This document shows positions 1 to 39,299 of a stretch of 39,299 nt of DNA, in pieces; the stretch's first letter is position 1, and the number at the start of each line of letters is the position of its first letter. A program made the translations under genes and the position numbers. This DNA is from a virus: IMG/VR virus record IMGVR_UViG_3300044691_000263, positions 1 to 39,299 of that record; one strand, 5' to 3'. The notes beneath the pieces are model-generated. The model ran no database searches. It worked only from the letters and a program-made list of their open reading frames with translations, and was not told where the DNA came from.

Positions 1-10
1 TTCCTTAGGG

Positions 11-1294
11 TTAGGCAGCCGACGCGACTTCGATGTTCCGCACAGCCAGCTCGGGATAAGCGAGCACGGCGCCGACAATCGAATCGAGACGAGCCGGGAG
101 CACGTCGTTAGACGGATCCCACTGTTGTGCGAAGCGGATGTTGTACCCTTCGAACGCTTCCGCAGCCGTCATCTTGACGAGGGGGCTGAGGTCGAGCATT
201 GGGGGGTTCGCAAACACAATCGCGTCCCGGTACCAGCCGAGTGACTGCTTGATCAACGCACCGTTCAAGGATGCGATAGCAGCTGCACCGCTCTGACCGA
301 AGACGCTGATAACCGCGCCGGAGGCCGGAACGTTGTCCACGTTCTGGTACGCGCCGCCAGTGATGATGCCAGGAGCAATCGGGATGGCAATCGCGCCAGT
401 GGTGTCACTGATGGTCGCGGTCACAACGAACTGCTTGGGTCGGCCCAGGGACGCCTTCGTCTCGGGATCGACTTCGTTCACGCCCGCGATGCTGATCACG
501 TCGCCAGCGTTCAGGGTGGTGGCACCCGAAGCCCAGCCGTTGGTGTTCAACGTGAAGGTGGAAACGAACGCGTTGCCCGCGCCGGGGTTCGATTGACCGG
601 CACCGTTCACAACGGGAGCAGCGGTCGTGCTGAACGATCCGATGACGTGCGTAGGGAGCTTCGTGTTACGGAAGCAGACGTAGCCAGCGGCCTTATCAGC
701 GATCACGCCCTCCAACCATTGGTCTGATACGACAGACTCGGGGTTGAAGAGGCCCTTGTTGTCACGGACGAAATACCGCGAAGTTTGCGGGGTCGCCGTG
801 AACGTGCGACGGTCATCTTCAGGAGCCAAGGCTTCCGTCAGATACTGTTCGTTCTGCAACAGTTGATCATAGGTCGCTGTGGTGTTGAAGGCGCCCGTGA
901 ACTTCGGAACGTTGTTGACTTGACCCGTAGTGAAGTTCTCGATGCCGGCCGCCAGACGCGCCATGGCAGGTTCGAGCACTTGCTCTTCGAAGTTGTTCAG
1001 CAACATAGCGCGCTCCACCGAAGTGAAGTTGATGTCGACACCGAGCTGTTGGTTGACCAACAGGGTGGCGAAACGCTGTACCGAGTTCTGTGCATTCATC
1101 TGCGGGCCAGTACGCAGAGTGTACTGGAACGGCAGACGGATCGAGAGCTGTTGACCCAAGATGACTCCATTGATGGGGCCGGGCAGCAAGCTCTGGTAGT
1201 CACGGTTCGTGCGACCCGTGAAGTTGCTCTTGGCGTGCAGCAAGACAAGCGCCTTGCGTGCGACCCATTGAGCGGTTATTAGTGAGTTAGCCAT
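11..1294 (-). CDS. Major capsid (coat) protein, P22 coat-like
   Basis: This 427-residue protein is the main shell subunit of the icosahedral head. Its length matches P22 coat protein (about 430 residues). The N-terminus (MANSLITAQWVARKAL) and the following segments with NFTGRTNRDYQ and LPFQYTLRTGP fit the P22 coat family as I recall it; no alignment was run. A Gly/Ala/Thr-rich central part (about residues 215-345) would correspond to the inserted domain of this family. It sits directly after the scaffold gene, the normal order for P22-like heads, and is the last gene visible on this strand. Family assignment is from pattern recognition and gene order. Confidence 0.85.
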   Translation of the reverse strand: MANSLITAQWVARKALVLLHAKSNFTGRTNRDYQSLLPGPINGVILGQQLSIRLPFQYTLRTGPQMNAQNSVQRFATLLVNQQLGVDINFTSVERAMLLNNFEEQVLEPAMARLAAGIENFTTGQVNNVPKFTGAFNTTATYDQLLQNEQYLTEALAPEDDRRTFTATPQTSRYFVRDNKGLFNPESVVSDQWLEGVIADKAAGYVCFRNTKLPTHVIGSFSTTAAPVVNGAGQSNPGAGNAFVSTFTLNTNGWASGATTLNAGDVISIAGVNEVDPETKASLGRPKQFVVTATISDTTGAIAIPIAPGIITGGAYQNVDNVPASGAVISVFGQSGAAAIASLNGALIKQSLGWYRDAIVFANPPMLDLSPLVKMTAAEAFEGYNIRFAQQWDPSNDVLPARLDSIVGAVLAYPELAVRNIEVASAA

Positions 1295-1311
1295 TTATTC
1301 CTTTCCGATTT

Positions 1312-2529
1312 TTAGTTCAGTCCACGCTGCTTTCGCGCGTTCTCGCGGACTGACTGTTTGCTTCCCCTGTGCCGACGAGCGAATTCTTCCATTGACATGT
1401 TAGGGTCAACGACATCTCGTTCGTTTGCACGGCCGCCGGCCACTGTGGCCCGCGGCGGAGGAGGCGCCTGAGTGATGGACTTCTTTTGCCCTGGTTGCGC
1501 ATCGGGCTGAGAGCCTTTTCCATTCTGCTTTGACTTAGAAGCGACACGATCTTCGTTTTCAATCTCTGCGATCATCCTACCGATGGTGATAAGTTGCTGG
1601 GCTGGAGACTGCTTAGCCGTGCGAATCGCAAGGGCAGTATCCTTACCGAACTTATACAACAATCGGGCAGTGTGCTCGGATTGAGCGACAGCGACACCGG
1701 CATCAAACGCCAGCTGATTAGCAGCCAGCACCGGGTTCTTTGTCACGACCGCTGCGTAATCGGGAGTCGCTTTAGCGAACTTCTCGATCTTCTCTTCGAC
1801 TACTGCGCGGCGCCGTGCCGCTTCATCTGCACCAGTCATCTCGCGAACAATCTCGCGAGCAGCGATCTTAGCCTGGTCTCGTGACCACTTCTGCATCTTG
1901 GCTCGATACTTGTCGTTATCGAAGGCGATGTCCGCGTCGGCTAGATCCGGCATAGGTTCATCTTCAATAACAGGAGGAGCGGCAGCCGCGGTAGTCTGTG
2001 CAACGGTAGGTTTACCGCCGCCTTTCAACCGCTCCAGCTCGGACAACGCGTCCTTAAGCTGGCTCTGCATGTGCTTGCCAAATATCTTTGTGCCTTCGAG
2101 CAGATCATTCAGCTCTACTATGCGTTCCTCAGCAGATCCTTTCTTCGGAGCTGGCCGGGCAGGTTTCGCCTCGTCGTCACCCTGACCGCCAGTCAAATCC
2201 GTATTAGGGTCCGTTTCATCGCTGAGATCGACGGATGCGGTGGACGGGTCCGCTCCTTCGTCCGAAGTCCCCTCACCCGAATCGGTCGGGTCGCCGAGTG
2301 TTCCGTCTTCGTCAACGATGGGGGCATCTTCGTCGACCAACGGATCCGAGGCTGCGGCTGCAGCACTGCCTCCCGGAGTGGCATCAACTTGGCCCGCGGC
2401 GACCGCAGCTACTGCGGCGGCGTCGGCGGCGCGGGCGGGGGTGGCGCCGCGAAACGGATTGACTTTGTCGTCAATCTTCTTCGGCGTCTGCTTTTCATAC
2501 TGTTCCAAATCATCACGAGTAAAGGCCAT
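1312..2529 (-). CDS. Capsid scaffolding protein (probable)
   Basis: This 405-residue, acidic, low-complexity protein lies between the portal region and the coat gene, where P22-like phages encode scaffold. Residues about 40-130 are rich in Asp, Glu, Ala, Gly and Ser. A helical region follows (about 130-320: EERIVELNDLLEGTKIFGKH, QSQLKDALSELERLKGG). The C-terminus is basic (RRHRGSKQSVRENARKQRG), as expected for a scaffold that docks onto coat through a basic helix-loop-helix. The start ATG at 2529 follows an AGGAG ribosome site. The role is inferred from position, composition and the basic tail, not from a recognised domain. Confidence 0.7.
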   Translation of the reverse strand: MAFTRDDLEQYEKQTPKKIDDKVNPFRGATPARAADAAAVAAVAAGQVDATPGGSAAAAASDPLVDEDAPIVDEDGTLGDPTDSGEGTSDEGADPSTASVDLSDETDPNTDLTGGQGDDEAKPARPAPKKGSAEERIVELNDLLEGTKIFGKHMQSQLKDALSELERLKGGGKPTVAQTTAAAAPPVIEDEPMPDLADADIAFDNDKYRAKMQKWSRDQAKIAAREIVREMTGADEAARRRAVVEEKIEKFAKATPDYAAVVTKNPVLAANQLAFDAGVAVAQSEHTARLLYKFGKDTALAIRTAKQSPAQQLITIGRMIAEIENEDRVASKSKQNGKGSQPDAQPGQKKSITQAPPPPRATVAGGRANERDVVDPNMSMEEFARRHRGSKQSVRENARKQRGLN

Positions 2530-2587
2530 GATTGTCTCCTAATTACACGGCATGCGCTGCCGCGAGGCGGTTTCACCAGACAGTTAT

Positions 2588-3189
<602 letters not shown>

Positions 3190-3190
<1 letters not shown>

Positions 3191-5682
3191 TACGTAGCCT
3201 TTTTGGCAGGCTTCGATTTACGGGCCGCGGACGCTTTCGCTGCGGCCATTTCTTTCGCGTTCCTCAGATCGAGGGCGTGCTTCTCACGCGCCAGGTCCAT
3301 CTCCATATTGTGGCGGTCGTGGTTCAACGCTTTCTCATGCTCGAAGCGCTCGCGCTCTAACTTCATCTCGGATTCGTGCTGCTCACGTTCCATGCGGAAC
3401 TTCTCTTGAGCTGCCGCGCGATCTTTAATAGCGCCGAACACATGTTCCTGGTGCTCACGGACCATGTCCTGCGAGTGCTCGTGCTGAGCGTGGGTCGCAT
3501 CCTGTAGGTGGTTGACGTGCTTGGCGGCAAGATCCATCTGCGCCGACTGAGCGTCGGTCTGCGCCTGGCTGGCGTCAGACTTTATCTCTTGCGAGAGCTT
3601 GATGTTAGCCAGATGCTTATTAGCCACCGTCGTCTTGATCTTCTCCTGTTCCATCGGGCCAGTCTCAGCACGAGACTTCGCGATGGCGGCATCAGCCGTC
3701 ATCTTTGCGGTCTTGCCCTGCAGCAGCTGCATATTAAGTTGTTGCGCTTGCTCCTGCATTTGTTGTTGCTGATTCTTCTGTGATCCGACGCCGGCCGCCT
3801 TTTCCTTCTCGGTCGGCTGAATGATGCCCTGCTGTATCAAAGGTATCCGCAGACGATTCGCCATCTCTTGTGCGTCAGGCGAGTCTATGTTCTTCGCTAT
3901 CAGGTCGGCGATAACAGGCGCGTTCTGCGGCATCGCTTCGGCGAATGAGATAAGCGTATCAAGCGCCTCCTGTCTAGCGGACTGGAAGCTCGGGCCGATG
4001 GTGACCTCAACGTCATATGAACCCTTCGAGAGGTCGTTCATGATATCGCCTGAATCGGGGTCTTCCTTGTTGACTTCGACCATCTTCTCGATACCATCGT
4101 GCCCAATAATGCGCACGACCCGCTCCGCGTCCATGACCGTCGGGATCATGTCAACGAACATTTCCCATGTCAGCTGCATCGCGGAGCTGAAGCCATCAAT
4201 GAACTCGAAGCTCCCCAGGTCGGAGCGCTTCGTGTGTTGTACTAGCGCCTTGCCAGAGACGCGGTTCATATCTTCCGAGTTGCCGAGCGCGGGGTCGAAA
4301 TACCCTATCGTGGCTTGGATGTCCTGAATAGACATCTGAGCGAGGGCCATTGCGCCCTGCGGCAGGTCGAGCGGCGGCGTACGGAACGGCATGCCGCCCT
4401 CCGCGTTCTTGTCGACGTTATACGGTAAATACGGACGCGAGGCGACGTTCGCCTGGTTCCATTCATTCTCGTACCCCTTGATCATGGCTTCGGTAACGAG
4501 ATAAGGCGCCTTCGGTAGCAGCGCGCTGCGCTCGATCATATCCGAGGCGCGGGAGTTGTAACTACGCTGTGCGTCTTTGGAGTGACGAATCAACGATTGG
4601 AATTTCTTACGGCCTTCGATATTGATGTAGCGGCCGGGGCAGCGTATGACTGGGATACGCTTCCAGTCATAATAATACGGCCCTTCGAGAATGTTCGATC
4701 CGTCTACCTTTACCCACATGACCTGCCATTTAACAGTCCGGCGAGTCATCAGTTCGCCGGTCTTCTTGTTTGTAGCGATGCGGGTGACGCCGCTCTTTTC
4801 GAACGTGAGGCCGTGCTCGTCGAGGTGACTCTCGGTGGCCTTAAGGTCGGCGTCGTACTCGCGCACGGTGCCGTCGGTCATCTTCGCGATCCACTTCTCG
4901 CGCGGTACGCGCTCAAAGTATTCAGCGATACGGACCTCTTCGTCAGTGAACCAGCCGTAGCTGTCCCGCGATATATTGAAGCTGGAGCGGTTGCCGCGGG
5001 GGTTATCACCTGTGGTGTACAGCTGATCATATATATCGTTAGAGATCCGCTCCGCTACGATACAGCGATTAGCGTCGCCTGCGCACGAGTCGGCGCACTG
5101 CGGATCCCAGACCACCGTCTGCGGATTGGCGACGGTGATCACGCGCAGCACCTGATCAAACGAGCCTTCGCCATCATCCTGCATGTAGGTTGGCATGATG
5201 CGCCATGCGCCGAATCCGCCAGCCACCGCGAACTTGAACTGCTCTTTATAGATCTGATCCGCGCGGCTGGACTTCTCGATATCGCGGCAGAGGCCACCGA
5301 AGATGTCCGAGATCGCTTCGGATGCGCCGTCAGAGGCGGGCCGGACCTTGCCGGCGGGGCGCGTCTGGCGCATGTCGGCCACCACCATGTTCACCGGCTG
5401 CAGGCAGCGGTTGAACGTATAGCACGGCTTGCCGCGCCGATTCTGTAGCACGACCGGATCCCACTGACCCATCGCCTCCGCATTGTAGATGAAGTTCAGA
5501 TCTTCAGAATGCATCCGACGATTCTCTTCCCATGCGCCGACGCCCTCGTCATGGAAATGAATGATGCGCGACATCAGCGCACCCTCGTCCTCGATCTGGA
5601 AGCCAGGAGAATTAGGGAACGTGCCGCGCTGTCCGGGCACGTCCCCAATTAAATCCCAGTTGTCGCCTGAATTGCCGGTCAT
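3190..5682 (-). CDS. Portal protein, P22-like
   Basis: This 830-residue protein is predicted to form the dodecameric ring at the DNA-entry vertex and to dock the terminase. Recognised portal-like features include DLNFIYNAEAMGQWDP near residue 60, RGKPCYTFNRCLQPVNMV near 85, and the conserved central region IEGRKKFQSLIRHSKDAQR. From about residue 640 the protein becomes Gln/Lys/Glu/His-rich and probably coiled coil (RMEREQHESEMKLERERFEH), ending in a basic tail. It is longer than P22 portal (about 725 residues), mostly from this C-terminal helical part, which in P22 forms the barrel. Its ATG follows immediately after the stop of the 163-residue gene upstream. Confidence 0.85.
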
Positions 5683-6174
5683 TTACGTTGGCATCTCGTC
5701 CAGAATAGCGCGCTGTCCGTCGCCGACGAAAACTCCACCAAAAGTATTGGGCGGAATATACGTAGCGGCTCCATCGTTCTTCCACTCATGCACTGGCTTT
5801 GAATCCTTTGTTTTTCGTCCGCTGTCGACCAATTTCTGGTGCTGGATGCGAACCTGATTGCGAATAGCCGGATTCTTGAAACTGAACGGGGTGACTTTAC
5901 CCTTACGTTCAACGACCAGATTGTTCATGCCGGCAGTGATATGCAGGGTGTACGTACCCAGCTGCGCCTTACGCCCGTTCGCATCTACGCGCCTAGGGTC
6001 TTCATCCTGCTGGCACTCTTCGACGATTTTACCGTCGGAGGCCGGGCGTTTTACGAAACGCCAATCAACGGACTGCGAGATCGCGCCCGTCAGATCCCTG
6101 CTTTCGATTTTATGGGCCGCCTGCTGCCGCAGACGGACGCCTTCTTCATGCAATAATTTAAGTGTAACGCTCAT
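5683..6174 (-). CDS. Hypothetical protein between terminase and portal
   Basis: This 163-residue soluble, basic protein was not recognised. It has no signal peptide or membrane segment. The middle (about residues 70-120) alternates hydrophobic and polar residues (LGTYTLHITAGMNNLVVERK), suggesting beta structure. Its start overlaps the preceding gene as ATGA and its stop directly abuts the portal ATG, so it belongs to the head-packaging operon. A structural or packaging accessory role is inferred from position only. Confidence 0.65.
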   Translation of the reverse strand: MSVTLKLLHEEGVRLRQQAAHKIESRDLTGAISQSVDWRFVKRPASDGKIVEECQQDEDPRRVDANGRKAQLGTYTLHITAGMNNLVVERKGKVTPFSFKNPAIRNQVRIQHQKLVDSGRKTKDSKPVHEWKNDGAATYIPPNTFGGVFVGDGQRAILDEMPT

Positions 6175-6386
6175 TTTGGTCTCACCCCTTTCACGCTAGC
6201 GCGTGCGATTAAAAAATTTATCATCTCGTCGCAGCGACCTTTCAGCGACTCCATCATCTGATTGATGCAGCGCTGGTCTTTATATCCAAAGAACCACAAT
6301 TTCCTGCCGCTCACGTCTACCAACAAAAACACGCCTTGACGGCGGAACTGATACTCAACTACGTGGATCGGCGTCACCCGCTCCAT
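6171..6386 (-). CDS. Small hypothetical protein after terminase
   Basis: This is a 71-residue protein beginning MERVTPIHVVEYQF if the ATG at 6386 is used. That start overlaps the end of the terminase nuclease gene by 13 bases, and a longer upstream start is less likely because it would lie deeper in terminase. The sequence alternates short beta-like segments (VFLLVDVSGRKLWFFGYK) with a C-terminal helix containing two cysteines. No family was recognised. The stop overlaps the next ATG as ATGA. Confidence 0.6.
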   Translation of the reverse strand: MERVTPIHVVEYQFRRQGVFLLVDVSGRKLWFFGYKDQRCINQMMESLKGRCDEMINFLIARASVKGVRPK

Positions 6387-7159
6387 ACGCCGCCCTGTGT
6401 CGCCATCTCCGGCGCCCACTGGAACCAGGGCAAGCCGCCATCGCTTGAAGGCGGCGCCTTAGCCACATCGTAGCCGCTCATCACGTTGTAGCGTGTGGCG
6501 TCCATTAAGTGATCGTTCTTTTTTATTATGTTCCCCTTCTCATCGCGGCGGTACAGGCGCACTTCTTTGCGCCAGTTCTGCAGCGTGTTGAATATACGTA
6601 GCTGCTGTGTCGAGAGCATGTCCCAAGTTTGAATCAATCCGGTCACGACAGTGTTGTCTGCCTTACTGACTTTTAACCCAAGATTGCAATACGTGTCGAT
6701 CAACAATTCACCATCTGTACCGCGCGCTTTTTGCGCGGCTGGGTCGATGACGCCGTTTATCCATCTACCGCGACGGTTGATAGCTGCGACGTGAACGGCC
6801 GGGTCCGCCTGCCCGCGATAGTATTCGTCATACGCCACCGCCGGATAGCGCTGGTTGCCGACGGCGTCTTTGAAGCCGTTATCGATGTCCCAGGCGAACC
6901 AGATTACCGCGGTGCAGTTCCAGCCCGGATCCATTCCATACGAGCGCGGCCAGTGCGGCGGTATATCGAATGGCTGAATCAGCATCACATCTTCCGGTAT
7001 CGGATAAATAGCGCCGACGCCGTGTCCCGGTATACCAGACTTACGCGCCTGCAACTGCCATGGCGGGACGCTGGCTAAGATCTTCTTTTTTTCGATGTCG
7101 CTCAAGTGTGGTACGTCATCCATATCAAGGAACACCGCTGACTTGCCTGACTTACTCAT
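6374..7159 (-). CDS. Terminase large subunit, nuclease half (separate frame)
   Basis: This 261-residue reading frame encodes the C-terminal, RNase H-fold nuclease domain of a TerL that cuts concatemeric DNA during packaging. Visible candidate metal ligands are Asp77 (YGMDPGWNCTAVIW), Asp139 (NGVIDPAAQK) and Asp216/Asp220 (KKNDHLMDATRY). The opening segment FLDMDDVPHLSDIEKKKIL is normally the region just after the ATPase domain in one continuous TerL. Here it starts at its own ATG, overlapping the end of the ATPase gene by 8 bases (ATGAGTAA) in another frame. The two products together (299+261) match a normal TerL length. Two interacting polypeptides, a frameshift product or a mutated gene are all possible. 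Confidence 0.85.
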   Translation of the reverse strand: MSKSGKSAVFLDMDDVPHLSDIEKKKILASVPPWQLQARKSGIPGHGVGAIYPIPEDVMLIQPFDIPPHWPRSYGMDPGWNCTAVIWFAWDIDNGFKDAVGNQRYPAVAYDEYYRGQADPAVHVAAINRRGRWINGVIDPAAQKARGTDGELLIDTYCNLGLKVSKADNTVVTGLIQTWDMLSTQQLRIFNTLQNWRKEVRLYRRDEKGNIIKKNDHLMDATRYNVMSGYDVAKAPPSSDGGLPWFQWAPEMATQGGVWSG

Positions 7160-8051
7160 CGACGACCGCCTCTTCTTCCTCCAAGTCCCACGATTCAGTC
7201 GGCGCAGCGTCCGGCTCGGGTGACAGGTCAGGCATAAAGGTAATCATTAAATCGGACACCCCGAGTAATGGGGTCTCCGTCAGAATCAGCGTGCCGTTCT
7301 TCTCGCCTGGCACGGTGCTCATGAGTCGCATGTTGCACTCGGCGTAGATTTCCAGCTTCGGCTCTTCGTCTAAGTGGATTCTATCTTGTCGCGTGCCTTG
7401 AAAGGCTTCGCGACCTTGATCGTACGACTTAAACTGTAGCGTCGACAGTCCGCCAGATACGTGACGCACGTAAACAGATTCGAACGCGTCAGCTAGGCCG
7501 TGCTTCACCGTCCGTCGCACCAATAAGTCGCCAGGTATCATCCCGGTACCGTATTTATGTTCGATTCCGGGCTGCCCGCAGAACTTTTCTTGCAAAATGT
7601 CGCGCGTGTTCTTCGCGGTGTCTGTCGCCACCCACATACTAATGGGTCTATTAAATCTTCGGCCCGGCCACCAGTCAGGATACAGCCCGGTGAGATGCAG
7701 CGCGTCCGCGAAACAGCCGCAGTGAGTCTTACCAGTGCGATTTCCGCCAAATAGCGCGATCTCGTCATCAGTCTGCTCTAACTCGAAGAATTTCATCTGC
7801 TTCGGATAGTGCGCTCGACCCAATGGGCAGTTTTTTAATGCCGGATGGTCAGACGAGTCCTGAAACCAAGTCACTATTTGGGTCTGATCCTGTATCTTCG
7901 CTCTGTCGCTCAGGATCCTGACCAGTTTGTTCGACTCCTGCAGGCTCAACGAGCTGATATTCTGCTTCCTCAATAACGTCGTAAGAGACGTCGGGAGAGG
8001 GGAGTAGACCCTGTCTATCAAATCTTGATAGGAGGTGGGTAATTTGGTCAT
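7152..8051 (-). CDS. Terminase large subunit, ATPase half (separate frame)
   Basis: This 299-residue protein carries the DNA-packaging motor ATPase. The Walker A motif is FGGNRTGKTH at residues 101-110 and the Walker B with catalytic glutamate is RIHLDEEP at about 224-231. The segment HYPKQMKFFELEQ ahead of Walker A is typical of this family. It stops after an acidic linker (SWDLEEEEAVVDE), exactly where the nuclease domain should begin; the nuclease is encoded in the next frame at 6374-7159. The N-terminal 67 codons overlap the C-terminal coding part of the upstream gene by 203 bases, so the true start could be internal, although residues from about 35 onward look family-like. Confidence 0.85.
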   Translation of the reverse strand: MTKLPTSYQDLIDRVYSPLPTSLTTLLRKQNISSLSLQESNKLVRILSDRAKIQDQTQIVTWFQDSSDHPALKNCPLGRAHYPKQMKFFELEQTDDEIALFGGNRTGKTHCGCFADALHLTGLYPDWWPGRRFNRPISMWVATDTAKNTRDILQEKFCGQPGIEHKYGTGMIPGDLLVRRTVKHGLADAFESVYVRHVSGGLSTLQFKSYDQGREAFQGTRQDRIHLDEEPKLEIYAECNMRLMSTVPGEKNGTLILTETPLLGVSDLMITFMPDLSPEPDAAPTESWDLEEEEAVVDE

Positions 8052-8949
8052 GTGCCTGTTCCAGTGAAAGGTTTTGAGTCACTTTGAGATCCATTTTCAG
8101 GTTCTCGCCAAACTTTTCCGGGAAAAAGTTAGCCGCGATCCGTCCGAGCATGCGCGCGTCACCCTTCGTAGCGGCGGCGGACGCCGCGTGGTCGAAAACC
8201 ATGCGCGCTATGTTGTTCGCGTCGTCAAAGCCCCTCTGAAATTCTCCGTTCTCAGACAGTTCCTTGTGGAACTGCACATTGGTAGCGCCGACCGAGCGCA
8301 GTGCCTGCTTAACGTCCGCCGTGTTGGCATACGTTATCAGGAAAGCCTGCTTCTTCTCTTCGGTCCAGTCGAAGTCTACTGTTATCTGCTGCGTCCGGGC
8401 GGTGCCGATACTCTCTTCGAGGCGGTTCACCGCGTCGCGGAAGGTCTCGTTCCAGCTCAAGATCGCCAAAAACTCTGCCTCACTGCGACCGCACGCCTCA
8501 GCGGCTTGTGTGAAGTCTTTCAGCTCCGCGTACTTCGTTAGAAAGTTGCGCTCTGCCGCGTTCGGTGGCGCCGGGCCAGTGATGGCGGCGGTGTTCTTCT
8601 GCGTGTAGTTACGGCGCCGCGCTGCCTCCAGCTCCGGGACTCCCTTACCATAGACCGGAAGCTGGCCTTTCTCAACGCGTATGCAGTCGACGCACATGCT
8701 GGCGTTCGCGACGTATCGCGCGGCGCGGTGCCCGGTGACGCACAGCTCGCCGGTCCAGAAGTGTTTCCAGCCGCGCGCCTTAGCTTCGTCTTTTGAAACG
8801 AACCGCGTCGGCTGGTAGCTGTAAAGGTCCGGTTTGTCATCGCGCAGTGGCGCGACGGTCGACGGATCGATCTTGGGCCACTTCCCCCACGGGTGCTTGG
8901 GCTGGCCGGGGATCTTCTCGTCGGTCTTGCCATACAGCTGAGGCCTCAT
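7849..8949 (-). CDS. Terminase small subunit-like protein (probable)
   Basis: This is a 366-residue protein immediately upstream of large terminase, the usual place of the DNA-recognition subunit. Residues about 130-250 contain repeated helical segments resembling helix-turn-helix units (FLTKYAELKDFTQAAEACGR; FLITYANTADVKQALRSVGA), each followed by a similar helix. This resembles small terminases that use tandem helix-turn-helix modules. A segment near residues 70-90 holds a CVDC pair and could bind zinc. The ATG at 8949 overlaps the upstream stop as ATGA; a TTG at 8961 is an alternative. The C-terminus overlaps TerL by 203 bases. Function is inferred from context and helix-turn-helix-like repeats. 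Confidence 0.65.
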   Translation of the reverse strand: MRPQLYGKTDEKIPGQPKHPWGKWPKIDPSTVAPLRDDKPDLYSYQPTRFVSKDEAKARGWKHFWTGELCVTGHRAARYVANASMCVDCIRVEKGQLPVYGKGVPELEAARRRNYTQKNTAAITGPAPPNAAERNFLTKYAELKDFTQAAEACGRSEAEFLAILSWNETFRDAVNRLEESIGTARTQQITVDFDWTEEKKQAFLITYANTADVKQALRSVGATNVQFHKELSENGEFQRGFDDANNIARMVFDHAASAAATKGDARMLGRIAANFFPEKFGENLKMDLKVTQNLSLEQAHDQITHLLSRFDRQGLLPSPDVSYDVIEEAEYQLVEPAGVEQTGQDPERQSEDTGSDPNSDLVSGLV

Positions 8950-9488
8950 GCGCGATGCCAATCCTCTGCGCCAGACATAAAGTTCCCTTTACGGTCGTAG
9001 CCAGCACTCTGTTGGAACATAAGGCACTCGTTCAGCGACTCATCGGGGTCGATGGAGTAAATAGCCTGCTGCCAGATCATCGCCAGCTCGCCGATCCCGG
9101 GGAACCCGACCCTGTCAAAGTCGATGATCGTGATGTTGCGAAACGAAAACTCCACAACATCTCCCGGCTTAACGGTCATCGGAATGATCGAGCCCGTCTC
9201 CGCACCGTCCTCGAACCACAGCGTACGGCCAGAGAGCCTACTCTTCGAGAACTTCATGATCTTGCCGTCCGGCCCGATGGTGGGTGCGCCCGCGTCCATC
9301 TCTTGCTTGAAGGCGGTCTTGCGCCGCTGCCGGCGGCCGTAGCCTACCGCAATCACGACGCCTTTGTGTATCTCAACACCTGGCGTCAATAGCGTTGGGT
9401 GCACGTACGGCAGCACTTTCAGCAGAACGCGGTCCCTAAGAATGTGGACGCGCTGCGCGACGTCTTCAAGCTCCGGCGTGAGGATCAT
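8946..9488 (-). CDS. GroES-like co-chaperonin homolog 1 (divergent, with insertion)
   Basis: This 180-residue protein has the framework of a chaperonin-10 fold. It shows LRDRVLLKVLPYV near the N-terminus, then HKGVVIAVGYGRR, equivalent to the GroES RGEVVAVGPG strand, and later VKPGDVVEFSFRNITIIDFD, equivalent to VGDRVLF followed by the C-terminal strands. Between these is an insertion of about 45 residues, and about 40 extra residues follow. It is translationally coupled (ATGA) to a shorter, more canonical GroES-like gene upstream. A role as a GroEL partner is inferred. The mobile loop that contacts GroEL is not obviously conserved, so another function of the fold is possible. Confidence 0.65.
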   Translation of the reverse strand: MILTPELEDVAQRVHILRDRVLLKVLPYVHPTLLTPGVEIHKGVVIAVGYGRRQRRKTAFKQEMDAGAPTIGPDGKIMKFSKSRLSGRTLWFEDGAETGSIIPMTVKPGDVVEFSFRNITIIDFDRVGFPGIGELAMIWQQAIYSIDPDESLNECLMFQQSAGYDRKGNFMSGAEDWHRA

Positions 9489-9775
9489 GCCATTTCCACG
9501 CAATCGATATCAGAATCTCGCATGATACGTATCGCTTTGCCGACACCGTACTGGCTATCCATTCCGGCGGTGGCCGCGAAGGTGACCCGGTCACCTACGC
9601 TGCACTCCATAGGAGCGCGCTCGCCGAGCGGGAGCATCCGTCCGGGCCCGACCGCGACGACTTCGCCGCGCAGGATCCGCTGCCAATCTGGCAACAGAAC
9701 TTTCCCCTCAGCCTTATCCAGGAGCGCCACCGCCACCAGGTCGTTCATCAGTTTCTGTCGAAATTCAAGAGCCAT
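9485..9775 (-). CDS. GroES-like co-chaperonin homolog 2
   Basis: This 96-residue protein has the length and strand order of GroES: NDLVAVALLDKAEGKVLLPD, then ILRGEVVAVGPGRMLPLGER, then CSVGDRVTFAATAGMD and the ending IRIMRDSDIDCVEMA. In bacterial GroES these correspond to DRV(V/L)VK, RGEVVAVGPGR, VGDRVLF and the DDI-type C-terminus. Phage co-chaperonins such as T4 gp31 replace or assist host GroES for folding the capsid protein by GroEL; an analogous role here is an inference. The mobile-loop region is short. The gene has an AGG-type ribosome site, follows a virion-type gene and overlaps homolog 1 by 4 bases. No GroEL gene is in the window. Confidence 0.8.
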   Translation of the reverse strand: MALEFRQKLMNDLVAVALLDKAEGKVLLPDWQRILRGEVVAVGPGRMLPLGERAPMECSVGDRVTFAATAGMDSQYGVGKAIRIMRDSDIDCVEMA

Positions 9776-9804
9776 GTTCGTACCTCACATACGAAAAGAT
9801 ATTT

Positions 9805-10257
9805 TTAAAAGTCTAAGCCGCTCACCGTTGCCAGGGCGACCAACTCAATAACTGCGACCACCGACGTCGATGTGAAGGGCTGGCCCGTCACGGTGTCAAT
9901 GGCCGTGAATTGCATGCCGACCTGGCACAGCTGCGAGCCGATATACGGGAACGTCATCTGCCACGCGGATCCGAGCACTTGCAAATACATCGTCGCCGCG
10001 AATGCGGGATACGAGAACGGCAGTCCTAGAGTGCCGACTGCTCCGGCCGGATTAAGCGCTATCGGGCCGCAGCCGGGTAGCACGACGCTGTTCGTGATGT
10101 CGTCGATCTCGATGTTAATCGAAGTCGGAACCACTGGCGTATTCGTATGGTCGACAAACTGTAGATCCAGGAATAGGTCCGTACTCGGATACGCCTTGAC
10201 GTTGGCATACGGGAGTACGGGAACACCCTGCAAATACCTATTGCCTATTACGCCCAT
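9805..10257 (-). CDS. Putative virion protein, unknown
   Basis: This 150-residue, beta-rich protein is low in charge and rich in Val, Thr, Pro and Ile, as is common for phage structural proteins. Segments such as DLFLDLQFVDHTNTPVVPTS and SINIEIDDITNSVVLPGCG suggest an immunoglobulin-like or other beta-sandwich fold. No family is recognised. It lies between virion-type genes and the co-chaperonin pair. Its assignment as structural is based on composition and context. Confidence 0.6.
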   Translation of the reverse strand: MGVIGNRYLQGVPVLPYANVKAYPSTDLFLDLQFVDHTNTPVVPTSINIEIDDITNSVVLPGCGPIALNPAGAVGTLGLPFSYPAFAATMYLQVLGSAWQMTFPYIGSQLCQVGMQFTAIDTVTGQPFTSTSVVAVIELVALATVSGLDF

Positions 10258-10331
10258 GTCAGATTACCGCCAAGATCGATCCATGCGGATAGAGCAATAA
10301 CACATACCCAAGCGAATTTGAGTAACGATTA

Positions 10332-10685
10332 TCATCGCATCTTCTTGAACGAACGTTCGCCGCTCGTTCCGCGGAACTCGTGCGGGTGCTTACCAGAGAG
10401 AACGTGCTTCGTCCGTTCATGCACCGCCTTGTGCTCCTTCGTAGTGATGCGTCCTTCCACCCAGTCGTCGGTCGCGCGACGCAGTGTGTGCTTCGCGTTT
10501 TCCTTCATGATTTTCTTTTCTGGCATAGGCTTCGGCGCCTGGTACGAGGCTAGTTCGCCATGCTGTTGCATGGGTTCGGTGACCGACTTCTCGCCCTTCG
10601 ATTTCTTGGAGCGTTTTTTATCTTGACCCTTCGGGGTCTTGCTGATGCCGAGGATGGCACCGAGCATGGGTGCGATATCAGCCAC
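10332..10685 (-). CDS. Basic hypothetical protein
   Basis: This 117-residue protein is Lys-rich (GQDKKRSKKSKGEK near residue 20; many Lys, His and Arg later) with a short hydrophobic N-terminus (MADIAPMLGAILGIS). The start codon is GTG at 10685, preceded by a strong AAAGGAGG site. The segment RRATDDWVEGRITTKEHKAV looks helical. No domain is recognised. It may bind nucleic acid or be a small head-associated protein, but neither can be shown. Its 5' end overlaps the next upstream gene's 3' end by 8 bases. Confidence 0.6.
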   Translation of the reverse strand: MADIAPMLGAILGISKTPKGQDKKRSKKSKGEKSVTEPMQQHGELASYQAPKPMPEKKIMKENAKHTLRRATDDWVEGRITTKEHKAVHERTKHVLSGKHPHEFRGTSGERSFKKMR

Positions 10686-10995
10686 CTACGCCTCCTTTAC
10701 CGCCCGTTATTTCAAACGCTGTTGGGGCACTGGATATGAAGAACGAGTTTGACGGAACCTCGATGTACATAACAGACCCGACTGTCATGCCGAGCGTGTT
10801 GAATACCGGTACGCCGGCCCCAGGAGCGCCCTTTGCGGTGATGTTGCTGTTACCGCCCCAGGTTAGATAGGCTGTAGCGAGACAGCGCACGCGGAACGTG
10901 GTAGCGTCCAGCTGCGTATCCGTTGAGACTTGTACCGCAGTCGCGCCGACTAGAATCGTCTGCGTGATGGGGTGGAATGTAGTATCAATCGACAT
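10678..10995 (-). CDS. Small putative virion protein
   Basis: This is a 105-residue protein starting MSIDTTFHPITQTILVGA, with a GAGGG ribosome site before the ATG at 10995. It is rich in Thr, Val, Gly and Ala and predicted to be beta-structured, with a Gly-rich C-terminus (GGKGGVGG). The pattern, with TFRVRCLATAYLTWGGN in the middle and VMYIEVPSNSFFISSA near the end, resembles small phage structural or decoration-type proteins, but I cannot name a family. It is part of the overlapping small-gene run between tailspike and co-chaperonins. Confidence 0.6.
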   Translation of the reverse strand: MSIDTTFHPITQTILVGATAVQVSTDTQLDATTFRVRCLATAYLTWGGNSNITAKGAPGAGVPVFNTLGMTVGSVMYIEVPSNSFFISSAPTAFEITGGKGGVGG

Positions 10996-10996
10996 T

Positions 10997-11191
10997 TTAT
11001 TTACCCTCTGCCCAGGCATTCATCTCGCGCTTGCGATCCGCACGACCTTCCTTGGACTTGTGCGCGGTCTTTCGCATGTCGGCGTGCATGAACTCTTTCG
11101 CAACGGCGACCGGCGGACCGCCGCTCGTGGGTTTGAACCCATGAGCAACGGCCCGCATCAGTTTCGCCTGCGCTGGGGATTTGCTTGGCAT
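10997..11191 (-). CDS. Small conserved-type phage protein (MPSKSxAQ start)
   Basis: This is a 64-residue basic protein. The opening MPSKSPAQAKLMRAVAHGFK and the following PVAVAKEFMHADM match a small protein pattern I recall from many tailed phages, where it starts with SKS, then QxxLM and ends in a charged helix. Function is unknown in those phages too. It lies among the small genes between tailspike and the co-chaperonins. The 4-base overlap with the next gene upstream suggests coupled translation. Confidence 0.65.
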   Translation of the reverse strand: MPSKSPAQAKLMRAVAHGFKPTSGGPPVAVAKEFMHADMRKTAHKSKEGRADRKREMNAWAEGK

Positions 11192-11436
11192 TACCGTTCG
11201 GTCAATGCCTTATCCCCGTCCGGGGTTTCGCGATTCTTTACCGCGTTCTGATAGATGCGGCTGGCGCATGCGTTCAGCTCATTCTCGCCGCCGGAGTCAT
11301 TGACGTCCGAGTGCGGGAGCAGCGTCTTCTCGGCGCCCATCTTACCGCGGCTAGCGCCGTGTGTGCCCTCAACGCCGGCCCGGCGGCCTTCCAAATACTC
11401 TTCGCCCTTCATCTTGGCTGATTCTTTCTTACCCAT
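11191..11436 (-). CDS. Small charged hypothetical protein
   Basis: This is an 81-residue, highly charged, probably disordered protein (MGKKESAKMKGEEYLEGRRA at the start). It has no membrane segment, cysteine cluster or recognised motif. Its stop overlaps the ATG of the 64-residue gene. The region downstream of its start is well spaced from the previous virion-type gene (34 bases). Nothing about function can be stated. Confidence 0.5.
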   Translation of the reverse strand: MGKKESAKMKGEEYLEGRRAGVEGTHGASRGKMGAEKTLLPHSDVNDSGGENELNACASRIYQNAVKNRETPDGDKALTER

Positions 11437-11470
11437 GTGAAAAATTCCTCTTGTTAAAATCGAAAATTAA

Positions 11471-11962
11471 TTACGGTGCGCCGCTCAGGAATGACCCTTC
11501 GCTCTGCATGGTGACCGTGGTCGGGGAGGTGATCGTCACAACGTACACGCGTGACGTGACGGTGGCGATAGTGCCGGCGTTGGTTCCTACAAGCGTAACA
11601 CCAGCGCCGCCCGTGAGCGTGATCGCGCCAGTGTCCTGGTTGTTGATCGTCAGTGTCCAGGTCATGTTAAACAGGTTCGGAACTCCGGGCGGCGGGTTGA
11701 CGCCGGCCGCGAACGAGCCTAGGCCCTGCTTGTACGCTGTCGCTACCGCGTTCTGAACCTGCGCGATAATGTTGATCGCGGAGTCCGTAGTAAACGCCAC
11801 CGCGGCCTGGCCGCTCGCTACAATGTAGCAGTCGCCCGCGCCTGCAATAGCCGTCGCCTGCAGCACGGTGCCAGTGGCTTGCGCCGTGGCGGTGAACTGA
11901 GTCTGCGCTAACGCGGAGACCGCGTTATAAAAATCGTCTCGGAAGACGCCCAATGCTGTCAT
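11471..11962 (-). CDS. Putative virion protein, unknown
   Basis: This 163-residue protein is rich in Ala, Thr, Val and Gly and nearly free of charged residues, typical of beta-structured phage structural proteins. The C-terminal half alternates short Val/Thr strands (YVVTITSPTTVTMQSEG) and suggests a beta-sandwich. A Pro-Pro-Pro-Gly stretch separates it from the more helical N-terminal half (FYNAVSALAQTQFTATAQAT). No family is recognised. It follows the tailspike gene after a hairpin-containing gap. Confidence 0.6.
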   Translation of the reverse strand: MTALGVFRDDFYNAVSALAQTQFTATAQATGTVLQATAIAGAGDCYIVASGQAAVAFTTDSAINIIAQVQNAVATAYKQGLGSFAAGVNPPPGVPNLFNMTWTLTINNQDTGAITLTGGAGVTLVGTNAGTIATVTSRVYVVTITSPTTVTMQSEGSFLSGAP

Positions 11963-11990
11963 GAAATTTTCCTCTTAAATCAAATCATCG

Positions 11991-12021
11991 CCGCCAGTGG
12001 CGGATAAGCAGCAGGGGTTAT
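11991..12021 (-). other. Inverted repeats in gap after the tailspike gene
   Basis: The 77-base gap between tailspike and the next gene holds a perfect 13-base inverted repeat (CCGCCA, centre, TGGCGG; 11991-12003) and an adjacent GGGG/CCCC hairpin (about 12013-12028). Neither is followed by a clear T-run on the minus strand, so they could attenuate transcription or stabilise mRNA ends, but a canonical terminator is not shown. Confidence 0.4.
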
Positions 12022-12039
12022 ATGCCCCTACATGAAAAA

Positions 12040-14040
12040 TCATATCGGGTAGCTTATTTGGAAATACACGATACTAGTAGTCGAAAAATTAGCGTCCGTT
12101 ATAGCGCCGGTCGATGTTACCCCCTGTTGCACTAGACTCATGATGTTCGAGTTAGCCGGAAGAACTCCAACAATTGGCGCTGTAGTCAACCCCACCATAT
12201 TCGATTGCCCTAATACAAGTCCCAGAGATATGGCGGAGGAATCCAACCTAGACTTAAATGGTAGAACGAAAGCGGCTGCACCCGCGCCGTTTTTAGCTGT
12301 CAGGGTGCACGCCCCTTTAATCGTACATAACCCATCAGAAATAATCGTATCTACTGGCGTACTAGTTCCAGCTACAACTACACCTCCAAAGGTGAGTGAG
12401 ATGGTGCTAAAAAAGGCTCTAGATGCTATGAACCCGTTACCGTTTCGGATATCGCGAGGATCTCCGATAATTACAGCCCACCCCGATTCAAAATTATCAT
12501 AGTTAATCTGGCAGATTGCGGCACTAGTAGTCAGACTAACGTTAGTGATGACGAATCCAGCACAGGATCCTTGTAGCCGAATCTGATCAAATAGCTTGTT
12601 TGCTGACGTCGCTGTCTGTACGGTTCCACCAACTCCGGCGAAATAATCAAATTCTATACCGATACTAGCGGACATGTTCTGTTCGCTGTGCTTCAGGTAT
12701 ATATTAGTCACCGTTGGCGGCGGAAAAACTACGGACGGATCGCCTTGTACCTGGAGTGATACGCGAGGCGTAGAATTACCTGGGGAGTTTTTATATAACG
12801 CGTCAACGCTAATACCGTCGATGCTACGAGAGTAGCTCTTAATTATAGAACCAAAACCGAAATTTGTTTGATCGGCGTCTAGACGAGCTATCGTGACTCC
12901 GTTACACCCGTACAGAAAATGCGGTCTATTAACTCGTAAAGTGTACAAATTCTCAATAAAAATGTTATCGCCGCCATTGTTAATATTAACCCCATACTCG
13001 CTCGGGCCGTTCACCACAGTGTTCCCGAGTAGGCTGATATTATTAGAAACTATCCCGTTAACGTTCAGACCATCAATGACATCGAAGCCGTTAAAACATT
13101 TAGTAGCGGTCAAGTCATAAGTGGTTATACCGCTCGATAGACCTGAATTAGATGTCACGCAAATCGGCAAGATAGAGGCGACTGTTGTTATATTTCCAGC
13201 ACCAGAAGATGCTGTAACCGGGACCGAGAATCCTGCCCCCGAACCTCCGAGATTCGCATTCGAGGTTGATAGTACATCGCCTATCTGGTATCCCTGCGCC
13301 ACGGACGTGGTGGTAGAGCCTCCGGCGTACGTTACCGTAACAGATGTGACGGCGCCCCCGGAAACTACTATTGTAGCCGCTACACCATGTCCAGTTCCGC
13401 CAGTCAATAATACGTTTTTGTACGTTCCGTTGACGTACCCCGCGCCTGGCGTGATGGCGCCGACAGAAAATACACCCCCACTCATCACCTGAGTGCCTAA
13501 GAAATTAGGCTTTTTGAAATCTATGTTGGTGCAATTGTCGAGGAGGAAACCTATCCCACCACCGGTAAGAGTAGATTTAAATAATGCGCCGGCAAAGTCA
13601 AAGGTGATGTTAGATCCGCCGAGGCAGTAGATCTGCACCTGAAACGGTGAGCCGTTGATACTGCCGTTGCTGTTCTGATTCGCGATATTTACCGAAGGGT
13701 TCGTAGCATCTAAGCTAGTAACCGCATAGATTGCCGCGTTGATGAAGCTGATAACACCGCCGCCCTGAGCTTTGGCGACGTTCCATGCGGTCTTTATTGC
13801 GGCCGTCATGTCCGTGGTGCCGGGTACGGTATTGTTCGCATACCGATCCACAGTCAACTCAGGTACGGTGAAGTTCACCGGCATCACACCGATTGATATC
13901 TCCACGGGCGTGATAGGGAATCGTCCCACACCGTTGGTGTAGAGATCAGTGAAGTTAGCATTGATCTTATCAAACGCCGACTTCGGTGAATCTCCCTGAC
14001 CGCTGTTCGCTGGAGTTGTGACTATTAATTGCTGCGTCAC
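12040..14040 (-). CDS. Tailspike / tail fibre with right-handed beta-helix
   Basis: This 666-residue protein is the probable receptor-binding tailspike. Residues 1-40 contain SPKSAFDKINANFTDLY, a motif common at the virion-attachment end of phage tail proteins. Residues about 64-100 (TVDRYANNTVPGTTDMTAAI, then AKAQGGGVISF) are the classic entry into a pectate-lyase-type beta-helix. The middle has the short Asn/Gly/Ile-rich rungs of a solenoid. Residues about 190-280 form a distinct Gly/Thr/Val-rich insert (GAGYVNGTYKNVLLTGGTGH). The C-terminus is beta-rich and probably trimerising. Polysaccharide depolymerase activity is possible but no catalytic residues could be assigned. The ATG overlaps the upstream stop as ATGA. 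Confidence 0.8.
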   Translation of the reverse strand: MTQQLIVTTPANSGQGDSPKSAFDKINANFTDLYTNGVGRFPITPVEISIGVMPVNFTVPELTVDRYANNTVPGTTDMTAAIKTAWNVAKAQGGGVISFINAAIYAVTSLDATNPSVNIANQNSNGSINGSPFQVQIYCLGGSNITFDFAGALFKSTLTGGGIGFLLDNCTNIDFKKPNFLGTQVMSGGVFSVGAITPGAGYVNGTYKNVLLTGGTGHGVAATIVVSGGAVTSVTVTYAGGSTTTSVAQGYQIGDVLSTSNANLGGSGAGFSVPVTASSGAGNITTVASILPICVTSNSGLSSGITTYDLTATKCFNGFDVIDGLNVNGIVSNNISLLGNTVVNGPSEYGVNINNGGDNIFIENLYTLRVNRPHFLYGCNGVTIARLDADQTNFGFGSIIKSYSRSIDGISVDALYKNSPGNSTPRVSLQVQGDPSVVFPPPTVTNIYLKHSEQNMSASIGIEFDYFAGVGGTVQTATSANKLFDQIRLQGSCAGFVITNVSLTTSAAICQINYDNFESGWAVIIGDPRDIRNGNGFIASRAFFSTISLTFGGVVVAGTSTPVDTIISDGLCTIKGACTLTAKNGAGAAAFVLPFKSRLDSSAISLGLVLGQSNMVGLTTAPIVGVLPANSNIMSLVQQGVTSTGAITDANFSTTSIVYFQISYPI

Positions 14041-14363
14041 AGCTGACTATCCGCGACGTCTGGAGATTCTTGATCTGCCGTCCACACCTGTGACGTGCTA
14101 TCGTCCGCGTAGACTTGATCTGCTGTCCGTCCGCTAACGGCGCCATTCGAGAGGCCGGCCTTTATATTTTTGTTGTTCCTATCAAAAATGTCCGTACCAT
14201 CACGCGATGCATTAGATAGATTCACGAGCGGCGACTTTGGTTGCGCAACAGGTATCGCGCCGCCACCATTCGCGCCCCAGGTGTCGCCACCCATTCGCAC
14301 AACGGCAAAAACATCAGGATTCGGTGTCAGCGTCTGACCGCCGTTCGCTGCTGTACGGGCCAT
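14037..14363 (-). CDS. Hypothetical protein upstream of tailspike
   Basis: This 108-residue protein is Asn/Gly/Asp-rich (MARTAANGGQTLTPNPDVFA; later NLSNASRDGTDIFDRNNKNI) and probably part of the virion or a tail adaptor, judged only from its position between the SRG-motif proteins and tailspike. It lacks membrane segments and cysteines. Its stop overlaps the tailspike ATG, so translation is likely coupled to tailspike. No family is recognised. Confidence 0.6.
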   Translation of the reverse strand: MARTAANGGQTLTPNPDVFAVVRMGGDTWGANGGGAIPVAQPKSPLVNLSNASRDGTDIFDRNNKNIKAGLSNGAVSGRTADQVYADDSTSQVWTADQESPDVADSQL

Positions 14364-14798
14364 TTAGTTGCCTGTGTAATTCTGCGACGCACCGGCCGCC
14401 GGATAGGTGAGGCCGTTAGCTGGGCCAGTCACGACTGGTACTGACGCGGGCTGCGATACGTTCGTCGCGCCGCCGTTGGCGGGAACGAACGCCGACTGAC
14501 CGTAGGTCGAGTCCGCCAATATCACTTGACCGCGCGACATCTGCGCTAGCAGCGAGTCGGTTCCCGGCGCACTTAGCACGTTCGTCGGCACCGAGCTGGC
14601 GATGATGTTGCCGGCCGCGAGTTGTGTGGTGAGCGGCGCGCCGCTGGAGTTCTGGTTACCTGGTAGATTGATAGCCACCCCGCCGGCCTCGATGTTCGGG
14701 TTGCCCTGCATCAGGTTGCCGGCGCCGGGAACGGGTGCCGCGCCCGGGTAGCCGTCGTTCACTTCAGTCGGGGAAGCGGGGCCGAAAAAATTAGTCAT
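14364..14798 (-). CDS. SRG-motif virion-type protein D
   Basis: This 144-residue, Ala/Gly/Asn/Pro-rich protein has almost no charge. It contains the motif SLLAQMSRGQVILAD (SRG at residues 88-90) and a weaker upstream copy (TTQLAAGNIIASS, AAG at 61-63). The same motif occurs in the three genes upstream, so these are probably diverged paralogs. Its composition and position before tailspike suggest tail or capsid decoration. No known family is recognised. Confidence 0.6.
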   Translation of the reverse strand: MTNFFGPASPTEVNDGYPGAAPVPGAGNLMQGNPNIEAGGVAINLPGNQNSSGAPLTTQLAAGNIIASSVPTNVLSAPGTDSLLAQMSRGQVILADSTYGQSAFVPANGGATNVSQPASVPVVTGPANGLTYPAAGASQNYTGN

Positions 14799-14802
14799 GG
14801 GC

Positions 14803-15282
14803 TTATCCTACGTAAACTGGCGCGCTGTTGCCGCCCTGTAGCGTGAGCGTCGACGATGGTTGCGGCGTCGCTACCTGACTCGATTGACCCGAAGTTGGGC
14901 CCTCTGTCTGGTTCGCGCCACCGGCACCTAAGCTGCCGCTGCCGTTCGAGTCGCTATTCATGTAATCTGCGCCCGCCTGCAATCCAGTCCCGTTCTCGCC
15001 GCCCTTAGACAGTGCCTCTAGCAGCGTGCGCCCGCCGCTAGATGCAACGATACCAACCGAGCTGGTCGTGCCGAATCCGGTCACGTTAATGTTAGCGGGC
15101 AGTGCGCCACGCGAGGCGGATGATAGTACCGTGTCGCCGCTGGCGTTATTCGAGTTAGGTGGAAACATTCCCACGCCGGGCTGAACGACTTGAAGCGTCG
15201 CCTGAACGGCGTTGCCGGGCTGCGTACCTTGAAACCCGGTCGTGTTGAGAGGTGTGCCGTAAGGCGTGCCGAACAAAGTCAT
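14803..15282 (-). CDS. SRG-motif virion-type protein C
   Basis: This is a 159-residue, Gly/Ser/Asn/Gln-rich protein. It contains two motif copies: DTVLSSASRGALPANINVTG (SRG at 57-59) and RTLLEALSKGGENG (SKG at 92-94), 35 residues apart. The C-terminal third is very low in complexity. Its start overlaps the neighbour's stop as ATGA. Function is unknown; it belongs to a tandem family of four with genes 14364-14798, 15279-15806 and 15809-16336. Confidence 0.6.
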   Translation of the reverse strand: MTLFGTPYGTPLNTTGFQGTQPGNAVQATLQVVQPGVGMFPPNSNNASGDTVLSSASRGALPANINVTGFGTTSSVGIVASSGGRTLLEALSKGGENGTGLQAGADYMNSDSNGSGSLGAGGANQTEGPTSGQSSQVATPQPSSTLTLQGGNSAPVYVG

Positions 15283-15806
15283 CCTGTGAATACTCCCGAT
15301 AGTAAGCCGACACTTGCTGTAGTCGCGGCCCCAGGCAACGGTGCGCTCACCACAGACTCGATATTAGTTTGTGTGGGCCCAATAGACAGGGCGACATTGA
15401 CGCCATCACCGCCAACAAAAACCTGAGTGTTAACTGCACCGGTCTCGGTGGCGGTAGGGTTATTAGCGGTCCCTGCCTCCGCTACGCCGAGATCTTGCTG
15501 CGCGCCGTTACCAGACGAAAATGCTTCATCCAACGACTCGCCGTCTCCTTGTAGCGCGCTGATGCCGACGCTTACAGATTGACCTACCACAGTAGACACT
15601 TGAATGTTACGCGGAATAATTCCTCTAGAGCACGCTTCCAGCATCGACATCTGCACGCCCGTCGCCTGCATGCCGCCGGTTACCGGCGCGGAGGTGGGCT
15701 GCTGAATTGTCGGGCCGCCCGGGGGTGAGGCGCCGTTCTGTGCACCGAAGAAGGGGCTGATCGGCTGACCGACAACCACTCCGCCGTTGGGTCCATAGAT
15801 CGACAT
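15279..15806 (-). CDS. SRG-motif virion-type protein B
   Basis: This 175-residue, Gly/Ser/Val/Thr-rich protein has few charges. Motif copies are MSMLEACSRGIIPRNIQVST (SRG at 60-62) and ESLDEAFSSGNGA (SSG at 97-99). The N-terminus (MSIYGPNGGVVVGQPISPFF) resembles the N-termini of the other members, which also start with a short aromatic/Gly segment. No family is recognised. It is in the same operon as the other SRG-motif genes and is 2 bases from the upstream gene. Confidence 0.6.
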   Translation of the reverse strand: MSIYGPNGGVVVGQPISPFFGAQNGASPPGGPTIQQPTSAPVTGGMQATGVQMSMLEACSRGIIPRNIQVSTVVGQSVSVGISALQGDGESLDEAFSSGNGAQQDLGVAEAGTANNPTATETGAVNTQVFVGGDGVNVALSIGPTQTNIESVVSAPLPGAATTASVGLLSGVFTG

Positions 15807-15808
15807 GA

Positions 15809-16336
15809 TTAATTCCCGCCGTATTGTGCAGGCGAAGCTAGTGCGACCGCTGGAGCGTTCGCCATCTGCTTCGGATCCGCGAGCTGCGCGCCGCCGAAGT
15901 TGGTTGAAGAGTTGCCGGACGCATTCGATACCGCGGCGCCCAGGCCGCCGGTCCCGGAGATCTGCGCCGCCGCTGAGCCGCCGTTGCCGGCGCCGATGCC
16001 GGGCCCAGATACCACGCCGATGCCGTTCGTTGCATTCTGTGGCACGCCCTGGCTGATGGCCTGCATCAGGGTCGGGTTCCCGTTCGCGTTACCGATACCG
16101 CCGAGGCCCGCCACCGCATAGAGCTGGTTCAGCGAGATCTCGCCGCGCGAGACCGCGGCCATGATAGACTCCGCGCTGGAATTGAAGTACGTGACCGAGC
16201 CATACGGGGCCGGGTTACCAGCCTGACCGACGGGGGCGGAGCCGGCCGCCGGGCCCTGGTCCAACCAAATATTCGCGCCAGTGGGGCCGGCCGCGGGCTG
16301 CGCGCCAGATACTGCGCCGAGATTACCAATTGCCAT
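15809..16336 (-). CDS. SRG-motif virion-type protein A
   Basis: This 175-residue protein starts at ATG 16336, which follows a GAGGAC ribosome site; an in-frame ATG at 16390 would add 18 residues but lacks a better site. It is Ala/Gly/Asn/Ser-rich. Motif copies are ESIMAAVSRGEISLNQLYAV (SRG at 63-65) and TLMQAISQGVPQN (SQG at 95-97), 32 residues apart. It is the first of four tandem members of this apparently paralogous set. A structural role is inferred from composition and context. Confidence 0.6.
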   Translation of the reverse strand: MAIGNLGAVSGAQPAAGPTGANIWLDQGPAAGSAPVGQAGNPAPYGSVTYFNSSAESIMAAVSRGEISLNQLYAVAGLGGIGNANGNPTLMQAISQGVPQNATNGIGVVSGPGIGAGNGGSAAAQISGTGGLGAAVSNASGNSSTNFGGAQLADPKQMANAPAVALASPAQYGGN

Positions 16337-16440
16337 GGTGAGAAGTCCTCTGCTGTTATCGTCAAGTGCGTCGGGTATCTCACCACCCATCTCAAATTCA
16401 TCCCAGATATTGATGCGCCTCTGGGGCGGGCTTCCGGTTC

Positions 16441-16515
16441 TGGCTGGAGAAGTTGGGATCGAACCAACGACCTAACCGTTAACAGCGGTTCGCTCTACCT
16501 CTGAGCTATACTCCA
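16441..16515 (-). tRNA. tRNA-Asn (anticodon GTT)
   Basis: This 75-base cloverleaf is on the minus strand, with the 3' CCA encoded. The anticodon stem AACCG/CGGTT encloses loop CTGTTAA, giving anticodon GTT. The T arm GTTGG-TTCGATC-CCAAC and D arm GCTC/GAGC are intact. The acceptor stem pairs except for one T-T mismatch at its sixth position, and the discriminator base is G, as in bacterial tRNA-Asn. It lies inside the late operon between the SRG-motif genes and the protease region and overlaps the end of a 51-codon reading frame. It may support translation of the Asn-rich structural proteins. Confidence 0.9.
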
Positions 16516-16627
16516 GAAAATCAAACCACGCCCATGCCTCTGTGCCAGGGTACTCCCGAGCTATTGCGTAGGCGCGGGACCCGTTCAGTACCCGGCTCTC
16601 GAACTCAGCTAAGAACTTTTCGGTCAT
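16472..16627 (-). CDS. Small ORF overlapping the tRNA gene
   Basis: This 51-residue reading frame starts MTEKFLAEFESRVLNGSRAY. Its ATG overlaps the protease stop codon as ATGA, the same coupling used throughout this operon, which supports it being translated. Its last 14 or so codons (LEYSSEVERTAVNG) lie within the tRNA-Asn sequence, so the two overlap by 44 bases. No family is recognised. The helix-like first half and Trp-rich middle (EAWAWFDFLEY) are protein-like, but the overlap with a tRNA makes it less certain. Confidence 0.5.
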   Translation of the reverse strand: MTEKFLAEFESRVLNGSRAYAIAREYPGTEAWAWFDFLEYSSEVERTAVNG

Positions 16628-17256
16628 CACGGCGGCGTGACCCCCATCATGCTGTACTGGAGCGGCGTAAACTCAAGCGGGTACGCGCCCATCAATCGGA
16701 AGACCAGTCCCTGGTGCGGGTGCGTGCTGATGTAGCTCATGACACCGATCACCTTGCCGGATGCGTCGAATATGCCGGCGCCGCTGTCTCCAAAGAATCC
16801 ATTGACGTCCATCACCATCTCAGAGTGATGATAGCTCGTAACGTAACCTTCGCGATATACGTTGTTGATCTTCGCCGGGTTGCCCCAGTAATGCACGGGC
16901 GCGCCGACCGCGGGCCGCTGCCCTAGCTGAGCATGATCTTTAAAAACGAAGATCACCTTCACCAAGGCGTGGTCAGCGTCGTCGAAAACTATTGCTTCGA
17001 TGTATACTTTGTAACCGTCCACCAAAATCGAAGTCGGCGCGGCAGCGGGCGGGATCCTGGACCCCAGCTCGTTCTCTTCTTCCTCGAAGCAGTGCGCGGC
17101 GGAGAGAATTACGCTCGGCGCCACCACTGTGCCGGAGCACGTTGCGCCGTCGATAGTCAGCCGCGCGGTTGCCGGCGAGGGGTCCGCGGCGGTAGCGGCG
17201 CGAGCTAGCGCGACAATCATCAGGACACAAAGAAACAGACGCCCTAGAAATTTCAT
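16627..17256 (-). CDS. Exported trypsin-like (S1) serine protease
   Basis: This 209-residue protein has an N-terminal signal peptide (MKFLGRLFLCVLMIVALARA, likely cleaved after ATA) and a chymotrypsin-fold protease domain. The catalytic triad is visible: His55 in LSAAHCF, Asp95 in DADHALVKV, and Ser158 in FFGDSGAGIF. Cys40 and Cys56 could form the usual disulfide near the His. The predicted site of action is the periplasm or outside the cell. The start at 17256 is preferred because it gives proper spacing from GGGAG and overlaps the upstream stop as ATGA. It lies in the late operon, unusual company for a secreted protease; a role in lysis, host envelope modification or protein processing is speculation. 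Confidence 0.8.
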   Translation of the reverse strand: MKFLGRLFLCVLMIVALARAATAADPSPATARLTIDGATCSGTVVAPSVILSAAHCFEEEENELGSRIPPAAAPTSILVDGYKVYIEAIVFDDADHALVKVIFVFKDHAQLGQRPAVGAPVHYWGNPAKINNVYREGYVTSYHHSEMVMDVNGFFGDSGAGIFDASGKVIGVMSYISTHPHQGLVFRLMGAYPLEFTPLQYSMMGVTPP

Positions 17257-17402
17257 CGGCATTCACTCCCGACGCGCACCTTTATGCCGAACGCCTTCAT
17301 GTGGATCAAGTTCTCATGGAGCATCGTGATCAGACAGTACGCTGTCTTCCAGCGTCGTGCCGACTCGCTCCACACCTGAAATTTAAGCCGAGAGGTGCTC
17401 AT
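17253..17402 (-). CDS. Small hypothetical protein
   Basis: This is a 49-residue frame starting MSTSRLKFQVWSESARRWKT at ATG 17402, overlapping the upstream gene by 20 bases and the protease ATG by 4 bases. It is basic, with two cysteines and no membrane segment. The coupled overlaps on both sides are the main support. The ribosome site is weak. No family is recognised. Confidence 0.45.
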   Translation of the reverse strand: MSTSRLKFQVWSESARRWKTAYCLITMLHENLIHMKAFGIKVRVGSECR

Positions 17403-17541
17403 GGCCGTACTGAACGAGATCGAGAATCGGAACCGGCTCGCTCTTGGCGCTGAGCGCGATCTCATACGCTTTCTGCGTCGCCGCGTCGGTGCGCAGGTTC
17501 AGTGGCGCGTTCAGCTTGATAATAGTTTGGAGGTCGTGCAT
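17383..17541 (-). CDS. Small hypothetical protein (52 residues)
   Basis: The frame starts MHDLQTIIKLNAPLNLRTDA at ATG 17541, preceded by an AAAGGA ribosome site at good spacing. The sequence is protein-like, with mixed helix and turns (TQKAYEIALSAKSEPVPI) and no membrane segment. It sits in the string of overlapping small genes upstream of the exported protease. No family is recognised. Confidence 0.55.
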   Translation of the reverse strand: MHDLQTIIKLNAPLNLRTDAATQKAYEIALSAKSEPVPILDLVQYGHEHLSA

Positions 17542-17552
17542 GTTGAATTCCT

Positions 17553-17819
17553 TTACACTCGCTGCGAAAGTACAGCCTTAGCCCGCAGCTTATCACCTTC
17601 GATGGCCGCAACGCAATGGCCGCGCCATGTCGGGAACTGGCCGACGAGGTGCATCAGCACGTCGATGGCCGGCGCAAAGACCTTGCCGCGCAACTTGCCT
17701 TCGAGGAAAGCAGAGCCTGCGCGTCCCGACATCGTCTCACCGGGCTGGCCGGCGAGTATCGCGGACCCGAGACAGTCGAGCGCGATCAGGAGATTGAAAA
17801 CGTATCCGCTAGTTGGCAC
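17553..17819 (-). CDS. Small phage protein, lysis-region type (unknown function)
   Basis: This 88-residue protein starts at GTG 17819, which follows AGGAG with six-base spacing and overlaps the upstream stop. The pattern FNLLIALDCLGSAILAGQPG-ETMS, then EGKLRGKVFAPAIDVLMHLV and a GHC motif, resembles a short protein I recall near the holin/endolysin genes of many phages (N-L-AxD with GGxPDETxSxRA and GHC). Its function is unknown. The N-terminal hydrophobic stretch is amphipathic rather than a clear membrane helix. No endolysin or convincing holin is seen nearby. Confidence 0.6.
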   Translation of the reverse strand: MPTSGYVFNLLIALDCLGSAILAGQPGETMSGRAGSAFLEGKLRGKVFAPAIDVLMHLVGQFPTWRGHCVAAIEGDKLRAKAVLSQRV

Positions 17820-18084
17820 GCTGATCTCCTGTATCGAACAGACCCAGCTGCGCCGCGCCGACTGTCGACAGATCGCCTCCACTCGCACCGATCAGTGCGG
17901 CGGCGGCGGCGCGTAGCGCGGAAATAAACTGATCCGACTTCATACCCTTGGGTCCGGTGCAGGCGACCGCGTAGTCTTCGTTGTTCGCGCGCAGTGACAG
18001 CGCGATGGTGCTGACGTCTGGCTCATCATCGATCCAGTCGGAGCCGGTCACGCGCCACAGGGTGCTGGTCTGTGCGGCGCTCAT
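17809..18084 (-). CDS. Hypothetical protein, late operon
   Basis: This is a 91-residue protein starting MSAAQTSTLWRVTGSDWIDD. It is mixed in composition, with a helical Ala-rich segment (FISALRAAAAALIGASGGDL). No signal or membrane segment is seen. The ATG overlaps the upstream stop as ATGA and its own stop overlaps the GTG start of the next gene by 11 bases. No family is recognised. Confidence 0.6.
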   Translation of the reverse strand: MSAAQTSTLWRVTGSDWIDDEPDVSTIALSLRANNEDYAVACTGPKGMKSDQFISALRAAAAALIGASGGDLSTVGAAQLGLFDTGDQRAN

Positions 18085-18236
18085 GTGGCGGGCCCGCCGA
18101 TTACTTTATAGATCATCTGACCGATTACTAGCAGCAGCTGGTTCGCGTGCGATGCCTCAGCCACCAGGATTGATAGCAGTGTCAGCACGGCGAGGCGATA
18201 TACCGCGGTGCACGCGGCTCGTAAAAAATTTTTCAT
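18081..18236 (-). CDS. Small membrane or exported peptide
   Basis: This 51-residue frame has a basic N-terminus and one hydrophobic stretch (YRLAVLTLLSILVAEASHA), followed by a second moderately hydrophobic segment (NQLLLVIGQMIYKVIGG). It could be a signal peptide cleaved after SHA, or a two-segment membrane peptide such as a small holin. Both ends overlap neighbours as ATGA, so it is clearly part of this operon. The function is not determined. Confidence 0.6.
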   Translation of the reverse strand: MKNFLRAACTAVYRLAVLTLLSILVAEASHANQLLLVIGQMIYKVIGGPAT

Positions 18237-18469
18237 CGGCGTTGCTTCCAGCGTTCTAGTGTGCGCTGCACGGTGGCGGTCGCGTTCTGCACCTCGTCAA
18301 TGTGCCAGAGGATCTGACCATCAATGCGTACAGGGAGCGGCGCCATCTTGCGCGATAGGAGGCGGCCTAGCTCGCCGTGACTGCACTTGAATAGCACAGT
18401 CAGGTTCTCCCGAGTGTACATCGTGGTGGCACCGGCCGGGGTCTTCAGATTCGTTTGCGTCTCACTCAC
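18233..18469 (-). CDS. Small winged-helix / excisionase-like DNA-binding protein (possible)
   Basis: This is a 78-residue protein, first of the leftward operon, starting at GTG 18469 after a strong GGAGG site. The segment YTRENLTVLFKCSHGELGRL, followed by LPVRIDGQILWHIDEVQNAT, resembles the MerR/AlpA/excisionase type winged helix, where a recognition helix is followed by a beta hairpin with the pattern P-x-R-x-G-x-x-x-W. It could control the late operon or act as an accessory DNA-binding protein. A perfect palindrome lies immediately upstream of its ribosome site (18481-18501), so the gene is likely regulated there. Confidence 0.5.
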   Translation of the reverse strand: MSETQTNLKTPAGATTMYTRENLTVLFKCSHGELGRLLSRKMAPLPVRIDGQILWHIDEVQNATATVQRTLERWKQRR

Positions 18470-18480
18470 CAGCAACCTCC

Positions 18481-18501
18481 AAATGAGAATGATTCTCATT
18501 T
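18481..18501. promoter_or_regulatory. 21-bp perfect palindrome, Fur-box-like operator
   Basis: The sequence AAATGAGAAT-G-ATTCTCATTT is a perfect inverted repeat with 10-base arms around one central base. It closely matches the classical bacterial Fur box core (AATGATAAT/ATTATCATT type; natural sites often read GAGAATGATTCTC). It lies directly upstream of the GGAGG ribosome site of the first leftward gene, the right place for an operator or an overlap with the late promoter. Binding by host Fur is an inference; a phage repressor with a similar site is the alternative. Confidence 0.6.
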
Positions 18502-18529
18502 TCAAAAATTTTTCATGTCTCTCTCAACT

Positions 18530-18549
18530 AGATTAGGGCAATCTAATCG
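18530..18549. promoter_or_regulatory. GATTAG/CTAATC inverted repeat
   Basis: Six-base arms GATTAG and CTAATC flank GGCAAT about 30 bases upstream of the Fur-box-like palindrome on the leftward side. It may be a second operator or a small hairpin. No confident -35/-10 pair was found between it and the first leftward gene. Confidence 0.35.
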
Positions 18550-18818
18550 ATTCTGCCCCAGGTGTCAAAGGGTGACGATGGTGACGATGGTTGGTGATCG
18601 GATAAACAGATTCTCGTCCCCGGCCGCCGGTATAGGGTGGTGACGATGGGTGGTGATGTTTTCACTCCTGGCCGCTGATCTAAACGATTCCAGCTCCCAG
18701 CGCGACGATGCGGGGGTTACCGTTACAACGGTATCCCTTGGGGGTTTCGCGATCCTGGGGGCGCATGTGGGGCGACGGTATCCCTTGGCCCGGGAGCTCG
18801 ACGGCCCATAGCTAGCTA

Positions 18819-18838
18819 CCGAGCGCGCGGGCGCTCGG
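18819..18838. other. Perfect GC-rich hairpin
   Basis: CCGAGCGC, loop GCGG, GCGCTCGG: a 20-base perfect hairpin with eight-base arms. It is followed by only two T residues on the plus strand and lacks a terminator-type T-run, so it may be a protein-binding or origin structure instead. Confidence 0.55.
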
Positions 18839-18839
18839 T

Positions 18840-18878
18840 TCGACCACGACTACCACGATACGGTCATATCGTGGTCGA
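18840..18878. repeat. Long inverted repeat built on TCGACCACGA / TCGTGGTCGA
   Basis: Ten-base arms TCGACCACGA (18840-18849) and TCGTGGTCGA (18869-18878) are perfect complements, and a nested pair ACCACGATA/TATCGTGGT (18852-18860, 18867-18875) can pair alternatively. A third copy, TCGTGGTCGA, lies at 18983-18992 just before the tandem repeats. It is likely a binding site for an initiator or regulator. Confidence 0.6.
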
Positions 18879-19000
18879 GCTGACCATACGAACTGAACGA
18901 ACCAGACTCCAATCGTTCAATACGTATTGTATACGCCTGATCTTTGACCGCGGTGCAGCATAGATCGCGAGCTAGGGCCTGTTCGTGGTCGAAGTGAGTG

Positions 19001-19080
19001 CGGTCCAGCGGCTAGGGGTGCGGCCCAGCGGCAAGGGGTGCGGTCCAGCGGCTAGGGGTGCGGTCCAGCGGCTAGGGGTG
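19001..19080. repeat. Four 20-bp tandem direct repeats (iteron-like)
   Basis: The unit CGGTCCAGCGGCTAGGGGTG is repeated four times with an exact 20-base period; copy two differs at two positions. There are no spacers, so this is not CRISPR. The unit length and the adjacent AT-rich DNA fit replication iterons. A long leftward open frame through these repeats exists only because the unit lacks stops. Confidence 0.75.
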
Positions 19081-19282
19081 CGGGAGGCAGAGCAGCGTCT
19101 GGCCGAGGGTGGTGATGGGGGCGGAAATGGTGATGTTCCAACAACTGCCCCCCCTAACATGTAATGATATACAACATATACATACATATACTATATAATT
19201 ACTAGCTACAAAATTCTTAGTGTATGATCACCTATCACAACCACCCTATTGATATAATCACTAGACTCTGGTGACTCGCGGC

Positions 19283-19311
19283 TTGTCGTGTTACTATTGT
19301 AATTATATACC
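19283..19311 (+). promoter_or_regulatory. Putative first rightward promoter
   Basis: TTGTCG, 17 bases, TATACC lies just upstream of the first rightward gene's AAGGAG site, in AT-rich DNA. A match to the consensus is only moderate; a TATAAT at 19253-19258 lacks a recognisable -35 element. Confidence 0.35.
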
Positions 19312-19328
19312 GAACAAAGGAGTTAGAT

Positions 19329-19505
19329 ATGCACGCCACCAGACCACGCGCTAAGAAGCGTCCGCTACCCGAGCACCTAATCGAGCGCCAGGCTGAGATA
19401 AGGCGGCGCAGCCGCGAGGGTGGGGATAGAAGGCGCGAGCTTGACCGTCAGATACTAGCCGAGAATCTGGCCACCTCGCGCAACCTCGACCTGATAGGGG
19501 GCTGA
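19329..19505 (+). CDS. Small Arg-rich protein, first rightward gene
   Basis: This is a 58-residue basic, helical protein starting MHATRPRAKKRPLPEHLIER, with AAGGAG seven bases before the ATG. It contains an Arg/Glu-rich helix (RQAEIRRRSREGGDRRRELD) and ends RNLDLIGG. The next gene ends similarly (NGDLIGL), hinting at relatedness. It could bind nucleic acid. No family is recognised. Confidence 0.6.
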   Translation: MHATRPRAKKRPLPEHLIERQAEIRRRSREGGDRRRELDRQILAENLATSRNLDLIGG

Positions 19506-19508
19506 TCG

Positions 19509-19691
19509 ATGGGTAAGCACATACCACTGCCCGCCGACCCGACCGAGCGCGCTGCTGAGCAGCTGCGGCGGCGCACCGCATGCGTTAGAGCGTGGCGCCG
19601 CAAGCGGGCCCGGTACCTAACTGCTTTAGAGCGCGCAGCTTATGAGCTAGATACGTGGGAGCGCCTCAACGGCGACCTGATAGGCTTATGA
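19509..19691 (+). CDS. Small Arg/Ala-rich helical protein
   Basis: This is a 60-residue basic protein, MGKHIPLPADPTERAAEQLR onward, predicted as a single long charged helix pair. It lies three bases after the preceding gene, whose C-terminus it resembles, and overlaps the next gene as ATGA. No family is recognised. Confidence 0.6.
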   Translation: MGKHIPLPADPTERAAEQLRRRTACVRAWRRKRARYLTALERAAYELDTWERLNGDLIGL

Positions 19692-19864
19692 GCCGCAGGC
19701 AGCCCACCCGGCCAGAGATCAGGCGCGCACCGTGCCCACAGTGCCAGGCATCTCCAGGGCACCCATGCGTCGAGGTGAGGCGCGTAGGTCAGTACGGCAA
19801 GCGGGTGGGTGAGGTACGCGAGAGCGTGCACCAGGCACGCCTTATTGCGTGGCAGCAAAAATAG
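19688..19864 (+). CDS. Small zinc-finger protein (CPxC...GxPC type)
   Basis: This 58-residue protein has a zinc-binding pattern APCPQCQASPGHPCVEV, followed downstream by a conserved-looking HQAR. The C-x2-C-x6-C plus His arrangement is common in small actinophage and proteophage proteins and is probably a treble-clef-like or short zinc knuckle. A role in nucleic acid binding is likely but unproven. The ATG overlaps the upstream stop. Confidence 0.65.
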   Translation: MSRRQPTRPEIRRAPCPQCQASPGHPCVEVRRVGQYGKRVGEVRESVHQARLIAWQQK

Positions 19865-19867
19865 TTG

Positions 19868-19903
19868 TTGCACGCGCGTATCAGATACCTTATAGTGCAC
19901 CCA
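19868..19903 (+). promoter_or_regulatory. Promoter, TATAGTGCACCCA family (copy 1)
   Basis: The -10-like TATAGT (19891-19896) is followed by GCACCCA. A weak -35 TTGCAC (19868-19873) lies at 17-base spacing. The 13-base block TATAGTGCACCCA recurs at 27107-27119, also upstream of an ACCGGAG-type ribosome site and a small gene, which supports a functional promoter. Confidence 0.55.
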
Positions 19904-19929
19904 CTGAAGCAACGAACCCGGAGACCGAG

Positions 19930-20184
19930 ATGTCCAAGAGCAGCGCCTTCAAATATCGCTACGAGCTACAGCAGACTGGCACCAGCCGGCTTGAAATGTT
20001 CGGCACCGACACCAAGCTGACTGACGATCAGCTCGAACTACGGCGCCGCGAGCTGAACGCTAATGGGCTGAACTCCTATCACATCTCTCGATTATGGCTA
20101 GTCAATCAGAAGACTGGCAAAGTCATAGCGCGCAGCTCCAACAGCAAGCTGCCCAAGCAGCCGCTGTTCACGGTGCTGGCATGA
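19930..20184 (+). CDS. Hypothetical protein, 84 residues
   Basis: The start is ATG 19930 after GGAG. The sequence, MSKSSAFKYRYELQQTGTSR onward, has alternating beta strands and a helix (TDDQLELRRRELNANGL), and a basic end. It resembles small single-domain phage proteins but no family can be named. It is the first gene after promoter copy 1, and its stop overlaps the next ATG. Confidence 0.6.
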   Translation: MSKSSAFKYRYELQQTGTSRLEMFGTDTKLTDDQLELRRRELNANGLNSYHISRLWLVNQKTGKVIARSSNSKLPKQPLFTVLA

Positions 20185-20372
20185 ACCCCACACTCAACGA
20201 ATTGGTGCGCGATAATATCCTGGATGCAGGTCCGCAGATTGACTTCGAAGAGGGGCGAACCAGGTACGTCGACGGCGTGCTGAATGGCATGAACAACGTG
20301 CAGCTGCTGGAGGCCATCAGCGATACCCTCGACGCCTACAACCGCGATCTGTCTGTTAGGTTGGGACTGTGA
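20181..20372 (+). CDS. Hypothetical protein, 63 residues
   Basis: This 63-residue acidic helical protein starts MNPTLNELVRDNILDAGPQI, with ATGA overlap with the upstream gene. It has no cysteines or membrane segment. No family is recognised; it is supported by coupling and protein-like composition. Confidence 0.55.
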   Translation: MNPTLNELVRDNILDAGPQIDFEEGRTRYVDGVLNGMNNVQLLEAISDTLDAYNRDLSVRLGL

Positions 20373-20415
20373 CGCAGTTCCCACATCTTTCATCAACTAT
20401 GTTAGGATACCAGTC

Positions 20416-20610
20416 ATGAACACCTTCTTTTTAGCCTTCCTCGCTTTCCTCGCCTGCTGGATCTGGAACTGCCGGCAAGCAGCCCGCGAGTGTCGCAAGC
20501 ACGAGATGCCCGCGGGTTGGCTCGTGTCACGAACGCACGCTGCCCGCGAGAGTGGCAGCACCAACCCCCACCCCACCTGGACTGATTTCGAAGCCAGCCT
20601 CTGGATATGA
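20416..20610 (+). CDS. Small membrane protein
   Basis: This 64-residue protein begins with a hydrophobic helix MNTFFLAFLAFLACWIWNCR, followed by a short soluble tail. One transmembrane segment or uncleaved signal anchor is predicted. The tail contains Trp, His and Pro without recognised motif. No function is assigned. Confidence 0.55.
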   Translation: MNTFFLAFLAFLACWIWNCRQAARECRKHEMPAGWLVSRTHAARESGSTNPHPTWTDFEASLWI

Positions 20611-20611
20611 C

Positions 20612-20689
20612 ATGAAAACACTAGCAGGATTGATAGAAGACACCATGCTTATCCGCTTGACACCCACAGATACTACCTGTAGTGTTTAA
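20612..20689 (+). CDS. Tiny ORF containing the promoter cassette (uncertain)
   Basis: A 25-codon frame ends EDTMLIRLTPTDTTCSV. The corresponding frame at the second promoter cassette (34319-34474) ends EDSMLIRLTPTDTRGSI and stops at the same position. The promoter elements TTGACA and TAGTGT lie inside this frame. No good ribosome site is visible, so conservation may reflect promoter duplication rather than a protein. Confidence 0.25.
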   Translation: MKTLAGLIEDTMLIRLTPTDTTCSV

Positions 20690-20735
20690 ATCGTAGGCTC
20701 TGAAACGCGATTTATACAGGAGATTAAGTAACATG
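20643..20735 (+). promoter_or_regulatory. Strong sigma-70-type promoter and leader cassette (copy 1)
   Basis: TTGACA (20657-20662), 17 bases, TAGTGT (20680-20685), then a leader ending TTTATACAGGAGATTAAGTA with AGGAG just before the ATG at 20733. A 31-base block (20643-20673) and a 25-base block including the ribosome site and ATG (20711-20735) are identical to copy 2 at 34428-34520, while the DNA between differs. Confidence 0.75.
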
Positions 20736-21038
20736 GATATAAACCTCGCTTTTACTAGACTGCTGCTTAAAGGCACGATGGAAGTCATCAAACCGTTGAC
20801 CACGGTCGCGGAGCGCAAGTCCGTATGGGTCTATCACTTCAATGGTGACCATTGGGAGTTCCACGGCCCGGACGGCTTCTACTGGCACGGTTCGGCGGAC
20901 AATGCCTATGACGCGCGCCACAAGGGGTGGGAGGAATGGCGCGAAAAGCTGCTTTCCGACCATGACGAAATGGTGGCGAAGGATAACGGTCGGCGGTCAC
21001 GGGCAGCGGCATTGTACGGTTACGGAGCTGCCAAGTGA
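20733..21038 (+). CDS. Hypothetical protein, 101 residues
   Basis: This protein starts at ATG 20733 with an ideal AGGAG site from the duplicated leader. It contains Trp/His-rich beta-like segments (VWVYHFNGDHWEFHGPDGFY) and a charged C-terminal helix (GWEEWREKLLSDHDEMVAKD). The last part of its coding sequence is included in a 63-base tandem duplication (21009-21134). No family is recognised. The strong promoter suggests high early expression. Confidence 0.65.
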   Translation: MDINLAFTRLLLKGTMEVIKPLTTVAERKSVWVYHFNGDHWEFHGPDGFYWHGSADNAYDARHKGWEEWREKLLSDHDEMVAKDNGRRSRAAALYGYGAAK

Positions 21039-21134
21039 AACTTACCGATTACTGCGACGAAATTGATCGCTGCATTGTACGGTTACGGAGCTGCCAAGTG
21101 AAACTTACCGATTACTGCGACGAAATTGATCGCT
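21009..21134. repeat. Two exact tandem copies of a 63-bp unit
   Basis: Units 21009-21071 and 21072-21134 are identical. Each holds the end of the 101-residue gene, a GGAG site, and a GTG start for the next gene. The 63-base period keeps the frame (21 codons). Confidence 0.9.
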
Positions 21135-21310
21135 TAAAAGCCCGCATCGCCCAGCTTGAGGCGGACAAGAAGCATTTGTATGAATGGGGCCGCAAGCTTG
21201 AGACGGAGAACGTAAAAGTCAGGGGGCAGCTCGCTACCGAGCTAACGTATGGGACAGATAAATCAGCGCCTGAAACAGGAGTCGGCTTGACCCTATGCCG
21301 AGTGCCTTAA
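21035..21310 (+). CDS. Small coiled-coil protein with duplicated start
   Basis: The frame starts at GTG 21035, overlapping the upstream stop, or equally at GTG 21098 in the second repeat copy, which has the same ribosome site. With the first start it has 91 residues including a repeated VKLTDYCDEIDR motif. Then follows a coiled-coil-like segment LKARIAQLEADKKHLYEWGR. The second start would give the ancestral form of 70 residues. No family is recognised. Confidence 0.6.
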   Translation: MKLTDYCDEIDRCIVRLRSCQVKLTDYCDEIDRLKARIAQLEADKKHLYEWGRKLETENVKVRGQLATELTYGTDKSAPETGVGLTLCRVP

Positions 21311-21492
21311 TCAGCTACGACAAGCCGCTGCAATGCTTGAAGCGTTTGAAGGATGGCAGTCCGGGGCACCCGCTGTATATCGCGGGCGACACGCCGCTTA
21401 TGCCATGGATTCCCGCAAGGTCACAATCTGATGCCAAAGTGGACCCCTTGACTCCGGGACAGGACTACCCTCATAATGCTTCAGACGATTGA
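21295..21492 (+). CDS. Hypothetical small ORF (uncertain)
   Basis: This is a 65-codon frame MPSALISYDKPLQCLKRLKD onward, with an AGGAG about 13 bases before the ATG, longer than ideal. Another frame across the same DNA (about 21290-21428) reads ECLNQLRQAAAMLEAFEGWQ and looks at least as protein-like, but has no clean start. One of the two is probably a gene or gene remnant. Confidence 0.3.
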   Translation: MPSALISYDKPLQCLKRLKDGSPGHPLYIAGDTPLMPWIPARSQSDAKVDPLTPGQDYPHNASDD

Positions 21493-21518
21493 ACCCTATC
21501 GAACATGAGGAACTTGAA

Positions 21519-21881
21519 ATGAGCAAAGCACAGACCGATATCCGCACTACCAGCTATGACGCCAACCAGGCGAATTCCGTAGGCTACCACGGCACGATTG
21601 ACGATGCGCTCTCGCAGATACGCTCTGAGCGGCAGTTCCCTGTAACCAACCGTGCTCGGGCCGAACTGCTGAAATTCCTGGGAGCGAACAAAGAATACGC
21701 CGAGCTTAGCGGCGCAGTCGATACACACTCCTGCTTCGCCGGTCGAGACGGTATCCTGGCCGGCGGCCCGAGCGTCGAGCTGGACCAGGACGTGAGCTAC
21801 GGTGCCGAGGACGTCACGCTCGGGGTCTACGATCCCGGCTTCTATGGGCTGGCTCACGCGAAGGCGCGCGGCTGGCTGTGA
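21519..21881 (+). CDS. Hypothetical protein, 120 residues
   Basis: The chosen start is ATG 21519 (MSKAQTDIRTTSYDANQANS), preceded by GAGGAA; a longer upstream start is less supported. The protein is acidic, with a Gly-rich C-terminal part (YDPGFYGLAHAKARGWL). No membrane segment or recognised family. It is monocistronic-looking with 47 bases to the next gene. Confidence 0.6.
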   Translation: MSKAQTDIRTTSYDANQANSVGYHGTIDDALSQIRSERQFPVTNRARAELLKFLGANKEYAELSGAVDTHSCFAGRDGILAGGPSVELDQDVSYGAEDVTLGVYDPGFYGLAHAKARGWL

Positions 21882-21928
21882 AGCGCTACATCTATACACC
21901 CCACACATACCCGTAAGGAGACACAATC

Positions 21929-22566
<638 letters not shown>

Positions 22567-22576
<10 letters not shown>

Positions 22577-22749
22577 AGCGAAACGTCATCACGCTACCGG
22601 CAGCGATACACCAACGTGTCGAGCCGTGCGGCTGCGTGGTGACCGAACGGCCCGGCCACGTGCTTACGAAGATGTGCACGCGGCATCAACGCGAGACTTT
22701 CAATCCCGTCCAGGTCGAGCCCGACAATCTCGATCTGGTCGGTGGATAG
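22567..22749 (+). CDS. Small Cys/His-containing protein
   Basis: This is a 60-residue protein starting MAMKRNVITLPAAIHQRVEP. It holds a possible zinc site: CGC (CxC) near residue 22 and MCTRHQ downstream. It overlaps the Ala-repeat gene by 10 bases (an ATG at 22573 is an alternative, giving ATGA overlap). No family is recognised. Confidence 0.55.
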
Positions 22750-22797
22750 TGTGTTAAGCTGGCTGGGTGGTGTACACACCGCAGCTGGAAGTGGGTT

Positions 22798-22832
22798 GGC
22801 AACAGGAGGGTACAGCCCCTGTGAATGTTGCC
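22798..22832 (+). other. Branched hairpin in gap
   Basis: GGCAAC and GTTGCC form an outer stem, with an inner ACAGG/CCTGT stem, in the 118-base gap before a small membrane protein gene. No T-run follows. It may be an mRNA structure or attenuator. The rest of this gap shows only a ribosome site (TTTGGAGAG). Confidence 0.4.
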
Positions 22833-22867
22833 GGCCCGCGGATCTAAGGTTGATTTTGGAGAGACCC

Positions 22868-22966
22868 ATGAAGTTTAACGAAGAGAGATTCGTGCGCGTA
22901 CGGCACTGGTATTTAGCAGCGATTATCTTGATGTTCATCGGGATAGTATATATGGGGCTATCTTGA
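22868..22966 (+). CDS. Tiny membrane protein (32 residues)
   Basis: The frame MKFNEERFVRVRHWYLAAII continues into LMFIGIVYMGLS. A charged N-terminus precedes one transmembrane helix. GGAGAG lies before the ATG, and the stop overlaps the TTG start of the primase gene by 4 bases, so the two are coupled. A longer frame upstream (from 22742) lacks support. Confidence 0.5.
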   Translation: MKFNEERFVRVRHWYLAAIILMFIGIVYMGLS

Positions 22967-25548
22967 ATCTCGGTGCCGCGCTGAACGACTGGAATCACTT
23001 CGACTTCGTGCTCGGTCTCGGAGAAAATCTGTTACCGTGCGTACCAGCCTCGCCTGATGTCGAGGTGTTGGAGGGTAGCGCGCTAGCCGGCAAGGTGGGC
23101 AAGATCCCATCGATGTTTAACGGGCGCGGCGAAGCGCACGGATTGTTAGCTTGGCAGAAGCGTGACATCCTGCCGAGCGAGCTGGCCACATGGCAGCAAG
23201 ACTCGCGGTTGAATCTGTGCGTGAGAACCGGCCATATTAGCGGAATTTATGCATTCGATATCGATATTGAGGACGAGCGCTCCGATGAAGTTCGTCAGCT
23301 AATTGAGGAAGTAACCGGACCCTTACCAATCCGGTCACGAAATAATAGCCGCAAGCAGCTACTGATGGTTAGGATGGGGGTACCATGCAACAAGATGAAA
23401 TTGAAGTTGGACGACAATCCTCGCGGCCCCGCAGTAGAGTACCTTGCGAACGGTCAACAATTCGTAGCGTGTGGGCTGCATTCTTCTGGCTCACGCTACC
23501 AGTGGCTGCCCGAGCTGCCTTCATCCATTCCGACGATAACGTTGGCTCAGCTGAACTTGATCTGGTCGACACTGACTACCAAATATGCGAAGAGCGCGCC
23601 GACGCCCGCGGCACAGACTGCAGCGGCGGCGGCAGTGATGACGGACTCGAACACGGAGGTTCTGACGAAGATATCCGAAGAAGATTGGCACCATCTGCTA
23701 GCATGCTTGCGTTTCATGTTAGACAAAGTATCCGACAACGATACATGGAGCCAGATCGGATACGCGCTGCTATCTCTACAGCGCAGTGATAAGCCGGCGG
23801 AGCGCCTGTGGCTGGACTTTAGCAGCAAGGCCGTAGGATACGAGCCAGGCGCCGCCGAAGCCTGGTGGACGTCCCACCGCGGCCAGGAGACGCGCTCCGA
23901 CTATAGACATATCTTCAATATGGCGCGCAGGCTTGGTATGCAGCGTGTAGCGTCAGTCGACGCGTTCCCGCCAGTCGTAGCCGACCCCTTACCTGCTAAC
24001 GCGGATCTGATTGACGTGGTCCCGCCTGAGGTACAAGCGGTGCCAGGCCAACGTTCCCTGGTGCGTTTGAGTGAGGCACGCTTCTCCGAGATCCTTGACC
24101 AGCTGGAAGACGTGCTGAACCCGTTCGTGTACACGCAGGGCCCGTCCCTCGTACGGACAAGTGAAGCGCATAACGACGGCGCTATTCAGCGCAGTACCGA
24201 CGCGCTGATGCTGACTCCCGCTACCAAAGAGTGGGCGCGCAAACGTTTCGGTCAGCTATGCGACTTCCAAAAATACATCAAGTCAGAGAGCGATTGGCTC
24301 TCTGTCGCGCCCAGCGCGGAGCATATCAACACGATGCTCGGGCTGGGTAGCTGGAACACTCTACGGCCGCTCGATGCGATAGCCCGCGCCCCGTTTCTAC
24401 GTGACGATGGCAGCATCTGCGATACGCCAGGTTACGATCCTGTGAGCCGCACGTTGTATGTTCCGAGCATATCGTTTCCACCCCTACCAGAAAACCCATC
24501 GCGCGACGACGCGCTGACCGCGCTAGCTAGGCTACGTGAACCGTTCAACGAGTTCCCCTGGAAAGAGGAAGCGTCCGAGAGCGCGTTCATCTCGCATATC
24601 CTGGCAGAGGCCGCACGTCTCGCGATGGAGCGATGCCCGATGTACATCTACGATGCGCCAATGGCCGGCACCGGAAAGAGTACACTGCAAGAGATGGCGG
24701 CACGCATCGTACACGGAACCGAGCCAGCGATGCGTCCGTGGGTGGCGGACGAAGACGAATTGCGCAAGTCAATGTACGCCTGCCTGATGGCTGGTGACCG
24801 CTCCATCTGGTTCGATAACGTGCCGGATGGTATCAAGATACGTTCGCCTGTACTGGAAGGGTTTCTCACTAGCGCGGTGTGGAAAGACCGCAAGCTGGGC
24901 GAGAGTGTGACCACAGGCATCGCTAATAAGGCGGTGCTCGTAGCATCTGGAAATAATTTGACACCGGTCGCAGCGCTGGCGCGACGATGTCTGGTGATAC
25001 GTCTAGACGCGAACGTAGAGAACCTACGCGAACGCGTCTTCAGGATAACTAATCCGCGCCGGTATATCATGGAGCGTCGCGCGCCGCTGCTAATCGACGC
25101 GCTAACTGTCATCAAGGCGTATCTTGCCACCGACAAAGAAAACATGCCGGTTGCGTTGCCGAGCTTCGAGAGCTGGTCGCAACTAGCGCGCGAGCCGCTG
25201 ATATGGTTGGGGATGGCTGATCCGGTTGTCACCCAACTGAACGAGACGGATGACGAGACGCAGAACATCGGGCCGATATTTGATAGGCTGGCGGCAAACT
25301 TCGGGGAGCGGTCTTTCACGGCCGCAGATATGGCACGCATCGTTGGCAGCCTCTCAGATGAGAACAACGATCTGAGCGACGCACTGATGCAGATGGGGTG
25401 CTCGGAACCGACTAACCCCATCAAGGTAGGCTACTGGCTACGCGCGGCGAAAGACAAGATCGGCAACGGCTGGAAGATTGTGCACGACAAACATACCAAG
25501 CATGGTGTAAAGTGGAAACTGCAAAAGATGAACGGGGGCTTAGTATGA
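22963..25548 (+). CDS. Bifunctional primase-polymerase with helicase domain
   Basis: This 861-residue replication protein has three parts. Residues about 20-200 form an archaeo-eukaryotic (Prim-Pol) primase with catalytic acidic motif YAFDIDIED (Asp99, Asp101), then a basic SRNNSRKQLLM segment. Residues about 235-310 form a primase C-terminal domain (WHHLLACLRFMLDK, DNDTWSQIGYALLS, AEAWWTSHRG). From about residue 530, an SF3-like helicase ATPase shows Walker A APMAGTGKST (about 565-574) and Walker B SIWFDNV (about 614). It should make primers and unwind DNA at the phage origin. The start is TTG 22963, which overlaps the stop of the small membrane gene. The family is common in phages and plasmids. 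Confidence 0.8.
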   Translation: MNLGAALNDWNHFDFVLGLGENLLPCVPASPDVEVLEGSALAGKVGKIPSMFNGRGEAHGLLAWQKRDILPSELATWQQDSRLNLCVRTGHISGIYAFDIDIEDERSDEVRQLIEEVTGPLPIRSRNNSRKQLLMVRMGVPCNKMKLKLDDNPRGPAVEYLANGQQFVACGLHSSGSRYQWLPELPSSIPTITLAQLNLIWSTLTTKYAKSAPTPAAQTAAAAAVMTDSNTEVLTKISEEDWHHLLACLRFMLDKVSDNDTWSQIGYALLSLQRSDKPAERLWLDFSSKAVGYEPGAAEAWWTSHRGQETRSDYRHIFNMARRLGMQRVASVDAFPPVVADPLPANADLIDVVPPEVQAVPGQRSLVRLSEARFSEILDQLEDVLNPFVYTQGPSLVRTSEAHNDGAIQRSTDALMLTPATKEWARKRFGQLCDFQKYIKSESDWLSVAPSAEHINTMLGLGSWNTLRPLDAIARAPFLRDDGSICDTPGYDPVSRTLYVPSISFPPLPENPSRDDALTALARLREPFNEFPWKEEASESAFISHILAEAARLAMERCPMYIYDAPMAGTGKSTLQEMAARIVHGTEPAMRPWVADEDELRKSMYACLMAGDRSIWFDNVPDGIKIRSPVLEGFLTSAVWKDRKLGESVTTGIANKAVLVASGNNLTPVAALARRCLVIRLDANVENLRERVFRITNPRRYIMERRAPLLIDALTVIKAYLATDKENMPVALPSFESWSQLAREPLIWLGMADPVVTQLNETDDETQNIGPIFDRLAANFGERSFTAADMARIVGSLSDENNDLSDALMQMGCSEPTNPIKVGYWLRAAKDKIGNGWKIVHDKHTKHGVKWKLQKMNGGLV

Positions 25549-25814
25549 AATTCGTTGTGGCGTGGCTGGAAGAAAGAACTTCTGAGATCGACGCCATCGA
25601 TATGAGCGCAGCCGAGAAGTATGGTGTCGAACATATGAGCCGCCTTGGCGGCTTCCCTAGCGCGAGACTACTCTCCATCACGGAGATTAAGCCTAACGAG
25701 CCGAAAGACGACAAGCCGCCTACACCTTTCGGTAAACCCCCTTCCGGCACGCTAGGCGGCGGTCAGATGAAGGTGTTAGAGGCACTGCCGGATGCCGTGG
25801 CGGTGGCGGCATAA
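25545..25814 (+). CDS. Hypothetical protein after primase-helicase
   Basis: This 89-residue acidic protein starts MKFVVAWLEERTSEIDAIDM at ATG 25545, overlapping the primase stop as ATGA. The C-terminal half is Pro/Lys/Gly-rich (KPPTPFGKPPSGTLGGGQMK), probably flexible. Its stop overlaps the sigma-like gene start as TAATG. It is likely co-translated with both, so it may act in the same process. No family is recognised. Confidence 0.6.
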   Translation: MKFVVAWLEERTSEIDAIDMSAAEKYGVEHMSRLGGFPSARLLSITEIKPNEPKDDKPPTPFGKPPSGTLGGGQMKVLEALPDAVAVAA

Positions 25815-26596
25815 TGGATCGCGCTGAGGAAATATTTACGATGCAGCTCGCACGGGCTGCGGGGAAGAAAGCCAACAAATTTTTACACGCTCGCGGTCTG
25901 CAGAAAGCTGACCGCAACGACGTGATATCCGCAGCATTACTGTGGTGCTGGGACAATCGGGCTAACTATAGCCTGACAACAACGCTGGAGACATGGTTCA
26001 TGAACGCAGTGCGGGACGCATACAAGAATTTGACGCGCGGAGAGTTGCTATTATCGGAGCAGTCCATCGACGCTTTGACTGGCGGCGACGACACGCACAA
26101 TATATCCGCCGCGGAGTCGGCAGTCGACGCGCTGCTCGGTGCGCTGACGCCGGTAGACCGGAACATCGCTCTGCTCACGATGCAAGGCTTCACGTACCGA
26201 GAGATTTGGAAGCAGTACGGACATCCGAAGAAAGTTATCGATGATGCGCATCAACGTATCAAACAATTACGTCGACTGCTGCCGGAGCCTGAGCTGCGCG
26301 CCGCAGTGCGCCGAGGTGTGACGCCGCGCTCGCCGAACCTCGACGAGCTGGACGACTCGCCGCAGTCGCAACCGTCCAGCATCGACACAGAAATCGAGCA
26401 ACTGGACTTCGCTCCGCCAGCAGGAAAAGAGTGCCCCATTTGCTGGCGCTGCACGTGGTACTACGGATTCTTGCCAGACGGCAAGCGCGATACGCGCATG
26501 GATATCAAAGACCTAGAGGTGCGCGAGGCGGTGAAGAATACCGAGGCGCGTAAGATTCAGATTGCACAACAAGTGAGGAGTGGATTACATGGCTAA
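25814..26596 (+). CDS. Sigma-70-like (ECF-type) factor, possible, with Cys-rich tail
   Basis: This is a 260-residue protein. Residues about 35-80 (RNDVISAALLWCWDNRANYS, then LTTTLETWFMNAVRDAYKNL) resemble sigma region 2, where the core RNA polymerase and the -10 element bind. Residues about 108-155 (LLGALTPVDRNIALLTMQGF, TYREIWKQYG, KVIDDAHQRIKQLRRLL) resemble region 4, a helix-turn-helix for the -35 element. The segments match sigma patterns well, but no profile was run. The C-terminal region adds KECPICWRCTWYYG (possible zinc or disulfide cluster) and a charged tail. It could redirect host RNA polymerase to phage promoters; it might also be a non-sigma DNA-binding protein. Confidence 0.6.
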   Translation: MDRAEEIFTMQLARAAGKKANKFLHARGLQKADRNDVISAALLWCWDNRANYSLTTTLETWFMNAVRDAYKNLTRGELLLSEQSIDALTGGDDTHNISAAESAVDALLGALTPVDRNIALLTMQGFTYREIWKQYGHPKKVIDDAHQRIKQLRRLLPEPELRAAVRRGVTPRSPNLDELDDSPQSQPSSIDTEIEQLDFAPPAGKECPICWRCTWYYGFLPDGKRDTRMDIKDLEVREAVKNTEARKIQIAQQVRSGLHG

Positions 26597-26801
26597 GAAA
26601 GTGACAAAACGTTTTAGCGTCTCGTTCAATTTGACGAGCGCTCGGTTCACCATCGACGTGAAGGGCGATACGTTGGAAGATGCTCTAGCCGCTGGGCGAG
26701 CGCTGGGAGTTAGTAAGGCGCTGCATCAGTTCCAGAAAGATAAAAACGCTTGCTGGGATGATTACGAAGGTGAAGTGAGTTCAATTTGGGAGAATGAATA
26801 A
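26589..26801 (+). CDS. Small basic hypothetical protein
   Basis: This is a 70-residue protein starting MAKKVTKRFSVSFNLTSARF at ATG 26589, with AGGAG eight bases before. It alternates beta strands and one helix (TLEDALAAGRALGVSKALHQ), suggesting a small alpha/beta fold. It overlaps the sigma-like gene end by 8 bases and its stop overlaps the next ATG. No family is recognised. Confidence 0.6.
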   Translation: MAKKVTKRFSVSFNLTSARFTIDVKGDTLEDALAAGRALGVSKALHQFQKDKNACWDDYEGEVSSIWENE

Positions 26802-27061
26802 TGTCGGTAGATGCAAAGATTATGACGGTAGTTAGCGCGATCAAGCAGTCGCTGCAGTCATCGTGCGGGCCCGGCTCCAGCGTGAACAATCACCCGAATC
26901 CGTTCTTCTTGAACGTGGCGGGCGAGATGAACCTCAAGCACGTAGCGGAGCTGGTTATCACGCGCCTCGAAGAGTACGAGGCAGCGATTAAGGCCAAGAT
27001 CGAGAAGTCGATCAAGGAAGCTGAGGCCAAGCTACGCGCGACGGAGTCGCAGCTGGACTAA
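26801..27061 (+). CDS. Hypothetical helical protein, 86 residues
   Basis: The start ATG overlaps the upstream stop (TAATG). The sequence is MSVDAKIMTVVSAIKQSLQS, then a charged C-terminal helix (LEEYEAAIKAKIEKSIKEAE). It is predicted largely alpha-helical, possibly coiled coil. No family is recognised. Confidence 0.6.
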   Translation: MSVDAKIMTVVSAIKQSLQSSCGPGSSVNNHPNPFFLNVAGEMNLKHVAELVITRLEEYEAAIKAKIEKSIKEAEAKLRATESQLD

Positions 27062-27084
27062 TTATTGTCAAATAGTGCCGAGGC

Positions 27085-27119
27085 TTGCGTCCCGGCTCTT
27101 TTCCTGTATAGTGCACCCA
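27085..27119 (+). promoter_or_regulatory. Promoter, TATAGTGCACCCA family (copy 2)
   Basis: TTGCGT (27085-27090), 16 bases, TATAGT (27107-27112), followed by GCACCCA. It shares 13 bases with copy 1 (19891-19903), and both leaders end with an ACCCGGAG or ACCGGAG ribosome site before a small gene. It lies in the 83-base gap after the helical protein gene. Confidence 0.55.
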
Positions 27120-27144
27120 TCGACCCTAGAAACCGGAGCAGAAA

Positions 27145-27351
27145 ATGAGCAACCGCTACCCCGACTACCACGGCGGGCCCTACGATAGGGGCGCCGCTGA
27201 TAGCTGGTACCGCCGCAACAAAGATCCGCACTGCTGGCCGAACGGCACCGGACACGGCGAGCGGGTCGAGGCCGATCAGCTGTCACCGCTCCAGCTCGAA
27301 GCGTACCACGCCGGCTACGACGAGAACGAAGCCAACAACACCCACAAGTAA
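27145..27351 (+). CDS. Small phage protein, YDRGAADSWY family
   Basis: This is a 68-residue protein beginning MSNRYPDYHGGPYDRGAADS. The pattern G-x-P-Y-D-R-G-A-A-D-S-W-Y, then PHCWPNGTGHGERV and a Y-x-x-G-Y-x-x-N-E ending, is one I recall as recurring in small tailed-phage proteins of unknown function. The ribosome site ACCGGAG precedes it. It is the first gene after promoter copy 2. Confidence 0.6.
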   Translation: MSNRYPDYHGGPYDRGAADSWYRRNKDPHCWPNGTGHGERVEADQLSPLQLEAYHAGYDENEANNTHK

Positions 27352-27356
27352 GACTA

Positions 27357-27605
27357 ATGCGGTACATCTACGTCAGCAACAAGGGCGCGAAGCCGATGGA
27401 TATCGGCATTAACAGAGCGAAGCGCCGAGCGCATCGTCTCGACAAACAGGACCGAGATAAAGTGGTTCAGTTACTCGGCACCGGGCTGCCGATGCAGTCA
27501 CAGCATCACCAGCTGCTAGTGGCTTCACGGCACCGCTACTACCACGACCAACATGTACTCGGGGATAGCTTACGCTCACAGTCCGATGGAGAGGTTAAGC
27601 CATGA
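27357..27605 (+). CDS. Basic hypothetical protein, 82 residues
   Basis: This protein starts MRYIYVSNKGAKPMDIGINR. It is Arg/Lys/His-rich, with a helical charged segment (KRRAHRLDKQDRDKVVQLLG) that suggests nucleic-acid contact. The stop overlaps the next ATG as ATGA. No family is recognised. Confidence 0.55.
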   Translation: MRYIYVSNKGAKPMDIGINRAKRRAHRLDKQDRDKVVQLLGTGLPMQSQHHQLLVASRHRYYHDQHVLGDSLRSQSDGEVKP

Positions 27606-27781
27606 TCATGATCATGATTCTAAAATGCCCCATATGCGGCGCTCGCGAAGAACGAGACATCGGTCCAGGCGATGAGCAACCGTATTGCAAGGCTTGCTTT
27701 GGTCCAATGATTGCGGTCGGTGCCAAGTCGCACGAGGACTTCACGCGACGCTCAGCACGCGGCGGACGTGGTGACGCATGA
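27602..27781 (+). CDS. Small zinc-ribbon protein
   Basis: This 59-residue frame has C-x2-C at residues about 9-12 (LKCPICGAREERD) and C-x2-C near 29-32 (YCKACFGPM), a classic four-cysteine zinc ribbon. The N-terminus MIMIMIL arises from repeated ATGATC triplets, so the true start might be a later ATG. Overlaps with both neighbours are ATGA. Confidence 0.6.
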   Translation: MIMIMILKCPICGAREERDIGPGDEQPYCKACFGPMIAVGAKSHEDFTRRSARGGRGDA

Positions 27782-27966
27782 ACGATGAGCTTCAGCGCGC
27801 CAATGAATACGCACTGCGTTTGGTCCTTAGCCTCGCCGCCCGGTTCCCGGCTATCGAGGGGTTTCACGCACTGCCAGACCTTTACGGGCGGCTATCGCAG
27901 ATCGACAACATGACCTGCCGCTTGCCTCTAGGCTTCGGTAACAGCGGAGGAACTGAGCATGGGTAA
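27778..27966 (+). CDS. Hypothetical helical protein, 62 residues
   Basis: This is a 62-residue protein, MNDELQRANEYALRLVLSLA onward, with a hydrophobic amphipathic first helix and a Gly-rich end. It is not recognised. Both ends overlap neighbouring genes (ATGA upstream; 8 bases downstream). Confidence 0.5.
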   Translation: MNDELQRANEYALRLVLSLAARFPAIEGFHALPDLYGRLSQIDNMTCRLPLGFGNSGGTEHG

Positions 27967-28039
27967 ATTATTGTGCTGGATTGGGTGGCACCACTGGAAT
28001 TGGCACCATTGCGAACGGTGCGGAGAGGTCAACCGATGA
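27959..28039 (+). CDS. Tiny His/Trp/Cys protein (26 residues)
   Basis: The frame MGKLLCWIGWHHWNWHHCER ends with CGEVNR. The pattern of one Cys, Trp/His cluster and C-x2-C resembles very short phage proteins (KxxCxxGxHxW...CxxCG type) that I recall as common. It overlaps both neighbours (8 bases before, ATGA after) and could bind zinc. Such short genes are easily missed. Confidence 0.5.
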   Translation: MGKLLCWIGWHHWNWHHCERCGEVNR

Positions 28040-28341
28040 AGCGCTTTACTCAGGGCGGCTCAATGCACGAATCTCAGCGCGGCGATTGGGTTACTTATGA
28101 CGAGCACCGCCGCACTGTAGACGTGCTGGCCGATGGCGTTAAATCACTGATGCAGGGCAAGACAGAGATATCGCCAGCGCTTCGGCACTTCTTAGAGTTC
28201 GGGGATTTACCAGTCACGCTATCACAGCCTTATAACGTTAAACACGAGCCCCGAATACGGCATCACGATACAGAGTGTATTTGCGCGTGCGGCGCTCCGT
28301 GGCCGTGCTCACAGTCTGATGCCGGAGCTGAGCATGGATAG
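28036..28341 (+). CDS. Hypothetical protein with C-terminal Cys motif, 101 residues
   Basis: The start MKRFTQGGSMHESQRGDWVT overlaps the upstream stop. The C-terminus has ECICACGAPWPCSQ, with four close cysteines and a preceding His pair (RHHDTE), a possible metal site. The middle is helical. No family is recognised. Confidence 0.55.
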   Translation: MKRFTQGGSMHESQRGDWVTYDEHRRTVDVLADGVKSLMQGKTEISPALRHFLEFGDLPVTLSQPYNVKHEPRIRHHDTECICACGAPWPCSQSDAGAEHG

Positions 28342-28534
28342 TCTCGCACTACGTAAGCAAACCATCGAGACACTCGGCCTTCTGGTAGAGCGATACCCTA
28401 ATCTCTTCATTGGAGAGATTTTAGGCAACGCGGCTGGGTGTTCTTTCTATGTCACTGACGAGCAGCTGGCGCGCGGGTTGAACCAACTTTTTATTACATA
28501 CACACAATTTGAAGCCGCAGGAATAAAGCCATGA
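28334..28534 (+). CDS. Hypothetical protein, 66 residues
   Basis: The start MDSLALRKQTIETLGLLVER at ATG 28334 has GGAG before it and overlaps the previous gene by 8 bases. It is soluble and mostly helical with one Cys. The stop overlaps the next start. No family is recognised. Confidence 0.5.
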   Translation: MDSLALRKQTIETLGLLVERYPNLFIGEILGNAAGCSFYVTDEQLARGLNQLFITYTQFEAAGIKP

Positions 28535-28749
28535 GCATGAGACAAATGGTCTTAGCGGACCTGTACGCGGGGTTGTGGGTAAAATGCGCGACCCCCGACT
28601 GCAATAGCCTACACGCCGTTTGGTATCGCCAGCGAACTAGCTTCGTGGACGAAGGGCGTAATTGGGTAGCTCTTTGCGCTCCGTGCTCTGTAGAGAATGA
28701 TGAGTATTGGAACGAAATATGGCCTCAATACTACCAGGGATGCCTATGA
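28531..28749 (+). CDS. Small zinc-ribbon-like protein, 72 residues
   Basis: This protein contains VKCATPDCNSLHAVWY near the middle and LCAPCSVEN later, giving C-x4-C and C-x2-C pairs, a likely zinc-binding domain. The start MSMRQMVLADLYAGLW overlaps the upstream stop. Function is unknown. Confidence 0.55.
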   Translation: MSMRQMVLADLYAGLWVKCATPDCNSLHAVWYRQRTSFVDEGRNWVALCAPCSVENDEYWNEIWPQYYQGCL

Positions 28750-28967
28750 CCGCGCCTAACTTCACCGTCCTCACGCAGAAAGAGCTGACCATCGACCTCT
28801 CGCGGCCTGCGATGGAGTTCGTGCTGGAGGCGCTGAACTTTCGGATGGTGCAGTACCCGCCGCCTCCGTTTCACGCGTGCGAGATTGACAACCTCCGCAA
28901 CACTCTGCTAAATTTGCTTGAGAGATGCGAACCTAAAACTGAAAACTTCGATCTGATAGGAGAGTGA
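28746..28967 (+). CDS. Hypothetical protein, 73 residues
   Basis: The start MTAPNFTVLTQKELTIDLSR at ATG 28746 overlaps the upstream stop as ATGA. It contains two helical segments (MEFVLEALNFRMVQ; IDNLRNTLLNLLERC). No membrane segment is seen. No family is recognised. Confidence 0.5.
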   Translation: MTAPNFTVLTQKELTIDLSRPAMEFVLEALNFRMVQYPPPPFHACEIDNLRNTLLNLLERCEPKTENFDLIGE

Positions 28968-28968
28968 G

Positions 28969-29073
28969 ATGCTTCTGACCATCCGATACCCCGGGAACCC
29001 GCTCCCCATGAACGGCAAGTGCCCGTGCTCGTCCTGCCAACGCAGGCGCGAAGCCGCTGCGGTGCGGTCGTGA
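28969..29073 (+). CDS. Tiny Cys-rich protein (34 residues)
   Basis: The frame MLLTIRYPGNPLPMNGKCPC then SSCQRRREAAAVRS. CPCSSC holds three close cysteines, a possible metal knuckle. A GGAGAG site precedes the ATG, and the stop overlaps the GTG of the next gene. Confidence 0.45.
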   Translation: MLLTIRYPGNPLPMNGKCPCSSCQRRREAAAVRS

Positions 29074-29300
29074 GCATCCGCTTCACGCTCCAGGGCTGCA
29101 AGGTCGAGACAACCTGCGTCATACAACCGAACGGCACCTACACCGAGAACGTCACGCTCTCCGTCTGCCCCGCTAGCGCTCTATCGCTCGTTATCGAGGA
29201 GAGCGCCGGTAAGCCCATCGGCGAGCGAGCGGTCATAGCGCAGGCTGAGGGCCGGATGCGCGCCACCCGGTACGGGTTCGAGCTGGTGGAGCGCCGATGA
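29070..29300 (+). CDS. Hypothetical protein, 76 residues
   Basis: The start is probably GTG 29070, overlapping the upstream stop; an ATG at 29019 in the same frame would add 17 residues. The sequence is beta-rich (IRFTLQGCKVETTCVIQPNG) with three cysteines and an ending helix. No family is recognised. It overlaps the SLOG gene as ATGA. Confidence 0.5.
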   Translation: MSIRFTLQGCKVETTCVIQPNGTYTENVTLSVCPASALSLVIEESAGKPIGERAVIAQAEGRMRATRYGFELVERR

Positions 29301-29653
29301 TTGTCCTGGTAACTGGCGGACACTCGTTCAGCGACCGTGACAAATTCAACGACGTCATGGATAGCATACACCGCGCGCAGCCGCTTGAGGCGGTGATACA
29401 CGGCGCCGCCTCTGGCGCTGACACGCTGGCAAATCTGTGGGCGTTCTCTCGCGGCGTGCAGCCGGTAGCGTGCCCCGCGCTATGGGACTACCACGGGAAG
29501 CGGGCCGGCGGGAAGCGTAACCGGGCGATGCTGTTGCTGCGGCCCGACCTGGTAATAGCGTTCCCCGGCGGCCGAGGTACCAACGACATGGTCAACACCG
29601 CTCGTGAACAGCTTTTCAGAGTGTTCGACTACCGGCACCTGGATCTGGTATGA
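29297..29653 (+). CDS. SLOG-superfamily (DUF2493/YspA-like) protein
   Basis: This is a 118-residue Rossmann-like protein. Motifs are [18 protein letters not shown] at the start, [20 protein letters not shown] (nucleotide-binding GxxxGAD loop), [20 protein letters not shown] and a final GGRGTNDMV. These match the DprA/LDcluster-like SLOG fold proteins often seen in phages, thought to bind nucleotides or related ligands. Its ligand is unknown. It overlaps the recombinase start as ATGA, so it may be functionally paired with it. Confidence 0.75.
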
Positions 29654-30189
29654 AGACTGCAGTTGCTTATACCCGGGTCAGTACGGCCGAGCAGGGCCGG
29701 TCCGGTCTAGGGCTGGAGGCGCAGCGAGCCGCCATCGAGGTATTCGCGGAGCGTGAAGGGATAGCCATCCAGGCGTGGTACAGCGAGTGCCAGTCAGGGA
29801 AGCGCATCTCCGACACCCTAGCGGAGCGGCCCCAGCTCCGCGCCGCGCTGGAGGCCTCTAAGGCGCTCCCAGGGCCGGTCCTGGTGTCCAAATTAGATCG
29901 TCTCAGCCGCGATGTGCACTTTATAAGCGGACTTATCGTGCATAAGGTCCATTTTATGGTGGCGGAGCTGGGGCCAGATGTCGACACGTTCACGCTCCAC
30001 TTGTGGGCCGCACTCGCTGAAAAAGAGCGCGCGATGATATCGCAGCGCACAAAGGCCGCCCTGGCCGCCCTCAAGGCTCGGGGCGTGAAGCTGGGACCGA
30101 AGCGCCCGAACCCCACCGCCGGCAACGAAGCGAACCGCTTGAAGTGGGAACGGATCCGTGCTAGTATGGCAACGTCAACTGAAACTTAG
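29650..30189 (+). CDS. Serine recombinase (resolvase/invertase catalytic domain, lacking typical HTH)
   Basis: This 179-residue protein has the resolvase catalytic core. The nucleophile Ser11 is in [10 protein letters not shown]; other conserved features are [30 protein letters not shown] and the E-helix region [20 protein letters not shown]. After [10 protein letters not shown], where a C-terminal helix-turn-helix usually begins, only about 35 residues remain, without a recognisable helix-turn-helix. It may resolve dimers or invert a segment with a partner, or be a degenerate protein. No recombination sites were identified. A promoter for the next gene lies in its 3' coding end. Confidence 0.8.
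30139..30167 (+). promoter_or_regulatory. Putative promoter inside recombinase 3' end
   Basis: TTGAAG (30139-30144), 17 bases, TAGTAT (30162-30167), 31 bases before the next ATG with a TTAGGAGCTGAAA ribosome site. The -10 TAGTAT is identical to that of promoter cassette copy 2. Confidence 0.5.
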
Positions 30190-30198
30190 GAGCTGAAA

Positions 30199-30417
30199 AT
30201 GATCACTGCAATTCACGGAGACGGCGCCCGCCGAATCAAGTACGAATATCGACCTACCACATGGATAAGCCACGGCATACAAGCTGCTTGCGGGATCCAA
30301 TACCACAAGATACTCTCCAACGGCGGAGTTCGTCCCGGACTGTCCTATCGTGGCTGGCGCTACAGTGTTCAGCAATTCTGTTTTAGTATTGAGCGATCTT
30401 CACGGAGGTGGGTATGA
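30199..30417 (+). CDS. Hypothetical protein, 72 residues
   Basis: The start is ATG 30199 with AGGAGCTGAAA ribosome site. The sequence MITAIHGDGARRIKYEYRPT onward has aromatic-rich beta-like segments, with two cysteines. No family is recognised. Its stop overlaps the next start as ATGA. Confidence 0.55.
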   Translation: MITAIHGDGARRIKYEYRPTTWISHGIQAACGIQYHKILSNGGVRPGLSYRGWRYSVQQFCFSIERSSRRWV

Positions 30418-30548
30418 GCGTTACCGTCCGTATCATCGATTACAGAGCGCTCCGCCGCAGCTACGTACAGTGGCGGCTCGCTCACCCGGCGATCCTGGAA
30501 TGGTACAGGCGCTGGACGAGCCACTGGCGACCGATCACCCAACAATAG
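30414..30548 (+). CDS. Tiny basic protein (44 residues)
   Basis: The frame MSVTVRIIDYRALRRSYVQW continues into an Arg/Trp-rich helix (RLAHPAILEWYRRWTSHW). A cationic amphipathic helix could bind nucleic acid or membrane. GGAGG is located 8 bases before the ATG. It overlaps the upstream gene as ATGA. Confidence 0.5.
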   Translation: MSVTVRIIDYRALRRSYVQWRLAHPAILEWYRRWTSHWRPITQQ

Positions 30549-30557
30549 GAACCGACA

Positions 30558-30788
30558 GTGTCTTACAACACATACCAGAACCCGAACCGAAACTTTGGGC
30601 GGAGCCTAGCCTTCAGCGAGTACCTGAGCCGTCTTACGCCGGATCAGAAGGCGAAGGTAGTGCAGGCTGAGAAAACGTTTTTGCACGAAGCTAGCAACCC
30701 CGTCGGCCGCCGCGCCGCCGCCGCCACCGAGTTCTCCGACAGCTTCAAAAGTTCATCACCACGGCTTGACCCCACCGTAGTGACGTGA
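30558..30788 (+). CDS. Hypothetical protein, 76 residues
   Basis: The start is GTG 30558 after TAGGAA. The sequence begins MSYNTYQNPNRNFGRSLAFS and is helical and basic, with an Ala-rich middle. No family is recognised. It is followed by a promoter-like segment at 30766-30794. Confidence 0.5.
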   Translation: MSYNTYQNPNRNFGRSLAFSEYLSRLTPDQKAKVVQAEKTFLHEASNPVGRRAAAATEFSDSFKSSSPRLDPTVVT

Positions 30789-30794
30789 TAATTT
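30766..30794 (+). promoter_or_regulatory. Weak promoter candidate
   Basis: TTGACC, 17 bases, TAATTT before the Ala/Lys-rich gene. The -35 is strong but the -10 is poor. Confidence 0.3.
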
Positions 30795-30841
30795 TAGGGT
30801 ACATGGTCCGAATTTTAATCAACCTTTAGGAGATGAAACTG

Positions 30842-31252
30842 ATGAACCACGCAAAGATCTCGGCCGCGCTCCATGCGCTCGCCGACGCCTTCCTGGCAGA
30901 CGTAGAAGCTGTCGAGACCGCCGTGACCGGCGGCAAGGGGAAGGGTAAGGGGAAGATCTCCGCAGCCGACGCGGCTGCGACACCTGGCCCCGCTATCGCC
31001 GCAGCTGCTGCCCCCGTTGTTGAGGCCGCACCCGCTGTTCCGACCATCACCAAAGATCAGCTTAATAAAGCCGTTCTCAAGGTGGCCGCAAAGAGCCGGG
31101 ACGCCGCCGAAGCGATCCTCAAGCGGTTCGGCGCCGTGAACACCGTCACGCTCCCGCCCGAGCAGTGGCAGGCTGTGTACGACGCGTTCGAGGAAGAGAT
31201 CGCGAAGCAGGACGCGGCTGCTGTTCAGGTCGCGCAGGCGTCACTGGTCTAA
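30842..31252 (+). CDS. Ala/Lys-rich protein of replication-region type
   Basis: This is a 136-residue protein starting MNHAKISAALHALADAFLAD at ATG 30842 with AGGAG nine bases before. A Gly/Lys linker (GGKGKGKGKI) and Ala/Pro-rich stretch join two helical parts. The C-terminal helical domain (TKDQLNKAVLKVAAKSRDAA; AILKRFGAVNTVTLPPEQWQ) has a pattern I recall from small phage proteins near replication genes (KxKVxELA...GRDAVKAIL). Function is unknown. Confidence 0.6.
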   Translation: MNHAKISAALHALADAFLADVEAVETAVTGGKGKGKGKISAADAAATPGPAIAAAAAPVVEAAPAVPTITKDQLNKAVLKVAAKSRDAAEAILKRFGAVNTVTLPPEQWQAVYDAFEEEIAKQDAAAVQVAQASLV

Positions 31253-31263
31253 GACGAGTCCCG

Positions 31264-31313
31264 CCCGCGCGTTGGCGCTGTTGCCGCTTGTGGGCCAGAA
31301 GCCGACGCGCGGG
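31264..31313 (+). other. Strong hairpin upstream of endonuclease VII
   Basis: Thirteen-base arms CCCGCGCGTTGGC (31264-31276) and GCCGACGCGCGGG (31301-31313) pair with one G-T wobble; the loop is 24 bases. It lies in the 82-base gap before the TTG start of the endonuclease gene. No T-run follows, so it is more likely an mRNA structure than a terminator. Confidence 0.55.
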
Positions 31314-31334
31314 TATCGGGCTAGGAGCTGAAAC

Positions 31335-31721
31335 TTGAGACACCAAAAAGAAAACTCCGCTCGCTGGTACGCCAAGTATCCTGATAGGCAGGCTGAGCGC
31401 ACCAAGCGCTGGCAGGCAGCGAACCCAGAAAGGGTTCTTGCCGCTTGCAGAAAATGGCGCGCGGCTAATCCGGAGAAGCAACGCGCTGCGCAACGACGCT
31501 CCAAAGGGTTACCTGAACCAACTAGACCGCGTCCGACGGTATGCGAGTGTTGCGGTAGACCTCCTGGTAAGCGCTCCTTGCACTTGGATCATTGCCATTT
31601 AACAGGCGCATTTCGCGGCTGGCTTTGCGGACAATGTAACAAGGGAATAGGCGCGCTTGGAGACTATGTAGGCGGATTGCATTTGGCTATCGCATACTTA
31701 GAGATGGCGTACGCGTCATGA
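31335..31721 (+). CDS. Recombination endonuclease VII (HNH/His-Me finger)
   Basis: This is a 128-residue protein starting at TTG 31335, with AGGAGCTGAAAC just before. The nuclease core is CECCGRPPGKRSLHLDHCHL, then GAFRGWLCGQCNKGIG: a zinc site from C-x2-C pairs and the LHLDHCH catalytic His-Me finger. T4 endonuclease VII cuts branched DNA (Holliday junctions, mismatches) and helps packaging; a similar role here is an inference. The N-terminal part carries repeats of W/K-rich NPE/AANPE segments typical of this family. A paralog is at 37281-37617. Confidence 0.75.
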   Translation: MRHQKENSARWYAKYPDRQAERTKRWQAANPERVLAACRKWRAANPEKQRAAQRRSKGLPEPTRPRPTVCECCGRPPGKRSLHLDHCHLTGAFRGWLCGQCNKGIGALGDYVGGLHLAIAYLEMAYAS

Positions 31722-32161
31722 TTATAGTAGGATACCCTCCGATTTTTGATCGTATTCTGGAAGTATTCCCAAACGCCGATAAACCCGGAGTCTTATTTGC
31801 GTTCGATGGATGCGTCTATAATCCCAGCGGCAACGTGATACCGCCGGCACTGATCGCACACGAAGAGGTGCACCTGAAGCGTCAGCGGGATCTAGGGCCG
31901 AATCCTCACAGCACGACGAAGTGGAGCGGGCCGGATCTGTGGTGGGATAACTACCTGGAAGACTCCGAGTTCCGCTACAATGAGGAGCTGCTGGCGCACG
32001 TCGCCGAGTTCAAGACGCAGCGGACCACCAACGACAGAAACTTCGGCGCTAGGCTGCTGATGCATACCGCGCTGCGCCTGGTGGCGCCGCTGTACAATTA
32101 CCAACCACCTCGCTCGCTGCAAGAGGCTATGAAGGATCTACGCCGGGAGATAAAGCAATGA
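31718..32161 (+). CDS. Zincin-like protein with HExxH motif
   Basis: This is a 147-residue protein. It has IAHEEVHLKRQ (His48-Glu49-Glu50-Val51-His52), the minimal metalloprotease motif, followed by LEDSEFRYNEELLAHVAEFK, where the third zinc ligand could be a Glu or His. The opening IIVGYPPIFDRILEVFPNAD resembles a phage protein type I recall in this same gene neighbourhood. Proteolytic activity is not shown; the fold might be used otherwise. It overlaps the endonuclease stop and the next gene as ATGA. Confidence 0.6.
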   Translation: MIIVGYPPIFDRILEVFPNADKPGVLFAFDGCVYNPSGNVIPPALIAHEEVHLKRQRDLGPNPHSTTKWSGPDLWWDNYLEDSEFRYNEELLAHVAEFKTQRTTNDRNFGARLLMHTALRLVAPLYNYQPPRSLQEAMKDLRREIKQ

Positions 32162-32409
32162 AGAGCTGGCTGTTTCGCTGGTTATTTCCCTGGGAGCGCT
32201 GCGCGATGCTGTCGCAGGCCAGGGAAGAGATGGCGCTCAAGTACGAACAGAAGTTTCGCACACTGCAGCGCTCTCCGCTCGATGAGAGCGTGTGGGTCCG
32301 CAAGTTCGCGGCGCTGGATTCGGACTACGCCGCGCTGGAGAAAGAGATAGGCGAGCTGCGGGTGGAGAACTGGAGCCTAAAGCTGCAGCTTCGTAAGCTA
32401 TTATCATGA
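32158..32409 (+). CDS. Coiled-coil protein, 83 residues
   Basis: The first residues MKSWLFRWLFPWERCAML form an aromatic amphipathic segment, followed by a likely coiled coil to the end (YAALEKEIGELRVENWSLKL). Membrane association of the N-terminus is possible. The overlaps with both neighbours are ATGA. No family is recognised. Confidence 0.5.
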   Translation: MKSWLFRWLFPWERCAMLSQAREEMALKYEQKFRTLQRSPLDESVWVRKFAALDSDYAALEKEIGELRVENWSLKLQLRKLLS

Positions 32410-33620
32410 GCGGCACCCACTCCATACTCGCGCCCTCTGGATCTCCTAGATGGCTCCGCTGTGTCGGCGCGCTCTACCTGTCGCGCGGCGTGCCGAACCC
32501 TGACAAAGAGCACAGCGCCAGCGGCACATGCTCGCACTGGCTCCTGCAATGGCAGCTCGAAAATCCGACGCTCGACCTGGACAGCTGGCTCGGAAAAGAG
32601 CTGACGTTTGGCGACAACCCCCCATTCACGTTCAAGGTCGACGAAGAGCGGCTGGATCGTGTGCGGTCGTGCGTCACCGTCATCAATCGCGAGCCGGGCG
32701 ATATACTGGTCGAGCACCGGCTCGACACTACCCCGGTCCTGGGCGTTCCAGATCAAGAAGGGCACAGCGACATCATCAAGCTATACCCAGAAGGCGGCTC
32801 CGTTATCCGCGAGCAGCTGTACAAGGGCGTGCTCAGCGTGCACGATTACAAAGATGGCTACCTGTTGGTGAACGCGAAAGACAATACGCAGGGGCTGATC
32901 TATCTCTGCGCCGCGATGCTGGAGTTCGAACTGATCGGAGACTTCCAGGCGTTCCGTTTCTGCATCCACCAGCCGAAGCTACACCACTACGACGAGTGGA
33001 CCTATACGCGCGCGGAATTGGAAGCGTTCATGGCGCTGGTCCGCCCCGTCGCTAAGCTGGCGTACGACATCTACCACGAGAACGTACCCTTCGATCCTCA
33101 GGCGCATCTCTCGGCCGGCGAAGAGCAGTGCACCTACTGTGAGGTGCGTGGCCGATGCGTCGCCCGCGCGAAGCGCGTCATGAGCATGTTCGAGCCGCTG
33201 GTGAAGCGGCACGAGCTGGATGATAAGTCACTCGGTGTCGTGTACGCGCAGCTGGATGAAATAGAAGCCGCGATCACGGACTTCCGCGCCGAGTCCTTGC
33301 GCCGAGCGAAGTTGGGTGTTATCGTTGACGGGCAGAAACTAGTCTACGGAAACAAAGGCAAGCGAGTGTGGGTAGATAAGAAGGCGGTAGCCGATGCGCT
33401 GACGATGACGCTGGACGCTGAGACGATGGAGAGGATGTACGAGCCGCGCGAGTTTGTCTCACCGACGCAAGCGCAAAAGGTTTTGAAAGACGGCTACACA
33501 GCCGTCAAAGATCTGGTGACACAGTCTGATCCGCAGCTGCGGCTTGTGCCACTAGATCACAAGGGGGAGGCGGTGACGCCGATCCAATTCATCCCGACGC
33601 AGGAGCCGGGACTGATCTAA
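32406..33620 (+). CDS. DUF2800 protein, RecB/Cas4-like PD-(D/E)XK nuclease
   Basis: This is a 404-residue protein of the DUF2800 type. It has the RecB-like core GHSDIIKL, VHDYKDGYLL (the D-x-K motif) and NTQGLIYLCAAMLEF (Q-x-x-Y motif). Cysteines C19, C242, C245 and C251 (CTYCEVRGRC) form a Cas4-like iron-sulfur cluster arrangement. It is likely a DNA exonuclease or single-strand-processing enzyme for recombination. In other phages DUF2800 is next to DUF2815, as it is here. Activity is inferred from motifs. Confidence 0.8.
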   Translation: MSGTHSILAPSGSPRWLRCVGALYLSRGVPNPDKEHSASGTCSHWLLQWQLENPTLDLDSWLGKELTFGDNPPFTFKVDEERLDRVRSCVTVINREPGDILVEHRLDTTPVLGVPDQEGHSDIIKLYPEGGSVIREQLYKGVLSVHDYKDGYLLVNAKDNTQGLIYLCAAMLEFELIGDFQAFRFCIHQPKLHHYDEWTYTRAELEAFMALVRPVAKLAYDIYHENVPFDPQAHLSAGEEQCTYCEVRGRCVARAKRVMSMFEPLVKRHELDDKSLGVVYAQLDEIEAAITDFRAESLRRAKLGVIVDGQKLVYGNKGKRVWVDKKAVADALTMTLDAETMERMYEPREFVSPTQAQKVLKDGYTAVKDLVTQSDPQLRLVPLDHKGEAVTPIQFIPTQEPGLI

Positions 33621-33645
33621 AGTTAGAAGCAACAGGAGATTAAAA

Positions 33646-34314
33646 ATGAGTGAAGTAACGGTGAATCGTCAAATTAAGCTGGACAACGTGCGGCTGCTGC
33701 GCGTGTCTTTGACCAAAGCGTACATCGGCCGAGACGCGAAGATCGATGCGACCACGGGTAAGCAAGAGGGAAAGTTCCATATTGATGCGGTGTTCCCGCC
33801 CACCCATCCGCAGTTCCCCGAGCTGCAGAGTCTGATACGCAACGTTGCGACGGCGAAGTGGAAAGAGCAGACTCAGCAGACCCTCGACATGATCAAGGGT
33901 AACAACCAACGCTTCCCCTTGCAGCGTGGTGATCAGTACCGTCCGGGCAAGCCGGCGTACGCTGGCATGCTGTACCTAAGCGCCGGCAACAAGGATCAGC
34001 CCACTATCCTCGTGACCGAGAACGGTGTGAACATCTCGAACAGGAACACGCCCGTGATCCTGACTCCGAGCCACCCGTGCTGGCCGTACGAGGGTAGCTA
34101 CGCCAACGTTCTGTTGGAGTTCTACACGTACCTGTACGGCAACAGCCCAGGCCTGGGGTGCAGCGTTCTCGGCGTGCAGTTCAACAAGCACGGTGAGCGG
34201 CTGCGCGGCAGCTCGGTGGCGAGCGGCAGCGAGTTCGGATTGGTCCCAGCTGACGCGGACTCGGCGCCGGCAGGTGCCGCGGCTGCTGTCACTGGCGGCG
34301 CGGGTCTGATCTAA
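33646..34314 (+). CDS. DUF2815 protein, single-stranded DNA-binding (T7 gp2.5-like)
   Basis: This is a 222-residue protein with a good AGGAGATTAAAA ribosome site. The beginning IKLDNVRLLRVSLTKAYIGR, then KFHIDAVFPPTHPQFPELQS and LYLSAGNKDQPTILVTENGV, matches the DUF2815 pattern, thought to be an OB-fold ssDNA-binding protein. The C-terminal part is low complexity and ends in Gly/Ala. Lack of an acidic tail distinguishes it from T7 gp2.5. It neighbours DUF2800 and DNA polymerase as in many phages, and would coat replicating single strands. Confidence 0.8.
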   Translation: MSEVTVNRQIKLDNVRLLRVSLTKAYIGRDAKIDATTGKQEGKFHIDAVFPPTHPQFPELQSLIRNVATAKWKEQTQQTLDMIKGNNQRFPLQRGDQYRPGKPAYAGMLYLSAGNKDQPTILVTENGVNISNRNTPVILTPSHPCWPYEGSYANVLLEFYTYLYGNSPGLGCSVLGVQFNKHGERLRGSSVASGSEFGLVPADADSAPAGAAAAVTGGAGLI

Positions 34315-34318
34315 GTTT

Positions 34319-34474
34319 ATGGCGAGGCTGAGGACTTTGACTCCGAAGCGTAACATCGGTACCGGGATGAAAAGCCGGCCGCTCGCCCTCACTTTAATGA
34401 GGCTTGATATGAATGATCTGGAAGATTCCATGCTTATCCGCTTGACACCCACAGATACCAGGGGTAGTATTTGA
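34319..34474 (+). CDS. Small ORF running into the promoter cassette (uncertain)
   Basis: This is a 51-codon frame beginning MARLRTLTPKRNIGTG and ending EDSMLIRLTPTDTRGSI. The end matches the 25-codon frame at 20612-20689 (EDTMLIRLTPTDTTCSV), including the position of the stop. No ribosome site is seen before its ATG. It may be only a by-product of the duplicated promoter. Confidence 0.25.
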   Translation: MARLRTLTPKRNIGTGMKSRPLALTLMRLDMNDLEDSMLIRLTPTDTRGSI

Positions 34475-34520
34475 TTCGTGGACCAAAACACGGGTTTTAT
34501 ACAGGAGATTAAGTAACATG
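34428..34520 (+). promoter_or_regulatory. Strong sigma-70-type promoter and leader cassette (copy 2)
   Basis: TTGACA (34442-34447), 17 bases, TAGTAT (34465-34470), then the leader ending TTTATACAGGAGATTAAGTA and ATG at 34518. The 31-base upstream block and 25-base leader block are identical to copy 1 (20643-20735). It lies in the roughly 200-base gap before the polymerase region. A tiny frame at 34319-34474 (MARLRTLTPKRNIGTGMKSR to the end) runs through it with a matching C-terminus to the copy 1 frame. Confidence 0.75.
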
Positions 34521-34757
34521 AATACCTCAGCCTTAGGTCGTAAGCATGATGAAAATTGCTCACTGGTTGTCGATCCCGGCGACGCGGCACAGCGATGCAC
34601 ATGTTTGGATAATTTGTATCGCGCATGGCAGGACTTTGAGCGCCAAGTGGATCGCGACATGGATAACGGCGGGACGGCTCGCGAATCCCGTACCGATGCA
34701 GCGATTGCCAAAGAGGCGTACCTGCGAGCCTGTGAAGCGGCGGGAGTCGCCTCATGA
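34518..34757 (+). CDS. Hypothetical protein, 79 residues
   Basis: This protein starts at ATG 34518 with an ideal AGGAG site from the promoter leader. Features are HDENCSLVVDPGDAAQRCTC (CxC pair plus Cys) and a charged helix (LYRAWQDFERQVDRDMDNGG). The strong promoter suggests it is highly expressed. No family is recognised. Confidence 0.6.
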   Translation: MNTSALGRKHDENCSLVVDPGDAAQRCTCLDNLYRAWQDFERQVDRDMDNGGTARESRTDAAIAKEAYLRACEAAGVAS

Positions 34758-34770
34758 GCTCGCGAGCCGA

Positions 34771-34944
34771 ATGAAGCAGATCCGAAACTCGAAGCAGGGC
34801 ATGCTCGCCAAGAACCGATACTTTCAAGAGGTGCTTAATGAATACGCCAAACTCACCAACCCAGCCCCCGTCCAGTCTGTTCCGGGGTCCGTACTACAAT
34901 CGCCGCCGGCCGCTGCCGAAGATACAGACCAAGCCGCACATTAG
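34771..34944 (+). CDS. Small ORF (uncertain), 57 residues
   Basis: The frame MKQIRNSKQGMLAKNRYFQE has a protein-like helix (VLNEYAKLTNPAPVQ) but no convincing ribosome site, and it overlaps the better-supported gene at 34838 by 107 bases. It may be a real overlapping gene or a chance frame. Confidence 0.3.
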   Translation: MKQIRNSKQGMLAKNRYFQEVLNEYAKLTNPAPVQSVPGSVLQSPPAAAEDTDQAAH

Positions 34945-35065
34945 AAAGCTGCACGGCACGTCTACCTGGGTATGCACGCACTGCAGCGTCGGGCCGCACG
35001 GTTTCGGTACTACAGTGGGCGACGCGTATAGGAGCTGGAAGTCTAAGGTACTGGCTCAGTGCTGA
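34838..35065 (+). CDS. Small phage protein with WVCTHC motif, 75 residues
   Basis: GAGGTG lies six bases before ATG 34838. The C-terminal part TSTWVCTHCSVGPHGFGTTV then GDAYRSWKSK resembles a short phage motif (W-x-C...G-x-G-x-T...A-Y-x-x-W) I recall from several phages; function unknown. The N-terminal part is Pro/Arg-rich. Its end overlaps the polymerase GTG start by 7 bases. Confidence 0.6.
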   Translation: MNTPNSPTQPPSSLFRGPYYNRRRPLPKIQTKPHIRKLHGTSTWVCTHCSVGPHGFGTTVGDAYRSWKSKVLAQC

Positions 35066-37281
35066 AGATCCTCTTCCTCGACACGGAGACCCGGAGCCGC
35101 ACTGACATCAGCGCAGGCACGGACAGGTATACCCGCGACGCGCAGTGCATGATCGTGACCTACGCGTTCGCGACCGGGCCGGCGAAGATCTACATCCCGC
35201 TACAGTCTGGCGTCATACCGCGCGATCTGTACGATGCGCTGATGGATCCAGAGTTCCTGATCATCGCGCACAACGCCGCATTCGACCGTTTGATTCTGCA
35301 GCGCTCGCTCAAGATCAGCACCCCTGTCTCTCGGTGGCGGTGCACTATGGCGGCTGCTAGCGCGCACGGGCTGCCCGGCTCGCTTGAGAGTCTCGGCAAA
35401 GTATGCATGTTGACTGAGGACGAAGGCAAGCTGGTCGACGACAAGGGGCTCATACAAACCTTCTGCTGTCCGCAACCAGCCACGGGAAACTTCATCGAGC
35501 CCGAAGATGCGCCAATAGAATGGGCTAGGTTCTGCAACTACGCCATTAGAGACACCGAGGCGCTGCGCACGATCTTCAACCGTATGCCCCAGGTGAACTA
35601 TGGCGGCGTGAACCTGCGCAGCTGGATGCTGGATCAGCTCGTCAATGAGCGCGGCTTCGGCTTCGACGTGAAGCTGGCGCAGGCGGCTTCAGATTTCCTT
35701 GACAGCGCGCGCGAGGCGTCCCGCAAGGTGATGCGAGCCAACACCGAGGACCAGATCGGGTCCGCGACGCAGGCTAAGAAGCTGCTGGCGTACGTCAGAA
35801 ACAAGTACGGTATCGACATCGAATCAATGCGAGCAGGAGACGTCCGTGAGTACCTCGAATCCGATGACCTGGACCCAATTCTTCGAACTGTTCTCGAAGA
35901 GCGGCTTGAAGCTGGAAAGAGTGCTGGTAGTAAATTCAAGCGGGGGCTTACGCTGGTTGGCCCCGAAGCGCGCATCCGCCACTGGAGCCGTTGGTCGGGT
36001 GCGGGCCGTACAGGTCGCCACGCGGCGCGCGGGTACCAGCCGCACAACTTATCTCGTCCGACTATCACCGTCCGGCGCCCTATTGGACACCCGCGAGCTG
36101 GACGGATCGAGATGGAGCCTGTTAAGGCAGCAACTATTGACGATATCATCATACCCGGAATTTACTCAGGCGCTGCACTGAACAATCCGCTGGTGTACGG
36201 CGGCCCCTTCGAGGCGGTCGCCATCGCCGTGCGGCACGGTATTATCGCCGCGCAGGGCAATGAGCTGGTGGTCGGCGACTTTAAGAACATCGAGAGCGTT
36301 ATTACGCCCTGGCTAGCGGGCGAGCAGAGCGTGCTCGATGCGTTCCAGTTCTCATTCGATAATCCGAAGGACAAGAGCAAGGACCCGTATCGGATCCTCG
36401 CCGGCAAGATGCTCGGCAAGCGGCCTGAGGACGTAAATGAGTCGGAGCGACAGCTCGGCAAGGTTGCGATCCTCGCGTTCTGTTTTGGCGGCGGCGTCGC
36501 GGCGCTCGTCAACATGGCGATTTCGTATCAGATGGACTTGGAACCTCTAGCCGCAATAATACTGCCGACGGCAACATCTGAGCAGCTGGAGAAGGCTAAC
36601 AAAGCATGGGAGCGAGCGTTCTTGAAGGGCGAGGATTTTGAACTAGCTCGTGAAACTTATATGGCCGCAGATATTTTGAAGCAGGCTTTTCGCACGGCTA
36701 ATCCGGCTATTAATAAAATGCGCTATGACTTGAACACTGCGATCTTGGAAGCCGTAGCGGACAAGAACGGCACGGTATACAACGTCGCCCGGTGCCAGGT
36801 ATGGTGCAATGCCTCGTTCCTGGTGATACAGCTGCCGAGCGGTCGCCGGCTGCTATACGCGTCGCCGCAATTGAAGCAGGAGGAGATCGAGGACCCGCTC
36901 GGCGGAAAGAGTTGGAAATCGAGGTACGTCACCTACCTTACCGTACGCGGGCGCAGCTGGCGACGTGAACGAGCCTGGTCTGGCCTGTATGTCGAGAATG
37001 TAGTTCAAGGAACTGCAAACGACGTACTCCGCGCCGCAATGCTTCGCGTTCACGACGACACCTTGACAGTCCCGGAGATCGCCGTATACTTGAACACTTT
37101 GGAGCCTTACGCGCGGACGGCGATATCTCTTCACGTACACGACGAGATCGGTATCGACGTCCCTAAAGGAAGATATTCCGAGCATCGACTGCTATCGGTA
37201 ATGAAGATGAAAGAGCCGTGGATGGCGGGGTTACCTGTCTCTGCGGACACGTGGCGCCACGAAAGATACGGGAAACGGTGA
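35059..37281 (+). CDS. Family A DNA polymerase with 3'-5' exonuclease
   Basis: This is a 740-residue replicative polymerase, starting at GTG 35059. The exonuclease motifs are intact: FLDTETRS (Asp8, Glu10), HNAAFDRL (Asn72, Asp76) and YAIRDTEAL (Tyr161, Asp165). The polymerase motifs are VVGDFKNIES (motif A, Asp407), ERQLGKVAILAFCFGGG (motif B, Arg464 and Lys468) and HVHDEIGID (motif C, Asp695-Glu696). The GAGRTGR segment, followed by YQPHNLSRP, is normal for this phage PolA subtype. In motif B a Phe stands where many members have Tyr (FCFGGG), and motif A shows KNIE where SNIE or SQIE is usual. It forms the replication module with DUF2800 and DUF2815. Confidence 0.9.
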   Translation: MLKILFLDTETRSRTDISAGTDRYTRDAQCMIVTYAFATGPAKIYIPLQSGVIPRDLYDALMDPEFLIIAHNAAFDRLILQRSLKISTPVSRWRCTMAAASAHGLPGSLESLGKVCMLTEDEGKLVDDKGLIQTFCCPQPATGNFIEPEDAPIEWARFCNYAIRDTEALRTIFNRMPQVNYGGVNLRSWMLDQLVNERGFGFDVKLAQAASDFLDSAREASRKVMRANTEDQIGSATQAKKLLAYVRNKYGIDIESMRAGDVREYLESDDLDPILRTVLEERLEAGKSAGSKFKRGLTLVGPEARIRHWSRWSGAGRTGRHAARGYQPHNLSRPTITVRRPIGHPRAGRIEMEPVKAATIDDIIIPGIYSGAALNNPLVYGGPFEAVAIAVRHGIIAAQGNELVVGDFKNIESVITPWLAGEQSVLDAFQFSFDNPKDKSKDPYRILAGKMLGKRPEDVNESERQLGKVAILAFCFGGGVAALVNMAISYQMDLEPLAAIILPTATSEQLEKANKAWERAFLKGEDFELARETYMAADILKQAFRTANPAINKMRYDLNTAILEAVADKNGTVYNVARCQVWCNASFLVIQLPSGRRLLYASPQLKQEEIEDPLGGKSWKSRYVTYLTVRGRSWRRERAWSGLYVENVVQGTANDVLRAAMLRVHDDTLTVPEIAVYLNTLEPYARTAISLHVHDEIGIDVPKGRYSEHRLLSVMKMKEPWMAGLPVSADTWRHERYGKR

Positions 37282-37617
37282 TGGGTTCAAAGTTCTATAT
37301 AGGTAAACCATGTGTACGCGGATGCGGAGCAGAGCGCTACGTATCCAGCGTACAACAGCAGGGATCATGAAAAATATCGCGCTAAGCGTCGAAAATATCA
37401 GGGATTGCCAGATCCTACTCGCCCCGAACCCACCGCGTGCGAGTGCTGCGGCAAATCTCGCGGCAAAAAGGCGATGCACCTAGATCACTGCCACGTATCC
37501 GGCTTCTTCCGTGGCTGGTTGTGCGGCGAGTGTAATACAGGTCTTGGAAAATTTGGCGATAGCATTGAAGGGTTGATGAACGCGGTGCGCTACCTACAGC
37601 GCGCTATCAGACACTAG
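37281..37617 (+). pseudogene. Second endonuclease VII, frameshifted near the N-terminus
   Basis: The nuclease core is intact in the frame from 37312: ACECCGKSRGKKAMHLDHCH, then GFFRGWLCGECNTGLG, with both C-x2-C pairs and the LDHCH motif. The family's N-terminus (MGSKFYIGKPCVRGCGAERY then VSS) is in a different frame, from the ATG at 37281 that overlaps the polymerase stop (TGATG), and stops at 37370. A one-base indel near 37350-37366 would explain this. Either the gene is broken, or a shorter protein starts internally (HEKYRAKRRKYQGLP), or a frameshift restores it. It is a paralog of the gene at 31335-31721. Confidence 0.6.
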
Positions 37618-37626
37618 GAGAAGTTT

Positions 37627-37911
37627 ATGGTTAAGAAAGTCGATAAAGTTAAAGTAGATGACGAGTGGTCGAAGATCAGCGGCGCTTTTGTGGACGCCCA
37701 ATTTGCGGCCACCGAGGCGTTCGCAGCGTTCGAGGCGTTTCAATTTAAGGCGCCGTCGAAGGGTGGCCAAAAGGCCTACGCCAAGTGGCGCGACGCTAAC
37801 AACGACGAGTTCTTCGCGCTTGAATATGCGACGATGACAGCTGCACGTGATTACGTGATATCTAACCTGGCACAGGAAAGATATTTCGAGCGCGAGGAGG
37901 CTTCTAAATGA
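37627..37911 (+). CDS. Hypothetical protein, 94 residues
   Basis: GGAGAAGTTT precedes ATG 37627. The protein is Ala/Phe/Glu/Lys-rich with helical repeats (FVDAQFAATEAFAAFEAFQF) and a charged end. Predicted mostly alpha-helical. Its stop overlaps the next ATG. No family is recognised. Confidence 0.55.
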   Translation: MVKKVDKVKVDDEWSKISGAFVDAQFAATEAFAAFEAFQFKAPSKGGQKAYAKWRDANNDEFFALEYATMTAARDYVISNLAQERYFEREEASK

Positions 37912-38246
37912 CTGATTTAAGAGGAAAGGACCGGAACTTCGGGCCGAGATCAGTGATCAAGGCGGAAGTAGAGACAGCCACCGTGCTACCGAAGACCCTG
38001 CAGGCCGAGACGCAAGTGATGCCGATAGGTGGCGCGTCGATTCCGATGTACGCGGTGTACGGCCGTGACGACGCTGACCGCCGAGTATGGGTCGCAACCT
38101 TTGTTGATAGCGATGAGGCGCTGGCTTGGGTACAGGCGAGTAAAGTCTTCGGCCGAGCCGTGCGCGGTGCGGTAATCGCGGATCAGAAGGGGGGTGAAAA
38201 TGGCAAGGGAATCGACAGTCGAGAATCAACTAAACGAGCAAATTAA
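37908..38246 (+). CDS. Hypothetical protein, 112 residues
   Basis: This protein starts MTDLRGKDRNFGPRSVIKAE with ATGA overlap to the upstream gene. Middle segments are beta-like (MYAVYGRDDADRRVWVATFV). The C-terminal 15 residues overlap the VRR-NUC start, which lies inside this gene. No family is recognised. Confidence 0.55.
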   Translation: MTDLRGKDRNFGPRSVIKAEVETATVLPKTLQAETQVMPIGGASIPMYAVYGRDDADRRVWVATFVDSDEALAWVQASKVFGRAVRGAVIADQKGGENGKGIDSRESTKRAN

Positions 38247-38658
38247 AGCAGTCGGCGGAGCTTGTGAAAAACATATTGGCGGCAAGCGCGGTGACCCAGA
38301 TAGGATCTGTAGTTTTCCTAACGGGTATCACTGCCTGGCGGAGACCAAATGGCTGGAAGACGTTAAGCCGGAAGAGCATCAGCTGCGCCGGCACGGCTTC
38401 TGGCGCGCTCGCGGCATGGACGTGTGGGTAATCGGCTGCAATGAACACATTGAACAGCTCATTGGTTTTGCCTGCATTCAACCCCCGAGACTATCAATCA
38501 GAGGCAGCCTCCTTCTTGGTGGAGCGGCCGCGCGCCATGTTGGTGGCGGACCCTGGCCTGGGAAAAACAGGAACGAGTCTTTTGGGCCTGGACATGCTGA
38601 AGTTGATTGGATCAAATTTTTTCCCAGCTCTGGTGCTGGCGCCAAAGCGCGTAGCTGA
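38200..38658 (+). CDS. VRR-NUC nuclease with read-through tail
   Basis: The start is ATG 38200, after AAGGGGGG; a GTG at 38194 is also in frame. The first 85 residues form a VRR-NUC domain: STVENQLNEQIKAVGGACEK, then GGKRGDPDRICSFPNGYHCL and AETKWLEDVKPEEHQLRRHG, with the D-x-x-x and E-x-K signature (GDPDR, AETK) and a closing VWVIGCNEHIEQLI. After about residue 90 the frame stays open for about 60 residues that do not resemble any domain and lie over the helicase gene in another frame. A role in processing branched replication DNA is inferred from family. A lost stop codon or genuine overlap is discussed in findings. Confidence 0.75.
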   Translation: MARESTVENQLNEQIKAVGGACEKHIGGKRGDPDRICSFPNGYHCLAETKWLEDVKPEEHQLRRHGFWRARGMDVWVIGCNEHIEQLIGFACIQPPRLSIRGSLLLGGAAARHVGGGPWPGKNRNESFGPGHAEVDWIKFFPSSGAGAKARS

Positions 38659-39299
38659 TGTAGTCTGGTCAGGAGAGAAAGATAAATGGTCAAGCTTCCA
38701 ACATCTGAATGTAGTGCAGATTACGGGCACTCTCCAGGAGCGCTTAGAGATATTGCGGCGGCCGACTGCCGACATTTATATAGTCAACTACGAGCTAATA
38801 CCCTGGCTCGTCGCGCTCTGGCCGCAACAGAAGTGGCCCTTCAAGATAGTTATAGCAGACGAGTGCAGCCGACTGAAAGGGTTCAGGCTGAGCAAGGGTA
38901 CGATCCGCTCCTCAACTCTTGCAGATATTGCGCAATACACTGGACGCTGGTGGAACTTGACCGGAACGCCAGCGCCGAACGGGCTTCAGGATTTATGGGG
39001 GCAAATGTATTTTGTGGACTTCGGAGCCAGATTGAAAAGGAGCTACACTGCCTTTGCCGAAGCGTACCTTATGGAGAATCGCTACACTCGAAAGATTGTC
39101 CTACAGAGCGGCGCAGCGGAGGCGATTCAGGAGGCGGTTAAGGATGTACTTGTTGCCTATAGAGCCGAGGATTGGCTCGACATCGCGCAGCCGCAGCTGC
39201 TGCCAGTAGAGTTCGACCTCCCCCCAGCCGCCCGCGCGCAGTATAAGCGAATGGAAAAAGAATTTTTCCTGGAAGTCGACGACGCTCAGATTGAGGCCG
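38441..39299 (+). CDS. SNF2-family helicase/ATPase (partial, window end)
   Basis: This frame runs off the window's right edge. From ATG 38441 it reads MNTLNSSLVLPAFNPRDYQS, with Q motif (NPRDYQSEAASF), motif I MLVADPGLGKTGTSL, a Ia region LVLAPKRVADVVW, motif II IADECSRLKG (DEC instead of the more usual DEAH) and a motif III-like WNLTGTPAPNGLQDL. These match SNF2-type DNA translocases of the phage VRR-NUC/SNF2 pair. The ATG has a weak ribosome site, so translation may be coupled to VRR-NUC, which overlaps it by 218 bases. Confidence 0.75.
   Translation, partial: MNTLNSSLVLPAFNPRDYQSEAASFLVERPRAMLVADPGLGKTGTSLLGLDMLKLIGSNFFPALVLAPKRVADVVWSGEKDKWSSFQHLNVVQITGTLQERLEILRRPTADIYIVNYELIPWLVALWPQQKWPFKIVIADECSRLKGFRLSKGTIRSSTLADIAQYTGRWWNLTGTPAPNGLQDLWGQMYFVDFGARLKRSYTAFAEAYLMENRYTRKIVLQSGAAEAIQEAVKDVLVAYRAEDWLDIAQPQLLPVEFDLPPAARAQYKRMEKEFFLEVDDAQIEA

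What the first reader, a model, noticed from the sequence alone, without database searches (positions are those of the whole stretch)
8946..9775. Two consecutive GroES-like co-chaperonin genes without GroEL
A 96-residue GroES-like gene and a 180-residue divergent one overlap by 4 bases. T4 gp31 shows that a phage co-chaperonin can redirect host GroEL to capsid folding. Two in tandem may build a mixed ring or serve different clients. The divergent copy has a large insertion and an extra C-terminal region.
Basis: partly seen in the sequence, partly recalled or inferred. Interest (0 to 1): 0.75.

Follow-up and report, generated by a model that had tools for sequence, protein, structure and literature searches.

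The report
Paired phage chaperonin-lid proteins
Uncultured phages with a P22-type head carry, next to their head-building genes, two different versions of the small "lid" protein (GroES) that closes the bacterial folding machine GroEL; the two genes travel as a pair and are fused in one lineage, so they probably form one mixed lid that helps the phage coat protein fold.

Summary
P1 (window 9485-9775, minus strand, 96 aa) passes the Pfam Cpn10 cut-off. P2 (8946-9488, minus, 180 aa) overlaps it by ATGA. P2 scores below the Pfam cut-off, but its divergent relatives and its AF2 fold lead to GroES. P2 is a GroES barrel with an enlarged roof hairpin that opens with a conserved basic stretch (GRRQRRK), a degenerate mobile loop, and a conserved 33-residue C-terminal tail. 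The pair is ancient and linked: all 63 distinct P2 sequences with room upstream have P1, and 72 of 75 P1-scan loci have P2 (the other 3 are generic GroES). One lineage fuses both into one ~262-267-aa protein. Both genes are under purifying selection. No GroEL was found in the window or 12 relatives up to 61 kb. The pair sits at a fixed place: P1-P2-(TerS-like)-TerL-portal-scaffold-P22-type coat. Unrelated P22-portal phages carry one GroES gene in the same neighbourhood. Best reading: P1 docks on host GroEL; P2 joins the same ring and modifies the roof for head-protein folding. The mixed ring is inferred, not shown. Chloroplast Cpn10/Cpn20 lids are the closest precedent. Verdict: new variant of a known kind.

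The parts
9485..9775 (-). P1: 96-aa GroES/Cpn10 co-chaperonin
   Evidence: Pfam Cpn10 40.7 bits over the 21.1 cut-off; PHROG 3188; AF2 pLDDT 82; Foldseek top hits all Cpn10/GroES
9683..9700 (-). P1 mobile-loop motif VLLPDW (aa 26-31), corresponding to the GroEL-binding IVL(P)-type edge of GroES; IKLPDW in most relatives
   Evidence: 56 relatives tallied: 43 IKLPDW, 5 VLLPDW, 3 ILLPDW, others single; GroEL binding inferred from GroES
8946..9488 (-). P2: 180-aa divergent Cpn10-fold protein
   Evidence: Foldseek to PDB: all top 27 hits Cpn10-fold, probability 0.80-1.00; Cpn10 profile 17.7 bits, below cut-off; divergent relative L122 46.0 bits against a phage-GroES profile across the whole domain
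9485..9488 (-). ATGA overlap of P1 stop and P2 start
   Evidence: sequence; the same 4-base overlap in 39 of 60 relatives measured
9363..9413 (-). P2 mobile-loop region (aa 26-42), motif HPTLLTPG; only the middle Leu and following TPG are well kept
   Evidence: 63 relatives tallied: TLA, TLL, ILA, TLE, TLV etc. followed by TPG in most; AF2 pLDDT about 51 in this block
9318..9338 (-). P2 basic start of the roof hairpin, GRRQRRK (aa 51-57)
   Evidence: RRQRRK in 49 of 65 relatives tallied, the rest close variants; lowest pN/pS of the P2 regions, 0.10
9225..9317 (-). P2 roof insertion (about aa 58-88), variable in length and sequence
   Evidence: alignment A1: short or missing in L039, L046; pN/pS 0.42, the highest of the P2 regions
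8949..9047 (-). P2 C-terminal extension (aa 148-180) with SAGxDRxGNxMSGxE-type motif
   Evidence: found in 67 relatives; absent from GroES; not confidently modelled; partly lost in distant L289
9783..9786 (-). possible Shine-Dalgarno GAGG upstream of P1
   Evidence: sequence reading only
7849..8961 (-). downstream gene with an HTH-like look, likely small terminase (370-aa open frame; true start not settled)
   Evidence: conserved in position and frame in relatives; PHROG 1081; TerS role inferred from position
6374..8051 (-). large terminase as two genes: ATPase 7152-8051, nuclease 6374-7159
   Evidence: Pfam Terminase_6N and Terminase_6C
11..5682 (-). P22-type head genes: portal 3190-5682, scaffold-like 1312-2529, coat 11-1294
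   Evidence: Pfam P22_portal E 1.8e-145, P22_CoatProtein E 3e-24; PHROG scaffolding

Best explanation
The phage makes two Cpn10-fold subunits for one purpose. P1 is a near-canonical co-chaperonin whose mobile loop binds host GroEL. P2 is an old Cpn10-fold partner that has given up part of the GroEL-contact motif and gained a long, basic roof hairpin and a C-terminal tail. Translated together at the ATGA junction, the two assemble into a mixed seven-subunit lid in which P1 supplies most of the GroEL grip and P2 shapes or charges the roof of the chamber. The likely client is the P22-type coat protein (possibly another head protein). Shown: Cpn10 fold of both (prediction and profiles), strict pairing, purifying selection, fusion in one lineage, head-gene context, no GroEL gene in the records. 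Inferred: GroEL binding, mixed ring, roof function, client.
For: Cpn10 membership of P1 and fold of both. P2 relatives L122/L123 align to a phage-GroES profile over its whole length, with the extra residues exactly in the roof. All 63 distinct P2 sequences with room upstream have P1; none lacks it; reciprocal scan 72 of 75, the three exceptions being generic GroES. Natural in-frame P1-P2 fusion in L283 and L285 (267 and 262 aa; 93% identical DNA with a length difference that keeps the frame). P1 loop motif kept, P2 loop degenerate, with Glu in 8 of 63. Chloroplast precedent: Cpn20 has two tandem GroES-like domains and subunits that are inactive alone work in mixed oligomers; at least four functional loops of seven are needed to bind GroEL (PMC4242682, PMC5780408). 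Gene order P1-P2-TerS-TerL-portal-scaffold-coat conserved; P22-type coat in 11 of 12 relatives; 10 of 50 long GroES-bearing viral records have a strong P22 portal, each with GroES within about 0-2.8 kb of it, and in L209 GroES follows the P22-type coat.
Against: No multimer or complex was modelled. The P2 model is only of medium confidence (pLDDT 68.8, pTM 0.54) from a shallow alignment. Direct profile-profile comparison of P1 and P2 found only a 20-column match. Fusion is seen in one lineage only; a fusion also occurs for proteins that merely share a pathway. A 1:1 fusion does not divide evenly into a seven-fold ring (chloroplast Cpn20 has the same problem). Some members separate P1 and P2 by up to 390 bases. 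The host is unknown, so its GroEL and GroES could not be examined.
Confidence: 0.5

Rival explanations
1. P1 and P2 form two separate homo-heptameric lids, as GroES and gp31 do in T4-infected cells, each for other clients or another time of infection.
For: P2 keeps the whole barrel and a flexible loop at the mobile-loop place. Two separate lids exist elsewhere: Bdellovibrio groES1/groES2 (PMC3464611) and two unlinked GroES-like genes in jumbo phage CBB (PMC5259590). Rumen phages carry an independent tandem in which both proteins keep a canonical loop.
Against: Fusion and translational coupling favour equal supply of both in one complex. The P2 loop lacks the canonical hydrophobic-x-Leu-Pro edge and sometimes has Glu at the third place.
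Confidence: 0.25
2. P2 is a Cpn10-fold protein put to a new use that no longer involves GroEL: an assembly factor or minor virion protein of the head or portal, perhaps contacting nucleic acid, scaffold or terminase through its basic hairpin and tail.
For: The most constrained parts of P2 are not the GroEL loop but GRRQRRK and the C-terminal tail. Its gene is next to the packaging genes. Mobile-loop motif degenerate.
Against: The gene never occurs without P1 and fuses with it, which ties it to the co-chaperonin. The loop region is still strongly constrained (pN/pS 0.15).
Confidence: 0.2
3. An ordinary duplication of a phage GroES gene; P2 is drifting and has no distinct role.
For: Gene duplicates are common; P2 is the more divergent copy.
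Against: P2 is under at least as strong purifying selection as P1 and is kept across relatives down to about 37-45% identity with its own invariant motifs.
Confidence: 0.04

Closest known systems
Bacterial GroES / Pfam PF00166 Cpn10
   Same: P1 matches along positions 18-92 of 93; barrel fold, mobile-loop motif, size
   Different: P1 loop about 5 residues shorter than in E. coli GroES; P2 below the family cut-off, with roof insertion and C-terminal tail
T4 gp31
   Same: phage-coded Cpn10-fold protein without a phage GroEL, linked to the capsid; Foldseek hit 1g31 for both proteins
   Different: gp31 is a single gene, has a longer mobile loop and no roof loops, and gives a cage about 8% larger (PMC6318259); here two genes, shorter loops, and one subunit with a larger roof
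Chloroplast co-chaperonins Cpn10 / Cpn20 (Arabidopsis, Chlamydomonas CPN11/20/23)
   Same: different Cpn10-fold subunits used with one chaperonin; Cpn20 carries two tandem domains like the fused P1-P2 of L283/L285; members differ in roof and mobile loops (PMC4242682, PMC5780408)
   Different: plant organelle; mixed oligomers shown by experiment there, only inferred here; Cpn20 domains lack the P2-type tail
Bdellovibrio groES1/groES2 and jumbo phage CBB's two GroES-like ORFs
   Same: two GroES-type proteins in one genome (PMC3464611, PMC5259590)
   Different: genes unlinked, not fused, and without the P2 architecture; proposed as alternative lids
Single GroES genes of marine podophages (HTVC023P-type pelagiphages, Roseobacter CHAB-I-5 phages) and of the P22-portal contigs found here (L202, L206, L172, L209 and others)
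   Same: GroES as a core gene of small phages (PMC9599517, PMC10149686); beside the head genes in the contigs found here
   Different: one GroES gene only; no P2

Membership tests
Cpn10/GroES (P1) | Cpn10 profile match over the curated cut-off | tested here: met
   40.7 bits versus 21.1
Cpn10/GroES (P1) | GroES beta-barrel fold | tested here: met
   AF2 pLDDT 82; Foldseek probability 1.00, TM 0.67-0.80 to GroES chains
Cpn10/GroES (P1) | mobile loop with GroEL-contact hydrophobic motif | tested here: met
   [IV]xLPDW in nearly all relatives; binding itself not tested
Cpn10/GroES (P1, P2) | heptameric ring that binds GroEL | not testable with these tools
   no multimer prediction available; both single-chain jobs used
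Cpn10/GroES (P2) | Cpn10 profile match over the curated cut-off | tested here: not met
   17.7 bits versus 21.1
Cpn10/GroES (P2) | GroES beta-barrel fold | tested here: met
   top 27 Foldseek hits all Cpn10-fold, TM by target 0.30-0.80; model of medium confidence
Cpn10/GroES (P2) | sequence homology through intermediate relatives | tested here: met
   L122 P2 46.0 bits over positions 1-51 and 47-91 of a phage-GroES profile
Cpn10/GroES (P2) | canonical mobile-loop contact motif | tested here: not met
   xL[LAVEI]TPG instead of [IV]x[LIM]P
gp31-type phage co-chaperonin | phage Cpn10 without phage GroEL, linked to capsid folding | tested here: inconclusive
   no GroEL and head-gene context; client not tested
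gp31-type phage co-chaperonin | longer mobile loop and missing roof loop that enlarge the cage | tested here: not met
   loops shorter than in E. coli GroES; P2 roof enlarged
Mixed (hetero-oligomeric) co-chaperonin, Cpn10/Cpn20-like | obligate genetic pairing or fused tandem domains | tested here: met
   63 of 63 and 72 of 75 pairing; fusion in L283/L285
Mixed (hetero-oligomeric) co-chaperonin, Cpn10/Cpn20-like | physical mixed ring active with the chaperonin | not testable with these tools
   needs biochemistry or multimer modelling

The most novel reading that the evidence does not exclude
An obligate two-component phage lid: a heteromeric Cpn10 ring in which one subunit grips host GroEL and the other, no longer GroEL-binding, supplies a basic, enlarged roof and an outward tail that adapt the chamber or hand the folded coat to the assembling P22-type head.
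Probability: 0.35. Interest if true: 0.75.

Novelty: new variant of a known kind. Interest (0 to 1): 0.58.

Why it matters
Phage co-chaperonins are known mainly from T4 gp31 and relatives, all single genes. A conserved, sometimes fused pair would be, as far as the held literature shows, the first phage example of a mixed lid, so far known from chloroplasts. It would give a minimal natural system to ask what the roof of the GroEL-GroES chamber does, and how many loop-bearing subunits of seven are needed. The side result that environmental P22-portal phages repeatedly keep a GroES gene beside the head genes makes the coat-folding link testable in several lineages.

Tried and rejected
Nucleotide search of window 1-25000 in cultured phages: no match; P2 and its divergent relative L122 have no significant relative there (the E 0.5 hits to vB_KvM-Eowyn were not followed). 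Host assignment: only one genome contig carries P2, in a Solirubrobacterales bog MAG; 298 other genomes of its class had none, so a phage contig co-binned with the MAG is as likely as a true host link, and no host is claimed. Origin of P2 from P1 by duplication: the tree puts each in its own well-supported group and cannot settle whether they are sisters (few columns, one row mis-cut). Direct P1-P2 profile comparison was weak. Promoters and terminators near the pair were at shuffle level. The idea that the pair enlarges the cage as gp31 does was dropped, because the loops are shorter and the coat is small enough for a normal cage. An overlapping 131-aa frame at 8538-8933 was rejected in favour of the conserved frame 7849-8961. 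A set of GroES loci from generic patterns is not a random sample, so the P22-portal association has no formal enrichment test.

Full report
What is there. On the minus strand two genes follow each other: P1 at 9485-9775 (96 aa) and P2 at 8946-9488 (180 aa), sharing ATGA. The window is a whole 39,299-base viral record without terminal repeats, probably a fragment; relatives reach about 61 kb.

P1 is a GroES. It passes the Pfam Cpn10 cut-off, matches PHROG 3188, resembles Thermus, E. coli and other GroES chains in the PDB by sequence, and its predicted fold (pLDDT 82) finds only GroES/Cpn10 at the top. Its mobile loop carries [IV]xLPDW in nearly every relative, the counterpart of the GroES edge that binds GroEL.

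P2 is a GroES-fold protein with additions. The single sequence falls below the Pfam cut-off (17.7 of 21.1 bits) and phmmer finds no PDB relative. Three independent lines overcome that. First, in many relatives the Cpn10 profile hits P2 in two pieces, either side of an insertion. Second, divergent relatives (L122, L123) match a phage-GroES profile made here over its whole length, the break falling in the roof loop (the E-values there are for small sets, so bits count: 46.0 for L122). Third, the AF2 model (pLDDT 68.8) finds 27 Cpn10-fold chains first, 1wnr, 4pj1, 1p3h, 1aon and gp31 among them, and then only noise. The additions are: a short N-terminal helix, an elongated roof hairpin beginning with GRRQRRK (aa 51-57) followed by a variable insert (aa 58-88), and a conserved tail (aa 148-180). 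Constraint by region: pN/pS 0.10 for the basic stretch, 0.15 for the mobile-loop region, 0.17 for the tail, 0.42 for the insert.

The pair is a unit. Of 71 distinct P2 sequences, 63 have P1 upstream and 8 end at the contig edge; none lacks it. The ATGA overlap occurs in 39 of 60; a few have gaps of 28-390 bases. A reciprocal scan with the P1 profile gave 75 loci; 72 have P2 and the three others are generic GroES genes. In L283 (54,968-base contig) and L285 (10,161-base contig of another metagenome) P1 and P2 form a single open frame of 267 and 262 aa, with both domains matched strongly. The two regions are 93% identical and differ in length by a whole number of codons, which argues against a sequencing frameshift. 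Both genes are under purifying selection. Each family is one group in a tree, and the deepest members already have both, so the pair is older than the sampled group.

Context. Upstream lie putative virion and fibre genes; downstream come a TerS-like gene, a terminase split in ATPase and nuclease genes, portal, scaffold-like and coat genes of P22 type. The order is conserved in relatives, and a P22-type coat is found in 11 of 12 relatives checked. No GroEL is present in the 13 records of the group first searched, nor in three further distant ones. In a set of viral GroES loci collected with a generic GroES alignment, 10 of 50 long records carry a strong P22-type portal, and in each GroES lies within about 0-2.8 kb of it: GroES-TerS-like-TerL-portal in L206 (as in the window), between TerL and portal in L202, directly after the P22-type coat in L209. 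None of these has a P2-like second gene. So a GroES gene beside a P22-type head module recurs, and this group adds P2.

How it most likely works. Host GroEL provides the cage. P1 grips GroEL through its loop (inferred from GroES). P2 has a loop of similar place but with a degenerate contact motif (xL[LAVEI]TPG; Glu in 8 of 63), so it is unlikely to be a good lid alone. Chloroplast work shows that co-chaperonin subunits inactive alone can work in mixed rings, that tandem-domain Cpn20 exists, and that at least four working loops of seven suffice for GroEL binding (PMC4242682). A lid with about four P1 and three P2 would satisfy that. The P2 roof would then place seven-fold or partial basic hairpins over the chamber, and its tail outside. 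The client is most simply the 427-aa P22-type coat. GroEL-dependence of P22 coat folding is known to me from the literature, but I could not read that paper here. A larger cage as for gp23 (56 kDa, PMC6318259) is not needed for a coat of about 47 kDa.

Rivals. Two separate lids (0.25), a repurposed assembly or virion protein (0.2), and idle duplication (0.04) are laid out in the fields above. The first needs P2 alone to cap GroEL. The second is favoured by the strong constraint on the basic stretch and tail, but not by the strict pairing and fusion.

Novelty. Two GroES-type proteins in one genome are known (Bdellovibrio, PMC3464611; jumbo phage CBB, PMC5259590), single GroES genes in podophages are known (PMC9599517, PMC10149686), and mixed lids are known in chloroplasts. 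I found no description of a tandem, obligately paired or fused co-chaperonin in phages (open-access library only). I therefore call it a new variant of a known kind.

Limits.

Noticed in passing
window 6374-8051 (minus): The large terminase is coded as two genes, ATPase (7152-8051) and nuclease (6374-7159), overlapping by 8 bases; the split is kept in all relatives, and in L013 and L025 some 440-500 bases lie between the parts.
   Followed up: partly
L110 7456-9258, L111 7432-8991: The ATPase part of the terminase is interrupted by roughly 0.8-1 kb of extra DNA after about residue 105-110, possibly an intron or intein with endonuclease.
   Followed up: no
L053 5959-6569; L210-L218 around 3650-4315: An unrelated phage group (contigs up to 184 kb, probably rumen) has its own tandem of two GroES-like genes, both with canonical mobile loops and no GroEL in the records searched.
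   Followed up: partly
L179 3551-4658 (contig 3300020044_010116): A 288-aa protein with a clear Cpn10 domain (aa 105-190) and probably one or two more repeats lies directly before a GroES gene, with a GroEL gene on the same 15-kb contig.
   Followed up: partly
L010, L020, L024, L026, L037 (P1 C-termini): Some P1 proteins have a 20-30-aa C-terminal extension ending in a motif like RxIERQTELxPL.
   Followed up: no
window 16627-17262 (minus): Trypsin-like protease gene (Pfam Trypsin_2, E 3e-11; PHROG 9683), away from the coat and scaffold genes.
   Followed up: no
window 16441-16515 (minus): A tRNA-Asn (GTT) gene.
   Followed up: no
window 29650-30189 (plus): Serine resolvase N-terminal domain protein in the early-gene arm.
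   Followed up: no
L063 (PLES01000005.1): The only cellular-genome contig with P1 and P2 is a phage-like contig in a Solirubrobacterales bog MAG; a weak hint at an actinobacterial host.
   Followed up: partly
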